Part shown: positions 1 to 64,000 of the stretch, piece by piece
How positions within the stretch are numbered: position 1 is the stretch's first letter
Layout of the letters: each line of letters begins with the position of its first letter
Assembly (NCBI GenBank): GCA_025782575.1
Contig: JALGYY010000017.1
Span: 62,001 to 126,000, forward strand
Source of the DNA: a bacterium
GTDB taxonomy: Bacteria; Orphanbacterota; Orphanbacteria; Orphanbacterales; Orphanbacteraceae
Length of the DNA stretch: 64,000 bases
Direction of reading: 5' to 3'
Made by a program: the position numbers and the translations under genes
Notes under the pieces: generated by a model
The model's input: the letters and a program-made list of their open reading frames with translations, nothing else
Told to the model about the DNA's origin: nothing
The model's database searches: none

Positions 1-7
1 GAACGCG

Positions 8-244
8 CTAGTTTGAAGTCTCGACCGACTTCTCCTCCTCGTCATTGGCGAGGCCGTACTGCTTGCGGAATCTCTCCACACGACCTGCTGTATCAACGAG
101 TTTCTGCTTACCCGTAAAGAACGGGTGGCATTTCGAACATATTTCGATATGCATACCGGGCACTGTGGCTCCGACTTCGATTTCGTTCCCGCAGAGACAC
201 TTGACGGTTGTCTCGTGATATTCGGGATGTATTCCTTTTCGCAA
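8..244 (-). CDS. rpmE: 50S ribosomal protein L31 (zinc-binding type)
   Basis: Structural protein of the large ribosomal subunit. The 78-residue product has the L31 signature: Cys16, Cys18, Cys36 and Cys39 form the CxC...CxxC zinc site, followed by HPFFTGKQ. It is therefore the zinc-containing C+ form rather than the zinc-independent paralogue. The start codon is TTG, supported by a strong AGGAG a few bases upstream and by the family-typical N-terminus [10 protein letters not shown]. It lies 34 bp downstream of rho on the same strand, so the two are probably co-transcribed, an arrangement common in bacteria. The last ~12 residues are acidic and non-conserved. Confidence 0.96.
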
Positions 245-278
245 GGCTCCTACTCCTGTTTGCCTGATATTCGGCTGA

Positions 279-1526
279 CTACTTACTCATCGATTCCAGG
301 AACTGCTTATTAGACTTCGTTCGTCCGAGTCGCTCCGTAAGGAATTCCATCGCTTCGATGCTGTTTCTCTCAGTCAGGAACTTACGAAGAATCCAGACAC
401 GATTCAAGACATCGGGTGACAATAGCAGTTCTTCTTTTCTCGTACCGGAGCGATTGACGTCGATTGCGGGCCATACACGCCTATCGGCCAACTTTCGATC
501 CAGAACGAGCTCCATGTTACCCGTCCCTTTGAACTCTTCGAAGATCACATCATCCATGCGGCTCCCGGTATCAATCAGCGCGGTCGCAATGATCGTAAGG
601 CTCCCGCCGTTCTCGATATTCCGCGCCGCACCGAAGAATCGCTTCGGCCGCTGCAGAGCGTTCGAGTCGACACCACCGGAAAGGATCTTTCCGCTATGGG
701 GCACCACGCTGTTGTGCGCCCGGGCAAGCCGGGTGATCGAATCGAGCAGAATCACCACGTCTCTTCCGTGCTCCACGAGTCGTTTCGCTTTTTCGATGAC
801 CATTTCGGCCACCTGGACGTGGCGCTGGGCCGGTTCATCGAAAGTCGAGCTGATCACCTCGCCCCTCACCGAACGCTGCATGTCGGTCACTTCCTCAGGG
901 CGCTCATCAATGAGAAGCACGATCATGACGAGATCCGGCATATTGATCGTCATGGCATTCGCCAGTTGCTGCAAGAGCACCGTTTTCCCGCTCTTCGGGG
1001 GGGAAACGATCAGACCACGCTGCCCCTTGCCCACCGGGCAGAGCAGATCCATCACCCGTGTGGAGAGCTCCTCCGGTGCGTGCTCGAGGACCATCCTGTC
1101 TTCAGGATAGAGAGGGGTGAGGCTGTCGAAGAAGGTCTTCGACTTCATGGCCTCAGGGTTCTCGAAGTTGACAGCCTCGACCTTCAGGAGCGCAAAATAG
1201 CGTTCACTATCCTTCGGGGGTCGTACCTGGCCTGACACCGTATCACCGGTACGCAAGTCGAATCGCTTGATCTGCGACGGTGACACATAGATGTCATCCG
1301 GCCCCGGCAGGTAGTTGTACTCAGGAGAACGGAGAAAACCGTATCCCTCCGGCAGAATCTCGAGGACGCCCTGGCCGAAAATCAGACCGTTCTTTTCGGT
1401 CTGAGCGCCCAGAATCTTGAAGATCAGATCCTGTTTCCTAAGTCCGCTTGTGCCGCTCACCTTGAGATCTTGAGCGACATCGAGCAGTTCAGGCATTGTC
1501 TTGCACTTTAGAGCGGCAAGATCCAC
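279..1526 (-). CDS. rho: Transcription termination factor Rho
   Basis: Hexameric RNA helicase that ends transcription at Rho-dependent sites. The 415-residue protein has an N-terminal RNA-binding part including a cold-shock-like fold (about residues 50-115: [15 protein letters not shown]). The RecA-type ATPase has its P-loop SPPKSGKT at residues 175-182, followed by the [12 protein letters not shown] and ISSTFDEP segments typical of Rho. The start is GTG, with GAGGTG five bases upstream. The length matches the short, insertion-free Rho form. A consensus sigma-70 promoter lies about 190 nt upstream of the start, leaving a long leader with a hairpin just before the ribosome binding site. Autoregulation in that leader would fit the family but is inferred. 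rpmE follows. Confidence 0.97.
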
Positions 1527-1551
1527 GAAAACACCTCACTTTTGAAAGGGA

Positions 1552-1570
1552 ACGTCCTTGATACGGACGT
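1552..1570 (-). promoter_or_regulatory. Hairpin in the rho leader
   Basis: The arms ACGTCC and GGACGT (1552-1557 and 1565-1570) are separated by seven bases, about 25 nt upstream of the rho start and just before its Shine-Dalgarno sequence. It could influence rho translation. Function is inferred from position only. Confidence 0.35.
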
Positions 1571-1724
1571 AATCCGAATTGATTCGCTCTTATTTATCCC
1601 TGAAACCGCACACTCGCTCGCGGCAGACCAAGCTCAATCCCTGGTCTCGGTCGGAGGCTCGCACAACGGTGAAGAGAAGGCTGTGAAGGACACGGGGTGA
1701 CTCAGAGTCCCACGATCCCGTCAC

Positions 1725-1753
1725 ATTATATGAACCGACCCCGTCCTTGTCAA
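1725..1753 (-). promoter_or_regulatory. Consensus sigma-70 promoter of rho
   Basis: On the minus strand there is a perfect -35 TTGACA (1748-1753), a 17-bp spacer and a perfect -10 TATAAT (1725-1730). Transcription should start near 1717, giving a rho leader of roughly 190 nt. It is the best sigma-70 match I found in the window. Confidence 0.85.
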
Positions 1754-1769
1754 GCCGAATCAGGGGGGA

Positions 1770-2792
1770 TCAATGACCCAATTCCAGATCCTGCTTACGC
1801 TTAAGCGCCCGGAGAGCATCCTGTCCCCGACCCAGTTTTGTATAACTGTTTCCGAGCAGGCTCCAATACTTCGGATCGTCGGGCGCCTCTCTGACCAGAG
1901 CCTCGCCCAGCTCGATTGCATCGTCCCACTCCTCGGCTTTGTAGGAGGAGACCATCATGAAATAGAAAGCGTCGAAATAGTCAGGCGATCCGGGCGCAGC
2001 CACACTTTTCGCTTTTCCGTAAAGCTCCTTGGCGGTGGCGAAGTCTTCTTTGTCATAGGCTTCATATGCCAGATTCATGATCGGTGATGCATCACCGAGA
2101 GACCGATAGCATTCCAGCTCTTTTTCGGAATCGCCGATTCTGGCATAGAGCTGGCAGATCTTCCCCTGGAGGAGTTTCTTGTCGTCCCCCTCTCGAAGTT
2201 GAACTAGCCGATCGTACTGAACAATGGCATCCTCTTCCCGCCCGTTGTCCTCGAGAAGTCTCGCATAGTTCGTGAGAGTGGTGTCATTTTCCGGATCGGA
2301 TTCGATCGCCTTGTCATACAGCTCCACAGCCGAGTCGATCTGGCCCATCTGGGAGTAAATGTCTCCGGCGAAAACGAGTGTTCGCACGTTAGTAGGCTTC
2401 AGATAGATGGCATTACGGAGATTCTCCGCCGCTTCTTCGAATCGGCCGCCGTTTTTGAATTCCTGCCCCCGTGCGGCCAGGTCGCTCCAATACCCTTCTA
2501 GCTTCTTGTCCGCCTTCTCGCCGAAGGCTTCATTGAGTCTCTTGCTTTCGCCGAAGGAGTCTCCGCCTCTTTTGAAATCGCCTACTTCGCAATAAGCCCA
2601 GCCGAGATAGTAGTGTGCTTCCGCGTTCGAGGGTTGCTGTTCGATAGCCATCTCGAGCTCGCCGACCGCTTTGTCCCACACCTGCTGGTTCACGTAGTTC
2701 TTCCCACCGATGAAGTGGGGGTTTCCTGCGCAGGAAATTACCAGCAGGAAAACGATCGACAGGAAAGCAATCATCGCTCGCTTCAGACTCAT
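1770..2792 (-). CDS. TPR-repeat lipoprotein
   Basis: Predicted lipoprotein of 340 residues made mostly of tetratricopeptide repeats, probably a scaffold or assembly factor at the membrane; its partner is unknown. The chosen ATG at 2792 has GAGGAG six bases upstream and gives a signal peptide ending in the lipobox VISC (Cys about residue 21). An upstream in-frame ATG would add 16 residues without a signal. Repeats such as AEAHYYLGWAYCEVGDF and DTTLTNYARLLEDNGREEDA run from about residue 30 to the C-terminus, with four to six TPR units recognisable. It has its own sigma-70-type promoter and is probably monocistronic, between priA and rho. Confidence 0.8.
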   Translation of the reverse strand: MSLKRAMIAFLSIVFLLVISCAGNPHFIGGKNYVNQQVWDKAVGELEMAIEQQPSNAEAHYYLGWAYCEVGDFKRGGDSFGESKRLNEAFGEKADKKLEGYWSDLAARGQEFKNGGRFEEAAENLRNAIYLKPTNVRTLVFAGDIYSQMGQIDSAVELYDKAIESDPENDTTLTNYARLLEDNGREEDAIVQYDRLVQLREGDDKKLLQGKICQLYARIGDSEKELECYRSLGDASPIMNLAYEAYDKEDFATAKELYGKAKSVAAPGSPDYFDAFYFMMVSSYKAEEWDDAIELGEALVREAPDDPKYWSLLGNSYTKLGRGQDALRALKRKQDLELGH

Positions 2793-2915
2793 CACAACTC
2801 CTCGACTCATTGAATGATTCAGAGGTTCAGGAGGGTGCACAAAACGGGGCCCGGCCCGGTTCCATTCATCGGCACCCTCTGAGAGGTCCCGGGCAGATCT
2901 GCCGAGGTCGCCGCT

Positions 2916-2944
2916 ACACTAGTGAGGCCTCCCCATGCTGTCAA
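2916..2944 (-). promoter_or_regulatory. Sigma-70-type promoter of the TPR lipoprotein
   Basis: The minus strand reads TTGACA (2939-2944), a 17-bp spacer and TAGTGT (2916-2921). The -35 is perfect and the -10 moderate. It sits directly after the priA tail and about 125 bp before the lipoprotein start. Confidence 0.6.
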
Positions 2945-2970
2945 GGGAAAATACGTGTGAGAATATCGGG

Positions 2971-3117
2971 CTAAAGCAGGTCGTAGGCATCCACATCGAT
3001 CACCATCTCGGCCCGGCGACCGGCCGGGGTCCCCCGGAAGTGATCGGTCAGTTCCGCCATTCGGCGGCGCAGCCCGCTCCATCGTTCGACCTTCCCCTTG
3101 ATCATGAGCCTCCCTTG
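2971..3117 (-). pseudogene. priA: Out-of-frame C-terminal tail of PriA
   Basis: The reading frame -1 relative to priA encodes RLMIKGKVERW...AEMVIDVDAYDLL and then stops. PriA proteins end with the same kind of segment: [RQ]LLIK after the GPxPAP motif, then a terminal DVDPxxLL-like stretch. The annotated priA frame instead ends at TGA (3102-3104) shortly after GPTPAPIP. The homology-like continuation in another frame suggests either a natural indel, a programmed -1 shift or an assembly error. It should be read as part of priA, not as an independent gene. Confidence 0.7.
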
Positions 3118-5390
3118 GGGATCGGGGCGGGCGTCGGGCCGAGTATCTCCCAATAGAGCGGCCGACAAGTGGGATCCCTTCTGACCATTTCCCGAAAACG
3201 TCGGGCCGCGATTCGAGCCCTCCCATCCTGCCTGGCGCGGAACAGGATCGAGATGATCCGCGCGAAGGGGGGATATTTGAGTTCACGGCGATCCGCCAGC
3301 TCCCGCTCGACGAAAGACTCATAGTCATGAACGGCGGCGTAGCGAACACAGTAGTGATCCGGGGCGAATGACTGGAGTACCACCTCTCCAGGGGATTCGC
3401 CACGGCCGGCTCTTCCTGATACCTGGATCAGGAGCTGAAAGCTTCTCTCCCCCGCTCGGAAATCGGGCAGATGAAGAGCCGTATCGGCATTGACGACCCC
3501 GACGAGAGAAACACCGGGGAAGTGATGGCCCTTCGCGATCATCTGCGTTCCGAGCAGAATGTCGATCTGACCGGAGGCGAAGAGCTGGAGAATCTCCCGC
3601 GCGGAGTCGCGCCGCCTGGTCGTATCGAGATCCATGCGAGCGATCCGGGCACCCGGTACGGCCCTCGCCAGATCCTCCTCGACCCGCTGAGTGCCGATCC
3701 CCCGGTGGCTGATACGGTTCCCTTCGCATTCCGGACATTCCGCAGGCGGGACTTGCTCAGTGCCGCAGTAGTGGCAACGAAGAATAGGTTCCATTCTATG
3801 GTAGGTGTAGGCCACATCGCAGTGAGAGCAGCGCGGAACATATCCACAATCGGAACAGTGTAGAAAGGGGGAGAATCCCCTTCGATTCAGAAAGATCATC
3901 ACTTGATTCTTCTTCGAGAGCGCCGCGCGGATGCGGTCAACGAGCGGGAGCGTCAACGCGCCGACTCTGTCATCGTAGGGTTCTTTCCGAAGATCGATCA
4001 GTTTCACGCGGGGGAGCGGGCGGTTCTCGATTCTCTTCCGGAGTTCCGACTTTTCGTACTTTCCGGTCCGGGCGTTGTAATAGGATTCGATGCTCGGCGT
4101 CGCGCTTCCCAGTATGACGGGAGCATGGGCCAGGCGTGCCCTGACGACAGCCAGGTCGCGGGCGTGGTATCGAGGCGACTCTCCCTGCTTGTAGCTTCCG
4201 TCATGTTCCTCGTCCACGACGATCAGACCGATATCGCTGAGGGGCGCAAAAATGGCCGAGCGGACGCCCACCACTACAGGATAACGTCCCCGATGGATTT
4301 CACGCCACGTATCATGCCTTTCTGCGGGGGTGAGCCCGCTGTGAAGCACGACAGCTTCTTTCCCGAACCGGGCGCGGAAGCGGCCGACAGTCTGCGGTGT
4401 GAGGGCGATTTCCGGCACCAGAACGAGCACGGATCGTCCGACGCTCCGAGCCGCCGCCGCCGCCCGGATGTAGACCTCCGTCTTGCCGGAACTGGTAACG
4501 CCATGGAGAAGCCGGGCCTCGAAACGCCTCTCCTGAATGGCCAGCAGAATCGGATCGAGCGCCTTTTCCTGCTCCCCGGTTAGTTCTGGATCGACCTCCC
4601 CCCTCTCTTCGAGTTCGCCATGGGCGATCCTCGTCCGCTCTTCGAGAAACGTGCGGACCATTCCCTTCTTCTCCAGCGCGTCCGGCGCATTGCCGAATCG
4701 CGATCGGAGATCGGACCGGCGGGCACGCCGGATCGTTCGAAGATGGAGTAAGCACGCGATTTGGCGTACAGCGTTTTTGCGGAGAGTCCCTTCTACGCCA
4801 TCCACACATCCTTCGGGCAGAATCTCGACCCATGTCTCGCTCACCGCTCCACCCGGCGTATCCTCGAGCAGTGCCCGCACGACGATCCGGCCCGCCCTGG
4901 TCAGTCGCCTGAGAGCGGTCTCCAGCCTGGACGACTCTCCGGTTCGTTTCGCGAGTGTCGTAACGGGGAGCCTTCCGGACTCGATGACCATTTGAACGAT
5001 GCGATCGTCCAGAGAGTCTCCGTCAGGCGGTTCCCCATCCCCCGCAGGAAAAGCGTACCTTCTGCTCCGCCTGTTCCAACCGACCGGTAGTGCGGCACGA
5101 AGAATTTCTCCCCATGATGAGAGGTAGTAATCAGAGGCCCACTTCGTGAGCTTCAGCATCTCTGAAGTCACGATCGGCGATTCATCCAGGAATTCGTGAA
5201 TCTCTTTGATCCTGGCATCGGGCGGCTTGTCGGTCGTGCCGACGACCACACCCGTCAGGTGACGGGATCCGAAAGGGACAACGACCCGCCTGCCGACAAG
5301 AACGGAGTCCGCTGATTGATCAGACAATCGATAAGTGAATTCTTTCCGTGCCGGTACCGGCACGGCCACGACGACGTAGGGATGCGGCAA
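3102..5390 (-). CDS. priA: Primosomal replication restart helicase PriA (C-terminus frameshifted)
   Basis: PriA recognises stalled forks and reloads the replicative helicase. The 762-residue frame begins with the 3'-DNA-binding domain (VVVAVPVPARKEFTYRL). It continues with the superfamily-2 helicase core, with Walker A GVTSSGKTEVY and the Walker B-like VVDEEHDGSYKQ. The cysteine cluster follows (CSDCGYVPRCSHC...CHYCGTEQVPPAECPEC, eight Cys, two zincs), then helicase motifs V-VI (GTQMIAKGHHFPGV, QVSGRAGRG). The start is TTG with GGAG upstream. The frame ends at GPTPAPIPKGGS, about 45 residues before the expected end; the missing tail lies in the -1 frame downstream. The helicase itself is complete. 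Confidence 0.93.
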   Translation of the reverse strand: MPHPYVVVAVPVPARKEFTYRLSDQSADSVLVGRRVVVPFGSRHLTGVVVGTTDKPPDARIKEIHEFLDESPIVTSEMLKLTKWASDYYLSSWGEILRAALPVGWNRRSRRYAFPAGDGEPPDGDSLDDRIVQMVIESGRLPVTTLAKRTGESSRLETALRRLTRAGRIVVRALLEDTPGGAVSETWVEILPEGCVDGVEGTLRKNAVRQIACLLHLRTIRRARRSDLRSRFGNAPDALEKKGMVRTFLEERTRIAHGELEERGEVDPELTGEQEKALDPILLAIQERRFEARLLHGVTSSGKTEVYIRAAAAARSVGRSVLVLVPEIALTPQTVGRFRARFGKEAVVLHSGLTPAERHDTWREIHRGRYPVVVGVRSAIFAPLSDIGLIVVDEEHDGSYKQGESPRYHARDLAVVRARLAHAPVILGSATPSIESYYNARTGKYEKSELRKRIENRPLPRVKLIDLRKEPYDDRVGALTLPLVDRIRAALSKKNQVMIFLNRRGFSPFLHCSDCGYVPRCSHCDVAYTYHRMEPILRCHYCGTEQVPPAECPECEGNRISHRGIGTQRVEEDLARAVPGARIARMDLDTTRRRDSAREILQLFASGQIDILLGTQMIAKGHHFPGVSLVGVVNADTALHLPDFRAGERSFQLLIQVSGRAGRGESPGEVVLQSFAPDHYCVRYAAVHDYESFVERELADRRELKYPPFARIISILFRARQDGRARIAARRFREMVRRDPTCRPLYWEILGPTPAPIPKGGS

Positions 5391-5477
5391 TGGTCACTCC
5401 GGAAGGAGAGTTAATCGGGGCCGAACGGGGTGAGTATAACAACAGGTCAGCGACAATTGAAGATGAAATGATCGAAA

Positions 5478-6656
5478 TCAGACAATTGGCGAATTCGACG
5501 TCGGCGCCTTCACGCCGCCCGCCTCGTGTATCGAGATGAACAGGCGTGCAATCTCAGGGTCGAACTGCGTACCGGCCCCTTCCCTGATCATCCGGATCGC
5601 CACCTTCGGATCGATCGGCCCCCGATAAGGCCTCTCCGAGCAGAGCGCGTCGTAGACATCAGGAACGGTCACGATCCGCGCCAGAAGGGGAATTTCGTTT
5701 CCCTTCAGGTGGTCCGGGTACCCGGTTCCGTCGATGCATTCATGATGGTGCCGGATGATCGGCACGGAGTCCTGCAAGAAGTCGACCGTTTCGACAATGC
5801 GGGCTCCGATAACGGGATGCTCTCTCACAGTGTCATACTCGTCGGGGGTAAGCTTGCCGTTCTTATTCAGTATTTCGCTCACGATTCCGATTTTGCCGAT
5901 GTCATGAAGCATCGCACCGAATTGAAGGGTCCGCATGTCCCGCCGGGAAAGTCCGATCTGCTCACCGAGCACCGTCGCGTACTGAGTGACCCGGAGGGAA
6001 TGGTAAGAGGTAACAGAATCCCGCGCCTCCAATGACCGGACAAGGGCCTGCACGGTACTCAGACAGTTTCGGCGGGATTCGGATAGCAGCAGCGAATTGT
6101 CGATCGACAACCCAGTCGATTGGGCGAGAGCGCACACCAGATCAGTCTCGCTGGGAGAAAGATGCCACGTGCTGTCCTGGTAGAACGACAGTACACCGAG
6201 CACACGCCCCCTCGCACCAAGCGGGATACAGGCGACGGATTGATATCCGTTCTTCCGGACGGCCTCCGGATAGCGATGCATCGGGTCATGGGCGATACTC
6301 AGCACATGTTCCGCTTTCCCGCTCCGCATGGCTGCCATCCCGAGAGTACCGCTGGCGGCCATCGTATCCCGATTGTAGGTGTGCCGCTCCGGACCGGCCC
6401 CGTTGGAATGGACGAGCAGTTCCTGGTTCCAGTCAGTCAGAGTAATCGAGCAACCGGCGACGCCCGCAACACGGACCAGCGTCTCCAGAGACTTCCAGAT
6501 GAGGCGCTCCGTATCGGACTCCTCGTCGTACCTCCCCTCATGGAGAAGATCAACCCAGAGTCCCACGTTCTCCTCGAAGGTCTCCAGGAGTCCTTTCGGG
6601 GGAGTGCCACGATCGGCGGCGACCACGGGAACGCGTGTTTTCAAAGTGTCTGCCAT
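5478..6656 (-). CDS. GAF-HD-GYP cyclic-di-GMP phosphodiesterase
   Basis: Probable c-di-GMP hydrolase of 392 residues. The N-terminal half is a GAF sensor domain (about residues 35-190, ACIPLGARGRVLGVLSFYQ). The C-terminal half is an HD-GYP domain with all hallmarks present: LHDIGKIGI, the HP of EHPVIGARI, HHECIDGTGYP, then VPDVYDALCSERPYR. It should be active. The ATG at 6656 is preferred over a TTG one codon earlier; neither has a strong ribosome binding site. It is the last gene of an operon that begins with a REC-GGDEF protein, so synthesis and breakdown of c-di-GMP (if the cyclase is active) are encoded together. Confidence 0.9.
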   Translation of the reverse strand: MADTLKTRVPVVAADRGTPPKGLLETFEENVGLWVDLLHEGRYDEESDTERLIWKSLETLVRVAGVAGCSITLTDWNQELLVHSNGAGPERHTYNRDTMAASGTLGMAAMRSGKAEHVLSIAHDPMHRYPEAVRKNGYQSVACIPLGARGRVLGVLSFYQDSTWHLSPSETDLVCALAQSTGLSIDNSLLLSESRRNCLSTVQALVRSLEARDSVTSYHSLRVTQYATVLGEQIGLSRRDMRTLQFGAMLHDIGKIGIVSEILNKNGKLTPDEYDTVREHPVIGARIVETVDFLQDSVPIIRHHHECIDGTGYPDHLKGNEIPLLARIVTVPDVYDALCSERPYRGPIDPKVAIRMIREGAGTQFDPEIARLFISIHEAGGVKAPTSNSPIV

Positions 6657-6687
6657 CAAGTGTCAACCTGCGGCCTGCCGGCCGGTT

Positions 6688-7056
6688 TCAAACGTTTAGA
6701 AAGCTCTCGATTTTCTGGATGAGTTTGCTCGGGCTGAACGGTTTGACCATGTAGTCATCCGCACCAACTTCGATCCCCATCTTGCGATCCACTTCGCGTC
6801 CCTTCGCCGTCAACAGGATGACGGGAAGCTCCCGTGTCTCCGGATCATTCTTGAGTCTTCGGCACGCCTCGAAACCATCTACTTTCGGCATCATGACATC
6901 GAGCACCACGAGGTCAGGCTTTTCACCCCTGGCCTTAGCGAGCGCCTCCTCGCCGTCAGCGGCAGTGATGACTTCGTAACCTTCAGCACCGAGGCTGAAG
7001 TCGAGAATGTGCAGGATATAAACCTCATCATCGACAATCAGGATCTTTCGGCCCAT
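6688..7056 (-). CDS. Single-domain response regulator (CheY-like)
   Basis: Stand-alone receiver of 122 residues. All canonical residues are present: the acidic pair in VDDE (about residues 8-10), the phosphorylated Asp in VVLDVMMPKVDG, the Thr of LLTAKG and the Lys of DDYMVKPFS. There is no output domain, so it must work by protein contact, most likely with the other signalling proteins of this operon. It lies 6 bp downstream of a second, degenerate receiver and 31 bp upstream of the HD-GYP gene. Confidence 0.92.
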   Translation of the reverse strand: MGRKILIVDDEVYILHILDFSLGAEGYEVITAADGEEALAKARGEKPDLVVLDVMMPKVDGFEACRRLKNDPETRELPVILLTAKGREVDRKMGIEVGADDYMVKPFSPSKLIQKIESFLNV

Positions 7057-7062
7057 ACCGAC

Positions 7063-7470
7063 CTACCTCCTCTCCTTCACGTAGGAACTCTCTTCGAACC
7101 GAGCCTCTCCTGTGCGACCATGGAGAGCCCGATCAATCTGCTGCAATAGCCGCCGCTCGTCCTGGGAACTGATCGAAGCGTCCCTTCCGCCCGGCGTGTT
7201 GAAAGCAATAATCGGAATCTTGCAGGTGCTGCTGTCCCGACGGAGGAGCCGCGCCGAAGCGTAGCCGTCGAGATGGGGCATCATCATGTCCATCAGGATG
7301 ATGTCGGGCTTGTTCCGGCGAGCCAGGTCGACCACCATCGCTCCCGAGACTGCCGGCAGAACGGCGAATCCATTCCGTGTGAGGATCTCCTCTACTATTT
7401 GGAGAATCTCGTCGTTATCTTCCGCCACAAGAATCGTGGCGGCGGCCTTTTGATGAAGAGTGCTACCCAT
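7063..7470 (-). CDS. Degenerate stand-alone receiver domain protein
   Basis: This 135-residue receiver-like protein retains the acidic cluster (VAEDNDE) and the phosphorylatable Asp (IILMDMMMPHLDG). After PIIAFNTPGG it departs from the family: no switch Lys in a KP motif can be found, and the alpha4-beta5-alpha5 part is replaced by a charged tail (GRTGEARFEESSYVKERR). It may accept phosphate poorly or act as a phosphorylation-independent adaptor. Its start overlaps the end of the REC-GGDEF gene by 8 bp, indicating translational coupling. Confidence 0.8.
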   Translation of the reverse strand: MGSTLHQKAAATILVAEDNDEILQIVEEILTRNGFAVLPAVSGAMVVDLARRNKPDIILMDMMMPHLDGYASARLLRRDSSTCKIPIIAFNTPGGRDASISSQDERRLLQQIDRALHGRTGEARFEESSYVKERR

Positions 7471-8455
7471 GACTCTCCCTCCTCCTCAATACGATCGGAT
7501 CCGTCTCCGCTTCCCCATCGGCCCGCCTGTCCTTGACGAGCACACTCCCTTCAATCGACTTGCCCTGCCGCTTCACCTCGGAAGCCATGTCGCCCACCTG
7601 GGCGACGTGATCGATACGGCAGGAGTCGCTTCCCACAATGGCAATCGTGACGGAGAGGAGGGGAAAGCGCATGAGATCACCGGTCCGTCCGATCACCTCG
7701 ATGTGCCCTCTCCTGAGATCGTCAGGGCGAATCAGGTTCTTCAGACTCCGATCGAATTGCTCGATCACCTGATTGCCGATCCGTTCGGACGCCTCAGGCG
7801 ACGCGATGTACAGGAAATCATCGCCACCGATGTGGCCGATGAACTCACCGCCGTCCCCACAGGCCGCCGCGGAATCGATCAGAATCCTGGCAATCTCCCG
7901 GATTGCCGCATCCCCCTGGTTGTATCCGTAGTGATCGTTGTAAGCCTTGAAATTATCGAGATCGACATAGGCAACAGCAAAAGAGCGACCCGAGTGGATC
8001 GCCTTTTCCAATTCCTCTTCGATACAGATGTTGCCGGGAAGACCGGTGAGCGGGTTGGCGGACCGCTGTTTCTTGCTCCACTCGAGTACGTTTCTGATCC
8101 GGGCGAGTAGTTCGTTGAGTTCGAAGGGCTTTGTCAGATAATCGTTCACCCCTGCCGAGAGACCGGCCATTCGATCCGCCTTGCCGAACTTGGCAGTCAG
8201 AATGATGATCGGAATCTGGCTCGTCTGGAACTCTTTACGAAGAAGCTCGACCACTTCATGGCCGTTTAACTCCGGCATCATGAGATCGAGCAGGATGAGA
8301 TCCGGGAGGTGTTTGCGAGCGAGATCCACCCCCTCCCGGCCGTTGACCGCGAGAATGGTATCGTAGCCCGCCTTATCAAGCTGAAATGATATGATCTTGC
8401 GGATGCTCGCTTCGTCATCGACGACGAGGATCCGCTCCCGCTTCTTGTCGGCCAA
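7463..8455 (-). CDS. REC-GGDEF response regulator (putative diguanylate cyclase)
   Basis: Receiver domain (ILVVDDEASIR, phospho-Asp in LILLDLMMPELNG, Lys in VNDYLTKPFEL) joined to a GGDEF domain (NPLTGLPGN, YVDLDNFKAYND, GHIGGDDF). The signature is GGDDF rather than GGDEF/GGEEF, and the upstream RxxD inhibitory site is absent. Activity is therefore possible but uncertain; a GHIGGDDF variant is, to my knowledge, found in other bacteria. The TTG at 8455, with a GAGAGG ribosome site, gives a normal receiver start (MADKKRERILVVDDE). An ATG at 8587 would add 44 low-complexity residues. It is the first gene of the four-gene c-di-GMP/receiver operon. Confidence 0.85.
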   Translation of the reverse strand: MADKKRERILVVDDEASIRKIISFQLDKAGYDTILAVNGREGVDLARKHLPDLILLDLMMPELNGHEVVELLRKEFQTSQIPIIILTAKFGKADRMAGLSAGVNDYLTKPFELNELLARIRNVLEWSKKQRSANPLTGLPGNICIEEELEKAIHSGRSFAVAYVDLDNFKAYNDHYGYNQGDAAIREIARILIDSAAACGDGGEFIGHIGGDDFLYIASPEASERIGNQVIEQFDRSLKNLIRPDDLRRGHIEVIGRTGDLMRFPLLSVTIAIVGSDSCRIDHVAQVGDMASEVKRQGKSIEGSVLVKDRRADGEAETDPIVLRRRESHG

Positions 8456-8672
8456 GGCTTGAGTCCCTCTCTCCCCCGAAGGGGATCCCCCTCTTGATTC
8501 AGGGAGAGGCAGCGCAAAGAACATGCCATGGCACAATGGGTATCCGTTCTCTTGAGAGGAGCGGCGATCCCCGCGGATCAAAGTCAATTCAGATCAATTT
8601 CCCGGCAGGTCGGCGGCTGTTATCTGCAGTAATTCAGGGATGGCGATTCGCGGAATGCGATGCCGTGCGGCA

Positions 8673-9701
8673 CTATGCGTTGATTGACTTCTTTTCGAAC
8701 GGCAGGGGGAGATCGGCGAAAGCCCCCTGGTTCCGGGGCGCGAACCGGGCAGCGGCGAAGGCGCTCTCCCCCGCAGCGGCAACCATGGCGGCATTGTCGG
8801 TGCAGAGGACGGGAGGGGGGACGAGGAGAGGCACCCCTTCGCCGGCGGCCATCTCTTCAAAGGAGGCGCGGAGACGAGTGTTGGCCGCTACACCCCCGCA
8901 AAGAGCGAGTTGTCCCGTATCGCTTCTCCGAAACGCCCGACGAGCATTTTCCGTGAGAACGCCTACGACCGAGTTCTGGAACGACGCCAGCAGATGGGGC
9001 TTGTTCTCATCAGACAGTAGACCGGGGTCATCCCGGATCGCGTAGCGGACCGCCGTCTTGATGCCACTGAAGCTGAAATCGAGGGAGTCCTTTTCCAGCC
9101 GGGCTCTCGTGAACGGATACCGGGACGGGTCTCCTTTTGCCGCGAGCTTGTCTACGGCAGGTCCTCCGGGATAGGGAAGTCCCGCCATCTTGGCCACTTT
9201 GTCAAATGCCTCTCCGGCCGCGTCGTCTCTCGTCTCCCCGAGGAGCCTGTACCTCCCCTCCCCCCGCACCTCCACCAGTTCCGTATGTCCTCCGGAAACG
9301 ATCAGGGCGACAAATCGAAAGGGCTTATCCGGGCAGGCAAGCTTGACAGCATAAAGGTGCGCCTCCAGATGATGGATAGGAAGGAAGGGGATTCCGAGCG
9401 CCCAGGCGTAGGACCGGGCCGTGGAGAGGCCGACCACGAGAGAGCCGATGAGTCCCGGCCCCACGGTAGCCGCCACTCCATCCAGATCCTGTTTGGAGAT
9501 ACCCGCTTCATCCATCGCCTGTCTGACTACCGGCACGATGGTCCGGATATGCTCGCGCGAAGCGAGTTCCGGGACAACACCTCCATATACTCTATGGATA
9601 TCCTGAGACAGGATGATGTGGGACAGGATTTCTTTTCCGTCGCGAACGACTGCCGCGGACGATTCGTCGCACGAGGTTTCCACACCGAGAATGAGGGACA
9701 C
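8673..9701 (-). CDS. tsaD: tRNA threonylcarbamoyladenosine synthase TsaD
   Basis: Transfers the threonylcarbamoyl group to A37 of ANN-decoding tRNAs together with TsaB and TsaE. The 342-residue product has the ASKHA fold with GVETSCDESSAAVV at the start, the metal-binding IHHLEAH (His111 and His115), IVSGGHTEL and LCGGVAANTRLR. The length is normal. The start is GTG, with GGGGAG about ten bases upstream, two bases after the YbbR stop codon. It is the last gene of the holA-holB-ybbR-tsaD operon. Confidence 0.96.
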   Translation of the reverse strand: MSLILGVETSCDESSAAVVRDGKEILSHIILSQDIHRVYGGVVPELASREHIRTIVPVVRQAMDEAGISKQDLDGVAATVGPGLIGSLVVGLSTARSYAWALGIPFLPIHHLEAHLYAVKLACPDKPFRFVALIVSGGHTELVEVRGEGRYRLLGETRDDAAGEAFDKVAKMAGLPYPGGPAVDKLAAKGDPSRYPFTRARLEKDSLDFSFSGIKTAVRYAIRDDPGLLSDENKPHLLASFQNSVVGVLTENARRAFRRSDTGQLALCGGVAANTRLRASFEEMAAGEGVPLLVPPPVLCTDNAAMVAAAGESAFAAARFAPRNQGAFADLPLPFEKKSINA

Positions 9702-9703
9702 GG

Positions 9704-10708
9704 TCAGGGCGCTCCCCGGACAATATGGAAGATCTTGGGGCTGAAATCGATGAGCACGACCTGGTCAGGAAGATTCTGTATCGACCCTTCCAGAACAGGT
9801 AGAACTGGCTCTCCCTCCTCTCCGTCATTCGGGGGACGGGGGGTATAGCGCACACGATTCCCCTCGTCCACTTCCGCAAGATAGATGTGATCGCCGCTCT
9901 GGAGCGAGGAGACGTTCAGGCTGAGACGGACCCTCGACTCGGGGATCTCCGAGAGCATGGCGGCCGGCCCGCGTACCACGAGATCGAGGGAGTCGGGCTG
10001 CACGGCACTTCCATAGCGGGGAGATGTGCGGATCGGCCTCAGTTTCAAAATGCGATCTTCGATCTTCTCAATGTTGAAGAAAACTTCCACACGGGCGGGC
10101 TCAATCACAATTCCTTCGAGCTGGGTTTGATCGATCGTGATCGTACTCGTCAAATCGTCCGTAAGCCCTGCTAGCGACACCTGTTCCGTATAGACAGCAT
10201 CGATCTCCGAAAGAAATGACTCGGCGCCGATCAAATCCACCCACTCCGGCTCCACCCGGGGATTACCGAACAGGACGAACTGCTCCGCAGGGACCCCGTC
10301 GTCCATCGGAAAAACCTTGACCCGTTTCCGGATTTTCTTTTCGAATCTTATGGGGATTCTTCTCGGCTCCACAACTTCAACGACACGGGCCTTACGATCA
10401 TGGGGAATCGACACATCCTGGGGGGTGAGAGCGAAAGCGTGGATCCCTTCCACCGCATCGCCGAGATCAATCGTGGCAATCAGATTTCCCGGCGCCACCT
10501 GCCAGAACTTCCGGTTGAATATGACTCGAACCTGGGCTTCAACCGGTGCTCCATCCATGCGCACGAGGGAGTCGGGCAGATTGACATAGGTCACAGGGAG
10601 CGTGCAGGCCACCTCGACCATTCGATCGGTTTCGGCGTTCAGGCAGAGGAAGAACGTGATTACGAACGCCACACCTTTGATCCCCAGATTTTTGCCCCAA
10701 CCTCTCAC
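9704..10708 (-). CDS. YbbR-domain membrane-anchored protein
   Basis: The 334-residue protein has one N-terminal membrane segment (about residues 10-26, IKGVAFVITFFLCL) followed by extracytoplasmic YbbR-like repeats: LPVTYVNLPDSLVRM, then IPIRFEKKIRKRVKVFP and LKLRPIRTSPRYG. In many bacteria YbbR proteins (CdaR) regulate the diadenylate cyclase CdaA, but no cyclase gene lies beside it here, so its partner is unknown. It begins with GTG and overlaps the holB stop by 4 bp (GTGA), so it is coupled to holB translation. Confidence 0.8.
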   Translation of the reverse strand: MRGWGKNLGIKGVAFVITFFLCLNAETDRMVEVACTLPVTYVNLPDSLVRMDGAPVEAQVRVIFNRKFWQVAPGNLIATIDLGDAVEGIHAFALTPQDVSIPHDRKARVVEVVEPRRIPIRFEKKIRKRVKVFPMDDGVPAEQFVLFGNPRVEPEWVDLIGAESFLSEIDAVYTEQVSLAGLTDDLTSTITIDQTQLEGIVIEPARVEVFFNIEKIEDRILKLRPIRTSPRYGSAVQPDSLDLVVRGPAAMLSEIPESRVRLSLNVSSLQSGDHIYLAEVDEGNRVRYTPRPPNDGEEGEPVLPVLEGSIQNLPDQVVLIDFSPKIFHIVRGAP

Positions 10709-11973
10709 GCCGGTGTCCCTTCCCTGGCGAATGCGTCCCAGATCCGCCTCCCGAATTCTTCCAGGTAGAGCCTGAGGTTCGCTCCCGGGCGCAGTGATAC
10801 GGCAGCCCTATGTGTCGACCGGAAGAGCCGCTCCATCGAATCGAAGTCCGCCTGATTCTGTTCGACAGCGCGATCCCGAGACCAGCTGAGCACGGCGGTC
10901 AGTCGTCTCCGCGCCACAGCCACGGAATCTTCGTTCGCACTCTCAATCCCTTCGATCCAGGCTTCGAGCGTGGTAAAGAACCGATCGAACGAACGCGACC
11001 TCGCCCACCCGATCAACTCCTCCACTTCGCCGCGCTCCCGGCGATGGCGATCGAGATCGACAAGCGCTGCCCGGCCGGGAACCCCTTCTCCCAGCTGCAT
11101 GAGCTCCCGTGCATCATCATCGGCCAGGGAATCGAAGTAGGTTCCGAGAGCATCCCGCATGTCCGTTTCCCCGAGCGGGGAGAGCCTCACATCCTCACAA
11201 CGGGAACGGATCGTCTCGAGCAGCCCTTCTCGACGGGCGGTTGTCAGAACGAGAACCGAATCGGCGGGGGGCTCCTCGAGCGTCTTCAGCAGAGAGTTCT
11301 GCGCCTCCTCGGTCATCCGATCGGCGTCCTCCAGAATGACGACTTTCCGCCGCCTTCCTGATGGCTTTCTGGAGATCCACTTCAGGATCGCAGTGTCGGC
11401 GCCTACAACCGAGTCACCGCTGATGTGGCCGATCCCGATAGTCGAGCTGTAGCGGGCGAGTGAGAGCGGGGTAACCAGGCCGAGCAGGAAGCGCTCCTCC
11501 GAAGGCTCGAACTTCCCATTCTCAACACGGCGATTCCATTGGGCGCGATCGTAGCGGATCCGCCCTCCCACTCTACGAAACAGATGGGTAGAGGCGAGAG
11601 TCAGTGGAATTCGGGTCCGCCCGGCGATTTCCGGAACGGACGGTGCCAGGAAGCCATCATCCAAAAATCTTTTCAGAGAGGCGCCCGGATCGGACAACCC
11701 GGCGAGCTCTTCCGGGCTCACCCAACAGGGTTTCTCGACAGGACGAAGCAGACGGAAGTCGAGGTCTCCGTACTCACCGAAACTGGTGCATGCATCACAT
11801 TCCCCGCAAGGGCGATCAGTCTCCGACTCACAAACGAACAATGCTGCCAGATGGAGCGCTTCTTCGGTCTTGCCGATTCCGGTCGGACCATGAATCAGGA
11901 AGGCGTGCGGGAGAGACCCCTCTTCTCTTCGTCGCACGATGCTCTCCCGCCAGACGGGCAGCAGTCGATTCAT
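10705..11973 (-). CDS. holB: DNA polymerase III delta' subunit with an insertion
   Basis: Clamp-loader subunit that works with HolA and DnaX. The 422-residue product has the P-loop GPTGIGKT (residues 29-36), four zinc cysteines (48, 56, 59, 62), a Walker-B region VVILEDADRM (211-220), the NSLLKTLEEPP signature and an SRC motif (ETIRSRCEDV). About 150 residues separate the zinc site from Walker B, against roughly 60 in E. coli, so there is an extra segment of 80-90 residues (about 80-170). The start is an ATG overlapping the holA stop (ATGA); an upstream ATG would only read into holA out of frame. Confidence 0.88.
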   Translation of the reverse strand: MNRLLPVWRESIVRRREEGSLPHAFLIHGPTGIGKTEEALHLAALFVCESETDRPCGECDACTSFGEYGDLDFRLLRPVEKPCWVSPEELAGLSDPGASLKRFLDDGFLAPSVPEIAGRTRIPLTLASTHLFRRVGGRIRYDRAQWNRRVENGKFEPSEERFLLGLVTPLSLARYSSTIGIGHISGDSVVGADTAILKWISRKPSGRRRKVVILEDADRMTEEAQNSLLKTLEEPPADSVLVLTTARREGLLETIRSRCEDVRLSPLGETDMRDALGTYFDSLADDDARELMQLGEGVPGRAALVDLDRHRRERGEVEELIGWARSRSFDRFFTTLEAWIEGIESANEDSVAVARRRLTAVLSWSRDRAVEQNQADFDSMERLFRSTHRAAVSLRPGANLRLYLEEFGRRIWDAFAREGTPA

Positions 11974-13040
11974 GTCCGGACTCCTGTAGCGGCGGCGACC
12001 GCAGACAGAAGGACCGACCCGGCGGAACCTGCCCCCGTCTTGATCGACCGATCCGCCCTCGCGAGCGAGACCAGAATCCGGAACAGTTCTTCCGTTTTGA
12101 ATCGGAGCGCCCTTCCCAGGCGCAGCCAGGCGGCATACGGATGCATCCGGAGGAAGTTGGCCTTCCCGGAACCGAAAATAGTCCTCCACTCTTCCGGTAA
12201 ATCATTTTTCAGATAAGCCTGAAAACCGGGGTAACTGCGAACCAGCCCCCTGACTTCCGGGTGGGCACGCAGAAATATGCGGGCCTGGAGCAGGAACCGA
12301 ATCTCCCTCGCCAGAAGAGAGAGAATGGCGATCCCGCTCTCCCCCTGAGCCAGCAGATCGCGGAGATCCGCGATCGCCCTCGACCGATTCCGTCCGCTGA
12401 TCCCCTCGGTGATTTCCCACAGAATCGTATCACGCGATCGCCCGACAACCGCTTCCACGTCACTGATTTCGATTGTAGTTCGGGGGTGGACGTAAAGAGT
12501 GAGTTTCTCGATCTCGTTCCGCGCCGTCAGGAGATCTGTTCCCACCCGGCTGGCGAGTGATTGAGCGACCTCGATTCCGATCGTCGCTCCCTGGAGTTTT
12601 GCCTGCGTCCGAATTCTGTCGGGCATATCCTTTTCCCGAATCATGTCGAAGTGAAAAGCGACCCCTCTTCTTGAGACGGCTTTGAACCACCGCACTCTTC
12701 GATCGACGTTGTCAGCGGCACGAATCAGCAGAAAAAGATCAGGATCGGAGAGAACGTGGTCGATTACAGCCGAGAGCGCATCGGCACGAGTCGGGAGGCC
12801 GCTCATGGCGACGACACGCCGCTCAGAAAAAAGGGAGACCTGGGAAAGCTCTTCCAGCAGTGCATCCTTGTTCATCTGCCTCCCCTCAACGGAGAGGACA
12901 TTCACACCGGCGCTTTCGAGAGCCCGCAAAATGGCGGTGTAAGTTTCCTCGACACCGAGCGCTTCCCCGCCGTAAGCAAGGACTACTGATTTTGACCATT
13001 CGCCACTGCTGATCTCTTTTAGAAAGCGATTTAGGTCCAT
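11970..13040 (-). CDS. holA: DNA polymerase III delta subunit
   Basis: Clamp-loader wrench that opens the sliding clamp. The 356-residue protein shows the HolA pattern: AYGGEALGVEETYTAIL near the start, the clamp-binding region VSLFSERRVVAMSG, IAQSLASRVGTDLLTARNEI-like helices in domain II (here VAQSLASRVGTDLL) and the C-terminal collar domain. It begins the operon holA-holB-ybbR-tsaD and its stop overlaps the holB start by 4 bp. The amidase gene upstream ends 17 bp before the start and may belong to the same transcript. Confidence 0.9.
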   Translation of the reverse strand: MDLNRFLKEISSGEWSKSVVLAYGGEALGVEETYTAILRALESAGVNVLSVEGRQMNKDALLEELSQVSLFSERRVVAMSGLPTRADALSAVIDHVLSDPDLFLLIRAADNVDRRVRWFKAVSRRGVAFHFDMIREKDMPDRIRTQAKLQGATIGIEVAQSLASRVGTDLLTARNEIEKLTLYVHPRTTIEISDVEAVVGRSRDTILWEITEGISGRNRSRAIADLRDLLAQGESGIAILSLLAREIRFLLQARIFLRAHPEVRGLVRSYPGFQAYLKNDLPEEWRTIFGSGKANFLRMHPYAAWLRLGRALRFKTEELFRILVSLARADRSIKTGAGSAGSVLLSAVAAATGVRT

Positions 13041-13057
13041 AATGTATCAGTCTCCTG

Positions 13058-14320
13058 TCAGCGAACCCGAATCTTCTGTCCTACCTGCAGCGCGGCATCC
13101 CCACCCAGATTATTCGTCTTCATCAGATCATTCACAGTGAGATCATAGCGGGAAGCGATACTCCACGCCGTCTCCCCCTTCTGTACCACATGATACTTGA
13201 CTCCGTTGCTTCCCGCTCTTTCGAAATACTCCTCGATCCCTTCGGCGAGATAACCGGCGAGTTTCTCGCGATACCCTTCCTCGCGGAGGCGGGAGGCATC
13301 CCCTTTATTGGTCAGGAAGCCGACCTCCACAAGCACGGCAGGGATTTCAATCGACTTCAGGACGGCAAACCCGGCCTGTTTGACGTTTCGCGTCTTTACC
13401 TCGCTCGATCGCTGAAATCGTTTGTAGATGGTCTCCGCCAGAGCCTGGCTCCGGACCATTCCCTCATCCGAAAGGTAATCAAACAGAATGGAAAGGACTT
13501 CATCCTCGGTGGCGGGACCGGTCCCACCGATGAGATCGGCGGCATTCTCTTTGTGCGCCAGTTCACTCGCCATTTTGTCCGTCGCGCCTCGGAGGGACAG
13601 GAAAAAGATCTCGAATCCCCGTGCGCTTGATGATCGGGCGGAATTGGCATGGATGCTGATGAACACATCCCCCCCACTTTCTCTGGCGAAGTCGGACCGG
13701 CTTCGCAAAGGCATGAAGTAGTCTCCCTTTCGGGTGGAAACAGCTTTCAACCCCGGCATGGAGTCGATTTTGCGGGCGAGTCTTTTGGCGATATCCAGAG
13801 TCAGGTTCTTTTCCCTGATCCCGTAAAGTCCGGTGGCGCCCGGATCATCACCGCCATGGCCCGCATCAATAATGACCAGGCGCAGACTGTCATCTCGCGG
13901 AGGGCGGGTGGTTCCTGAGACCTTGCTCCGATAGACGTCGATCACGATGCGATCCGGTTTGTCCGCTACCGGGTCGAGCAGGAAGATCCGATAGCGTGCA
14001 CGGGCCTCGAGATCGAGAACCACCTGAGCCTTTCCGCTCCGCAACTGATTCATACGGATGGAGCGGATCAAGCCGTCGTTAACCGCGATCTTGCGCGTCC
14101 CCCCCTGGAAGCTCGCATCATGCACATCAATGGCGATTCGGTCCGGGTTTCCGAGGACGCGGTGAGCATATGTCGGCGGTGCCGATACATCGATTACGAT
14201 GCGGGTATGGTCGGGGGCCGTCCAGTATCGAAAGTTGGTGAGTTTCCGATCAGCCCGGGCAAGGCCGGGAAGACAGAGAATCGTGATGAGAATCGCCGCG
14301 GCGAGCTTCCTCCGCACCAT
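13058..14320 (-). CDS. amiC: N-acetylmuramoyl-L-alanine amidase (AMIN, Amidase_3, LysM)
   Basis: Periplasmic zinc amidase that cleaves peptide stems from peptidoglycan, usually at division sites. The ATG at 14320 has GGGAGG upstream and gives a signal peptide (residues 1-22, LITILCLPGLARA). An AMIN targeting domain (about 25-120) is followed by Amidase_3 (about 145-355) with the zinc ligands in VIIDAGHGG, GIREK and ISIHAN and the catalytic Glu in VLVEVGFLTN. A C-terminal LysM domain follows (KYHVVQKGETAWSIA). An upstream in-frame start would add a non-signal extension of about 38 residues. The symbol follows domain type; AmiA, AmiB and AmiC cannot be separated here. Confidence 0.9.
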   Translation of the reverse strand: MVRRKLAAAILITILCLPGLARADRKLTNFRYWTAPDHTRIVIDVSAPPTYAHRVLGNPDRIAIDVHDASFQGGTRKIAVNDGLIRSIRMNQLRSGKAQVVLDLEARARYRIFLLDPVADKPDRIVIDVYRSKVSGTTRPPRDDSLRLVIIDAGHGGDDPGATGLYGIREKNLTLDIAKRLARKIDSMPGLKAVSTRKGDYFMPLRSRSDFARESGGDVFISIHANSARSSSARGFEIFFLSLRGATDKMASELAHKENAADLIGGTGPATEDEVLSILFDYLSDEGMVRSQALAETIYKRFQRSSEVKTRNVKQAGFAVLKSIEIPAVLVEVGFLTNKGDASRLREEGYREKLAGYLAEGIEEYFERAGSNGVKYHVVQKGETAWSIASRYDLTVNDLMKTNNLGGDAALQVGQKIRVR

Positions 14321-14404
14321 GTTCTGAACCGCCTCCCTGGGGATCCTCCCCCTCCACGCTGCAGCCGCACAGCACCCCCTCGCGCCTTTCGCCGACTCAG
14401 ACGT

Positions 14405-14434
14405 AGTTTGCCAAACCCCCTCTCCGCATGTCAA
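14405..14434 (-). promoter_or_regulatory. Possible sigma-70 promoter of the amidase gene
   Basis: The minus strand has a perfect TTGACA (14429-14434), then an 18-bp spacer and a weak CAAACT (14405-14410). It lies about 85 bp upstream of the amidase start. Confidence 0.35.
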
Positions 14435-14486
14435 GGCGAGGACGAAACGTATGGTGATGAATCAGGGGTCGTTCGAGTCGGCGTTC

Positions 14487-15443
14487 TTATAGAAGGATAT
14501 ATTTGAGCGGATTCACGCAGCGGTTATTCACGCGGACTTCGTAGTGGAGATGAGCGGCCGTCGCCCGGCCGGAAGATCCTACCGCCGCGATCACCTGGCC
14601 ACGAACGACTTTCTGGCCACGCTTGACGAAGAGCTTCGTGGCATGACTGTAGCGAGTGACGATTCCACCGCCATGGTCGATTTCCACGGTGTGCCCGTAG
14701 CTCCCCTTGCGCCCCGAAAAACTGACCGTACCGTCTGCTGTTGCTACAATCGGTTCACCCCGCCGGGCGGAGATGTCCAGGCCGTAGTGCATGGAACGGT
14801 TACCGGTGAAGGGATCCGTCCGATAACCGAATCGATCGGTCATCCAGGAATTGACGCTTTCCACCGGCATGATCGACGGTGTGTGCTCCAGTTCCGATTT
14901 CCGCTCACCCAGGCTCTTCAATACTTCATCGAAACTGGCCCGAAGAAGCCGGGATTGCCGGGCGAGAAGTTTGACGTCCCGCTGAGAATCGTCAGCCGGA
15001 TTTCCTGCGAGCTCGTTCCGGAGCCGCCAGTCGATGAGGTCGCGGCGCCCACCGGCGACCGGCCCACCGATACCGACCAGTCGAACATCGTCGTCGATAG
15101 GATCAAGGTCCGCCACCACTCGAATTCGCTCTTCGAACCGAGTCAGCTCCGCCAGCTCTGTCGTTAACCCATCAACCTTCATCTGGATGCTGGATACTTC
15201 AATCTCTAATTGTTGATTATCCGAAGTAAGCCGCGTGACCTCACGACGTTGTCTGGAGAGTTCGGCGGTACGGAGGACAGAATGGCCGGAAGCAAAGACG
15301 CTGAAAAGAAGGAAAAGCAAGAGGCCATACACGATTCCTATCGGAATCCGATAGGAACGGATACCCTGATTTGCTCTCGGAACCACCATCAGGGTGATTC
15401 TGTCCGTGACAAACATTTTGATCCATTTATCCAGCAAAGCCAT
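14487..15443 (-). CDS. M23 (LytM) peptidase, membrane-anchored
   Basis: Peptidoglycan endopeptidase or amidase activator, 318 residues. An N-terminal cytoplasmic stretch leads to one membrane helix (about residues 33-53, IGIVYGLLLFLLFSVFASG). A coiled coil follows (about 60-110), then a linker and a C-terminal LytM domain. The metal and catalytic motifs are present: GYRTDPFTGNRSMHYGLDI, RYSHATKLFV and HLHYEVRVN. The layout is that of MepM-like enzymes. It lies upstream of the AMIN amidase on the same strand, fitting a joint role in cell separation, with a good promoter of its own. Confidence 0.9.
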   Translation of the reverse strand: MALLDKWIKMFVTDRITLMVVPRANQGIRSYRIPIGIVYGLLLFLLFSVFASGHSVLRTAELSRQRREVTRLTSDNQQLEIEVSSIQMKVDGLTTELAELTRFEERIRVVADLDPIDDDVRLVGIGGPVAGGRRDLIDWRLRNELAGNPADDSQRDVKLLARQSRLLRASFDEVLKSLGERKSELEHTPSIMPVESVNSWMTDRFGYRTDPFTGNRSMHYGLDISARRGEPIVATADGTVSFSGRKGSYGHTVEIDHGGGIVTRYSHATKLFVKRGQKVVRGQVIAAVGSSGRATAAHLHYEVRVNNRCVNPLKYILL

Positions 15444-15754
15444 TATTCCTATTGAAGTTGAGGACTATTTTCCAGCCCGGGCCAAAACTATCCGAGCCCC
15501 CCCGTTGTGTCAAGGTTTTTCCATCAACTGATGGACTCAAACTATGAACAATTCAAACCATTGTAATCAAACATGTTAGAAGCCTGTCCCTCTATCCGAT
15601 TCCCCCGTCCGCCCCACCACATCTGGTGATGTACAAGACAGGAAAGCCCCGCAGGTGGGGGTGGTCGGGAATCAACCGGGAGATAAAACGGCCAAAGTTC
15701 AGCCACCGGCCATTTGGAGCGCCGGCGCCCTTTCCCCGGTATAAAGGTACGAGG
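15444..15754. other. Intergenic region between htrA and the M23 peptidase gene
   Basis: This 311-bp stretch has no plausible coding frame. It carries the M23 promoter at 15485-15513. Near its right end, on the minus strand, there is a short GGCC-N12-GGCC dyad followed by GTTTTA that could be a weak terminator for the HtrA gene. I see nothing else in it. Confidence 0.5.
15485..15513 (-). promoter_or_regulatory. Sigma-70-type promoter of the M23 peptidase gene
   Basis: The minus strand has TTGACA (15508-15513), a 17-bp spacer containing a seven-G run, and TAGTTT (15485-15490). The -35 is perfect and the -10 weak. It lies about 45 bp upstream of the start codon. Confidence 0.55.
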
Positions 15755-17212
15755 TCAGGGTCGTATGGCAAGATACCGTGTGACCCCCTGGCTTCTCACT
15801 AGTAGTAAGATCGGCTTCTGAGGATCAGAAATGAGCTCTCGGATGCGAAAAAAGTCATCCAGACTACGGACCGTCTTTTCATTCATCTCCTGGATGAGGT
15901 TGCCCGGCTCGAGCCCGGCTCTGTCCGCCGAGCTTCCGGCCTCCACAGAAAGGACGAGAATGCCCGTCTCACCGTCCAATTCGAGATTTCGGCTGATTTC
16001 CGGTTCGTCCTCCAGATTGACCGCCCGAATGCCGAGCCAGTTTTCAGGGTCTTTATCGCGCACGGCTTCCGCGGTGAAGATATCGGGTCTCTCGGCGAGA
16101 ACGGCCACAATCAGGAAGGTCTTCCCGTCCCGACGAACATCGAAGCGCGATTGAACGCCCACGGGCGAACGGGCGATGAGCATTCGGAATCGGGCCACAT
16201 CGGAGACCGGCTCCCCGTTGAACCGGGTGATCACATCACCGATCAGAAATCCCGCCCGTTCGGCAGGGGTATCCGAGACGACCTGGCCGACCAGAATGCC
16301 GTCGCGGACATCGAGCCCCTTCCCTTCGATCAGATCCGGGGTGAGCTCCTGCGGCAGAATACCGAGATAGGCACGCACCACTCGCCCGTTACGGATCAGC
16401 TGATCCGCGATCTCCATGGCCAGGTTGATCGGGATGGCAAAGCTGATGCCCTGGCCGCTGGAGTTGATCGCCGTATTCATGCCGATCACTTCGCCCCCCA
16501 CGTTGCAGAGCGGTCCCCCCGAGTTCCCGAAGTTGATCGATGCATCGGTCTGAATGAAATTCTGATAGGCGGGTGAACCTCCCGCTATGTCCAGATCTCT
16601 CCTGCCGAGCGCACTGATCACGCCGACAGTGACACTTCCGCCAAGGTAACCGAAAGGATTACCGATCGCGATCGCCCAGTCGCCTACATGAATTGAATCC
16701 GAGTTCCCGAGGTCGGCACTGTTGAAGAGGCCGTCTCCTATGATGCGAAGCACAGCTACATCCGTGCTCGGATCGACTCCGACCACCTCCGCGCTGTACT
16801 CATCCCCGTTCATGAACTGCAGTTTGATTTCATCGGCGTTATCGACAACATGATTATTGGTCATCACATAGCCGGCGCCATCGAAAACGAATCCGGAAGC
16901 GGAAGAAGGATACTGGAACTCCTCCCCTTCAGAGGAGGGAGGATCCCGAAAAAGTCCTTCGTTCGGGGAACGATTGATCGGTGGATGTTCAAATGTCTTT
17001 CGTGTGTTCACGTTGACAACGACAGGTCGCAGCTTCTTCGCCACCGCAGCAAACGGGGATTCGTACTGATCCAGTGACAGGGGCGTAGCCTGAAGCGCGG
17101 AGGGGGGCAACAGGAGAAATAGCAGCGCCGACACCAGTGGAGCGGTCGCGGCACAGCCCCGTACCAAACTCCTCCGCCATCCGCCGCCCGTTCGCTTACC
17201 AAGTGAACCCAT
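15755..17212 (-). CDS. HtrA/DegP-type periplasmic serine protease with two PDZ domains
   Basis: Envelope quality-control protease of 485 residues. A signal sequence (about residues 1-42) precedes a trypsin-like domain with the full triad: His in MTNNHVVDN, Asp in DPSTDVAVLRI and Ser in FGNSGGPL. Two PDZ domains follow (about 270-370 and 390-480, e.g. DTPAERAGFLIGDVI and SSADRAGLEPGNLI). The ATG overlaps the stop of the small upstream gene by one base (TGATG), so the two are translated together. Whether it is DegP- or DegQ-like cannot be told from sequence alone. Confidence 0.92.
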   Translation of the reverse strand: MGSLGKRTGGGWRRSLVRGCAATAPLVSALLFLLLPPSALQATPLSLDQYESPFAAVAKKLRPVVVNVNTRKTFEHPPINRSPNEGLFRDPPSSEGEEFQYPSSASGFVFDGAGYVMTNNHVVDNADEIKLQFMNGDEYSAEVVGVDPSTDVAVLRIIGDGLFNSADLGNSDSIHVGDWAIAIGNPFGYLGGSVTVGVISALGRRDLDIAGGSPAYQNFIQTDASINFGNSGGPLCNVGGEVIGMNTAINSSGQGISFAIPINLAMEIADQLIRNGRVVRAYLGILPQELTPDLIEGKGLDVRDGILVGQVVSDTPAERAGFLIGDVITRFNGEPVSDVARFRMLIARSPVGVQSRFDVRRDGKTFLIVAVLAERPDIFTAEAVRDKDPENWLGIRAVNLEDEPEISRNLELDGETGILVLSVEAGSSADRAGLEPGNLIQEMNEKTVRSLDDFFRIRELISDPQKPILLLVRSQGVTRYLAIRP

Positions 17213-17718
17213 CAGACCTCCGTCTTCACCGTTTCGGCTTTCTCCCTGCTCTCATGATGGATTTTCTCGATCTCCGCCTCCTGCGCCGTCAATTCCCCCT
17301 CCAGATCTTTGATCCGTCCGATCAGCGCACCGACAGCCAGATCGTCTTCGAGAGCGCCGGCGCTGCCGGCAGCGATCAGGTTATATGTCTTTTCGCCAAG
17401 CTCGTTGAAAGAGCGATCGATCGTACGGTTGATGCTGAGAATCTTCAGTCTCCGTTTTCCGACACGCGCATAGAGATCGGTCTTGTCGGCAGCCACATGG
17501 TAACTGTGGGTGACCCCGTGCCGGAATTTCTCCCAGAAGCCGAATTCCGTCATGTGATCATCCGAGCGCGATTCCCCCTCAACCACAGCATCAACTGTTC
17601 GAATGTTTTCCGGAATCGGATCTTTACTGGTCGACTTCACTTCAGCAGGCTCAGGGCTGTCAGTTCCGGCCTGATCGGCCGGCTCGAAAGTCATTCCTTC
17701 TTTCTTTTCGTCCGTCAT
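17212..17718 (-). CDS. Small acidic protein of unknown function upstream of htrA
   Basis: I do not recognise this 168-residue protein. The first 55 residues are acidic and disordered in composition. A central part (GFWEKFRHGVTHSYHVAADKTDLYARVGKRRLKILSINRTIDRSFNELGEKTYNL) looks helical, and the C-terminus (about 125-168, IGRIKDLEGELTAQEAEIEKIHHE) is a likely coiled coil. It has no signal peptide. It is translationally coupled to the HtrA gene and divergent from lpxH, with a good ribosome site (GGAGAGGAAAG). A structural or adaptor role is plausible, but nothing shows it. Confidence 0.75.
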   Translation of the reverse strand: MTDEKKEGMTFEPADQAGTDSPEPAEVKSTSKDPIPENIRTVDAVVEGESRSDDHMTEFGFWEKFRHGVTHSYHVAADKTDLYARVGKRRLKILSINRTIDRSFNELGEKTYNLIAAGSAGALEDDLAVGALIGRIKDLEGELTAQEAEIEKIHHESREKAETVKTEV

Positions 17719-17738
17719 CTTTCCTCTCCATTTCTATG

Positions 17739-17773
17739 GGAGCAACCGGCAAAAAGGGGTTTCCGTTTGCTCC
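17739..17773. promoter_or_regulatory. Dyad in the divergent htrA/lpxH intergenic region
   Basis: GGAGCAA (17739-17745) and TTGCTCC (17767-17773) form a perfect inverted repeat with a 21-bp centre, between the divergent starts at 17718 and 17795. It could be an operator or, on RNA, a hairpin that hides the GGAG ribosome site. Function is inferred. Confidence 0.3.
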
Positions 17774-17794
17774 AGCCTGTTCCTGAATGCTACC

Positions 17795-18592
17795 ATGCTC
17801 CGAATGGCTACGGGAGAGACTTCGTCACAAGGGCAGAAGGGATCGCGGACAGCGATCTACTTCGTGTCCGACGCCCACTTCGGCGCTGAGTCGTTTGAAG
17901 CGGAAAGAGCGCGACTGGACAAGTTCCTCGCCTTTCTCCGTCACGCCCGCACCCGGGCGAAAACTCTCTATATCGTCGGCGATCTATTCGACTTCTGGTT
18001 TGAGTACAAACAGGTACTCCCTAAGACCCATGTAATGATCTTTACCGAGCTGGCCGCCCTGATGGAGGCCGGTGTCGAAGTCTGGTACCTAGCCGGTAAC
18101 CACGACTTCTGGATCGGGGACTTCTTCAGCAAAACCCTCGGGATATCGATCAGCCTTGACCCGATGACACTCGATATCGACGGTCGCCGCGTCTACCTGA
18201 CCCACGGTGATGATCTCACGGCCGGACACGACCACGGCTATCGGTTCCTCCGCCGCCTGGTCCGGAGCAAGCTCGCGATCGGAGCGTACCACTGGATACA
18301 CCCTGACCTCGGGATTCCGTTCGCCCGTTGGGCATCCCGTTCGTCCCGAGGCTACTCTACGGCGAAAAAATTCGTACTGAACAAAACTCTCGGGTCGGCG
18401 ATCGAAAAGAAGTTCATCGAAGGATACGACGTCATCATCATGGGCCATATCCATTACGCCGACCATCTGCACTATGAAAACGGCGAGTGCCTCATGCTGG
18501 GAGACTGGATTACAGCCTTCACGTATCTCATATACGAAGATGGCGGGTTCCGGTTACACCAATGGGAAAATGAGACAGAGGCTAGCGGATGA
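17795..18592 (+). CDS. lpxH: UDP-2,3-diacylglucosamine diphosphatase-like metallophosphoesterase
   Basis: Probable lipid A pathway enzyme that cleaves UDP-2,3-diacylglucosamine to lipid X. The 265-residue protein has the LpxH set of calcineurin-like motifs: FVSDAHFG, YIVGDLFDFWFE, LAGNHDFWIG, LTHGDD and IIMGHIHYADH. The DFWFEY motif is typical of LpxH rather than of general phosphoesterases. It indicates an outer membrane with lipopolysaccharide. The start is uncertain (ATG at 17795 or 17804). Its end overlaps the convergent PorV-like gene by 11 bp. Confidence 0.85.
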   Translation: MLRMATGETSSQGQKGSRTAIYFVSDAHFGAESFEAERARLDKFLAFLRHARTRAKTLYIVGDLFDFWFEYKQVLPKTHVMIFTELAALMEAGVEVWYLAGNHDFWIGDFFSKTLGISISLDPMTLDIDGRRVYLTHGDDLTAGHDHGYRFLRRLVRSKLAIGAYHWIHPDLGIPFARWASRSSRGYSTAKKFVLNKTLGSAIEKKFIEGYDVIIMGHIHYADHLHYENGECLMLGDWITAFTYLIYEDGGFRLHQWENETEASG

Positions 18593-19499
18593 ATGAAAGA
18601 GAAAATCGGTGGCTCGTGCCGAAATCGGAGGAGAACGGGACGGCAGCATACTGAATCAGGTAAACGTCCCGCCTCGCAGCAAACCCGATCGACCAATCCT
18701 CGAGATCGTACCCTGCCTTGTACCCCCCCCGTACGGAGAAATCGCGGTGAAGGCGGACTTCCGCGCCGAACTCTCCCTTAGTCTCCTCGTCACGAATCTC
18801 GCGGATCTGTCCTGACAGCAGGATTTCGTAGGGATCACTCAGTCTCCAGTTGTACGAGGCCCCGATGCGAAGGTCCAGAGGGAGAGAGAACCCCTCATCG
18901 ATATAGCGGGGCTCGTTTCCGCTGAAGTCGTCGTCACTTCCGATGTTCGCGATTGCCCCGCCGATCCTGAGCCCCTCTATGGGCGCATCGTACATCAAGC
19001 CGAGATCGAGCGCGATTCCGTGCGCCGTCTCCCGATCGATTTTGGAATACCATGGCTTGATCGCGCCTCCCGCTCGAACCGGGCCGAACCGATGAGCGTA
19101 TGCAACCGGGACGACCAGATCGTAATAACCGAAATCGCCGAGAGGTTCGCTCACGGGGGAGAATTCGCGCCGCTCAATTCCGCCAAGCCAAAAGCCGCTG
19201 ATCCCGGCAGCGAACGCGTGATTTCCCTGGCGATAGACGGCGACAGCATACTCCTGCCGGACATCCAGAAACCATTCAGTATGCGCTACCAGAACCTCGT
19301 AGCCATCATCCCCCTGCGTCAATCCCGCCGTGTTCCAGTAAAGAGCGCTCCCATCTTCAGCCACTGCCACATAGGCGGTTCCCATGCCGGACGCCGCCGC
19401 GCCCGGATCGACCTGAAGGGATCGCAGGCCGACGCGATCCGCTTGCACGGACCCGGCCGCCAGAAACAGGAGTGCGATCGCCAAAACTCTGGTTGTCAT
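18582..19499 (-). CDS. PorV/PorQ-family outer membrane barrel protein
   Basis: Predicted outer membrane protein of 305 residues. The ATG at 19499 (GAGGAA five bases upstream) gives a signal peptide VLAIALLFLAAGSVQA. The mature start, DPGAAASGMGTAYVAVAEDGSALYWNTAGL, is the PorV/PorQ signature; these are FadL-like barrels and several act in type IX secretion. Alternating beta-strand pattern continues to the C-terminus (RFSLSFIR). It follows, with a 68-bp gap, a large protein carrying a type IX-like sorting domain. A secretion role fits but is inferred. The longer in-frame ORF upstream reads into non-signal sequence and was not used. Confidence 0.8.
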   Translation of the reverse strand: MTTRVLAIALLFLAAGSVQADRVGLRSLQVDPGAAASGMGTAYVAVAEDGSALYWNTAGLTQGDDGYEVLVAHTEWFLDVRQEYAVAVYRQGNHAFAAGISGFWLGGIERREFSPVSEPLGDFGYYDLVVPVAYAHRFGPVRAGGAIKPWYSKIDRETAHGIALDLGLMYDAPIEGLRIGGAIANIGSDDDFSGNEPRYIDEGFSLPLDLRIGASYNWRLSDPYEILLSGQIREIRDEETKGEFGAEVRLHRDFSVRGGYKAGYDLEDWSIGFAARRDVYLIQYAAVPFSSDFGTSHRFSLSFIR

Positions 19500-19567
19500 G
19501 CTTTTCCTCGTGGGGTACTTCGACTGATTCATTCTACCAATATTCTCGGCCCGTAACAATGCAGCCT

Positions 19568-22500
19568 TCATCGTACGATCGCGATCGTGATGATCGAGTG
19601 CTCGGTCCGGCCTCCTGCAATCGCCTCGATACGGGCAAAATAGACGCCGCTCGCAAGATCCGAAGTATCCCATACGATCTCACCGGTCTCGGCAGGGACC
19701 GCTCGATCACCCAGATCGGCGACGGCTCCGCCGGCCATGTCAAATATGGTGATCCGGAGCAGTGCCGCTTCCGTCACTCGATAGTGGATGATCGTCTCCG
19801 GCTCTCTCGACGGATTGGGGTACGCGAAGACTTCCGGCTCGATCAGCAGCGGTTCTCCGGACGGGATCTCGAATGGTGAACTCTCGAGCCAGCCGGTAAA
19901 ACCGAATCCGTTCTGGTAGCCATGCCACTGGATGACCGGTTCCCGGTCGACCGGCCAGACGAACAGATTGATTTCGCTTTTCGACGATGTCAGTAGGAAT
20001 GTCGTATCTTTGTCGGCAGTCATGCCGATCTGCACACCGTACTTGCCGACCGCGCCGACGCTTACCGGAAACCCGTTCTCAACCTGTCCTTTGGAGTCGA
20101 GAAGATAGAGAGCGCCGTGAGTCGTCACGAGCGCCACTTCCTGCTCGCCGTCACCGTCGAGATCCCCGACAGCGGGCGCGCCCGACAAGACGTCGAATGG
20201 TGAGGAAACGAGGCCGCTTCGCAGAGTGACCGGCCAGTCGATCTGGCGCGCACCTGTACTATGGTAAGCGTGGATCTTCCCGTCTTCGGTGCCGAACAGA
20301 ACCGCGCCGTGGCCATTCCTGTTGAGATCGGCGACGGCAGGATAGCCGGCTGATCGGGATTCGAGTGCCACTGGTAAGATATCATATGTTCCACCCGAGC
20401 CGGGCATCGCCAGAACGAGTTCCTTCCCGGCGAGGACCGCGAAGCCCTCTCCCTGAAAGAGCCCGGTCAACTCGTCATCACCAGGCGGGATCCCGCCTAC
20501 CACCGGCGTAGGAACATCGGATAGAGCGATTGTCTGTAGAGGGGCGCCACCTTCGGGGTTCAGAACGTAGAGCGCCGGGGCGTCGGTCGCTACAACCACC
20601 GGGCTCGACCCAGTACCGGGTCCGGTCGCTGTCCCGGGGAGTATCTCAGAATGGAACCCGTCCGCGTGGGGAGTCGTAACGGGCGGGACGATCACCGCAA
20701 ATGTGGAGTCGTCCACACTGAAGAGAGTAAGCCGATTTTCTCCACTAAGTGACACCAGATGACGGCCGGGCGCAGGACGCGTGGTCAAGCTGAAAATCTC
20801 CGTCGGATCCCCCAGATCAAGAGCTTTTGCGTAGATGCCTCCGAAAGCTAGTGGAAACAGGAGAAGAGGTTTGAGTATAAATACTTCGACCGGGGCGAAG
20901 ACCACCTCTCCCTTAACCGGCGACTGGAACGGCCACCCCTCCGCCGGCTCGCCGTCCAACCCGATCAGATTGCCGTAACTTTGGTCGAGGGCTGAGTCAT
21001 AGGTTGAGTAGGCGAACCAGGTACCATCAATCGCATCCGAACGAACCGGAACGACCGGCCCGACGATTCGCTGCCCCGGGGGAACACTTACAGGCCATCC
21101 GGGCACCGGTTCCCGAAACTTCACACTCATAGTCATCGTCTCGCCGGGCGGGCTCAGCACCTCGATCGTGATTCCGGTGTAGGCGCCGAAGTTCGATCTC
21201 GTGTTCGGCGTGGTCCCCGGACCGAAAACGACATCGCCCGCAATCGCCCTGTTTCCCACGTACCAGGAATCAAAATGAGTGCCGAAGTTGTCCAGAGATC
21301 GCGCGCGCAGATCGAGGTCCTGCAGATCGCCCGCCTCTTCCAGGTCCACCCCCTTGCGATCACGGTCGGCGTTCACGCGATTCCGTTCCCGAAAGTTCTT
21401 ATCCCCTCCCTCGGCGATCTTCTCTTCATCGATGTGCCAAATGAGCAGACCGCTCACCGGCAGGGTGTCGACCTGAGACCAGTCGAACTCCGCTTCCCGA
21501 TAGGAATCGGCGTACGTGTCGAAGCGGCCGTCTCCGTCGGCATCGTCGAACGTGAAGAGCCCGTCCCCGTTTTCATCAGCGAAACGGTTTTCAATCAGGA
21601 AGTACTCGGTCTCTGTAATCGGCACACGAATAATCCGTTCAACGTCATCTCCCGATTCCACCTGGTGGAGTTCGATCGTCGTATCACGAGTGATGGTGAG
21701 CGGTTCGATCCAGCCGAAATGGATCTTGGTCCATGCGGTGGGATGAGGGGGGAGAATCCCTCCCGAGTTCCAGAGGCCGGTGCCCATGATGCCGAAGTTA
21801 CCGATCCCCTGAGAGTCGGGGAAGTTACCCGGTGTCGGATCGAAAAGGGAAGGAGCGCCGAGCAGTCGTCCCATCATGTGGGCGGAGACACCGAGAATCC
21901 ACTGGGCCAGGCCGTCCTGGGTTTCACTTTCAGGAAGAAGGATTGTCTCCGTAATCGAGAACGGCCTTCCGTCGGCGGCGAGATCGTCTGTCGGAATTCC
22001 GTCGTAACTCCCCAATTCCGATGAATCGGCCAGTGCATCTTCAAAATCGGACCGGGAATAGAACGTCGTCCAGAGGTCGCCGGGAGAGTTGAACCCGACG
22101 TCCGTCTCCTCGCCGCAGCCGGCATGGATCACGGCGATGCCATCAAACAGGGAAAAGTCGACAAGCGGGTCAGACTGCTCGATTGCCGCCGCGACAAGAC
22201 GGGGCTGCCTGATCCCGATGGAGTCGTTCTCACCATAGTATGCCATCGGCTCCGGAGCCTGAAAGATGCTGTCCAGAACGGTCGGTTCAATTATCAGATG
22301 CCCATAGGAAACTTTTCGATAGTATTGGGAGACGTACCCCAGTTGAGCCCTGAAATAACGTGCATCATGAGGAACGCGGAGTGAGTCGCCGTCGGCTGCC
22401 AACCCCGGTGCTGTCAGGGTATCTTCCCAGATGATCTCGCTCGCATCAGGGACTGACCCGAATAGACCGTCTCCTGTGGTAGCGCCGTCACTGTCCGCAG

Positions 22501-22747
22501 GGAACTCGATCATGATCGCGAGAAGCCGGAACGTATCGACCTCGGCCGGCGCCCGCAGGGCGACCTTCGGCCTGGATTCCCTCGCTTCGATCAATACCGC
22601 GGCCGTGGATTCCAGGATTTTCGGTTTCGTGCCGGTCGACCGGTAAGAAGGAACGCCACCGGTCGGCACAGGCTGCGCCCCACCTGCCCATGCCGGTATC
22701 GAGAACAGGAGGGATGGCAGTACAAGAGACAAAAGAAGACGGTTCAA
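19568..22747 (-). CDS. Secreted M6-like pseudo-metalloprotease with type IX-type sorting domain
   Basis: Exported 1059-residue protein. A signal peptide (residues 1-21, ending SIPAWA) is followed by an M6 (immune inhibitor A-like) peptidase fold (about 70-560) with recognisable IGNFGIMGTGLWNSGG and LLIWHIDEE segments. The zinc motif is HMMGR (residues 290-294) instead of HEFGH: the catalytic Glu and second His are replaced, so proteolysis is unlikely. Repeat-like beta segments (LNRNGHGAVLFGTEDGKI, LDGDGEQEVALVT; about 650-960) resemble FG-GAP/VCBS propeller repeats. The C-terminus (AYPNPSREPETIIHYRV ... DLASGVYFARIEA) is a FlgD/Por-type sorting domain. The start is TTG with GGGAG six bases upstream. 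Confidence 0.88.
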   Translation of the reverse strand: MNRLLLSLVLPSLLFSIPAWAGGAQPVPTGGVPSYRSTGTKPKILESTAAVLIEARESRPKVALRAPAEVDTFRLLAIMIEFPADSDGATTGDGLFGSVPDASEIIWEDTLTAPGLAADGDSLRVPHDARYFRAQLGYVSQYYRKVSYGHLIIEPTVLDSIFQAPEPMAYYGENDSIGIRQPRLVAAAIEQSDPLVDFSLFDGIAVIHAGCGEETDVGFNSPGDLWTTFYSRSDFEDALADSSELGSYDGIPTDDLAADGRPFSITETILLPESETQDGLAQWILGVSAHMMGRLLGAPSLFDPTPGNFPDSQGIGNFGIMGTGLWNSGGILPPHPTAWTKIHFGWIEPLTITRDTTIELHQVESGDDVERIIRVPITETEYFLIENRFADENGDGLFTFDDADGDGRFDTYADSYREAEFDWSQVDTLPVSGLLIWHIDEEKIAEGGDKNFRERNRVNADRDRKGVDLEEAGDLQDLDLRARSLDNFGTHFDSWYVGNRAIAGDVVFGPGTTPNTRSNFGAYTGITIEVLSPPGETMTMSVKFREPVPGWPVSVPPGQRIVGPVVPVRSDAIDGTWFAYSTYDSALDQSYGNLIGLDGEPAEGWPFQSPVKGEVVFAPVEVFILKPLLLFPLAFGGIYAKALDLGDPTEIFSLTTRPAPGRHLVSLSGENRLTLFSVDDSTFAVIVPPVTTPHADGFHSEILPGTATGPGTGSSPVVVATDAPALYVLNPEGGAPLQTIALSDVPTPVVGGIPPGDDELTGLFQGEGFAVLAGKELVLAMPGSGGTYDILPVALESRSAGYPAVADLNRNGHGAVLFGTEDGKIHAYHSTGARQIDWPVTLRSGLVSSPFDVLSGAPAVGDLDGDGEQEVALVTTHGALYLLDSKGQVENGFPVSVGAVGKYGVQIGMTADKDTTFLLTSSKSEINLFVWPVDREPVIQWHGYQNGFGFTGWLESSPFEIPSGEPLLIEPEVFAYPNPSREPETIIHYRVTEAALLRITIFDMAGGAVADLGDRAVPAETGEIVWDTSDLASGVYFARIEAIAGGRTEHSIITIAIVR

Positions 22748-22791
22748 GTGGTGCTCCCGGAGACAAAAAATCGCCCGACTGGCGCGCCTGC

Positions 22792-22821
22792 ATATTAGGG
22801 GAGCGCGGGACGCTCAGTCAA
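22792..22821 (-). promoter_or_regulatory. Sigma-70-type promoter of the M6-like gene
   Basis: The minus strand has TTGACT (22816-22821), an 18-bp spacer and TAATAT (22792-22797), about 45 bp upstream of the TTG start. It lies directly downstream of the terminator of the previous gene. Confidence 0.55.
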
Positions 22822-22846
22822 GGGACCAACAGAATGTCGTGGGAGC

Positions 22847-22912
22847 AAAAAAAATGGGTGCCGACCGAATCCGAGGTACTGCCCCTTTTCAGCACCACGG
22901 CCGTCGGCACCC
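22847..22912 (-). terminator. Rho-independent terminator after the Fn3 lipoprotein gene
   Basis: On the minus strand, a perfect 10-bp stem GGGTGCCGAC/GTCGGCACCC (22903-22912 and 22856-22865) with a 37-nt loop is followed at once by ATTTTTTTT (22847-22855). The loop is unusually long for a simple terminator and may contain further structure. Confidence 0.75.
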
Positions 22913-23041
22913 GAGCAAGCCCCAACCCAAGGGCTCACAAAACTCTGCAGGAGGGCAGAGCAAGTGCGATTGCTTCGTCATGGGCCGGATGAGGAGGACT
23001 CTTGCCTGCCTCCTCACCCGCTACCCGAGGTTCCAATTCTT
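22913..23041 (-). ncRNA. Candidate structured 3' UTR or small RNA (hairpins with CCTCCT)
   Basis: Between the lipoprotein stop and the terminator, the minus strand forms two further hairpins: CTCTGC-loop-GCAGAG (22943-22960), whose six-base loop reads CCTCCT, and a GAGGAGG/CCTCCTC stem with an 11-nt loop (22991-23015). A CCTCCT loop is complementary to Shine-Dalgarno sequences, as in known C-rich-loop small RNAs. No separate promoter is visible, so it would be processed from the mRNA. No known RNA family was recognised. Confidence 0.35.
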
Positions 23042-23938
23042 CTACCCGTCTGTCATGGAGCGGTTCCACTTTCTTTTGTCCGGTGACGAATTTTTTAGCT
23101 GCCGCCGTTCGAATTCATCGTCACTGGTCTGGAGAGCCCAATCCAGAATGACACTGTTTTCGCCTACAGACCTCACTCGGAACTTGGCGAAGTAGTCCTC
23201 CCAGGTCCAGAGCACATAGGTGTGTCCCTCGATCAGCTCGACACCTACCGGGTCGATCGACCAGCCGTCGACGGGAGCAAAATCGATGTCATCCAGGTGA
23301 TCGGTGTACCCGAAATCCTGTATATCGCTCACGAAGAACTCGCCATCCAGTTCGATCTCCGTCCCCACCATGCGAAGCAGGCCGTCCACTTCGAGAACGA
23401 AGTACGCCGCAAACCGGGCGTCCCATGGAACGACGATGACATCCCGCGGGTTGTAGGACGCGTTATCCTGGACAACCTTGAAATCGAGACCTGATCTCTC
23501 CGGATCGAATTCGTACTGATAGATCCTGAGGCCGGCACCCTGAGGACGGGGAGTGTCGACCACCTCCTCATAGGAGAGATCGCTCACATCGCCGGCGGTA
23601 AAAGAAGCGACGGCATAATAGTAAGAGACTCCGTTCTGGAGACCGTTCTCCAGATCACGACCGTCATCGAGAAAGGAGGAGTTGTTTGCGCCGTGAACCG
23701 TCCCGATTCTCTTGTAGGTACCCTCGAAGCTCTCGTTCCGGTAAACATGATAGCCTTCTACGCCGGCCTCACGAATGGGGCTCCAGAAAAGCTCGACTTC
23801 GGCGTCACCCGTTACGCTGAATACTCCCGCAGGTACGGGAGCGATATGAATGGCAACCGGGTTGTCATCGTCGCAACCTGTGGCGAACAGCAGCGTTATG
23901 GCCAGGCCGAGCCCGGCTGATGTGCGAATCCATTTCAT
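23042..23938 (-). CDS. Fibronectin type III lipoprotein, sigma-54 promoter
   Basis: Predicted lipoprotein of 298 residues and unknown role. The ATG at 23938 has a very strong GGAGGAGGT ribosome site and gives a signal ending LLFATGC followed by DDDN. One Fn3 domain (about residues 35-125, VELFWSPIREAGVEGYHVYRN ... SYYYAVASF) precedes a C-terminal beta-rich part with no family I recognise (WTWEDYFAKFRVRSV). A sigma-54 promoter lies 39 bp upstream, directly after the gene for an NtrC-type activator on the same strand, so that activator is the natural candidate regulator. A strong terminator follows. Confidence 0.82.
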   Translation of the reverse strand: MKWIRTSAGLGLAITLLFATGCDDDNPVAIHIAPVPAGVFSVTGDAEVELFWSPIREAGVEGYHVYRNESFEGTYKRIGTVHGANNSSFLDDGRDLENGLQNGVSYYYAVASFTAGDVSDLSYEEVVDTPRPQGAGLRIYQYEFDPERSGLDFKVVQDNASYNPRDVIVVPWDARFAAYFVLEVDGLLRMVGTEIELDGEFFVSDIQDFGYTDHLDDIDFAPVDGWSIDPVGVELIEGHTYVLWTWEDYFAKFRVRSVGENSVILDWALQTSDDEFERRQLKNSSPDKRKWNRSMTDG

Positions 23939-23976
23939 CGTGACACCTCCTCCGATTGATTCCACCCTGTCCGGTT

Positions 23977-23992
23977 TGCAATGCCCATGCCA
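23977..23992 (-). promoter_or_regulatory. Sigma-54 promoter of the Fn3 lipoprotein gene
   Basis: The minus strand reads TGGCATGGGCATTGCA, one mismatch from the sigma-54 consensus TGGCACG-N4-TTGCA, with exactly ten bases between GG and GC. Transcription would start near 23966, 28 nt before the ATG. Confidence 0.75.
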
Positions 23993-24031
23993 ATCGATCA
24001 GCCGCCTCCGGGGCGGGAGATCATTTTGTGT

Positions 24032-24049
24032 CTGGTGGTGACACACCAG
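24032..24049. promoter_or_regulatory. Candidate activator-binding dyad upstream of the sigma-54 promoter
   Basis: CTGGTG (24032-24037) and CACCAG (24044-24049) form a perfect 18-bp dyad centred about 50 bp upstream of the -24 element. It overlaps a second dyad, TGTGTC/GACACA. It is a plausible site for the adjacent NtrC-type activator. Inferred from position. Confidence 0.4.
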
Positions 24050-24147
24050 GATAACCGAAATGGTTGCAATGGATTAGGAAGGCCTCACGAGGAGGTCGCT
24101 TCAGCTCCGCTACCCGGCGGGGAAGCTAGGACCTGTGTCGATCAGCC

Positions 24148-25566
24148 TCATCTGGGTCGTCGATCGTCCTCGCCGCTGTTGCTCGGCCGCCGGAGATCGT
24201 ATTTCTCGATCTTCTTATAGATATTGGATCGCTGCATCCCCAGTTCGCGGGCGGTTCGAGCCACACTCCAGTTGTTCGCGGCAAGTTTCCGGCTTAAGAA
24301 AGCCTTTTCGGCGTTGTCTTTGAAATCCTGGAATGAGGAGTTCCCGTCGATCGGAGTATCGAGGGCTTCATCGGCAGTTCCGTCGGGAAGGAACGGCAGA
24401 TCCTCAGCTACGATCATATCCGACTCGGTTAGAATCACGATTCGTTCAATCGTATTCCGAAGCTCTCGCACATTGCCCGGCCAACTGTGCGACTGCAGAC
24501 GGGTGAGAACAGATTCACCCAGTGACTTGCGCCGAAGCCCGTTTTCCCGGCAGTAGCGCTCGAGGAAATAATTCGCAAGAAGCGGAATATCATCCCGCCT
24601 CTCCGACAGAGAGGGGACGCGAATAGGAACGACATTAAGCCGGTAGAATAGATCCTCCCGGAATCTCCCCTCCCGCACCTCCCTCTCGATCTCCTTGTTG
24701 GTTGCCGCTACTACCCGCACATCCACTCGAATTGTGCGGCTCCCCCCCACTCGGGCCACCTCACCCAGCTCGAGAGCACGCAACACTTTCGATTGTGCGG
24801 ACAGTGACATGTCCCCGATCTCATCCAGAAAGAGTGTTCCGCCGTTAGCGAGCTCGAACTTCCCGAGACGGAGTGACGTGGCCCCGGTGAACGATCCTTT
24901 TTCATGGCCGAAGAGCTCGCTCTCGATCAGCTCCTCCGGTATGGCCGCACAATTGACCTCGACAAACGGGCGTCCCGCCCGAGGAGAGGCTTTGTGCAGA
25001 GCCCGTGCGACAAGCTCCTTGCCCGTCCCGTTATCGCCGGTCAGAAGGACGCGGCCGTTCGTCGGCCCCACTTTGCCTACGGTTCGAAGAATCTCCCGAA
25101 TGGCCACGCTCTTCCCGACGATCCTGTACTTCTCATCATGGGATTCCCGGAAAATGAGATTCTCCGCCGAGAGCCGGCGCTGCTCCAGGCCGTTTCGAAC
25201 GGTCAGCAGGAGACGGTCACGATCGAGCGGCTTCTCCAGAAAATCGAAAGCCCCCTTCTTGGTCGCTTCCACGGCGGTCTGCACGGTCCCGTGTCCCGAA
25301 ATCATGATGACAACCAGATCGTTTCGGATTCGCATCGCCTCGGAAAGAACTTCAAGGCCATCCATGCCGGGCATCTTGATATCAAGAAGAACGAGCGTGG
25401 GAGTGCCGGACTTGATGATCTCGAGCGCCTCCTCACCGTTCGAGGCGACGCTCACCTGGTATTCCTCGTACTCGAGGATCCTCTGCAGGGATGTCTGGAT
25501 TCCCTTTTCGTCATCAACTACCAGGATGTGATGCAACTCAGGCCTCCCGAATTGTGGCTCGGTCAA
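24148..25566 (-). CDS. Sigma-54-dependent NtrC-family response regulator (orphan)
   Basis: Activator of 472 residues: receiver (about 14-125; ILVVDDEKG, LVLLDIKMPGMDG, Lys in FDFLEKPLD), AAA+ domain (about 147-385) with Walker A GDNGTGKE, and a Fis-type helix-turn-helix (about 425-465, NWSVARTARELGMQRSNIYKKI). The sigma-54 contact loop is GSFTGA, a conservative variant of GAFTGA, so interaction is expected. No histidine kinase gene is adjacent. The start is TTG overlapping the ArsR stop (TTGA), so the two are coupled. The next gene downstream has a sigma-54 promoter. Confidence 0.93.
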   Translation of the reverse strand: MTEPQFGRPELHHILVVDDEKGIQTSLQRILEYEEYQVSVASNGEEALEIIKSGTPTLVLLDIKMPGMDGLEVLSEAMRIRNDLVVIMISGHGTVQTAVEATKKGAFDFLEKPLDRDRLLLTVRNGLEQRRLSAENLIFRESHDEKYRIVGKSVAIREILRTVGKVGPTNGRVLLTGDNGTGKELVARALHKASPRAGRPFVEVNCAAIPEELIESELFGHEKGSFTGATSLRLGKFELANGGTLFLDEIGDMSLSAQSKVLRALELGEVARVGGSRTIRVDVRVVAATNKEIEREVREGRFREDLFYRLNVVPIRVPSLSERRDDIPLLANYFLERYCRENGLRRKSLGESVLTRLQSHSWPGNVRELRNTIERIVILTESDMIVAEDLPFLPDGTADEALDTPIDGNSSFQDFKDNAEKAFLSRKLAANNWSVARTARELGMQRSNIYKKIEKYDLRRPSNSGEDDRRPR

Positions 25567-25910
25567 TCGTAAAAGAGGATGTTGTCGTCAGGGGAGGATG
25601 GCGGTGCGGACGTCTGCTGAAAAGCGGGTGCCCGTCCGGATCGATTGAACGAGTCGCCCAGTCCCGCAGCCCAGCCTGCGATCACCCGCATGGCAGCCGG
25701 CTCGATGGAATACTCGATCCACTTCCCCAGCCGCCGCGATCGAATGACTCCCCGATCGCGAAGAGCCTTGAGGTGTCGAGACACGTTAGGCTGGGGAGCG
25801 CCGATCTCTTCCACCAGTTCACTCACGTTACGGGGCGACCGGGAAAGCGCTTCCACGATTCCAAATCGTGTCTCGTCTCCGAGCGCCCAGAAAATCGAGC
25901 AAAGATTCAT
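25563..25910 (-). CDS. ArsR-family transcriptional repressor
   Basis: Small winged-helix regulator, 115 residues from the ATG at 25910: MNLCSIFWALGDETRFGIVEALS, then the recognition region PNVSRHLKALRDRGVIRSRRLGKWIEYSI. The family start MELFKALGDPTR aligns with this ATG, which has AGGAA just upstream. A GTG at 25964 would add 18 residues and overlap the SDR gene. The metal-binding Cys of ArsR (ELCVCD) is absent, so the effector is probably not a metal. It lies between an SDR gene and the NtrC-type regulator and is coupled to the latter. Confidence 0.85.
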   Translation of the reverse strand: MNLCSIFWALGDETRFGIVEALSRSPRNVSELVEEIGAPQPNVSRHLKALRDRGVIRSRRLGKWIEYSIEPAAMRVIAGWAAGLGDSFNRSGRAPAFQQTSAPPSSPDDNILFYD

Positions 25911-25945
25911 TCGTTCCTGATCCTCCGCCGCCGACAGGACCCACT

Positions 25946-26653
25946 CTACGGATTTGTTCCCCACACCTCAAGTTCGCGAATCAACGTTCGCCCCGGAAGA
26001 GTCACCAGATGGCGTACGGTCGATGCGACGTCCGCTGCATGCAGTGTGAGCCCCTTTCCCCTCTCCGGCCCAGGCGGATCGGTCATGTCGATCCTGCTGG
26101 GACAGATGACATTCACACGGATATTCGCTTTTCTCACTTCCTTGGCGAGCGCCTCGGAAAAGCCCCTGAGCCCGAACTTGCTTGCATTATAAAGGGCGTG
26201 TTCCGGATCGGCACGGAGTCCGCTGGTAGAGGCGATCATGACGATATCGCCGCTCTCCCTTTCGAGCATGCCGGGCAGGAAGGCCTGAGTGGTCAAAAAG
26301 ACCCCTGTGAGATTGGTGGCGAGCACACGGTTCCAGTCTTCGAGAGAGAGATCGACGACCCTGCTGCGGGACGCGATGATCCCGGCGTTATTGACGAGCA
26401 CGTCCGGAGTTCCGAACTCGCTGATCAATCTTCTGGCGAATGTCTCGATCGAGCCGGGATCCGAATGATCGCAGACGGCCGGCGTGACATTCTCCCCGAG
26501 GCGACTGCACGCCTGATGAAGTGTATCGGTGTAACGCCCGGTGCCGATGACTTGCGCTCCGGCGGCGGCGAGTTCGCCTGCGATAAAATAGCCGAGCCCC
26601 CGCGATGCTCCCGTAACAACCGCTACCTTGCCGTTCAGATTCGATTCGCTCAT
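25946..26653 (-). CDS. Short-chain dehydrogenase/reductase
   Basis: NAD(P)-dependent oxidoreductase of 235 residues with the classical SDR set: TGASRGLG (residues 14-21), VNNAG (87-91), catalytic Ser142 and YNASK (Tyr155, Lys159). The substrate cannot be told. FabG-like and sugar or alcohol dehydrogenases share this pattern, and the short C-terminus lacks specificity clues. It is the first gene of a run with the ArsR repressor and NtrC regulator, divergent from rlmN. GGGGGA precedes the ATG. Confidence 0.9.
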   Translation of the reverse strand: MSESNLNGKVAVVTGASRGLGYFIAGELAAAGAQVIGTGRYTDTLHQACSRLGENVTPAVCDHSDPGSIETFARRLISEFGTPDVLVNNAGIIASRSRVVDLSLEDWNRVLATNLTGVFLTTQAFLPGMLERESGDIVMIASTSGLRADPEHALYNASKFGLRGFSEALAKEVRKANIRVNVICPSRIDMTDPPGPERGKGLTLHAADVASTVRHLVTLPGRTLIRELEVWGTNP

Positions 26654-26766
26654 AAGTCCCCCTGTCTGGCCGAAGCATACCCGTTCTCTCTCGGAATCAC
26701 CAGAAAGGCGGGGAAAATCATGCGCCAGTGAAGCATTCCCCTGTCCACTGCGCTATGATAGGAACC

Positions 26767-27822
26767 ATGAAAAACAAACAGCAAGATAACAGACCGGAGC
26801 TGGCCGGTCTTCTGCCCGAGGAGATCGAACCGATTCTCCTCTCCCTGGGCGAGCCTCGCTATCGGGCTCTCCAGGTCTTTCAATGGATTCAGAAGCGCCG
26901 GGTCACTCAGTTCGACAGCATGTCCAATCTTCCTCATGCTCTTCGTGTTGCCCTGGCCGAAAAATGCCGGGTCGGGATCCCCGTTCTCCGCGAAGAGTTC
27001 TCTGTTGAAAAGGGGGGGAGCGGCAAGTATCTCCTCCGCCTCTCCGACGGGATCGAGATCGAAACCGTCAGGATTCCGGCGGTCGACGGGCCGACGATCT
27101 GCGTCTCATCCCAGGCGGGATGTGCCTATGATTGCGCGTTCTGTGCGACAGCCATCGGCGGTCTTCAGCGATCGCTCCGGGCGGGGGAGATCGTAGGTCA
27201 GATTCTTGCCCTTACCGAGACGCCGAAAAGAGTGGTCTACATGGGCATGGGTGAGCCCCTCGCCAATTTCAAAAGTGTGCTTCAGAGCGTCAGAATATTG
27301 ACCCATCCGGAAGGGGCCGCCATTCCACCGAGGCGGATTACGATCTCCACAGTCGGTCTCGTTCCGATGATCGATCGACTGGCTCGTGAAAATCTGGGAG
27401 TACGGCTCGCCATTTCGCTCACGTCAGCCATCGATGAGAAACGGGATCGATTGATGCCGGTCAATCGGAAGTTCCCTCTTCCTGATCTTCTGGGATCTGC
27501 CTCCCGTTTCGCTTCAATCACAGGAAGCCGCGTCACTTTCGAATATCCCCTTATGGGTGGAGTCAACGACGGGGAGGAAGATGTGCGCGCCCTCGTCGAC
27601 CGCCTGGGACCTCTCCGATGCCGGTTGAATCTGATCCCGTTCAATCAAGTCGAGGAACTCGATTTCGAGGCTCCGCCGGAATCGCGCGTGGAACACTTCC
27701 TTAAGAAACTGACACCCTACCTGAACGTGACTGTACGGCGGAGCGCCGGCCGGGAAATCGACGCCGCCTGCGGGCAGCTTCGTATTCGCGCACAGAAACG
27801 AGAGGAACCAGACGCCTCATGA
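26767..27822 (+). CDS. rlmN: 23S rRNA (adenine-2503-C2)-methyltransferase RlmN
   Basis: Radical SAM enzyme that methylates A2503 of 23S rRNA and A37 of some tRNAs. It carries the CxxxCxxC cluster motif (CAYDCAFC), the N-terminal accessory domain (RYRALQVFQWI), MGMGEPLANF, STVGLVPMI and a catalytic Cys in IDAACGQL near the C-terminus. The length is about 351 residues. The ATG at 26767 (AGGAA five bases upstream) is preferred; ATG 26755 and GTG 26728 are in frame. The stop overlaps the start of the histidine kinase by 4 bp (ATGA), so this housekeeping gene is coupled to module A. Confidence 0.95.
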   Translation: MKNKQQDNRPELAGLLPEEIEPILLSLGEPRYRALQVFQWIQKRRVTQFDSMSNLPHALRVALAEKCRVGIPVLREEFSVEKGGSGKYLLRLSDGIEIETVRIPAVDGPTICVSSQAGCAYDCAFCATAIGGLQRSLRAGEIVGQILALTETPKRVVYMGMGEPLANFKSVLQSVRILTHPEGAAIPPRRITISTVGLVPMIDRLARENLGVRLAISLTSAIDEKRDRLMPVNRKFPLPDLLGSASRFASITGSRVTFEYPLMGGVNDGEEDVRALVDRLGPLRCRLNLIPFNQVEELDFEAPPESRVEHFLKKLTPYLNVTVRRSAGREIDAACGQLRIRAQKREEPDAS

Positions 27823-29354
27823 GCGGCTGGCGAAAGCTCCCCTTCGAACGTAAACTGTTGATCGGTTTTCTGATTCTCGCGCTCGTCCCCGCCCTCTTGC
27901 TGGTATGGGCGCAGATCGTGAGGCTGGAGCGCTCGATCGAACTTTGGGAGACCCCGGGCGTCCAGCGATCGCTCGAGTCATCGGTGACGATGATACGGTC
28001 CTGGATCGACGAAAAACGGGAGCGGAATGAGCGACTGACGGGAGACGCGATCCGTTTGATCCGGGGGGAGATTGAAGAGACCGGTCTTTTCGATCCGGAA
28101 CGGGCGATAGAGTTACTCGATGAACGATTCCGGAATGACGCCCCTTCCTTCGATCTGTACAGACGGCGGGGAGACGAGTGGAATCTGCTTCTTTCCTATC
28201 GGATGGCAGCCGGAAGTGCTCTCTGGGAAGGCCCGACAACAGACGCCGTACGCACCGAACCTCATCCATCCGGCGGCTCACTGGTAGCATTCAGCGCCTA
28301 CCGTATTCCTTCCGACCTGCAGGATCGTTTCGACTCCATCAGGAGCGGTTATCGCTTCTACCTGCAGCTCGGGGTCTACAAGCAGATCGAGATCGGGAAG
28401 CTCTGGCTTCAGACGGCCGCTATCGTTCTTCTCATGGTGCTGATCGCATTTCTCGCGGCGAGGCTGCTCGCCCGCGCCCTGAGCCGCCCCCTCCTCTCGC
28501 TGGTGGAGGGGACACGAAGAGTTCGCGAGGGTGACCTTCAGGTACAGCTCCCGGTGGAAGCGGGGGATGAACTCGGCCTACTTGTCGAATCTTTCAACGC
28601 AATGACAAGCGACCTCCGGGATAGTCGCGAGAAACTCGGTCGAGCGGAACGGGTGGCGACCTGGGCCGGCGCGGCCCGTCGAATCGCACACGAAATCAAA
28701 AACCCACTCACGCCGATCACCCTTTCTCTTCATCGTCTGGGTAAGCGGACCGATCTTCTTCCCGACGAAGAGCGCCGGGTCGCCCGTGAATGTCTGCAGT
28801 CCATACTCGAGGAAGTGGAGAATCTCAAGAATCTCGCCGGCGAGTTCTCGCAGTTTTCAAGACTTCCCTCACCGAAGCCCGCGCCCGTCGATCTGAACGA
28901 CCTTCTCCGGAAAGTGGCCCCACTTTATCTGGAAGGGCAGGCGATCGATATCGATTGGAAGCTGGCGGATGACTCCCCCGCACCTTTTGCGGACCGGGAA
29001 CTATTGTGGCGCGTCTTCTCGAATCTCATCAAGAACGCGGTCGAGGCGATGGAGGGAAAGGGGTTGCTCACTCTGGAAACCGGGGTGCATGAGAATCGGG
29101 TAGTGGCGATCGTTGCGGATAACGGTCCCGGCATTCTCGAGAAGGAACGAAACCGCATCTTCACCCCCTATTACACCCGGAAGCAGGAAGGCTCCGGCCT
29201 CGGTCTCGCCCTGGTGGACCGGATCATCCACGAACATGGAGGGAGCATCACAGTAGACGACTTCCCGGGCGGGGGAACCCGCTTTCGCATTTTGCTCCCC
29301 ACCGCGCCGCCGTTGCGTTCCACCGGAAGCGACTCTACAATTGAGCGGGAATGA
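27819..29354 (+). CDS. NtrY-like sensor histidine kinase (module A)
   Basis: Membrane sensor of 511 residues. Membrane helices at about 13-30 and 198-220 flank a periplasmic domain of about 165 residues with no family I recognise. HAMP (about 220-275) leads to the kinase: His in AHEIKNPLTPI, N box FSNLIKNAVEAM, G1 VADNGPGI, F box FTPYYT, G2 GSGLGLALV. The order kinase then NtrC regulator, overlapping by 4 bp, makes them a pair. Downstream come an Omp85-like barrel behind a sigma-54 promoter and a DUF4390-like protein, the same set as module B near 55-60 kb. Confidence 0.92.
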   Translation: MSGWRKLPFERKLLIGFLILALVPALLLVWAQIVRLERSIELWETPGVQRSLESSVTMIRSWIDEKRERNERLTGDAIRLIRGEIEETGLFDPERAIELLDERFRNDAPSFDLYRRRGDEWNLLLSYRMAAGSALWEGPTTDAVRTEPHPSGGSLVAFSAYRIPSDLQDRFDSIRSGYRFYLQLGVYKQIEIGKLWLQTAAIVLLMVLIAFLAARLLARALSRPLLSLVEGTRRVREGDLQVQLPVEAGDELGLLVESFNAMTSDLRDSREKLGRAERVATWAGAARRIAHEIKNPLTPITLSLHRLGKRTDLLPDEERRVARECLQSILEEVENLKNLAGEFSQFSRLPSPKPAPVDLNDLLRKVAPLYLEGQAIDIDWKLADDSPAPFADRELLWRVFSNLIKNAVEAMEGKGLLTLETGVHENRVVAIVADNGPGILEKERNRIFTPYYTRKQEGSGLGLALVDRIIHEHGGSITVDDFPGGGTRFRILLPTAPPLRSTGSDSTIERE

Positions 29355-30730
29355 AAGGGGTACAGACCGGAATGGCCGACAGACAGATCCTTGTCATCGA
29401 CGACGAGCAGAATATCCGGCGCATGCTCGCGGGAATTCTGGAGGATGAAGACTACGGCGTCGAAACCGTGTCGTCGGCTGAAGAAGCGGCGGAGCGAATC
29501 GAACAGATCGATCCTGATCTCGTCCTGCTCGATGTTCAGCTTCCCGGAATGGACGGGATCTCCTATCTGAAGCAGATGGCCGGGCGAAGCCGTATGCCGG
29601 GAGTCATCATCATGTCCGGTCACGCCACAATCGACATGGCAGTGCAGGCGACTCGTCTCGGGGCGTTCGACTTTCTGGAAAAGCCGATCGATCCGGAGAG
29701 ACTGCTGCTCACCGTCAGGCATGCGTTTGAGATTCGCGCGCTCCGGAATGAAAACCGGGTCCTTCGAGAAGCGAGCTCTTCCGTGTGGGAACTGGTAGGA
29801 TCCACCCCCTCAATGGAATCGCTTCGCTCAGAAGTCGGCCGGGCGGCGCCCTCCCATGGGAGGGTGCTCATCTTCGGCGAAAACGGAACGGGGAAAGAAC
29901 TGGTCGCCCGGGCAGTTCATATGGCAAGCGATCGAAGCCGGAAGCCGTTCATTCGTGTGAACTGCGCCGCGATTCCGAAGGATCTGATCGAAAGCGAACT
30001 CTTCGGTCATGAAAAAGGCGCCTTTACCGGCGCGACGCAGCAGAGGATCGGCAAAATCGAACAGGCGGAGGGGGGAACCCTTCTGCTGGACGAAGTAGGG
30101 GACATGGCGCTCGAGACGCAGGCGAAACTCCTCCGCGTTCTCGAAGCGAGAGAACTGGAGCGGGTGGGCGGCCGAAAGACAATCTCCTTCGATGTGCGTG
30201 TCCTTTCCGCCACGAACAAGGATCTGCAGAAAGAGATCGCCGACGGGGCGTTTCGGGAGGATCTCTACTATCGACTTGCCGTCATTCCGATTACCGTCCC
30301 CCCCCTTCGCGACCGCTCGGATGATATCCCTTTGCTGGTGAAGCATTTCTCCGAACGATTCAGCGAAGAGAGCGGACGGAGCCCGCGCGAATTTTCTTCA
30401 GATGCGATGGATTCTCTCCGAACCCATCAGTGGCCCGGAAACGTAAGGGAACTGAAGAATGCCGTGGAGCGTCTTCAGATCATGTCCCGGGGAGAGGTGA
30501 TCACCCTGTCCGACGTCAGGCCGGTTATCGGTACATCGAGACCGACAGGGCAGGTAGGCGGGTCATTCCGGGAGAGGGTCGAGCGATTCGAATTCGACCT
30601 TCTATTAGATGCTCTTCGACGGAACGGGGGGAACGTTGCGGAGACCGCCCGGGAGCTGGAAACGGATCGCGCGAATCTTCACCGAAAAATGAAGCGCTTC
30701 GGGATCAACCCCAGGGAACTGGACGGGTGA
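29351..30730 (+). CDS. Sigma-54-dependent NtrC-family response regulator (module A)
   Basis: Partner of the preceding kinase, 459 residues: receiver (about 12-122; VIDDEQNIRR, LVLLDVQLPGMDG, Lys in FDFLEKPID), AAA+ domain with GENGTGKE and the canonical GAFTGA loop, and a Fis-type HTH (GGNVAETARELETDRANLHRKM). All residues needed for phosphorylation and sigma-54 contact are present. The ATG overlaps the kinase stop; a second ATG seven codons later is equally possible. A sigma-54 promoter begins 88 bp after its stop, in front of the barrel gene, the obvious local target. Confidence 0.94.
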   Translation: MKGVQTGMADRQILVIDDEQNIRRMLAGILEDEDYGVETVSSAEEAAERIEQIDPDLVLLDVQLPGMDGISYLKQMAGRSRMPGVIIMSGHATIDMAVQATRLGAFDFLEKPIDPERLLLTVRHAFEIRALRNENRVLREASSSVWELVGSTPSMESLRSEVGRAAPSHGRVLIFGENGTGKELVARAVHMASDRSRKPFIRVNCAAIPKDLIESELFGHEKGAFTGATQQRIGKIEQAEGGTLLLDEVGDMALETQAKLLRVLEARELERVGGRKTISFDVRVLSATNKDLQKEIADGAFREDLYYRLAVIPITVPPLRDRSDDIPLLVKHFSERFSEESGRSPREFSSDAMDSLRTHQWPGNVRELKNAVERLQIMSRGEVITLSDVRPVIGTSRPTGQVGGSFRERVERFEFDLLLDALRRNGGNVAETARELETDRANLHRKMKRFGINPRELDG

Positions 30731-30739
30731 TGTCGAACC

Positions 30740-30755
30740 GACACGGACTCGTGTC
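30740..30755. promoter_or_regulatory. Candidate activator-binding dyad before the module A sigma-54 promoter
   Basis: GACACG (30740-30745) and CGTGTC (30750-30755) around GACT form a perfect dyad centred about 72 bp upstream of the -24 element. There is no T-run, so a terminator is unlikely. Enhancer function is inferred. Confidence 0.4.
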
Positions 30756-30817
30756 CGATTGCTCTCCGGGAGGCACCTCTCACCGCCGAAAAAGCCGGAT
30801 TCCGACCTGGATCGGCT

Positions 30818-30833
30818 GGGTACGGGTCTTGCA
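30818..30833 (+). promoter_or_regulatory. Sigma-54 promoter of the module A barrel gene
   Basis: GGGTACGGGTCTTGCA matches TGGCACG-N4-TTGCA at all but two positions, with GG and GC ten bases apart. It would start transcription near 30844, 27 nt before the ATG at 30871. Confidence 0.65.
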
Positions 30834-30870
30834 GTCTCTATCGCTACCCTTACCGATAGAGGAGTTCGCC

Positions 30871-32364
30871 ATGCGATCGAGACCAAAATTATTCCCCGCT
30901 CTGTTTGCTCTTTTCAGCCTTCTCACCCTCCCCCATGTCGGAAATGCGCTCATACTGGACGCCCCGCTTTCCCCCTATCTGGATGAGGACGGACCTGCCC
31001 GTCCGAAGCTCCCGGAACATCCGCGGGTTCGGGTGCTGTTTACCGACGACGGGATCGAGTTCCGATTCCGCCATGAACGGGCAGTGGAAGCGTATGTCGA
31101 GGGATCTTTCAACAATCGCGAATCCGATCGCTGGGAAATGAACAGGAAGGGAGCGGATTGGATCTATACCACCCGCCTCCCGGACGGCGACTACAACTTC
31201 CGCGTTCTCTATCGTCTCGACAATGATTCTGATCTTGTGGAAGGAAAGAAGATCGGTGCTCACGTCGGCTACTCCAAAACCGACCTGATCAACCTGATTT
31301 TGGATGATCAGTCGATTCGACTCTACGATCCATCGAAGCGGGGCGAAGTGCAAACCCGCCTGGATGCCGACTACAACCGCGTCCAGGGTTTCGACCTCTC
31401 TTACACGATCGGCGTGCAGCACCTCAGCCGGCGATCTCCCCGCTTCCACTGGACACAGGGCTATTCATGGGGATTGGAGCGATGGTCCTGGCGGGCGGGG
31501 GCCGAAGTGCCGATCCGTCCACGATCGGGTCTCGAATTCCTTGTCGAGGGTTTGGAACAGACAGTCTCACACGATACCTGGTCGATCGAAACCGAAGAAA
31601 ATATCGCAGCCGCACTCTTCCTGAAAGAGGACTTTTTCGATTACGTCTGGCAGAGCGGCTGGAGCGCCGGGCTGCAGAAGCGAGGCCGCGGCCATACGTT
31701 CCGGGTCGCCTACCGTGAGACCGATACATCCCCACTTACCCGTACGGTGGACTGGGCTCTTTTGTCGAAAGATAAAAAGTTTCGGCCTAATCTGTTTTCC
31801 GGTGACTCTCTCGTCGCCGGAAACACGAGACAGATCGAGACATCAATCGAATGGGATCGGAGAAACCGGACGAACCGCCCGACGGCCGGCTGGTTCATCC
31901 GGCTGGACGGCGAGTATGCGGGAGAGGAACTTGGCGGTGACTACGATTACAAGAGGAGTGTGGGGCGTTTCAGCCACTACTTCAAGCTGACCGATGACAC
32001 CCAGTTTGATATGAGGGTGATGGGCGGCGGCATCGACGGCACGGCACCTCTCTATCGGATGTTTCGAATCGGCGGTGTAGGAACGCTTCGAGCGCACGAT
32101 TTCAAGGAACTGACGGGAAATCGCTTCGTGGTGGCCAACATCGAATATCGAGTCAGACTTTTCAGTAGTTTCCAGGTCGCGTTCTTCACGGACATCGGTG
32201 ACGCATGGGATACGGAGGAGCGACGCCACATCGATCTGGAGTCGGATATGGGAATCGGCCTTGCCGACGATGATGGCGATGTTCGTATTAATTTAGCCCG
32301 CCGCCTGAATCAAGGCGCGGACGACGACCTGGTAGTGACGTTCCGGATGAACCGCATGTTCTAA
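30871..32364 (+). CDS. Omp85-like outer membrane barrel with N-terminal AMPK/CBM48-like domain (module A)
   Basis: Predicted outer membrane protein of 497 residues. The ATG at 30871 has GAGGAG seven bases upstream and gives a signal peptide (LFALFSLLTLPHVGNA). Residues about 50-125 (EAYVEGSFNNRESDRWEM ... WIYTTRLPDGDYNFRVLY) resemble the AMPK/CBM48 glycogen-binding E-set fold. The rest is a barrel, ending with an Omp85-type segment (MFRIGGVGTLRAHDFKELTGN) and a last strand VVTFRMNRMF. No POTRA domain is visible, unlike the module B barrel. The longer in-frame ORF starting inside the regulator gene was rejected. It is preceded by a sigma-54 promoter. Confidence 0.85.
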   Translation: MRSRPKLFPALFALFSLLTLPHVGNALILDAPLSPYLDEDGPARPKLPEHPRVRVLFTDDGIEFRFRHERAVEAYVEGSFNNRESDRWEMNRKGADWIYTTRLPDGDYNFRVLYRLDNDSDLVEGKKIGAHVGYSKTDLINLILDDQSIRLYDPSKRGEVQTRLDADYNRVQGFDLSYTIGVQHLSRRSPRFHWTQGYSWGLERWSWRAGAEVPIRPRSGLEFLVEGLEQTVSHDTWSIETEENIAAALFLKEDFFDYVWQSGWSAGLQKRGRGHTFRVAYRETDTSPLTRTVDWALLSKDKKFRPNLFSGDSLVAGNTRQIETSIEWDRRNRTNRPTAGWFIRLDGEYAGEELGGDYDYKRSVGRFSHYFKLTDDTQFDMRVMGGGIDGTAPLYRMFRIGGVGTLRAHDFKELTGNRFVVANIEYRVRLFSSFQVAFFTDIGDAWDTEERRHIDLESDMGIGLADDDGDVRINLARRLNQGADDDLVVTFRMNRMF

Positions 32365-32415
32365 TCCGGTTCGCCGGACTGAAGGTACTTTCGAGGACAT
32401 TGCAGGAGACCCCTT

Positions 32416-33087
32416 TTGACCGCAATGCAAAGGACTCTTCGGCCCCTTTTCTATGTTCTTCTACTCTCTCTGCCTCTCGGCGCGCCTGCCGCAGTCCGGG
32501 CCGAATCAACTCTTCTATTCGATGATTTCCGCGTCCGGGAGGAGTGGCTCGAGCTGGACTTCCGATTCGAAAACGGGTTTTCCGCGAAAGTGATCGAAAC
32601 GATGGGCCGGGGTCTCCCCGCCACGATCGAGTATGAAATCGAGCTCTGGCGACCGAGGGCATCATGGTTCGACAAGCTCGAGGCGAGCAGGCGTGTGAGC
32701 TATCAGATCCAATACGATGTCATCGAGCGGGAGTACCGCGTCTACTCCCCGGGCCGAATCGCCGAAATCCATCCTTCGATTGACGAGTTGAGGCGGGCCG
32801 TCCTGATTCAGCGTTCGATCCCCATCGCGCGGCTCGAGGACCTGCACCCCCGGAGTTCCTACTACATCGCGCTCACGGCCCGTGTGATTCCGATCGAGTT
32901 GAAACAGGTTCGAGAGGTCGAGGCCTGGCTCGAGGGTAAGATCCCGGGCAACGAGGACCCGCCCACTACAGGCGGCATCTTCGGTATTCCGGAGAGGCTC
33001 TTCGGGTTTGTCGCGAGCCTCGCCGGGTTCGGCGATGAGGAGATCAGAACGAAGAGCATTTCCTTCGTACCCGAAGCGCTCGAGTAG
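32416..33087 (+). CDS. DUF4390-like exported protein (module A)
   Basis: Exported 223-residue protein of unknown function resembling the DUF4390 family. A signal peptide (LLLSLPLGAPAAVRA) precedes a beta-rich domain with GLPATIEYEIELWR and YDVIEREYRV. The TTG at 32416 has AGGAG seven bases upstream and is better supported than ATG 32425. A paralogue with the matching segment GLPARIDFRLRLLNR lies in module B at 58 kb. DUF4390 genes are, as far as I recall, often next to NtrY/NtrX-type pairs, as here. It probably shares the sigma-54 transcript of the barrel gene. Confidence 0.8.
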   Translation: MTAMQRTLRPLFYVLLLSLPLGAPAAVRAESTLLFDDFRVREEWLELDFRFENGFSAKVIETMGRGLPATIEYEIELWRPRASWFDKLEASRRVSYQIQYDVIEREYRVYSPGRIAEIHPSIDELRRAVLIQRSIPIARLEDLHPRSSYYIALTARVIPIELKQVREVEAWLEGKIPGNEDPPTTGGIFGIPERLFGFVASLAGFGDEEIRTKSISFVPEALE

Positions 33088-33186
33088 CGGACTCGGTCGG
33101 TCAAGAGTCAGTTCTTACCTGCATTACATACCTCGAATCGGCCCTGCCCCCTGTCACAGCAGGCCAAGTCGCCCGCCACGTAATCG

Positions 33187-34974
33187 TCAAAGAGGATAGG
33201 GTTGCAACCTGAAGCGGCCGGGGCTGATGAGCTCGCCATGCTCCCGCCACTGCCGGATTGTGTTCGTCACTATTCCTGAGGTGTTATCGATGCACTGCGT
33301 TTGAATGCTGTAGGCCGCGCCGCTTTCAGCGCACTCATTCGAATTGAACCGAATCCCGATTTCATTTCCGGCCGGGCCGATCACATCACCTGTCCCCCCG
33401 AATCCGGGAAGTCCAAGCACCCCGGCAGTGCAGGCACCGAGACCGGGCGAATCACCGTCACCCCCCTTCGCCTGTTCGGTCCGCCAATAACCCGTGCTCC
33501 AGACGTCCCCTCCCTTGCCCCCCGTCCCTTCGCCTGTCGTTCCGATCGGCACGCTCCCTCCCTCCCCACCGGCCGCTTCCACGATGCCGAATGCCCCCCC
33601 GTCTCCGCCGGGACAGCCGCCGCTACGGCTGCCACCCGCGCCCCCCGGCGCACCGATGACCCCGAATCGAAAATCCTGAAACCCTTGCGCGTCGATTACG
33701 TCGACTGCGCGGAGAACACTTGACTGCCGGGCGGTGGTGTTGCCCCCATCCCCTCCTAAGGCACGAAGAAAAGTGACATTCTCGCGCACGTTGCCGCCGG
33801 ATCCCCCCTCGCCGTAGACGTCGCCCCCCTCTCCGCCGTCGAGGGGGCCACCGTCCAGATCGGGGTCGCTACCGTCCCAGCCTGCGTTTCCGATGACCGC
33901 GAATCCTCCGCCATCGCCGCCGTGACACTCGGTAACGGGAAGAGGGGAGTCGAAAATATCGCCGCCGTTTCCGCCTATGACCATTACATCCGCGACCGGA
34001 TCGCCCCGCTCATTCATGACACGACCCGAATGGTAGACAGCATGGCCGCCGTTGCCGCCGCGGACGCCCCCATCACCTCCGTCACCACCCCGAAGGGTAA
34101 TCTCCGTCAGATCGTATTTGACGGAATGGTCGGACGGGGCGCCGGTAATGTTGTCGCTGTTATCCCAGGCGGCGTCTCCGCCAGGTCCCCCATGGGAGTT
34201 TCCGACCCAGGCGGTATCAGATCTCAGCTGCTCGATGGACGGCATGTTCTCGATCATCGGTGCATCAAGGACGAGCCGGCCCGACGCCCCCCCTGCTCCC
34301 CCCACGAGTTCCAGGGTCGTATCATCCGTTCCCATAGAGAATCTTCGCTTGTCGATGACGATATCACCGCCGTGACCGCCGTTGCCCGGGTTGAACAGTG
34401 GAACAACATGCTCGTGGTGCGCCGGGAGTCGAATGGTCCCCCTGGTACAACGGAAAATAACGTCACCGCCGGGCCGGCCGGTATTCGCGCTGAGCAGGAG
34501 TCGTCCGAAGACGACCGTAAAGTCGGGAGCGTCCGCCCCATGTCCGGCAATGAATGTGCTCTTGATGGGCTGAGTGAGATCGATCACACCTGAGAGCCGC
34601 TCGTTCACAATCTCGATATCCGTTCCCGAGTGGCCGGCGGTCGTCTTACCCGACGGCTCAGGATCCAGGACAATCATGCTTCCGGAGATGGTGATGTCCC
34701 CGTTCTTTGAGATGATGCGGAATGGTCCTTCACGATCGGGCGTGACCATGATGTCTCCGGCAATCTCCACGTCACCCTCGGAAACGATCTCGAATTCCGA
34801 GGGAAACTCCATTACCTCGCCGGCGGGGAGCAGGAACGACTCAACCTGCATCGTCCGCTCATCAGAGTTCATCGCGCCATCGCTCGAAACCGTGGGAGTG
34901 TCGTCGCCGCATGCGAGGGTGAGAAGCCCGGACGGGAGAATAAAAAGGGCGACGATCTGGCTTAACCTGTTCAC
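33187..34974 (-). CDS. Glycine-rich repeat lipoprotein
   Basis: Exported protein of 595 residues with no recognised function. The GTG at 34974, preceded by GGAGGAGGA five bases away, gives a signal ending LLTLACGDD; the Cys suggests a lipoprotein although the lipobox is not ideal. After an N-terminal beta-helix-like part (EIVSEGDVEIAGDIMV, KNGDITISGSMIV), residues about 200-560 are filled with GGDGGxGG and GGAGG-type blocks. A 30-residue Cys-containing tail follows. The short Gly repeats suggest a rigid surface or filament-like structure, but this is speculation. It is monocistronic. Confidence 0.8.
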   Translation of the reverse strand: MNRLSQIVALFILPSGLLTLACGDDTPTVSSDGAMNSDERTMQVESFLLPAGEVMEFPSEFEIVSEGDVEIAGDIMVTPDREGPFRIISKNGDITISGSMIVLDPEPSGKTTAGHSGTDIEIVNERLSGVIDLTQPIKSTFIAGHGADAPDFTVVFGRLLLSANTGRPGGDVIFRCTRGTIRLPAHHEHVVPLFNPGNGGHGGDIVIDKRRFSMGTDDTTLELVGGAGGASGRLVLDAPMIENMPSIEQLRSDTAWVGNSHGGPGGDAAWDNSDNITGAPSDHSVKYDLTEITLRGGDGGDGGVRGGNGGHAVYHSGRVMNERGDPVADVMVIGGNGGDIFDSPLPVTECHGGDGGGFAVIGNAGWDGSDPDLDGGPLDGGEGGDVYGEGGSGGNVRENVTFLRALGGDGGNTTARQSSVLRAVDVIDAQGFQDFRFGVIGAPGGAGGSRSGGCPGGDGGAFGIVEAAGGEGGSVPIGTTGEGTGGKGGDVWSTGYWRTEQAKGGDGDSPGLGACTAGVLGLPGFGGTGDVIGPAGNEIGIRFNSNECAESGAAYSIQTQCIDNTSGIVTNTIRQWREHGELISPGRFRLQPYPL

Positions 34975-35174
34975 AGGTCCTCCTCCTCGAATGCGACATG
35001 ACACGTCACGGCGCCGGTCTCTTCGTGAATAGGGACGCGGAAGACAAGCGGAAATCACACGAGTCTGTAAGAAAAACCGGAGTGTCTGATCACGTGGACT
35101 GTTTCGGGTAACGATCGGGGCCGTGTTTCGGAAGGTCTCCTCTGAATACCGGGCGGCACTTAAGGGGGGACCGT

Positions 35175-35212
35175 AAAACCGCGGTTCCCCGCTCGACAGG
35201 CGGGGAACCGCG
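35175..35212 (-). terminator. Rho-independent terminator after the polymer-forming membrane protein gene
   Basis: A perfect 13-bp stem CGCGGTTCCCCGC/GCGGGGAACCGCG (35180-35192 and 35200-35212) with a 7-nt loop is followed on the minus strand by GTTTTA. It starts 24 bp after the stop of the gene at 35236. Confidence 0.75.
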
Positions 35213-35235
35213 ATCAGGTTCGTTACTTCGGCGGG

Positions 35236-36432
35236 TTACTCCCTTGGTTCGTCCGGCGCGGACTCAGTCGATTCCGGAATTGACTCCGGCGCTTCGATCG
35301 TGGGAGCCGGTTCGTTCAGCCCTCGTCTTCCGAACCGGCTGAACAGGATTCCACCGATTCCGACGAACGAAGCGAGCGCAACGATCACAAGGCCGACTGT
35401 AGTGAAGCTCCATCCGATCACATGAAGGGGACCGCCGATCGCCTTCAGCAGCTTGCCGCCGAACCAGGGCGCCGTAAGAAGAACGACACCCATAAACGCG
35501 GTCATCCTGGGGCTCCTGACCCCGGAGAAGACCTTCGGCCCCCAGGACCGTCCGACCTCCGCCGACACGGCGGTGAGGCCCCAGAGCTGAACGATCAACA
35601 GAAGAGGCAGATAGATCACCGCCACCGGTATCCCGATCACACTGATCAGCAGGATGACCATGATCACGGGGGTCATGACGACCAGTAGAAATCCGGCAAG
35701 GCCCGCCTTACCGGAATCTGCCCGCAGGCGATCTCCGACACGTTTCGTCGGCTTGCCGAGGAGATCGATAAAAATGAGAACCAGGAAGAACAGGACAATA
35801 TAAGCGATGACAATATACTTGATCGCGTGGCCGATCCGCTGGACACGGGTTCTTGGGTCGTGGATCTCGAACCCGGGGATAAGCGCAGAGATTCCGGGCG
35901 CGATCGATAACTTCTGTCCTTCAACAACAGCGTCACCTTCTTCTACCACACGACCGCCGATGGAGACCGCGTCGCCGAATACGTGAGAGCCGTCGTAAAG
36001 AAAGACGTTTCCGCCGAGGGCAATTGCGTCGCCCCGAATCGTTCCGTAAACATGGACCGGCCCGCCGACGCAGACAACGTCGCCGGGAACGGTCTTAGCC
36101 TGATCAACCGTGACGCTGCCGCCAGTCTTCACGATGTCGTCGGCCGAGTGCGTTACTTTCACCGCCCCACCAAGATGCCGGATCTGGATCAGCGTGTCGT
36201 AATCGTCCTCGGCCTCTTCCGCGATTCGCTCCGCCGCCGCCTCGAGCTGATTCGCTGTCTCCTTGGCCCGTTTCTCGGATTCCAGAATCGCTTTCTCGGC
36301 AATCTCCTCGGGAGAGAGTTCTCCCCCGGGATCCGACTGGGCAAACGAATGGGTTACGCCGGCCACGCTCATGAGAAGAACTAGGAGAAGCAGAGGCAGA
36401 CGATATCGTGTGTCCTTAACCGAGTAATACAT
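35236..36432 (-). CDS. Membrane protein with bactofilin-like beta-helix segment
   Basis: Envelope protein of 398 residues. A signal or membrane segment (residues 12-32) is followed by a charged helical stretch (35-80) and then a beta-helix-like region (about 85-180, KTVPGDVVCVGGPVHVYGTIRGDAIALGG) like polymer-forming bactofilin or DUF583 repeats. At least four membrane helices then occupy about 205-365, before an acidic Pro/Glu tail. It is third in an ECF sigma/anti-sigma operon and overlaps the anti-sigma gene by 17 bp. It is probably part of the same envelope response. Confidence 0.78.
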   Translation of the reverse strand: MYYSVKDTRYRLPLLLLVLLMSVAGVTHSFAQSDPGGELSPEEIAEKAILESEKRAKETANQLEAAAERIAEEAEDDYDTLIQIRHLGGAVKVTHSADDIVKTGGSVTVDQAKTVPGDVVCVGGPVHVYGTIRGDAIALGGNVFLYDGSHVFGDAVSIGGRVVEEGDAVVEGQKLSIAPGISALIPGFEIHDPRTRVQRIGHAIKYIVIAYIVLFFLVLIFIDLLGKPTKRVGDRLRADSGKAGLAGFLLVVMTPVIMVILLISVIGIPVAVIYLPLLLIVQLWGLTAVSAEVGRSWGPKVFSGVRSPRMTAFMGVVLLTAPWFGGKLLKAIGGPLHVIGWSFTTVGLVIVALASFVGIGGILFSRFGRRGLNEPAPTIEAPESIPESTESAPDEPRE

Positions 36433-37096
36433 GGTGGATCCCCCCCCTGGACCGGGCGAGCAGAAGACGCGCCCCCCATCCCAGGGCGATCAGTGTATAG
36501 AGCACAGATGACGTGATGACAACGGATCGGACTTCTTCGGACAATGCCACTCGGGCGAGCGCGATACCAACAGGAGCGAATGCCCCTGCGTATCCGCCCA
36601 ACACGCCCCAGATAGTAGACAGAACCGTGAGAAGAGCAGTGAACAAAGTGATCGGAGCGAGTACGGTATCGAGCTTGCTCGCCACGGCCGTTTCGACGAT
36701 AGGCCCGGTTACCATGCCCATCGTCGTAAAGAGCTCCACCGAGAATGCGGTAGAGGCGACCAGCGTGGCGACTGCGGCAGCCGGCACCCATCGCGGGATG
36801 CGAACGGGGCGGCGGCGCACGGATCGGCCGGCGCGGACCAGATCGGCTCCCAAGCGAGGGAAGAGTCTACTCATCACCTGCTGTTCGATCGCCGGGATCG
36901 GATCGGCCGGGGCAACCGCTATTATTTCAAAGAGAGAGGCCCAGCGTTCGAAACGTATCCGGCACTCATTGCAATTCACGAGATGGGACCGGGACGACTG
37001 GAGAGTTCTCTCCGCGTCTGTCGCATGCTCGAGATCAGCATCAAGCAGTTCCTGAAGCCGATCATCTGTCAGATGTTGTTGATTCGAATGCTTCAC
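36416..37096 (-). CDS. Putative zinc-finger anti-sigma factor
   Basis: The 226-residue protein has an N-terminal ZAS-like motif (LTDDRLQELLDADLEHATDAE ... SHLVNCNECRIRFERW, H-x3-C-x2-C) that would bind the sigma factor encoded just upstream. Three membrane-spanning stretches follow (about 105-130, 145-170 and 190-215). This fits a membrane-held anti-sigma factor released by an envelope signal. The gene starts 54 bp after the sigma gene on the same strand and overlaps the following membrane-protein gene. The periplasmic sensing part is small, so sensing may rely on that partner. Confidence 0.8.
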   Translation of the reverse strand: MKHSNQQHLTDDRLQELLDADLEHATDAERTLQSSRSHLVNCNECRIRFERWASLFEIIAVAPADPIPAIEQQVMSRLFPRLGADLVRAGRSVRRRPVRIPRWVPAAAVATLVASTAFSVELFTTMGMVTGPIVETAVASKLDTVLAPITLFTALLTVLSTIWGVLGGYAGAFAPVGIALARVALSEEVRSVVITSSVLYTLIALGWGARLLLARSRGGIHHVLLG

Positions 37097-37150
37097 GATC
37101 TTCCCTCTGACCGGATTACGAAAGTCCCCCCTTCCGGGTTACGTCCGAAA

Positions 37151-37753
37151 TCACCTATCTGGGATCCCCCCCGGACGGTCCAGCCTGCTGCTCAGCAGTT
37201 TGGCGAGCGCTTCGCGGGCCCGGAAGAGACGAACTTTGACCGTTCCGAGCGGAATTTCCAGAATATCGGCTATTTCATCGTAGCGGAGCCCCTCCAGGTG
37301 CCGAAGGGTAATCGCCGAGCGAAGGGTGGGGGACAGCTTTCCGATCGCTTCCTCGATTATTTTCTTTTCCTGGCCGGCCTCGACCGCTTCCAGGGGATTA
37401 ACCGCATCGGGATCAGGCAGATCCCAGGTAATCTCCCCCTCCGAGCCGGCTATCGGTTGGTCGATGGAGATCAGGGGATACTTCCGCTTCCTGATGTAAT
37501 CGATACAGAGGTTATGGGTGATTCGAAAGATCCAGCTCCGGAACGCGTACCGGGGATCGTACTGGGAGAGCGCCGAGTAGACCTTGATGAATACCTCCTG
37601 TGCGGCGTCCTCGGCATCGCTTCTGTTCCGCAGGATCCGCTGCGCCAGATGAAACACCGGATTCTGGTACTCACGGATCAGCAGGCGAAATGCCTCCTCG
37701 TCCCCCGTTCGGGAGCGTTCGACGAGATCTTTCTCGTCCCGGGATCGATCCAT
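37151..37753 (-). CDS. ECF-family RNA polymerase sigma factor
   Basis: Alternative sigma factor of 200 residues with region 2 (DAEDAAQEVFIKVYSALSQYDPRYAFRSWIFRITHN) and region 4 (LRSAITLRHLEGLRYDEIADILEIPLGTVKVRLFRAREAL), the layout of RpoE-like ECF sigmas. The ATG at 37753 has GGAGAGG in front. The longer in-frame ORF runs into the divergent enolase gene and was rejected. An anti-sigma gene follows. The visible promoter is of sigma-70 type; I did not find an obvious ECF-type autoregulatory promoter. Confidence 0.92.
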   Translation of the reverse strand: MDRSRDEKDLVERSRTGDEEAFRLLIREYQNPVFHLAQRILRNRSDAEDAAQEVFIKVYSALSQYDPRYAFRSWIFRITHNLCIDYIRKRKYPLISIDQPIAGSEGEITWDLPDPDAVNPLEAVEAGQEKKIIEEAIGKLSPTLRSAITLRHLEGLRYDEIADILEIPLGTVKVRLFRAREALAKLLSSRLDRPGGIPDR

Positions 37754-37781
37754 GGGCCTCTCCAAGTCAAACCAGTGGATG

Positions 37782-37810
37782 ACAGTAGAGAATAGAATGT
37801 TAATCGTCAA
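37782..37810 (-). promoter_or_regulatory. Sigma-70-type promoter of the ECF sigma operon
   Basis: The minus strand reads TTGACG (37805-37810), a 17-bp spacer and TACTGT (37782-37787), about 30 bp upstream of the sigma factor start. Confidence 0.55.
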
Positions 37811-37836
37811 GAATCCGAAGGGAGGACCGTTTTCCC

Positions 37837-39224
<1,388 letters not shown>

Positions 39225-39258
39225 AGAGGAGTAGAACCGCCGACGAGGGAGGCCCCCT

Positions 39259-39708
39259 ATGCCCTCGAAAAAGAGACCGCTCGATCGCCTGCGGTCACTG
39301 CGCTTCAATTATCGTGACTACTTTCAACGGAAGCAGTTCATTCGTTTCTGCTTCCTGGCCGGCGGAATTTGGGTAATTCACACGTTCCTGATGAGCGATC
39401 AGAGCCTCTTCGCCTATGTGGATCTGAAAACCACCAACCGGGACCTTACCGCGGCAATCGCGGATACCGGCGGGCGAGTCGATTCGCTCGCTGCGGTCGC
39501 CCTGCTGCTGCAGGACGATCCAGCCACGATCGAGCGCGTGGCCCGGGAACGCTACAAGATGAGAGCGCCGGGAGAGACACAGTACCTCTTTATCGAGGTC
39601 GACGAAGAGGACCGGGAGTCACTCATCCGCGAGGTGATCCGGGACCGTGAAGAGGCCCGCGAGAATGCCGGGAGCAAGCCCGAATCCGATCCGGTGAGAA
39701 GGCCCTGA
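39259..39708 (+). CDS. FtsB/DivIC-like septum formation protein
   Basis: Small bitopic protein of 149 residues. A basic cytoplasmic N-terminus (about 1-26) leads to one membrane helix (about 27-46, FIRFCFLAGGIWVIHTFLM) and a periplasmic helix. The motif ATIERVARERYKMRAPGETQY is the DivIC/FtsB signature. It would belong to the FtsQLB-type division complex. The coiled coil is short and the C-terminal tail acidic and unusually long. It is located directly after eno, as in many bacteria. Confidence 0.85.
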   Translation: MPSKKRPLDRLRSLRFNYRDYFQRKQFIRFCFLAGGIWVIHTFLMSDQSLFAYVDLKTTNRDLTAAIADTGGRVDSLAAVALLLQDDPATIERVARERYKMRAPGETQYLFIEVDEEDRESLIREVIRDREEARENAGSKPESDPVRRP

Positions 39709-39726
39709 CATCACCCTAAAATCGAG

Positions 39727-39755
39727 TTGACTTCCCTCAGCCTCAAGGCTATGGT
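39727..39755 (+). promoter_or_regulatory. Promoter of the initiator tRNA gene
   Basis: TTGACT (39727-39732), a 17-bp spacer and TATGGT (39750-39755). Transcription would start about 20 bp before the mature tRNA. Confidence 0.6.
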
Positions 39756-39782
39756 TTGGGGCCGGTTTGAAAAAGAGACGAT

Positions 39783-39856
<74 letters not shown>

Positions 39857-39864
39857 GACCATAT

Positions 39865-39904
39865 CGCCGCAGGGACCTGCACGGTTCTTGCGGCGCATTT
39901 TTTT
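39865..39904 (+). terminator. Rho-independent terminator of the tRNA gene
   Basis: CGCCGCA (39865-39871) pairs with TGCGGCG (39889-39895), followed by CA and seven T. It begins nine bases after the tRNA 3' end. Confidence 0.85.
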
Positions 39905-40031
39905 GCCATCTAAAAAGCTGCTTGCTGCCGGTTTACTACCCGGCGGATTTGATAGCCTGGCGCCCCGCTCAGAGGTCTGCAGGGTCGATTTGAGGCGAGT
40001 ATTATTGTTGGATCAGCGTTAGTATCGACGA

Positions 40032-41102
40032 ATGAAAAGACGTTGGAGACTGGTTGCTGCTATTGGCTACGCGATCCTCGTTTTGCTTCTCGTTGAAGGC
40101 TGTTCCCGCGTCTACTGGAAAATCAGCCGCGACGTCCCGATGAGAAGCCCGGGGGAAATCGTGTATGGTTTCTACCCTGAGCTGGAGTCGGTGAACTGGT
40201 TCCGACCCACCAAGGACGACGGCGTTTTCGACATTCTGATCCTGGGCGGATCCGTAATGACGTACCCCTGGGGAAACGTGAAGCAACTGCTGCTTGAGCG
40301 AGCGACGTACGAATCGGGTAGGCCTGTTCACGTTCATAACCTTGCCCGGCCGGGGCATTCCACCCGCGACAGCTTTTACAAGTACCGTTACCTGCGTGAC
40401 GATCCATTCGATCTGGTGCTGCTGTATCATGGTCTGAACGACGTAAGAGCGAATAACTGCCCTCCCTCGGTGTTTTCCCGGGACTACTCCCAGTATTCGT
40501 GGTACGAGGCGGTCGGAAAACTGTCGAGGCACCCGGAAGTTCGCTTTGTCCTCCTCCCGTTCACCATCGATTTTCTTTGGACCTCACTCAAGGAGTTGTT
40601 TGATCCGGTGAAGGATAGCCGCATGGCTGCGCCCAGAAGTGAGTGGATCAGTTATGGCAGTGATATCAAGACGTCTGTGACTTTTCGAGAGAATCTATCG
40701 GCGTTCATTGAGATCGCCGCCGCCAAGGAAGAAGACCTGCTGCTCATGACATATGCCACCTATGTTCCCGAAAACTACTCCGAAAAGGCCTTCGAAGAGA
40801 AGCGCCTCGACTACACATTGCATAAGGCGAAGATCGAACTTTGGGGAGATCCGATTAACGTTATGGCGGGAGTCGCGGCACACAACGCCGTCGTTGAAAG
40901 TATCGTCGAGGATAATCCAGACGTCTCGTTCGTGGACCAGGATGGGCTTATTTCGAAAGATGGCGAGCACTTCAACGACATCTGCCATTTCACCCATAAG
41001 GGATGTGAGGAGTTCGTGGAGAACATCTGGCCGGTCGTTCGCCGCACGATGGAGGCCTGGGCCGAGGAGAACACACCTCCGCATCCGTCTTCCCCCCGCT
41101 AG
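40032..41102 (+). CDS. SGNH/GDSL-like hydrolase, membrane-anchored
   Basis: Predicted exported or anchored hydrolase of 356 residues. An N-terminal hydrophobic segment (AAIGYAILVLLLVEGCS) precedes an SGNH fold. Block I is ILILGGSVMTYPWG (the nucleophile Ser follows GG), block II has Gly in ARPGHSTRDS, block III is YHGLNDVRAN (Asn), and block V is DICHFTHKG, with Asp and His. Such proteins are often carbohydrate O-acyl esterases or transferases of surface polysaccharides; the substrate is unknown. It stands alone after the tRNA, with a weak ribosome site. A second SGNH protein lies at 60.8 kb. Confidence 0.8.
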   Translation: MKRRWRLVAAIGYAILVLLLVEGCSRVYWKISRDVPMRSPGEIVYGFYPELESVNWFRPTKDDGVFDILILGGSVMTYPWGNVKQLLLERATYESGRPVHVHNLARPGHSTRDSFYKYRYLRDDPFDLVLLYHGLNDVRANNCPPSVFSRDYSQYSWYEAVGKLSRHPEVRFVLLPFTIDFLWTSLKELFDPVKDSRMAAPRSEWISYGSDIKTSVTFRENLSAFIEIAAAKEEDLLLMTYATYVPENYSEKAFEEKRLDYTLHKAKIELWGDPINVMAGVAAHNAVVESIVEDNPDVSFVDQDGLISKDGEHFNDICHFTHKGCEEFVENIWPVVRRTMEAWAEENTPPHPSSPR

Positions 41103-41131
41103 TGCCTAGCGCAGCATGGACCGAAGCCCAC

Positions 41132-41145
41132 TGTGAATCTTCACC
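41132..41145. promoter_or_regulatory. Candidate enhancer dyad shared with module B
   Basis: TGTGAATCTTCACC contains the perfect dyad GTGAA-N2-TTCAC. The same sequence with a different centre (TGTGAAAATTCACC) occurs at 60324-60337 in front of the module B operon. Here it lies about 112 bp upstream of the -24 element of a sigma-54 promoter, normal spacing for an NtrC-type activator. A partial second copy (GTGAAGAACC) follows at 41152. Confidence 0.6.
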
Positions 41146-41256
41146 TCGACCGTGAAGAACCGCCACACAGGAATCCATCGCACTCCCGCTGCCACCTGCC
41201 TTCCTAACCCGTTTTCTGATAACACGATACAGATTCGGCTCTTGTGGAATCCTTCG

Positions 41257-41272
41257 TGGCACGCCCGCTGCA
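41257..41272 (+). promoter_or_regulatory. Sigma-54 promoter of the lipoprotein at 41.3 kb
   Basis: TGGCACGCCCGCTGCA differs from TGGCACG-N4-TTGCA at one position, with GG and GC ten bases apart. The expected start near 41283 leaves a 60-nt leader before the ATG. Confidence 0.75.
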
Positions 41273-41343
41273 TAAGAGAGGTTCTGTTGGTACGGACAGT
41301 TGACAATCTCTAGCGAGCAGGGCAACCGAAAGGAGCAGGAACC

Positions 41344-42168
41344 ATGAGAAAGGCATCAAAGAACGGACTCAGAAAACTGATTATGGCGGGGATAGTCGTC
41401 TTTCTTCTCACCGGGTGTAGCGCCACCACTCCGACCGAGCCGAACGGGGGAAGCAACGACCAGGCGAGCGCACCCGCTCTCCCGGCGCCCGAACTATTAC
41501 AGTTCAATTTCGGCTTCTTCGGCCAGGCGGAAAAAACGGCAGGTTCGAATGAGAACTTCTTCAACGCGGCGATTCGTGTCGCGGTGATTGAGGTAATAAC
41601 AGATTTCATACTGATTCCTCCTGTGGCCGCTATTTCGCTTGCCCTGCATACTGTGCCGAGCCCCCAGGATGATGGTTCGTACCTCTGGGTTTATACGTGG
41701 GTAGACGGCGAAGAAGAGGCTCAGATTCGACTTCGAGGAAGAGTCGAGGGGAGCCGCGTAGCGTGGGAACTCAGGGTAAGCAGCACGGAAGAGACATCCC
41801 CGATCGTGAACGAACTCTGGTTCGAGGGGGAGACGTGGAACGACGGCGATACCGGATTCTTCCGGTTCCATGATTTCGGCCGGAATAATAAGCCGATTGT
41901 CGCGCGCCTCGACTGGGATTCGAATGGGAACGACCAGGAACTCATCTTTACGGATCTTGATGAAAACCCGGGGGACGAACTGGCCTGGCGCAAAACGGGA
42001 TCGGTCGGCTCGGTCGAGTTCTTGGATAGCTCGGAAGACGAGCTCTGGTTCATCCGCTTCGACGAGTCGGACGGGACGGGAAGCCTTCGTGCCGATGACT
42101 ACAATAACGGCGAAGAGGCCTGCTGGGACGACCACCAGAACGATATCGCCTGCTCGCCGGCGATCTGA
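41344..42168 (+). CDS. Predicted lipoprotein of unknown function, sigma-54 promoter
   Basis: I recognise no family in this 274-residue protein. The signal peptide ends in a clear lipobox FLLTGC (Cys about residue 25), followed by a Pro/Ser-rich linker. A hydrophobic patch (FNAAIRVAVIEVITDFILIPPVAAISLALHTVP, about 75-108) precedes beta-rich sequence rich in Trp, Asp and Glu (YLWVYTWVDGEEEAQIRLRG; FRFHDFGRNNKPIVARLDW). It has a strong ribosome site (AAAGGAGCAGGA), its own sigma-54 promoter with upstream dyad, and its own terminator. It therefore seems a dedicated single-gene target of an NtrC-type regulator. Confidence 0.82.
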   Translation: MRKASKNGLRKLIMAGIVVFLLTGCSATTPTEPNGGSNDQASAPALPAPELLQFNFGFFGQAEKTAGSNENFFNAAIRVAVIEVITDFILIPPVAAISLALHTVPSPQDDGSYLWVYTWVDGEEEAQIRLRGRVEGSRVAWELRVSSTEETSPIVNELWFEGETWNDGDTGFFRFHDFGRNNKPIVARLDWDSNGNDQELIFTDLDENPGDELAWRKTGSVGSVEFLDSSEDELWFIRFDESDGTGSLRADDYNNGEEACWDDHQNDIACSPAI

Positions 42169-42200
42169 CAAGCACGTCACGGCGACGGATCCGACAGGAG

Positions 42201-42233
42201 AGCCCGGTGGTCATCCCGACCGCCGGGCTTTTT
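42201..42233 (+). terminator. Rho-independent terminator of the lipoprotein gene
   Basis: AGCCCGGTGGTC (42201-42212) pairs with GACCGCCGGGCT (42218-42229; one G:T pair) and is followed by TTTTT. It overlaps the last two bases of the convergent SpoU gene. Confidence 0.8.
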
Positions 42234-43050
42234 CCTGCCGGACACTGATGACATGAAGCAGGATGGCCGCTGCCGCATTGACTGAGTAGGAGTCGACGCT
42301 CCCCGGCATGGGAATGGTGATGAGACTGTCGGCCCGCTCACTTACCTCTTCTGCCAGCCCGCGGGATTCGCTCCCCATGAGGATTATCGCACCGCCCGGG
42401 GAGAGTGCCGTATTCTCCGGAGCCTCTCCCCCGGTCGAAACGGCAGCGTAGGTCTTCATCGAACCGGTGGCGCCCAGAAAGGAATCGAGATCCCTATACA
42501 AGATGACGGAAGTTTTGAAGAGGCTCCCCATGGACGTCCGCACCGATTGGGGATGAAAGGGGTCCCCCTTGCCTATCGTAATGAACGCCGCCGCCCCCGA
42601 GGCAAGGGCCGTACGAACGAGAGCGCCGAGATTGCCGGGATCTTCCAAATCCACGCCGGCGAGCACGAGAGGTGACCGGCCGGGGTGCAAAGCTCGCCAG
42701 GCCGAGATCACTTCGGCAAGCGGGCGATCACGGTCGGGAAGATCGGCGAGACCGACAATCGCCCCGATCTCCCTCCCCCCGGTAAGCCTTCGCAGCTCCC
42801 AGTCGGGAGCTCTTATGACAGGAATCATCCGCTCCTGAAGCTCGCCGAGCAAGGCCCGATTCCGACTCTCGGGATTACGACCAAAGTCATCGGATATGAG
42901 AACGCGCCGGATCGAACATCCGGCGCGAAGAGCTCTCTCATGAAGACGCGTTCCTTCGAGTGAATAGAGACCGAGGACCTCACGCCCTCGCGATGTCGAC
43001 GTCCGCAGAACGTCGGCCACCATCCGATTCCAGGAATCGCCCCCGCTCAA
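42211..43050 (-). CDS. SpoU/TrmH-family RNA 2'-O-methyltransferase
   Basis: SAM-dependent ribose methyltransferase with the SPOUT knot: motif 1 NLGALVRTALASGA, motif 2 IILMGSESRGL, motif 3 IPMPGSVDSYSVNAAAAILLHVI. An N-terminal substrate-binding domain (GTRLHERALRAGCSIRRVLISDDF) resembles RlmB/TsnR types; the exact target is unknown. The TTG at 43050, with GAGGA five bases upstream and one base after the parvulin stop, is the best start (279 residues). ATG 43023 is the alternative. The longer ORF into the parvulin gene is a shadow. It is the last gene of the minus-strand arm of the ATP-grasp cluster. Confidence 0.88.
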   Translation of the reverse strand: MSGGDSWNRMVADVLRTSTSRGREVLGLYSLEGTRLHERALRAGCSIRRVLISDDFGRNPESRNRALLGELQERMIPVIRAPDWELRRLTGGREIGAIVGLADLPDRDRPLAEVISAWRALHPGRSPLVLAGVDLEDPGNLGALVRTALASGAAAFITIGKGDPFHPQSVRTSMGSLFKTSVILYRDLDSFLGATGSMKTYAAVSTGGEAPENTALSPGGAIILMGSESRGLAEEVSERADSLITIPMPGSVDSYSVNAAAAILLHVISVRQEKARRSG

Positions 43051-43051
43051 C

Positions 43052-43336
43052 TCAGTCCTCAGTCCTGCTTGTAATCTCGATGAGGTGAAAGCCGAACTGG
43101 GTACGAATCGGGCCGTGGACCTTGCCCAGTTCCGAGCTGAATACGACATCGTCGAATTCTTTGACCATCTGACCAGGCCCGAATTCGCCGAGGGCACCAC
43201 CCTCGGCGGACGAGGGGCACGTGGAATTAGCGCGAGCGACCTCAGCAAAATCGTCGCCTCCCTCGATCTTGGTCTTCAGCTCGATGCACTCGTCTTCCGT
43301 TTCAACGAGAATGTGACGTGCGGCTGCACGGGCCAT
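43052..43336 (-). CDS. Parvulin-type peptidyl-prolyl isomerase
   Basis: Single-domain PpiC-like rotamase of 94 residues: ARHILVETEDECIELKTKIEGGDDFAEVA, the loop NSTCPSSAEGGALGEFGPGQMVKEF and the end GPIRTQFGFHLIEI are family hallmarks. No signal peptide, so probably cytoplasmic. The ATG at 43336 has AAGGAG seven bases upstream. It is located between glgB and the SpoU gene on the same strand. Confidence 0.92.
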   Translation of the reverse strand: MARAAARHILVETEDECIELKTKIEGGDDFAEVARANSTCPSSAEGGALGEFGPGQMVKEFDDVVFSSELGKVHGPIRTQFGFHLIEITSRTED

Positions 43337-43393
43337 ATCGGACTCCTTCTTATTCTTAATTGTCGTTAGCAAAATTACGGCCGGGCCGACCGA

Positions 43394-45607
43394 TCAAGCG
43401 GCACCCCTTCCGTCCTCAGAAACCAAGTAGACCACGGCGAGCGGGGGGAGGGCAATCTCGATCGACAGGTCCCGATCGTGACAGGGCTCTTCCGCTGCAG
43501 TGACGGTTTGAGGGATCTCGTACCCCGAGCCCCCGAAACGGCTTTCATCGCTGTTCAGGATCACGCGATATCTCCCACCGGCCGGCACGCCCAGACGATA
43601 ATTCTCATAAGGGACAGGAGTAAAGTTGGCCACTACCAGCACCACGTTCTCTTTTTCCCGTGCCCTTCGAATGAAGGAGACCACCGTCCTTTCTTCATCC
43701 CGAAAGCAGATCCACTCGAACCCATCCGATTCAAAATCCACTTCGTGCAGCGGTGCCTCCCGGCGATAAACCTCGTTCAGTGCGCGCACGTAATCCATCA
43801 TCCCGGAATGAATCGGTTCATTCAGAAGGTGCCAATCGAGTTGGCTGTCATGATTCCACTCTCTTGTCTGGCCGAACTCCCCCCCCATGAAGAGGAGTTT
43901 CTTCCCCGGATGGCCGTACATGTATCCATAAAGTAGTCTGAGATCCGCGAATTTCTTCCACTCGTCTCCCGGCATTTTGTAGACGAGCGGGCTTTTCCCG
44001 TGGACCACTTCGTCGTGAGACAGAGGGAGCAGGAACTTTTCGCTAAATGCGTAAAGCAGGGAAAAGGTCAGCTTGTCGAGGCACTTTCCTCGGAACAGCG
44101 GATCGAGCTGGGAGAAGGAAAGCATGTCGTGCATCCATCCCATGTTCCACTTGAGATCGAAACCGAGCCCCCCCTCTTCGACAGGTTGTGAAACTTTCGG
44201 CCACGATGTGGACTCCTCGGCGATCATGAGCACATTCGGATGATACTTCTTAATTGTCTGATTCAGTCGCTTGAGAAAATCGATCGCTTCCAGATTCTCC
44301 CGGCCACCGAAACGATTGGGGACCCAGTCTCCCTCTTCCCGGGAATAATCGAGATAGAGCATGGAAGCGACGGCATCTACACGCAGGCCGTCGATGTGAT
44401 ACTCGTCCAGCCAGTAAAGGGCATTGGAGATGAGGAACGCGGAGACTTCAGGTCGGCCGTAGTTGTAGATGAACGTATCCCAGTCGGGATGATGGCCCTG
44501 TCTCGGGTCAGCATGTTCGTACAGGTGAGTGCCGTCAAAGAAGCCGAGGCCATGGCCGTCACGGGGGAAATGGGCAGGCACCCAGTCGAGCAACACACTG
44601 ATTCCTGATCGATGAGCCCGATCGACGAAAAACCGGAAATCGTCCGGCGTTCCGAATCTCGACGTCGGCGCGTAAGCACCCACAGTCTGATAGCCCCAAG
44701 ACCCATCGAAGGGATGCTCGGAGATGGGGAGAAGCTGGAGATGGGTATAGCCGAGACGTCTGACGTAGGGAATGAGTTTGGCCGCGAGTTCCCGGTAACT
44801 GAGCCACCCCGGATCCTCCCCCTCTTTCCGCATCCACGAACCGAGATGGACTTCATAGGTCGCCATCGGTTTGTCAGGCGCCTGTACTTCCGCTCGGCGA
44901 CCCATCCATTCTGAATCTCGCCATCGATACCGGGAGAGATCCCAGACTACGGACGCAGTATTAGGCCGTACTTCCATTGCAAATCCGCATGGATCCGCTT
45001 TGTCAAACACAGCGTCCTTAAACTGCGAGCGAATTCTATACTTATAAAGCGCCCCCTGCGCCACGCCGGGCAGAAACAGCTCCCAGAGACCGGAATTCCG
45101 ACGACCCATAGGATGGCGAAGCTCGTTCCACTCGTTGAAACTGCCGATCACGCTTACCGACCCGGCATTGGGCGCCCACACTGAAAACGAAACGCCCATG
45201 ACACCCGCCCGCTTCTCCACCTGGGCGCCTAGTTTCTTATAGTAGTGGTGGTGATTGCCTTCCTGAAAGAGATGGAGATCGAAATCGGTGAGCCCCTTCG
45301 GGAACCGGTAGGGATCACGCTCGATCGACTCCCCCCCTCCCCGGCGGGTAACTACGAACTTGTATGGGAAGGGCTTCACCGCTGCCGGGAAGAGCCTCTC
45401 GAAAAGCCCGCCCGTGTGGGTACACTCCATGAGATGAAAACGGGATCCTCGCTTGATCGAAACCGACCTGGCCCCGGGGATGAAGGCCCGAACGAGATGG
45501 CCACCCCCCTCATGGGGGTGAATCCCGAGGATATCGTGAGGATTGTCGCACTGCCCGTTCAAGAGCCGCGCCAGGTCTTTCGAATCGAAAATCAAGTCAG
45601 CCGGCAT
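43394..45607 (-). CDS. glgB: 1,4-alpha-glucan branching enzyme
   Basis: Makes alpha-1,6 branches in glycogen. The 737-residue product has an N-terminal CBM48-type part (NPHDILGIHPHEGGGHLVRAF), a second E-set (VSFSVWAPNAGSVSVIGSFNEWNE) and the GH13 barrel. Key residues are in IDGLRVDAV (nucleophile Asp), VLMIAEESTSWP (acid/base Glu) and PLSHDEVVHGK (Asp), followed by a C-terminal beta domain. The ATG at 45607 lies inside the end of the upstream ATP-grasp gene (11-bp overlap), so the two are translationally coupled, which is unusual for glgB. No other glycogen gene is nearby. Confidence 0.95.
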   Translation of the reverse strand: MPADLIFDSKDLARLLNGQCDNPHDILGIHPHEGGGHLVRAFIPGARSVSIKRGSRFHLMECTHTGGLFERLFPAAVKPFPYKFVVTRRGGGESIERDPYRFPKGLTDFDLHLFQEGNHHHYYKKLGAQVEKRAGVMGVSFSVWAPNAGSVSVIGSFNEWNELRHPMGRRNSGLWELFLPGVAQGALYKYRIRSQFKDAVFDKADPCGFAMEVRPNTASVVWDLSRYRWRDSEWMGRRAEVQAPDKPMATYEVHLGSWMRKEGEDPGWLSYRELAAKLIPYVRRLGYTHLQLLPISEHPFDGSWGYQTVGAYAPTSRFGTPDDFRFFVDRAHRSGISVLLDWVPAHFPRDGHGLGFFDGTHLYEHADPRQGHHPDWDTFIYNYGRPEVSAFLISNALYWLDEYHIDGLRVDAVASMLYLDYSREEGDWVPNRFGGRENLEAIDFLKRLNQTIKKYHPNVLMIAEESTSWPKVSQPVEEGGLGFDLKWNMGWMHDMLSFSQLDPLFRGKCLDKLTFSLLYAFSEKFLLPLSHDEVVHGKSPLVYKMPGDEWKKFADLRLLYGYMYGHPGKKLLFMGGEFGQTREWNHDSQLDWHLLNEPIHSGMMDYVRALNEVYRREAPLHEVDFESDGFEWICFRDEERTVVSFIRRAREKENVVLVVANFTPVPYENYRLGVPAGGRYRVILNSDESRFGGSGYEIPQTVTAAEEPCHDRDLSIEIALPPLAVVYLVSEDGRGAA

Positions 45608-46814
45608 AGATCTGCAAGTCCGTTCCGATCCGGTTCGCCATATCCACGGTCGTGGCAAGATCAGGGTGCCGGACCACGATCATCCCGTCGGAAATCAGGG
45701 TTTGATGCCAGTTCCGGCGGGGCGCCCCTACCGGCAGGAGATCGACGCACGCAATGTGCTCACCGAATTCCGCCATGAGCCTGCCCAGGCCTTCGATCCG
45801 AGTGACCCGCCCCTCCCCCTGCGCCCGCTTGAAGATCGACGCCGCGTTGTACTTCCGCTCAATGGTCTGGCTGATTTTCCCGAAACAGACCGCCTCCGCC
45901 CAACCGGTAAAAACATCGATGTCATTCGCCCAGTTCATGAGATCGACCGTCCGACCTCCCGGCGAACGGGCGGCAATCTCACCAAACACAGCTTCGCCGT
46001 CCGCTTTTCGGTACCATTCCATATGGGTGAATCCGGATCGAAAGTTCATCGCCTTCAGCACCTTCACGCCCATCTCCTTGCCGGGGGCGAGTTCGGGAGC
46101 ATCAATATCACGCAAGGCGATCGTCTGCTGGCTGATCCACTCGTGCTTTCGAGATTCGAGCGGCCTCGGTCGGTACCAGCACATGTTGGAGAACAGGATC
46201 TCACCGTCGGCGCAAACCGTATCGAACGTATGCTCTTCCGCCTCGATGAACTCCTCTACACTCACCTGCTCCACATGTTTTACTATGGGGAGAACCGCCT
46301 CGAGCATCTTCCGATCATCCACGCGATGAGCATCGGCGGAGCCCGCTCCGGCAATCGGCTTGACGATCAACGGATACCCGATTTTTTCAGCAGCCTCGCG
46401 ACACTCGTCGGCCGTCGTACATCGATAGTGATGGGGCGTCCGAATCCCAGCGGAATCGAGCAGCTGCTTCATCGCCTCTTTATCTCGAAATGGAATCGTC
46501 TCCTCGACACTCATACCTGGAATTCCCAGGCTCTGACGGATGCGAGCGGCCAGAATCATCTGCGGCTCCCAGAGAGATTCAACCAGATCGATGCCGACGC
46601 GATCATTCCATTTTCTGGCTTCCGAAATCACTGACTCTTCATCAGTGAACGATCCGACCTGCACATACGCGGTCAGATGCCGCTTCAAATCAGGATCGAG
46701 CCCTCCCTCCGGTTGATCGCCGAATCCGATAACATGGGCCCCTACATCGGCGAGACCACGAGTGAATAGGTTCATCTCCGGCGGGTATCCTGGAGAGAGA
46801 AAGAGAACGTTCAT
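45597..46814 (-). CDS. ATP-grasp ligase-like protein (cluster paralogue 1)
   Basis: ATP-grasp protein of 405 residues, probably a carboxylate-amine or carboxylate-thiol ligase. It has a Rossmann-like N-terminus (MNVLFLSPGYPPEM), the nucleotide-binding lysine region IGYPLIVKPIAGAGS, the hinge VEEFIEAEEHTFD, and the metal-binding end FTHMEWYRK ... FGEIAARSPGG. It is closely related to the proteins at 46832 and 48113, sharing the THMEW and GEIAARxPG motifs. The substrate cannot be deduced. It is second in a minus-strand operon, 17 bp after another ATP-grasp gene and overlapping glgB. Confidence 0.85.
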   Translation of the reverse strand: MNVLFLSPGYPPEMNLFTRGLADVGAHVIGFGDQPEGGLDPDLKRHLTAYVQVGSFTDEESVISEARKWNDRVGIDLVESLWEPQMILAARIRQSLGIPGMSVEETIPFRDKEAMKQLLDSAGIRTPHHYRCTTADECREAAEKIGYPLIVKPIAGAGSADAHRVDDRKMLEAVLPIVKHVEQVSVEEFIEAEEHTFDTVCADGEILFSNMCWYRPRPLESRKHEWISQQTIALRDIDAPELAPGKEMGVKVLKAMNFRSGFTHMEWYRKADGEAVFGEIAARSPGGRTVDLMNWANDIDVFTGWAEAVCFGKISQTIERKYNAASIFKRAQGEGRVTRIEGLGRLMAEFGEHIACVDLLPVGAPRRNWHQTLISDGMIVVRHPDLATTVDMANRIGTDLQIYAG

Positions 46815-46831
46815 GTTTCCTCCGAGGTTGA

Positions 46832-48052
46832 TTAACCGAGTTCGATTCGAATCATGGTTACCAGTTTCTTGAGCGCTTCTTCCACTACCGCTGTCTCGGG
46901 GTGCCTGATGATCACGTAACCTTCGCCTTCGTAGGTTCCGGACGCCGACTGCCCCTCTTTCGGGAGCTTGGCCTCCACCACCAGCGGCCCGAGTTCACTC
47001 TTCACGCGGTCAAGACCCCGGATCGCCTTGACCCGGCCCTGGCCCTGGCCACGAAGGAACGCCGCCCCGCAAGCGTACGGCCGCGCCGGCCGGTCGAATC
47101 GGTCAAAGGCCATCAGTTCGGCCCAGCCGCGATAAAGGTTTATGTCGTGGGCATAGGAAATCAGCGTGGTGAACTGCGCACCTGGCGGGCGAGCGGCCAC
47201 TTCCGAGATCGCCACCGATCCGTCCGGACGGCGGAACCATTCCATATGTGTCAGACCTGTCACCAGCCCGAGCGCCCGGAGAGAATCGAACGCCGCCGCT
47301 CGGATCGGTTCGTACTTCGGCTGATCGACAGCGCGGGGAAGGACGACTACCCACTGGATCCACGGATTCTCCAGCACCTCCAACGGGGTCGGATAGTAGC
47401 GGGAGACGGAGTACCAGATGGGTCGTCCCCCGATCAGAATGCTGTCGAACGAGTGCTCTTCGCCGACGACGAATTCCTCGAACAGCGTCGGGCTCCCTGG
47501 CGACGGCGGATGTGTCTGCAGATAGTCCTGAAGAGACGATTCGTTTTCGATCCGAAACGTACTGCGCGCCCCCGATCCTGCCGGCGGTTTCACGACGATC
47601 GGAAAACCGAACTCGGCGACGAACCGGCCCGCCTCATTCGCGCTCCCGACCAGTCCATGTCCGGCGCACGGAAGGCCGGCATCGCTCAGAATCGTTTTCA
47701 TGCGTGCCTTGTCCCGGAAATTCCGTGCCGTCTCCCGATCCATCCCGGTGATCCCGAGGCTCTCTCTCACTTCGGCGAGTGGGACCTGAAGCTCCTCGAG
47801 TGGTCCGAAAATCCGGTCGGTCTTCCCCATTTCTTCGCCGATCGTCCGTGTGGCTCCCTCCAGGGTGCCCGGATCCAGACAATTCTCCACGGAAACGACC
47901 GAGCCGATCTTCGAGCGAAGACGGTCGGGGAGTTTTCGGGGGTCTTCCTGGGTCACGAGCCCCAGATGAGCGCCGGTAAGCCCGGCAGCCTCTTCCAGGA
48001 AGCGGAGCGTAGTAGGAAGAAAGTAGGGCGCCACAAACACGATTTTTCGCAT
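46832..48052 (-). CDS. ATP-grasp ligase-like protein (cluster paralogue 2)
   Basis: ATP-grasp protein of 406 residues: N-terminal MRKIVFVAPYFLPTTLRFLEEA, ATP site FGFPIVVKPPAGSGARST, FEEFVVGEEHSFDS and LTHMEWFRRPDGSVAISEVAARPPG. It is a paralogue of its neighbours but diverged in the N-terminal domain, so it probably uses a different substrate. It is the first gene of the minus-strand arm, with its start only 60 bp from the divergent paralogue 3, so the two arms likely share a control region that must reach into coding sequence. Exact reaction unknown. Confidence 0.85.
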   Translation of the reverse strand: MRKIVFVAPYFLPTTLRFLEEAAGLTGAHLGLVTQEDPRKLPDRLRSKIGSVVSVENCLDPGTLEGATRTIGEEMGKTDRIFGPLEELQVPLAEVRESLGITGMDRETARNFRDKARMKTILSDAGLPCAGHGLVGSANEAGRFVAEFGFPIVVKPPAGSGARSTFRIENESSLQDYLQTHPPSPGSPTLFEEFVVGEEHSFDSILIGGRPIWYSVSRYYPTPLEVLENPWIQWVVVLPRAVDQPKYEPIRAAAFDSLRALGLVTGLTHMEWFRRPDGSVAISEVAARPPGAQFTTLISYAHDINLYRGWAELMAFDRFDRPARPYACGAAFLRGQGQGRVKAIRGLDRVKSELGPLVVEAKLPKEGQSASGTYEGEGYVIIRHPETAVVEEALKKLVTMIRIELG

Positions 48053-48112
48053 GGGGAGAGTCTATCGCAGCCTGTGCCGCCGGAGCAAGATGTGCTATTG
48101 TTTTCCATCGAC

Positions 48113-49336
48113 ATGAACGTAATATTCATCGAGCCCGGTTTCCCGGCTAATCAGCAAAAATTCCCCGTGGCTCTCGCCGAAGTAGGTGCCCGAGTAATCG
48201 GAATCGGCGAGAGGGACGTGGACACCCTGCCCGACGGTGTAAGACGGGCGCTCAGCCATTATGAGCAGGTCGGTTCCGTCTGTGATGAAGGGGCTGTCGA
48301 AGCGATTGTCCACGGGCTCCAGAAACAGATGCCGATCGACCGCCTCGAAGCTACCGTCGAGGCGCATATCCTCCCGATCGCCCACGTCCGTGAACGATGC
48401 GGCATTCCCGGCACATCAACCCGGACCGCGTGGCTTTGCCGCGATAAACCAGCAATGAAAGATGCTCTTCGCGAAGGGGGCATACCCTGTGCGCAGTCGA
48501 CAGGAACCTCGTCGTACGAAGAAGCGCGTCAATTTGCTGAGCGCGTAGGTTATCCCCTGATCATCAAGCCCCGGGACGGGGCAGGGGCGGCGGGAACCTA
48601 TCGCGTCGACAATGACGAAGAACTGGATCGAGCACTTTCAGAAAGCGGCGTCGGACAGGGGGGCTCGGTCGCAATCGAGGAGTTCATCGAGGGACACGAG
48701 GCGTTCTACGATACGATCACCACAAAGGGAGGGGTGGCTCACGATTTCATCACCCACTACTATCCCAACGTCCTCGAGGCGATGCGCGCACGCTGGATCT
48801 CGCCACAGTTCATCTCGACCAATCGAGTGGAGACCGCAGAGGATTACGCCGAAATCCGAGCGATGGGTAAGCGGGTGATCGAAATCCTCGGTATCGAAAC
48901 TTCCGCCACACATATGGAGTGGTTCTACGGATCCAAGGGGCTCAAATTCGCCGAAATCGGCTGCCGTCCACCCGGCGTGGGAGCCTGGGATCTCTACTGC
49001 GCGGGCAACGACCTTGACGTTTATCGGGAGTGGGCGATGGCGATCGTTCATGGCGCACCCGATGCGAAGCCGAGCCGCCGCTTCTCCGCAGGTCTCATCG
49101 CACTCCGGCCGAATCGGGATGGCCGAATCTCCGGTTACGAAGGACTCGATGAAATCCGGCAGTCATTCGGCGAGTCGATCATCGATTTTCATTTCCCCGA
49201 CGTAGGCTCCGCCACCCAGGCCGTGGAGGCGGGATACATGGCCAACGCGTGGATTCGAATGCGCCACGCTGACTATGATGAACTCCAGAAAATCCTGAAT
49301 ACTGTCGGCGAAGTCGTCCAGGTACTGGCGGAATGA
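48113..49336 (+). CDS. ATP-grasp ligase-like protein (cluster paralogue 3)
   Basis: ATP-grasp protein of 407 residues. It has N-terminal MNVIFIEPGFPANQQKF, ATP site VGYPLIIKPRDGAGAAGTYRV, IEEFIEGHEAFYDT and SATHMEWFYGSKGLKFAEIGCRPPG. The first residues align with paralogue 1 (MNVLFLSPGYPPEM), supporting the ATG at 48113. A GTG at 48092 with GGAG six bases upstream would add seven residues and is a real alternative. The 811-residue frame starting at 46901 is antisense sequence and not coding. It begins the plus-strand arm: ligase, S51-like protein, esterase, ligase, esterase. Confidence 0.85.
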   Translation: MNVIFIEPGFPANQQKFPVALAEVGARVIGIGERDVDTLPDGVRRALSHYEQVGSVCDEGAVEAIVHGLQKQMPIDRLEATVEAHILPIAHVRERCGIPGTSTRTAWLCRDKPAMKDALREGGIPCAQSTGTSSYEEARQFAERVGYPLIIKPRDGAGAAGTYRVDNDEELDRALSESGVGQGGSVAIEEFIEGHEAFYDTITTKGGVAHDFITHYYPNVLEAMRARWISPQFISTNRVETAEDYAEIRAMGKRVIEILGIETSATHMEWFYGSKGLKFAEIGCRPPGVGAWDLYCAGNDLDVYREWAMAIVHGAPDAKPSRRFSAGLIALRPNRDGRISGYEGLDEIRQSFGESIIDFHFPDVGSATQAVEAGYMANAWIRMRHADYDELQKILNTVGEVVQVLAE

Positions 49337-50262
49337 CGCGAGTCGTTCTTCTCGGACCACAGCGCCTTCAACCGACCATGCGGGACGTCGTCCGGTCATT
49401 GAGACCGCGGGGAAGGATCGCCGTCATCACCGCAGGCTGGCAGGAGTACGAAACGGAGATCGAGGAGCTCGACCAACATATGGGCGGGCGAGCAGTCAAT
49501 CTGGAACTCTACCGGAGAGCCGATCGCGTTTTCCGGCAGGATCCTGAGCTCGCCATCGCCCATCGTGAACGACAGGGTCGATTGCGACAGATACGCCGCC
49601 TTTACAATCTTCGCCTCCGCCACGCCATCAGAGCGGCGCAGGAACTGGTCCGCCGGGAAGATGAGAGCGTGCTGGTCGCCGAAGAAGGGGACGCCGCCGT
49701 CAGGGCGGTTCGACTGATCGACGAGGAACATCTTGTTCGAGTGTCGGAGATCCATGCTGCATTCGAGGCGCAATGGTTACCCCGCGAGCGGGACGCCGTC
49801 CGGCGCGAGAGACGGCTTGTCGAAGAGCTCCTGAGCGGAGTGTCGGCATTTGCCGTGGCGGGCGGACACGTCGCCATCCTGCTGAATCGGCTTCGGCTCT
49901 TCGACTTTCCCGAAATGATCCGGAATCGTCCCGTGATCGCCTGGTCGGCCGGCGCCATGGTCCTCGGGGAGAGAGTCGTCCTCTTTCACGACAAACCACC
50001 CCAGGGTGCCGGGAACGCGGAGGCGCTCGAAAACGGCCTCGCCGTTTATAGAGATGTGCTTCCGTTTCCCCACGCCAGACGTCGCCTCATGCTGGACGAC
50101 CCCATTCGGGTCCGCTGCATGGCCCGTCGCTTCGCCCCACTGCTTTGCGTTCCTTTGAACGAAGGGGACCGCATCGATCTCACGCATGGATCGCTCGAAT
50201 CACCGGCTGGAGTGATGTCACTCTCCGAAGCGGGCAACATCGAACCTGCGGGGGCGGCGTGA
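49333..50262 (+). CDS. Peptidase S51/cyanophycinase-like protein
   Basis: A 309-residue protein whose C-terminal half resembles the S51 family (peptidase E, cyanophycinase; class I glutamine-amidotransferase-like fold). AFAVAGGHVAILLNRL precedes VIAWSAGAMVL (putative nucleophile Ser205), then LPFPHARRRL supplies a candidate His247. A helical Arg-rich insert (about 65-165, with ERQGRLRQIRRLYNLRLRHAIRAA) splits the usual fold and is not typical. It may hydrolyse an isopeptide or acidic-amide bond; no substrate can be assigned. Its ATG overlaps the ATP-grasp stop (ATGA) and its stop overlaps the esterase start (GTGA), so the three are tightly coupled. Confidence 0.75.
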   Translation: MTRVVLLGPQRLQPTMRDVVRSLRPRGRIAVITAGWQEYETEIEELDQHMGGRAVNLELYRRADRVFRQDPELAIAHRERQGRLRQIRRLYNLRLRHAIRAAQELVRREDESVLVAEEGDAAVRAVRLIDEEHLVRVSEIHAAFEAQWLPRERDAVRRERRLVEELLSGVSAFAVAGGHVAILLNRLRLFDFPEMIRNRPVIAWSAGAMVLGERVVLFHDKPPQGAGNAEALENGLAVYRDVLPFPHARRRLMLDDPIRVRCMARRFAPLLCVPLNEGDRIDLTHGSLESPAGVMSLSEAGNIEPAGAA

Positions 50263-51422
50263 ATCCCGTGGCCTCCCATCGCGGCGACCAGCTTGCCATC
50301 GGTGCCCTCCTCGAGAACGGACCACCATCCCCGGCCGACGTGGATCGCTTTCTTTCCAAGCACACGATTCCGATTGTCGAAGGGACGCACTGTACGTTTC
50401 TTTACAGGGGCGAGGCGGACGCCGTCCGGCTCCGCCACTTCATTTTCGGATTGCCCTCCACCCAACCGTTTCATCGGATCCCTCATACTGATCTGTGGTA
50501 CCAGATCATCGAGATTCCGACGAACTCCCGCGTGGAATACAAGCTCGAAGTCATCGCCGGAGGGGAGGGACACTGGATCGAAGATCCACTGAACCCTCTT
50601 CGAGCACGCGATCCTTTCGGCGCGAATTCGGTTTGCCACGGGACGGGCTACGAGGTACCGGAGTGGACCATTCCCGATCCTGATGCACGAAGCGGAACCC
50701 TGGAAGAGATACGCATTCGGAGCGGCGCGTTCCACCGGGACTGTGGCGTCACCATGTATCTGCCCGCACGCTTCAGGAAGACGCGTCGTTACCCTCTTCT
50801 CGTCGTGCATGACGGGAATGATTATCTGGAGTATTCCGGACTCAAGACCGTGCTCGACAATCTGATCCACAGGCTGGAAGTAGCCGACCTGATTGTGGCT
50901 CTCACCACTCCCCGGGAACGGCTTCTGGAGTACGCCGATCATGAAGCGCACGCCCGATTCATTTGCGAGGAACTCGTTCCTCGTCTCGAGTCCCGCTACC
51001 CGCTGATCGGCAAACCACGGGCACGGGGACTGATGGGAGCCAGTTTCGGCGGCGTAGCATCACTCAGCACGGCCGTACGCTATCCTGACATGTACGGCCG
51101 GCTTCTTTTGCAGTCCGGATCTTTCGCGTTTACCGACATAGGCCCCCATCCGAGGGGTCCTGTTTTCGACCCTGTAGTACAGTTCATGAATAACTACCGA
51201 GAAGACCCCACACGAATCGCGGACAAAGTGTTCGTGAGCTGCGGCACGTACGAGTCGCTGATTTATGAGAACCGATCGATCGTCCCGATCCTTCAGTCGA
51301 CCGGTATGGACGTCAAATATGTTGAAGCCAGAGACGGGCATAACTGGGAGAACTGGCGGGACCGTCTCCGCGAAGGCCTTTCCTGGCTCTTTCCCGGGCC
51401 TCTCTGGATGATTTACGAGTAG
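50259..51422 (+). CDS. Esterase (enterochelin esterase-like, with N-terminal E-set domain)
   Basis: Alpha/beta hydrolase of 387 residues. The N-terminal ~135 residues (RGEADAVRLRHFIFGLP ... EYKLEVIAGGEGHWIEDPLNP) resemble the E-set domain of Fes-type esterases. The catalytic part has nucleophile Ser262 in MGASFGGVASL and His361 in DGHNWENWRDRL, the arrangement of the PF00756 esterase family. No siderophore genes are nearby, so enterobactin hydrolysis is unlikely; an ester or acyl transfer linked to the neighbouring ligases is more plausible. GTG start in a GTGA overlap with the S51-like gene. Confidence 0.85.
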   Translation: MNPVASHRGDQLAIGALLENGPPSPADVDRFLSKHTIPIVEGTHCTFLYRGEADAVRLRHFIFGLPSTQPFHRIPHTDLWYQIIEIPTNSRVEYKLEVIAGGEGHWIEDPLNPLRARDPFGANSVCHGTGYEVPEWTIPDPDARSGTLEEIRIRSGAFHRDCGVTMYLPARFRKTRRYPLLVVHDGNDYLEYSGLKTVLDNLIHRLEVADLIVALTTPRERLLEYADHEAHARFICEELVPRLESRYPLIGKPRARGLMGASFGGVASLSTAVRYPDMYGRLLLQSGSFAFTDIGPHPRGPVFDPVVQFMNNYREDPTRIADKVFVSCGTYESLIYENRSIVPILQSTGMDVKYVEARDGHNWENWRDRLREGLSWLFPGPLWMIYE

Positions 51423-51453
51423 GGCTGCAAGCTGAACTCCTGAGGTGTTTCCT

Positions 51454-52695
51454 ATGGCCAAGACGACCTCTGTACGCAAAATAGGCTTATCGCTGGCGGC
51501 GGATATCTGCTGGCCCATGTGTTACGAAATGATCATGAAAAGGCTCGATCTCTCCCTTCAGGTCGGGGCTGAAAAGATGCGATTCGAAGTCGATCGTCTT
51601 TCGATCGAACCATTCCGCCTCCAGCAGGATTCCCGCTACGATGTCGTGATCGATCGCTTGACTCACTGGTATGTGGCAAGCCGCGAGTGGATCAAGAAGG
51701 CCATCATCCTGAACGATCTTTATGTATTCAATAATCCGTGGTCGATTCAATCGATGGAGAAACAGACGTCCTATTGCGCGATGATGCGCCTCGGCTTTCC
51801 GATTCCGGAGACCTGGCTCCTCCCCCCCAAGAGTTACGCCGATTCGCCCGATCTCCAGAGGACACTCGAGCAGTACGCGCGGCACTTCGACTTCGGGCAT
51901 ATCGGCGAATCGATCGGCTATCCCTTCTATATGAAACCCTACGACGGCGGCGCATGGGCGGGCGTAAGTCGCGTCGACAGTGATGAATCGTTTCAAAAAG
52001 CATATGACGAGAGTGGAATGCGGATCATGAATATCCAGAAGTCGGTCGAGCCGTTCGAGAAATTCGTGCGGTGCATCGGCCTGGGGCCGCAGATCCGGTT
52101 CGTCCGCTACGATCCCGCGGCACCGTTACACGATCGTTATACATTGGATACCGATTTCCTTAGCGACCATGACAAAGCTCACCTGAAAAACATGACAATG
52201 ACCATCAACTCATTCTTCGGGTGGGACTTCAATTCCTGCGAGGCTCTTCTTAAGGACGGCGTATGGCATCCGATCGATTTTGCCAATCCCTGCCCCGATT
52301 CGCAGGTAACTTCACTGCACTATCACTTTCCCTGGCTCATCAAAGCGAATATCCGATGGTCAGTCTATTGCGCAGCCACAAAGAGAAAACTGCGCCCGAA
52401 CCTCGACTTCTCAAGCTATTATAAAATTGCCGGCAAAAGCCTGTCATTCGAAGAGAAGCTGGAACAATACGGCGAACTTGCTTCCAAACGGTTCACAGAA
52501 GAACGATTCTTCGCGTTCTGCAGGAAGCACCTTCCCCATCTGGATGAGGTAGCATCGGAATTCTTTTCGAGCTCGGATTGTCGCGACGCGATTCATCAGA
52601 AGGTCAGATCCATGTATCCCGATCATGAAATCGAAGAGTTTACGGAACTGTTCTGGGAGCGAATCCAGAAGTGTTTGACCGATGAGGAGGCGTAA
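51454..52695 (+). CDS. ATP-grasp ligase-like protein (divergent type, cluster member 4)
   Basis: A 413-residue protein with an ATP-grasp pattern different from the other three. NDLYVFNNPWSIQSMEKQTSYCAMMRLGFPIPETWLLPP precedes the ATP lysine region IGYPFYMKPYDGGAWAGVSRV. The metal-site region is PIDFANPCPDSQVTSLHYHFPWLI, somewhat like RimK or glutathione-synthetase-type ligases. The last ~80 residues are helical with no known domain. The ATG at 51454 has GAGGTG upstream. It follows esterase 1 by 31 bp and precedes esterase 2 by 5 bp, so it belongs to the same operon. Confidence 0.8.
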   Translation: MAKTTSVRKIGLSLAADICWPMCYEMIMKRLDLSLQVGAEKMRFEVDRLSIEPFRLQQDSRYDVVIDRLTHWYVASREWIKKAIILNDLYVFNNPWSIQSMEKQTSYCAMMRLGFPIPETWLLPPKSYADSPDLQRTLEQYARHFDFGHIGESIGYPFYMKPYDGGAWAGVSRVDSDESFQKAYDESGMRIMNIQKSVEPFEKFVRCIGLGPQIRFVRYDPAAPLHDRYTLDTDFLSDHDKAHLKNMTMTINSFFGWDFNSCEALLKDGVWHPIDFANPCPDSQVTSLHYHFPWLIKANIRWSVYCAATKRKLRPNLDFSSYYKIAGKSLSFEEKLEQYGELASKRFTEERFFAFCRKHLPHLDEVASEFFSSSDCRDAIHQKVRSMYPDHEIEEFTELFWERIQKCLTDEEA

Positions 52696-52700
52696 GCACG

Positions 52701-53432
52701 ATGAAGAAGAGCGTCCGCTGGTATTCGGAGAGGCTCGAGCAGGATGTGCTGATGGCACGATGGGGAGAGTTCGGGCAGCCTGTGCTTGTTTTTCCGACCG
52801 CAGGCGGAGATGCGGAGGAGATCGAGAGATTCCACATCGTCGACTCCGTTTCGGAACTTCTCGCAGAGGGGCGGGTCAAGATCTACTCGTGCGACAGCGT
52901 TGCCGGCCGGACCTGGCTTGCCAAGCAGGGTTCCCTCGAGTACCGCGCCAGGATGCAGAATCAGTTTCATGAGTACGTGGCCCGGGAAGTGGTCCCCGCC
53001 ATTCGGAGCGATTGCGACAATCAGGAGATTCAGGTGATCGCCGCCGGGTCATCGATCGGCGCCCTGAATGCACTGGCCATGCTCTGCCGCTACCCGGATC
53101 TCTTCTCCAGCGCGATCTGTATGAGCGGGACTTACGACCTGGGGAAGATTACCGAAACGAAAGTTACCGAAGATTACTATCATGCCTCACCCATTCATTT
53201 TCTTCCCGGGCTCGAAGGACCTGTTCTCGAAAAACTTCGTACCCGATTCGTTCTGTTCGCGTCCGGTGAAGGCCGGGCGGAAGACATCGGCGAATCCTGG
53301 CGTGCCGCCGACCTTCTCGGTTCCAAAGGGGTTCCGAACAGAGTCGACTCCTGGGGCGCGGAGTGGAATCACGACTGGCCTACCTGGCGACACATGCTTC
53401 CCAAGTATTTGAAAGAGCTTACCGACGACTGA
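52701..53432 (+). CDS. Alpha/beta hydrolase esterase
   Basis: A 243-residue esterase-family protein: PVLVFPTAGGDAEEIERF at the oxyanion side, nucleophile Ser118 in IAAGSSIGALNAL, and His224 in AEWNHDWPTWRHML. It lacks the N-terminal E-set of the first esterase and has no signal peptide, so it is likely cytoplasmic. It starts 5 bp after the preceding ligase gene and has GAGGAGG upstream. It is the last gene of the plus-strand arm and faces the M28 peptidase gene across an 8-bp gap. Confidence 0.82.
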   Translation: MKKSVRWYSERLEQDVLMARWGEFGQPVLVFPTAGGDAEEIERFHIVDSVSELLAEGRVKIYSCDSVAGRTWLAKQGSLEYRARMQNQFHEYVAREVVPAIRSDCDNQEIQVIAAGSSIGALNALAMLCRYPDLFSSAICMSGTYDLGKITETKVTEDYYHASPIHFLPGLEGPVLEKLRTRFVLFASGEGRAEDIGESWRAADLLGSKGVPNRVDSWGAEWNHDWPTWRHMLPKYLKELTDD

Positions 53433-53439
53433 CTGCGAC

Positions 53440-54453
53440 CTAGGAACGCTCTTCCAGCGCCAGCTCCCTGACTACGACAGCCAAGGCCTCGACGACAAAT
53501 GCCATCCTCTCATAGTCGAGCCGGGCGGGCGTGTCATCCTTCGTGTGGTAGGCCCTGTTCCGGAAGAACGCCGTATCGGTGATCATCACAGCAGGAAACC
53601 CCTCTCGCCAGTAATTCAGGTGGTCGGACAGATCGATCCCATAGACAAGCTTCGGTGGGGCGCAAAACGAATGAACGGGGAGCGCGGTCGCCCGCATCAT
53701 TGTCCTCTTGACACGTCGCACATCTCCCCCGCCACCCATATTCCCGATCACAGCTATGAAATTTCCCGCGGAAGGATAGAACGGTGCAAGCAAAGACAGT
53801 GGCAGGATCTGACTCTCTGTTTCGTCAGAAAAATAGCCGATCATTTCGAGACAGATCATGAGACGGACGTCGACTCCCCGCGATCGGAGCTGTCTGGCAT
53901 GAACTGCGCTCCCCATTCGATCGGACCTGAAATGTGGCGGCTCTTCGAGGGTGTAGGCAACCAGTTCGACGGTCATCTCCGGGGGGCTGCCGCCCAGGAT
54001 GCGCCCGAGCTCGAGAAGCCCGGCGACACCACTTGCGTTGTCATCAGCGCCCGGCCATTCCCCCGCCGCGTCATAGTGAGCCCCAACGACGATTCTATCC
54101 GACGTCTCTCTTCCAAACCGAACGGTTACGTTCCGATAGGAACAACCATCGACCTCGTACGGCTGGATTGAGACACGCCCTCCCATCGAGCGGAAATGAT
54201 CCTCGATATATCCGGCAACCCTGTCGAGCTGGTCGGGATGGGCGGCGTCCCGGGGTAGGAAATCGATGGCGAGTTTCCGGACATGTTCCTCGAGTCTGCG
54301 AGCGGAGACGACGCCTTCGCTCTCACCCGGCTCCACGAAGAAGACAGGTTGAATGACAACGATCAGCAGCACTGCGATCGCGACTAGAACGACCAGCGCG
54401 AATCGCATGATCCAGATCATGACTGTTCCAGCCCATGGGAATGATCGATTCAT
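53440..54453 (-). CDS. M28-family zinc aminopeptidase, membrane-anchored
   Basis: Di-zinc peptidase of 337 residues with an N-terminal membrane helix (about 8-34) and an extracytoplasmic catalytic domain. The metal and catalytic motifs are GAHYDA (His), GADDNASGVAGLLEL (bridging Asp), AYTLEEPPHF (Glu pair), CLEMIGYF (Glu/Asp position) and RAYHTKDDTPARLDY (His). It probably removes N-terminal residues from periplasmic peptides. The ATG at 54453 has GGAGAG seven bases upstream; a TTG six codons earlier is less likely. It lies 41 bp downstream of the barrel gene that ends module B. Confidence 0.9.
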   Translation of the reverse strand: MNRSFPWAGTVMIWIMRFALVVLVAIAVLLIVVIQPVFFVEPGESEGVVSARRLEEHVRKLAIDFLPRDAAHPDQLDRVAGYIEDHFRSMGGRVSIQPYEVDGCSYRNVTVRFGRETSDRIVVGAHYDAAGEWPGADDNASGVAGLLELGRILGGSPPEMTVELVAYTLEEPPHFRSDRMGSAVHARQLRSRGVDVRLMICLEMIGYFSDETESQILPLSLLAPFYPSAGNFIAVIGNMGGGGDVRRVKRTMMRATALPVHSFCAPPKLVYGIDLSDHLNYWREGFPAVMITDTAFFRNRAYHTKDDTPARLDYERMAFVVEALAVVVRELALEERS

Positions 54454-54494
54454 TTTGCTCTCCAGCGACAACAGCCTTCAGGAAGAGCAATCTA

Positions 54495-55169
54495 TCAGAA
54501 CCACCAGCTTCCACCGAGAAGGATTTTCGCAGCGGCGCCCTCTTCGTCGACGGGCGTTTCCACAATAACCACATCGCCGGAGTCGCCTCTCAGTTCGGCC
54601 ACATTCTTCTCCCAGTTGATGACATCGAACCGGAGCGCGAGATCGAGCGCGAAGTGCTCACTCAAAAAGTAGAAGAGACCGCCGCCGAAATCGGCCCCCG
54701 GACCGGTCGATTCGATGCTGAGGCCGTTCTGCCTCGCCTTCATCGAATACCCGCCGATTCCCCCGAATAGATAGGGGCGGAGGCCGAGGCCGGAATCGAA
54801 CAGATAGGCCGCCTCGATCATGACACTGGAAAAGACGAAATCGAATTCAGGGTTGGTGGTTTCGTGGGCGGCGCCCGAAACGACGATACGAACGGGGAAC
54901 GAGTCCGAAAAACGGTAACCAAGGGAAAAAACCGCTCCTCCCCCATCCTCTTCTATGAAGACGGATCCTTCCGGTGAGTCCGGCTTCGGTTCTTCGGCAC
55001 CGATGTGGCTTGAGTGAAGCTGAAGGCCGATGAAGAGTCCCTTCTCTCCCGCATGGGCGAGGCTTGCTACTCCCTCAATAGTGGACAGGAGAGTGATTGC
55101 CGCCACGGTTGCCGTGAACGAAAGGAACAGACCGCCCCGGCAGGCTTGACGTTTCCCGTACTGATTCAT
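54495..55169 (-). CDS. Small outer membrane beta-barrel protein (module B)
   Basis: A 224-residue protein with a signal peptide (ending ASLAHA) and an 8-strand barrel pattern of OmpW/OmpA-like type: GLFIGLQLHSSHIG, GGAVFSLGYRFSDSFPVRIVVSG, LRPYLFGGIGGYSM, GADFGGGLFYFLSEHFALDLALRFD and a terminal aromatic WWF. It overlaps the stop of the NtrC-type regulator by 4 bp (ATGA), placing it fifth in the module B operon. It could be a porin, receptor or structural barrel. Module A has no counterpart. Confidence 0.82.
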   Translation of the reverse strand: MNQYGKRQACRGGLFLSFTATVAAITLLSTIEGVASLAHAGEKGLFIGLQLHSSHIGAEEPKPDSPEGSVFIEEDGGGAVFSLGYRFSDSFPVRIVVSGAAHETTNPEFDFVFSSVMIEAAYLFDSGLGLRPYLFGGIGGYSMKARQNGLSIESTGPGADFGGGLFYFLSEHFALDLALRFDVINWEKNVAELRGDSGDVVIVETPVDEEGAAAKILLGGSWWF

Positions 55170-56575
55170 CCTTCTTTCTCCCTTTGGAATTCAAGCCCAT
55201 ATGCCTGAATCTTCTTGTGCAGGTTCGTTCTGTCGATTCCGAGAGATCGTGCAGCTTCCGATACGTTTCCTCCGGCCCCCGTGAGTGCCTCTCTGATACA
55301 GGCCGCCTCGAACTGACGACGGGCTTCGACCAGGCCTCCGAGCTGCCTGACCTCATTCGGATGGAGCATGTGTGGTCCCCCCCCCGTCCCGGCCTGATCT
55401 CGAGAACGCTCCCCCCGAAGAACTCCTGCCATACGAAGCGAATCCAATTCAATTTCTGCTTCGGCCGTGAGAATGATCGTCCGTTCTACGACGTTCTGGA
55501 GTTCTCTTACGTTCCCGGGCCATGAGAGGTTAACCAGCGCCTTTTCGGCACTTGCTGAGAAAGTACGCGGAGGCAGGTTGTTTTCCATCCGGTAACGCTC
55601 GAGAAAATGGGCGGCCAGAACCGGTATGTCAGCTCGCCGCTCCCGCAATGGGGGGACCTCGACCGGGACGACATTCAATCGAATGAGCAGGTCCTCTCGA
55701 AAACGTCCGGCCAGCACTTCTTCTTCGAGGTTTTTGTTGGTGGCTGCCAGAACCCTCACATCGACTCTGGTAACCCCCTGGCCACCCACCTTTTCAATCT
55801 CACCTTCCTGTAGGGCACGGAGCACCTTTGCCTGCGCCCTTTTGCTCATGTCCCCTACTTCATCGAGGAAGAGCGTTCCGCCGTCGGCCTGTACGAACTT
55901 TCCATTCCGTGATGAGACGGCGCCGGTATAGGCGCCTTTCTCCGCACCAAAAAGCTCGCTCTCGATCAGCTCTTCGGGTATGGCGGCACAGTTCACTTTC
56001 ACGAACGGTCCCGCCGAGCGACCGCTCCCCTCGTGAATCGCCCGCGCCACCAGCTCCTTGCCGGTTCCGCTTTCGCCCAGGATAAGCACGCGCGCGTTCG
56101 TGGGAGCCACCTGGTTGATCCTCAACCTGATCGCCTTCATCGCTTCCGAATCACCCAGCATGACGTGCCGCTCCGCTTCTTTTGCTTTGAACGCGTTTAC
56201 CTCTCGAGTCATCGAAGAAAGGCGAAGAGCGTTTCGCACTGCCACCAGAACACTCTCTTTGGACAGCGGTTTTTCGAGAAAATTGTGGGCCCCTTCCTGA
56301 GTCGCCTCGACCGCGGTTCGGACGGTGGCGTGACCTGAAATCATGATGACTGCCTGACCCGGATGACGGCTCCTCATCTCGCGAAGTGTCTCCAGCCCGC
56401 CCATTCCCGGCAGACGGACATCGAGCAGAACAAGATCCGGCGACTCCTTTGCCAGCAGGTCGAGCCCCTCCTCGCCGCTTCCCGCCTCCAATACCCGGAA
56501 TCCTTCCGCCTTCAATATCATGCCGATGGTCCGGCGGATATTTCTTTCATCATCAACAATCAGTATTCTGTTCAT
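55166..56575 (-). CDS. Sigma-54-dependent NtrC-family response regulator (module B)
   Basis: A 469-residue activator: receiver (IVDDERNIRRTI, LVLLDVRLPGMGG, Lys in HNFLEKPLS), AAA+ domain with GESGTGKE and the sigma-54 loop GAYTGA (an accepted variant), and a Fis-type HTH (GGNVSEAARSLGIDRTNLHKKI). It overlaps the kinase stop by 4 bp. It is the best candidate to bind the TGTGAA-N2-TTCACC dyads in front of this operon and of the lipoprotein at 41.3 kb. Its recognition helix differs from those of the other two NtrC-type proteins in the window. Confidence 0.94.
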   Translation of the reverse strand: MNRILIVDDERNIRRTIGMILKAEGFRVLEAGSGEEGLDLLAKESPDLVLLDVRLPGMGGLETLREMRSRHPGQAVIMISGHATVRTAVEATQEGAHNFLEKPLSKESVLVAVRNALRLSSMTREVNAFKAKEAERHVMLGDSEAMKAIRLRINQVAPTNARVLILGESGTGKELVARAIHEGSGRSAGPFVKVNCAAIPEELIESELFGAEKGAYTGAVSSRNGKFVQADGGTLFLDEVGDMSKRAQAKVLRALQEGEIEKVGGQGVTRVDVRVLAATNKNLEEEVLAGRFREDLLIRLNVVPVEVPPLRERRADIPVLAAHFLERYRMENNLPPRTFSASAEKALVNLSWPGNVRELQNVVERTIILTAEAEIELDSLRMAGVLRGERSRDQAGTGGGPHMLHPNEVRQLGGLVEARRQFEAACIREALTGAGGNVSEAARSLGIDRTNLHKKIQAYGLEFQREKEG

Positions 56576-58068
56576 CCGTTTTGTCCCTCTTCGCAGGAAG
56601 AAACCGGGAGTTCAATCGTGAACTCCGTAACTATCCCCGGCTCGCTCTCCACATGAATCCTGCCCCGATGTCCGTTCACAATCCCCTCGACAATGGCAAG
56701 GCCGAGTCCGAAGCCGTCGGTCTTGGTTGAAAAGTGAGGTTCAAATATGCGTGCCAGATTCTCTTTCTGAATGCCGCATCCTCTGTCTTTGACACGAATA
56801 ACTGCGCGCCCTCCGGCGTACTCCAGATGGAGTTCCACTTTCTCATCCTGTCCGGCGGACGTGCACGCGGCGAGCCCGTTGTCGATCAGATTGATGAGGG
56901 CACGGCGCAGCTCATCGTGATCAAAGATCGCCGCAACCGCCCGCCCCCCCGTTCTAAGGACCACACGATCCGCGCCGTAGAGTTTGACCAGTTCACCGGC
57001 AAGGGCGTTCAGGGCGCCTGTTGCGAGAACCGGCTCGGGAAGCCGCGCGAATTCTGAGAATTCCTGAACGAGATTACGAAGGGCAGCTACCTCTTCATTG
57101 ACGATCTCCACACACTCGGCCAGTAGTTCGCCATAGTCGGCGCGATCATCACCGTATCGATCCCCCAGCTCCTGGACCGCCAGCTGGATCGGGGTTAGAG
57201 GATTTTTGATTTCATGTGCGAGGCTTTGGGCAAGATCGCGCCACGCCGCCTTCCGTTCCAAACGGGCCAGCTCGAGACGCTGCTCTTTCAGATTGTCGAG
57301 CATACGGTTGAAAGAGATCTGCAACTCTCTGACCTCTCCCTGCCCCACCACCTCGACGGGAATATCGAAGTTACCCCGCGCCACGTACCCGATTGTCCGG
57401 ACGAGCCCTTCGAGAGGCCGGGCAATGCGACGGGCGAACAGGGTGCCGGCGGCAACCGCAATCATGATCAGGACCGCGTATGTAAGGAGGAAGGGGAGAA
57501 TGTAGCTTCGAAGCACGGCGCTCCGTTCCCTCCGTACCCCCTCGGCAAGGACCAGTGCTTCTGTAATGGAAGCCGCATTCCCTAGAAGTTCAGCAGGAAG
57601 GGGACGGGTGATCACAATGATCCGGTTGTCACGAAAGCCCTTGAATGCGGCGGCGAGATCCGAGCCGACCAGAACCGGACCGCTCATCAGGTCACCCGCT
57701 TCGAGCGACGGCGGCGCTTCGCGGAGAACCCCCTCCTGGAGCGCCTCCGATACGCTCTCCAGAGGGAAGAGGTCCAGTTGGTATCCCTCGGAAATGAGCG
57801 CGGAAGCAAGAGGCTCGAGCATGCCCTCGCTCGCACTCCAGGTCGGGCTCCACTCCTCGTTCAACCGATCAAGAAAAACACGCTTCTCCTCCGCCAATCG
57901 ATGCCGGGACTCCTTAAGTCCCGCCTCGAGCGCGATGATCATGGTCTTCCCCGACCGGTGAGCCGTGCTTCTTTCGAGCAGATCGTGAACGACGAACGAG
58001 AGCGGAACCGCCGGCAGGAGCGCGACGAGAACGAACGCAATCACGAGTCGGGTACGAAGACGAGTCAT
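56572..58068 (-). CDS. NtrY-like sensor histidine kinase (module B)
   Basis: A 498-residue membrane sensor: helix at about 8-27, periplasmic domain of about 165 residues, second helix at about 193-213, HAMP, then the kinase core with His in AHEIKNPLTPIQ, N box LINLIDNGLAA, G1 KDRGCGI, F box FEPHFS and G2 GFGLGLAIV. The N box has Gly where Ala is usual, a mild change. Overlaps of 4 bp with DUF4390 upstream and the regulator downstream show a tight operon. The periplasmic domain shows little resemblance to that of the module A kinase, so the signals may differ. Confidence 0.92.
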   Translation of the reverse strand: MTRLRTRLVIAFVLVALLPAVPLSFVVHDLLERSTAHRSGKTMIIALEAGLKESRHRLAEEKRVFLDRLNEEWSPTWSASEGMLEPLASALISEGYQLDLFPLESVSEALQEGVLREAPPSLEAGDLMSGPVLVGSDLAAAFKGFRDNRIIVITRPLPAELLGNAASITEALVLAEGVRRERSAVLRSYILPFLLTYAVLIMIAVAAGTLFARRIARPLEGLVRTIGYVARGNFDIPVEVVGQGEVRELQISFNRMLDNLKEQRLELARLERKAAWRDLAQSLAHEIKNPLTPIQLAVQELGDRYGDDRADYGELLAECVEIVNEEVAALRNLVQEFSEFARLPEPVLATGALNALAGELVKLYGADRVVLRTGGRAVAAIFDHDELRRALINLIDNGLAACTSAGQDEKVELHLEYAGGRAVIRVKDRGCGIQKENLARIFEPHFSTKTDGFGLGLAIVEGIVNGHRGRIHVESEPGIVTEFTIELPVSSCEEGQNG

Positions 58069-58772
58069 GGAAGTCGGCCCTCCATCTGCAATTCTTCAAG
58101 AGTAAACCATTCGCCTTCGCCGCTGACCCCCTCACTCATTCCTCGACGTGGGCTTCTGTAGAAGAACCGGATCAACTCGCCAATACCGAATGAGACCTCC
58201 CTCTCATCGGGATTCCCCCCGATTCCTTCCTCATCACCGGCGATCCACTGGCCGATCCTCTCCTTTGTCGCAGGGGCGATAGGGAACTCCTCGATCTCGA
58301 TCGATAATCGATATTTTCGGCCGGGCTCGAGCGCCGCCGCCGGCATCAGTCCAATCCCACGAATTTCGCCGAAATACTCCTGAACGTCATCAATTGAAGA
58401 GAGCCGGGAGGCATTTCCACTTCGCTCGACTCGGAATACTTCCTCCCACAGATCAAAAGCGAGACTGAAAGAGAATTTCCGCCTCAGAATCGGCACGTTG
58501 CTCCTATTTAGAAGCCGGAGGCGGAAATCGATGCGGGCGGGAAGGCCGTCCTGCAATGAGCCTCGTGTCTCCGCGCCAGGAATGCCGGCCGTTCGAAGAT
58601 GGCAGACTAGATTCCCGCCATGGATAGCCGCCCGTAAATCCACGATTTCAGGAGAAGCGACTGCCGATCCGGGAACGCCGAAGAACGTGAGGAGGGAAAG
58701 AGCGAGAAGATTGGCGCCGATGACACGCCGGCAGAGTCGCCAATCAAAGACGGCCCCCATCAGTAGGTCCAT
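58065..58772 (-). CDS. DUF4390-like exported protein (module B)
   Basis: Exported protein of 235 residues, paralogue of the protein at 32416. An N-terminal signal (NLLALSLLTFFGVPGSAVA) precedes a domain with the shared segment LQDGLPARIDFRLRLLNR and SLAFDLWEEVFRVER. The function is unknown; the position between an Omp85 barrel and a kinase suggests a periplasmic link between them. ATG 58772 overlaps the barrel gene by 13 bp; ATG 58760, in a TGATG overlap, is an equally good start. Confidence 0.78.
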   Translation of the reverse strand: MDLLMGAVFDWRLCRRVIGANLLALSLLTFFGVPGSAVASPEIVDLRAAIHGGNLVCHLRTAGIPGAETRGSLQDGLPARIDFRLRLLNRSNVPILRRKFSFSLAFDLWEEVFRVERSGNASRLSSIDDVQEYFGEIRGIGLMPAAALEPGRKYRLSIEIEEFPIAPATKERIGQWIAGDEEGIGGNPDEREVSFGIGELIRFFYRSPRRGMSEGVSGEGEWFTLEELQMEGRLP

Positions 58773-60148
58773 CCGATGGAGCCGTTCAATTGGAATGATT
58801 CGTTGACAGGAGAGTCAGTGAGCGGGAAACCGACATCGAGACCGACGTGGCCGAGCCAGGGAACGCGTACGCGAATTCCGTAACCCGCTCCGACCGCCAC
58901 ATCCCGCCATGTCGTTGCACTCCCCGACCACCCATCTCCGGCATCCAAAAACAGGATAGCCGTTACCCGCGGTTCCGCACCAGGGCCAAGCAGGGGCGCA
59001 CGAATCTCGGCGCCTGCCGTCCAGAATCGAGTCTCCCCTCTGGGCTCGCTGAGCGACTGGTTCGGAAAGCCCCGTACCGTATAGAGTCCGCCCAGCACAT
59101 AGCGATCAAAGAAGGGTGCGGCACTGCCGATGATTCCCCCCCTCACCCGACCACTGAGTGAGAGAGCGCCGAGAGGCGCATAGCCCCGGAGATCGACACT
59201 TCCCGCTGCATATTCGCGGTCCCGATCCAGGAAGCCTTCCAATCGAGCGCGACCCCAGAGCCCGTTCGCCGGTGTTCCGGCTATCCGCCGGGCGCTCCTC
59301 GAATCCCATACCAGATCGCCAAGGAGATGACCCCGCCTCGTCTCTCCCGCCGCTTCCCCGACACCGGGAGGGAGATCATCAAAGGGGAGTTCGTCTCCCC
59401 GTTCAACAGAGCGGGCTTCATTCGTCTCCTCCGCCTCGGCCGTGGAGTCGACTGTAATCTTCTCGAAGCCTGCACCAAGCCCGACAAGAAGATGGGAGCC
59501 GTACCGCCGTCCGGCGTGAATTTCGACGATACCCCGACCCACGCCATGCCTGTACTCAGTTTCGTTCAGGAAGTACAACTGGTCATTGGAGAAGCCGGAG
59601 AACGTAAATCCCCAGAAGTAACGCCCCTTCCGGCCGAGCCGGGTCTCTTCGAAAGCGAATTCCAGACCCGCCTTCCGATAACCCAGCTTCGCATGAAGCC
59701 TCATCTCTTCGCCGTGGCCGAGCCTGTTGTCCATTCGAACTTCGGCCGGTATCAGGTACCAGCCGCTCAAGTCCTCATACCCGGCACCCAAGCGGAACTC
59801 AACGCCCAGTTCTTGGACCTCGAGTTCGAGAACCAGACGGCCTCGGGCCGAACCTTTTGTTATCCGATACTCGATGGTGCGGAAGAGCCCGCTCTCCCTG
59901 AGGCGCTCTACGGCCCGAACGATTTCAGAAGGATCGGCGGGATCACCCGGACCGATCCCGAGCCTCCCTTCGATCGTCTCCTGGGGCGTCCTCGTATTCC
60001 CTGTGATATGGACTTGCTCGAGCAACTGAACCGGATAATCAATTCCATCAGAGCATCGGGGGGAAACAGGCGACAAAAGCCCGGTGAGAAGCACAATGGC
60101 GGACAGGAGGGCCCGTCTGCACATTTGGTCAGCGAAGAATCGGTTCAT
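58760..60148 (-). CDS. Omp85-family outer membrane protein with POTRA domain (module B)
   Basis: An Omp85-like protein of 462 residues. A signal (ALLSAIVLLTGLLSPVS) is followed by one POTRA domain (about residues 40-115: LLEQVHITGNTRTPQETIEGRLGI ... GLFRTIEYRI) and a barrel ending with YVLGGLYTVRGFPNQSLSEPRG and a last strand GSIGWTY. It is much shorter than BamA, so a specialised Omp85 rather than the essential assembly protein. ATG 60148 is chosen from the signal peptide, but the sigma-54 promoter would start transcription only 3-4 nt upstream. ATG 60124 and an ATG at 60223 are alternatives. Confidence 0.83.
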   Translation of the reverse strand: MNRFFADQMCRRALLSAIVLLTGLLSPVSPRCSDGIDYPVQLLEQVHITGNTRTPQETIEGRLGIGPGDPADPSEIVRAVERLRESGLFRTIEYRITKGSARGRLVLELEVQELGVEFRLGAGYEDLSGWYLIPAEVRMDNRLGHGEEMRLHAKLGYRKAGLEFAFEETRLGRKGRYFWGFTFSGFSNDQLYFLNETEYRHGVGRGIVEIHAGRRYGSHLLVGLGAGFEKITVDSTAEAEETNEARSVERGDELPFDDLPPGVGEAAGETRRGHLLGDLVWDSRSARRIAGTPANGLWGRARLEGFLDRDREYAAGSVDLRGYAPLGALSLSGRVRGGIIGSAAPFFDRYVLGGLYTVRGFPNQSLSEPRGETRFWTAGAEIRAPLLGPGAEPRVTAILFLDAGDGWSGSATTWRDVAVGAGYGIRVRVPWLGHVGLDVGFPLTDSPVNESFQLNGSIGWTY

Positions 60149-60161
60149 GGATCTGTATGGT

Positions 60162-60177
60162 TGCAAACTCCGTTCCG
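60162..60177 (-). promoter_or_regulatory. Sigma-54 promoter of the module B operon
   Basis: The minus strand reads CGGAACGGAGTTTGCA, two mismatches from TGGCACG-N4-TTGCA, with GG and GC ten bases apart. The expected start is near 60151. Like module A, it sits directly before the barrel gene. Confidence 0.6.
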
Positions 60178-60291
60178 GAGCCTCCCGCAGACCCCACCTC
60201 GACCGCATATTCGCAACAGACATAGATACAATACCTTATGGTATATCGTGGAATTTCTGACCCACCACACACTTCGAAGTATCGACCGTAG

Positions 60292-60337
60292 TGTGAAAGT
60301 TCGCAACACTCCTGTAAGCGGCCTGTGAAAATTCACC
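60292..60337. promoter_or_regulatory. Tandem enhancer-like dyads upstream of module B
   Basis: TGTGAAAATTCACC (60324-60337) holds a perfect GTGAA-N2-TTCAC dyad. TGTGAAAGTTCGCA (60292-60305) is an imperfect copy 32 bp away, about three helical turns. They lie 115-160 bp upstream of the -24 element, typical for NtrC-type enhancers. The first is nearly identical to 41132-41145. Other short palindromes (ACTTCGAAGT at 60271, ATACC-N4-GGTAT at 60231) lie between them and the promoter. Confidence 0.6.
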
Positions 60338-60454
60338 ACACATCAGACCGGTTCAGTGATGGGTCGACTGGGACCGATAAGGAGGGTAGGTGGTCGAAAA
60401 TCGAAAGCCCGCGTTTCGGACCAGCCTCCTGCCGCGGGCTGGAAGGTCGGATCG

Positions 60455-60742
60455 ATGCAGACGTATGAATGGAAACTTCGAGATGAACATGAAAGATTGC
60501 TGGATCTGGAGGAATACGCTCTCGATCTGATGCGTATCATGCAGGAAGACTCGGGGGTGGAGAATATCGATCCTGAGCTCCGAAGGGAAATCTGCAGAGC
60601 CCTCAAACATCTGGCCCGCTTCCACCGAAAGCTGAAGTTCGCGCTTGCCAGTTCTTCCGAGATGCTTCTACTGCTCGGAGTGGGCGAATTCTCCGATTCC
60701 GGGAGAGGGGAGCAAGATCAGTCGGACCCCGATTCCCCTTGA
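60455..60742 (+). CDS. Small protein of unknown function
   Basis: A 95-residue soluble protein from the ATG at 60455 (GGAAGG eight bases upstream): MQTYEWKLRDEHERLLDLEEYALDLMRI, then mostly helical sequence rich in Glu, Arg and Leu and an acidic tail. I recognise no family. The ORF extends upstream in frame to 60356, but that part is Arg/Gly-rich and lies under the module B control region. It is divergent from module B. Confidence 0.6.
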   Translation: MQTYEWKLRDEHERLLDLEEYALDLMRIMQEDSGVENIDPELRREICRALKHLARFHRKLKFALASSSEMLLLLGVGEFSDSGRGEQDQSDPDSP

Positions 60743-60826
60743 ACCTCTCGTGGGAACACCCATTCCATTCGCGCTCCTGATTTCTTCCGGGATTTTGTGA
60801 CACATTGGGGCTAGACTACCGGCCTG

Positions 60827-62104
60827 ATGGCGACCCGCTCACCAAAAGATTTCCCGGCATCGTTTCTGAAGTCTGTCCGAGTGCTGGCCGGTCTTCTGAT
60901 CGCGCTGACACTGGCCGCCGCAGTCCACGAGTCAGAGGCACCCACGACACTCGGCCGGTGGAGTGCCCCTTACAGCTGGATTTTGCTTCTCCTCACCGGG
61001 CTATCACTGCTGAGCGCCGTTTTCGCACTCCCGGGCCCCGCCGGCTTGCTCTACAGGAAGCGGGGAGAAATCATACTGCTCGTCCTGTCTGCAGCGGGGG
61101 GACTGGCGTTCCTCGAGTTCGCGGTTCGTCTGATTGATCCGGGGGGCATCTCCTACTACGAACACTCGACCGCCTATCATGTCGACAAGATTCCAGACCC
61201 GGACACGGTCTATAAGCACCGTCCCTCCCATCATGCCGTCTACGGACCGACGGAACTCCGAACCAATTCGTTCGGGCTTCGGGACCATGAGTTTTCGAGG
61301 GAAAAGCCGGACGAGGAAATGCGCATACTGTTACTGGGCGACTCGGTGACACTCGGTTCGGGGGTCCCGGCCGAATCCACGTTTTGCGCCCGCATGGAAC
61401 GGACGATTCAGGCGCAGTCACCGGGGCCGGTCGAGGTCATTAATTCCGGCGTGGGAAGTTACAATACGGAACAGGAACTCGCCTATCTGAAAAAGGAAGG
61501 AATGACTTTCTCCCCTGATCTCGTCCTCCTTCTCTATGTCATCAACGATCTCGTTCCTGCCGTTCCGTTCGAACCGGAACGGGAGCTTTCCTTCCGCGGG
61601 AAGAGCGTTCCGGGAAAGCTGATGCTTCTGCTGAAGAAGAGCTGGGTCTATCGGATGATCCACCACTCCATCCGTTATGGAGCGCTTCGAAGGCCAGGCA
61701 GGGGCGCCCCCCCTGTCCGTTCGCCGGATCCCGGGGTGGACGAAAGAGCGGCGCCTAACGGTTCAGCGCCATCATCCCCGGGTGCCGTTGCCGACCCGGA
61801 AGGTTGGGCGGCCTCCCGACAGGCGCTCGTCGAAATCGCGACGATCTCGAAAGAAGGCGGCGTCAATTTTGCCCTCTTTTTCTGGCACGACCACTCGGGC
61901 CCGAAGTACCTGCAGCTTCTGGAGTTAATCCGAATCACCGGTGGTGAGGAAGGATTCCCGGTGATCGACTCCCGGCCCTGGTTCGAGGGCCGGGATCTGT
62001 CAACCATCACGAACAGCACCATCGATTCTCACCCGAACAGCCGGGGCCACGCCCTGGTGGCCGAGCAGATGATCGAAGCCCTGGTACGCCTGGGACTCCT
62101 GTAG
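60827..62104 (+). CDS. SGNH hydrolase with N-terminal membrane helices
   Basis: A 425-residue protein. Three hydrophobic stretches (about 18-34, 48-68 and 80-102) are followed by an extracytoplasmic SGNH domain: block I LLLGDSVTLGSGV (Ser), Gly and Asn in NSGVGSYNTEQE, block III-like YVINDLVP, and block V DSHPNSRGHALVAEQM (Asp and His). A Pro/Gly-rich insert near residues 290-325 is probably a flexible loop. Related proteins modify or de-acylate surface glycans; the substrate is unknown. It is monocistronic, with a weak ribosome site. Confidence 0.82.
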   Translation: MATRSPKDFPASFLKSVRVLAGLLIALTLAAAVHESEAPTTLGRWSAPYSWILLLLTGLSLLSAVFALPGPAGLLYRKRGEIILLVLSAAGGLAFLEFAVRLIDPGGISYYEHSTAYHVDKIPDPDTVYKHRPSHHAVYGPTELRTNSFGLRDHEFSREKPDEEMRILLLGDSVTLGSGVPAESTFCARMERTIQAQSPGPVEVINSGVGSYNTEQELAYLKKEGMTFSPDLVLLLYVINDLVPAVPFEPERELSFRGKSVPGKLMLLLKKSWVYRMIHHSIRYGALRRPGRGAPPVRSPDPGVDERAAPNGSAPSSPGAVADPEGWAASRQALVEIATISKEGGVNFALFFWHDHSGPKYLQLLELIRITGGEEGFPVIDSRPWFEGRDLSTITNSTIDSHPNSRGHALVAEQMIEALVRLGLL

Positions 62105-62186
62105 GTCTTTCCCTCAAGAGCCAATGAGGCCGTAACATACTCCGGCTTTCCCGCTGATTCAGTCAGATTGTACTGATTTCCCCGGC

Positions 62187-62657
62187 TCAGGACGTGGCGC
62201 AACGCTCCAACTTGGCGATCGCCACTTCCACGACGGGCAGCGGAAGGGCTACGAAAACGGATTCATCATCACTCTCCACATGAACCACAAGCCGTGAGCC
62301 TTCTTTCGTGATGCGCACATGTTCGTCCCGCTCATCCACTTCGACCATCACAAAATCAGGGAGCTTGGCGAGCTCATCGCACACCGTGCTCACGAGCCTC
62401 AGGTACTTCCCCAGATCATCCAAATCGTCTTCGATTTCACATCGAATCAGATGGTTCGGAACGCAGAGGAGCGCGGCGGATACGAGCGCGCCAGGTACCT
62501 GAATCGAGATCCGGTTTCCATCAGTCCCCTTTTCCTGAATCAGGATTTCGATCGTTCCCTTGTCCATGACGGCCGATGCCAATGCGCCGGCCGTAATTCC
62601 GACCAGCAACAGAATCCCGCCGAGAAAAAGCAGTGCGACCCGGTTCTTCCTTTTCAT
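62187..62657 (-). CDS. Exported protein of unknown function (paralogue 1)
   Basis: A 156-residue protein with an N-terminal membrane or signal segment (ALLFLGGILLLVGITAGALASA) and an acidic extracytoplasmic domain. Its segment TIEILIQEKGTDGNRISIQVPGALVSAAL matches WLHVLVDEKGEDGDRVRINLPLNLVESIL in the gene just upstream, so the two arose by duplication. Both end with strands such as VRITKEGSRLVVHVES. No function is recognised. AGGAGGAG precedes the ATG. The genes are 12 bp apart and co-transcribed. Confidence 0.75.
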   Translation of the reverse strand: MKRKNRVALLFLGGILLLVGITAGALASAVMDKGTIEILIQEKGTDGNRISIQVPGALVSAALLCVPNHLIRCEIEDDLDDLGKYLRLVSTVCDELAKLPDFVMVEVDERDEHVRITKEGSRLVVHVESDDESVFVALPLPVVEVAIAKLERCATS

Positions 62658-62669
62658 TTTTCACTCCTC

Positions 62670-63260
62670 CTAGTCGGCCGTGTTCTTATCGTCCACCCAG
62701 ATCCGAACGGATTCGTCTTCTTCGTTCACGACGACGAGATCACCTCGGGCATTTTCGCCGAGGGCTTTGATCGCCGCCAGTATGTCGAGTTTCTCCCCCT
62801 CTCCTGAGAGAAGCGCATCGACAATGGAGAGGTGAATTCGAATACTCACATCAGTGGTAGACCCATCTTCATCTTCTCTCACTTCCACAGTGAGATAGTC
62901 CCCTTCACGCTTGACCGACACATCTTCGTCCACCCCTTCCACGCGAATATACTCGCCCCCTTCAGCCTCGCGAACCGAGCTCCAGATCTCTCGAAGATCT
63001 TCGGCCGACAGATGGTCGCTGTCGATCGACACACACCCACCGGAAAAGCCTTCCTCCTCGATAAGCGGGAGAATGGACTCGACCAGATTGAGGGGGAGAT
63101 TGATCCGAACCCGATCACCATCTTCGCCCTTTTCATCTACCAGCACGTGAAGCCAGGCTGTATCCCCCGCGACGGCGACTTGAGGGAACATGAGGGCCAA
63201 TGCCATCGCAACACTCATCGCCCCAACGACTAAGCCCGGAAAGTTTCTGGCGGTTTTCAT
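62670..63260 (-). CDS. Exported protein of unknown function (paralogue 2)
   Basis: A 196-residue protein with a signal peptide (MALALMFPQVAVAG) and a very acidic mature part (EDGDRVRINLPLNLVESILPLIEEEG, VSVKREGDYLTVEVREDEDG, VRIWVDDKN). It is a longer paralogue of the downstream gene. The alternating beta pattern and many Asp and Glu suggest a secreted beta-sandwich, perhaps metal binding, but this is inference. It has a strong AGGAGGAG ribosome site. Confidence 0.75.
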   Translation of the reverse strand: MKTARNFPGLVVGAMSVAMALALMFPQVAVAGDTAWLHVLVDEKGEDGDRVRINLPLNLVESILPLIEEEGFSGGCVSIDSDHLSAEDLREIWSSVREAEGGEYIRVEGVDEDVSVKREGDYLTVEVREDEDGSTTDVSIRIHLSIVDALLSGEGEKLDILAAIKALGENARGDLVVVNEEDESVRIWVDDKNTAD

Positions 63261-63460
63261 GGATGATCTCCTCCTGGTTCACGATCCGACATGGGATCGC
63301 CTGATTGCCTCTTGCATTCCCATACGATGGCCGGGCCGACATGTTTCATTCGATATTGGGGGACTGGGAGAATAGCAACAGCGGAGAAACTACCTCGAAA
63401 GTAGGGGACAGGGCAGCCCGGTATCCCAGGCCACGGCAGGAAGTCGGTGTGACGGGCGGG

Positions 63461-64000
63461 CTAGCCCACTTTCCAGGTTTCGCCTGACTCCAGAAGAGCC
63501 TGCAATGTGTCAGGCTTTCTCATCTTCCGTGCTTCCATGACCTGATCGTCCAGCAACGCCTCGTAAGTCGGTTTGGTCACATCTCGAAGCACACCGATGG
63601 CTACGGGAAAATCAGGATAGTCCATGCGGGCCAGCATATAGGCCACAAAGGCCCGGCTATGCTCATCGTGAACGATCAGTTCGGACTCGGGAATGCCATC
63701 GTTCACATCCACGACTTCAAGTTCGCAATGATTAATCCGGAATCCCTTCTCGCCATCGGCGCCGAACCGGATCTGCTTCTCATGCTCCAGGCGTACGATC
63801 CGGTTCGCGCGGACATCACGCGCCTTGAAATTATCGAATGCTTTGTCATTGAAGATATTGCAGTTCTGGAAGATTTCGATGAATGCGCTTCCCTTATGCC
63901 TGGCCGCCCGTTCGATCACCTCGGCCAGGTGCTTCGTCTCCGTATCGATCGCCCGTGCGACGAACGTCGCCTCGGACGCCAACGCTATGGAGAGCGGGTG
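63461..64000 (-). CDS. 2-oxoacid:ferredoxin oxidoreductase beta subunit (5' end outside window)
   Basis: C-terminal part (180 codons with the stop codon) of the thiamine-diphosphate-containing subunit that oxidises a 2-oxoacid, probably 2-oxoglutarate (KorB-like), to acyl-CoA with ferredoxin. The frame is open to the window edge (HPLSIALASEATFVARAID), and TKHLAEVIERAARHKGSAFIEIFQNCNIFND is typical for the beta subunit. The TTG near 63982 is internal, not a start. The alpha subunit would be expected further along beyond the window. This suggests a reductive or ferredoxin-linked TCA step. Confidence 0.88.
   Translation of the reverse strand, partial: HPLSIALASEATFVARAIDTETKHLAEVIERAARHKGSAFIEIFQNCNIFNDKAFDNFKARDVRANRIVRLEHEKQIRFGADGEKGFRINHCELEVVDVNDGIPESELIVHDEHSRAFVAYMLARMDYPDFPVAIGVLRDVTKPTYEALLDDQVMEARKMRKPDTLQALLESGETWKVG

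Follow-up and report, generated by a model that had tools for sequence, protein, structure and literature searches.

A 19-nt loss, known from a single assembly, very probably puts the end of priA out of frame in a member of the Orphanbacteraceae

The window, a stretch of 64,000 nucleotides from an Orphanbacteraceae genome (4.88 Mb, 49 contigs, 95% complete), harbours the single priA of that genome, and this gene is spread over two reading frames on the minus strand. The 0 frame starts at 5390 and runs to a TGA at 3104-3102, while the -1 frame has no stop from 3282 to 2974, i.e. across the priA junction, where the string CCCCAAGGGAGG occupies positions 3120-3109 (minus strand). The features of the locus are:

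3102..5390, minus strand: priA, 0 frame, 762 aa, ending GPTPAPIPKGGS-TGA, with the PriA_C domain cut short
2971..3111, minus strand: orphaned tail of PriA, -1 frame, reading RLMIKGKVERW...VIDVDAYDLL and closed by a TAG at 2973-2971
3113..3114, minus strand: junction between the Lys codon 3116-3114 and GG 3113-3112, at which 19 nt are absent compared to relatives
3102..3105, minus strand: ATGA overlap, the 0-frame stop lying over an in-frame ATG of the tail

An earlier, sequence-only reading had already described this ending of the priA frame and a PriA-like tail in the -1 frame, and open frames, tblastn, and codon usage agree with it. PriA of four relatives (G001, G002, G003, and G004) each matched the locus by tblastn as two adjoining pieces in neighbouring frames, the first stopping at 3114 and the second beginning at 3111, with seven query residues and two subject bases left unmatched in between. 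Judged by these matches, the frame break is not a product of chance. Without recourse to homology, the Viterbi path of a codon-usage model fitted to 42 long ORFs from the window placed the frame change at 3106/3107 and rated the codon use of the orphaned tail as coding-like. A second priA as functional stand-in was considered and rejected, the three other matches in the genome being weak hits to helicase domains.

The PriA of the window is 62-66% identical to that of same-family members, and its domains for 3' binding (PF17764, 3'BD), helicase activity (PF00270, DEAD; PF00271, Helicase_C), and zinc binding (PF18319, Zn_ribbon) all score above the Pfam cut-offs. It is a PriA helicase by its 3'BD, helicase domains, and Cys-rich region, with an incomplete PF18074: PriA_C is matched over positions 1-50 of 95 at 26.4 bits, below the cut-off of 26.9, compared to positions 1-94 of 95 at 58.3-65.5 bits in three control relatives. 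In the structure of the E. coli PriA/PriB/fork complex this C-terminal domain (CTD) helps to frame the ssDNA pore and touches the leading strand, and three CTD point variants, picked as potential points of contact with PriB, left fork binding, unwinding, and stimulation unchanged in the assays shown (PMC10175261).

What is missing becomes apparent from the six other genomes of the family (none of them from the genus of the window genome). A codon-by-codon comparison with these six genomes shows the Lys codon (3116-3114), GG alone, and then the codons for RLMIKG in the window, where all six carry seven extra residues (IRDRYRW-like, 21 nt) in one frame. Seven codons (21 nt) are thus reduced to 2 nt, which leaves 19 nt missing and shifts the frame. 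The consensus of the six genomes continues through the junction as GPxPAxIx[KR]-I-R-D-R-[YWFV]-R-W-R-[LVI]... to ...VDVDAxDLL, and the tail of the window is out of frame because 19 bases present in the relatives are absent. A small deletion had been suspected in the sequence-only reading from an apparently shortened RGRYRW-like stretch; the comparison bears out both remarks, except that the stretch is in fact wholly absent. Identity between the orphaned tail and the PriA tails of five same-family genomes amounts to 46-57%, compared to 37-84% among these five; the sixth genome (G005) was omitted because its tail equals that of G002.

The same pattern holds beyond the family. We aligned the last 250 residues of PriA from 105 distinct loci outside the window genome, the second source list contributing the best 80 of 285. 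Residues occupy all seven columns in 100 of these 105 (partly from the best 80 of 285), with at least 25 more following in frame, while the five exceptions run into a contig edge (four loci) or are N-masked (one). Arg stands in the sixth column for 98 of the 105, again partly from the best 80 of 285, and in the 0 frame of the window all seven columns are empty. The lost stretch corresponds to the conserved [IL]-[RK]-[DGN]-x-[YF]-R-[WYF] of the C-terminal domain, and in the relative L005 it aligns to PDB entry 4nl4 about 40 residues ahead of the chain end. None of the 100 evaluable relatives (partly the best 80 of 285) shares the break and, as had been proposed as a check, priA in close relatives was compared directly: the six family genomes keep one frame and none is split here. 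The break therefore counts as private to one lineage with an undecayed tail, on a comparison with genomes of other genera, in which an assembly error would look alike. It is recent or artefactual, since the tail has no stop, retains similarity at the level seen among relatives, and shows coding-like codon use.

The explanation we favour is that priA in this assembly has lost 19 nt directly before the codons of the final 46 residues. This loss removes the conserved stretch of the C-terminal domain and throws the remaining tail into the -1 frame, so that the conventional reading ends three codons on. Its origin may lie in bases dropped by assembly or consensus building, or in a recent deletion in the cell that would truncate PriA. 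Whichever of these applies, comparison of the sequences makes it very probable that the break, known from one assembly, is a private, non-programmed loss of 19 nt. Rather than a hidden recoding signal, the locus most likely shows a recent mutation of an ordinary kind or a fault of the assembly.

Two readings would keep the tail in use. A programmed -1 ribosomal frameshift at C_CCC_AAG, joining both priA frames, is extremely improbable: the Pro tRNA can re-pair on the run CCCC, and C_CC.C is described as weakly shifty in E. coli given a strong stimulator (PMC4066793), but the junction has no codons for the seven conserved residues, which the fusion product would still lack. According to the treatment of site classes in PMC4066793, C_CCC_AAG is a Z_ZZN tetramer only and no X_XXZ_ZZN heptamer, and Z_ZZN motifs definitely need a strong stimulator. 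However, no Shine-Dalgarno (SD) sequence lies 6-17 nt upstream of the slip site (the nearest GGAG is 26 nt away), and the fold of 3125-3000 was weaker than its shuffles in a test of structures other than pseudoknots (z +1.72, 195 of 200 shuffles at least as stable). Absence of the break from all 100 evaluable relatives (partly the best 80 of 285) adds to this, so that the programmed frameshift offered as an option by the sequence-only reading finds no support in conservation, upstream SD, fold stability, or the residues of the product. The SD-like AAGGGAGG which that reading had pointed out does exist; it lies inside and after the slip site, though, and hence not upstream of it. A literature search at the level of titles and abstracts found no paper on a priA frameshift or a primosomal one. 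The same string enters the other reading, a PriA in two pieces, with translation of the tail starting anew at the ATGA overlap that follows AAGGGAGG and the tail acting in trans. Here, the ATG overlaps the stop and the SD-like string is found just upstream, but the spacing from SD to ATG is 3 nt only, one of the six same-family genomes has ATG at the Met position and five have CTG or TTG, none of the six is split at this site, and the seven lost residues would be in neither piece. We consider this arrangement highly unlikely, and the ATGA overlap is a by-product of the frame break at the junction. It also seems very unlikely that the organism genuinely does without the conserved second half of this C-terminal domain, be it with a truncated PriA or with a separate 44-aa tail from the ATGA.

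The remaining choice is between the cell and the assembly. A real recent deletion would leave a 762-aa PriA that lacks half of the C-terminal domain, namely the second, and is predicted to be impaired or partly functional; we give this nearly even chances. The remaining priA is open, with its helicase, zinc, and 3'BD domains above cut-offs, and the break removes only about the last 7% of the protein. Further, 19 nt are long for a base-calling slip, and a loss of exactly 19 nt from unique sequence is rare in assemblies. For frameshifts close to the 3' end, a real indel is the more likely cause (PMC3711429), and the three E. coli CTD point variants were wild-type-like in the assays shown (PMC10175261). 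On the other hand, the lost stretch is found in 100 of 105 relatives and the other five are unreadable there (partly the best 80 of 285), the E. coli CTD helps to frame the ssDNA pore and is in contact with the leading strand (PMC10175261), there is no other priA in the genome, and the contig has a second frame break, which is a hint of problems in the assembly. The analysis of PMC3711429 expects sequencing errors, and not genuine indels, behind lone frameshifts validated by BLASTp, and many bacterial pseudogenes are described as assembly errors (PMC11017572). Taken together, a loss during assembly or consensus building appears slightly favoured as the origin, with somewhat better than even odds and a real recent deletion close behind.

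The second frame break lies in a hydrolase-like gene, so judged from its own sequence, at G000:C2:7052-8637 (L139, minus strand), outside the window and about 58 kb from the priA junction. Proteins of two relatives match it in two adjacent frames, with 3 residues versus 8 bases in between, which suggests small indels elsewhere on the contig. It emerged from a cross-genome screen in which stretches sampled from five genomes were compared by tblastn and antisense frames were filtered out. The first run gave ten rows, namely four for priA, one for the hydrolase-like gene, and five others that were gone after the antisense-frame filter and changed thresholds; two of these five, both in L140, were inspected and traced to antisense or neighbouring-gene effects. 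With this screen, the window genome had 2 breaks per 159,710 homology-covered bases (priA and the hydrolase-like gene) and the relatives G001-G004 together 0 per 363,095 covered bases; a smaller sample gave 2 per 132,730 covered bases versus 0 per 334,263 in relatives. By our own arithmetic, 2 versus 0 breaks would occur at equal rates with a probability of about 9%, and the fair count, 1 versus 0 without priA, with about 31%. The difference is a weak hint because priA prompted the screen and is one of the two breaks. An 8-N gap is located on the same contig (L144 9884-9891, G000:C2:175884-175891) inside an inverted repeat, GAAGTGCGATCGCC...GGCGATCGCACTTC, and looks as if the assembly had failed at a hairpin; the contig is scaffolded, as this gap demonstrates, and no N occurred in the sampled stretches of G001-G004.

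Within the window, a Pfam scan of 40 further ORFs, a part of all, gave a match for 31 of the 40, and inspection of these 40 by eye revealed no second domain cut by a stop with its rest in another frame. Two tandem response-regulator frames are found at 6690-7470 on the minus strand, the second of them intact-looking. Near priA, two tandem regulator matches also occur in five of the six remaining genomes of the family. The regulator at 7066-7470 was considered as a broken gene and rejected: it is short (1-76 of 111 positions of the receiver model), yet most of it is matched in five of the six other genomes of the family. A 1059-aa protein at 19571-22747 (minus strand) has the C-terminal sorting domain Por_Secre_tail as its sole Pfam match (28.8 bits, cut-off 27). 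This domain is linked to type IX secretion, and the protein may indicate that the lineage has a type IX-like secretion signal.

If the second half of the domain had truly been given up, replication restart in this organism would tolerate being without a stretch that every one of the 100 evaluable relatives has (partly the best 80 of 285). The favoured reading, a non-programmed loss of 19 nt, removes a candidate recoding signal instead and illustrates that two frames at a plausible slip site can reflect a mere small deletion; the discriminating test is whether or not the codons of conserved residues are absent at the junction. Moreover, the contig possibly carries small assembly deletions, which bears on other findings made there.

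Compared to PriA (Primosomal protein N'; PF17764, PF18319, PF18074; PDB 4nl4, 6dgd, and 8fak, retrieved with the relative L005 as query), the likeness of the window copy runs up to the Lys preceding the lost stretch, while its C-terminal domain is cut, its tail is out of frame, and 19 nt are absent. Genes of the dnaX and IS3-family type are known for programmed -1 frameshifts. With these, priA of the window has overlapping 0 and -1 frames and a run of four C in common, but it differs by having no heptamer, no stimulators, no conserved site, and no fusion that yields the full protein, and coding bases are missing. Set beside the lone frameshifted genes that GeneTack classes as pseudogene or sequencing error (PMC3711429), priA of the window resembles these as a singleton that is backed by homology, lies at the 3' end, and has no conserved recoding motif, and it stands apart from them in having lost 19 nt rather than one or two bases.
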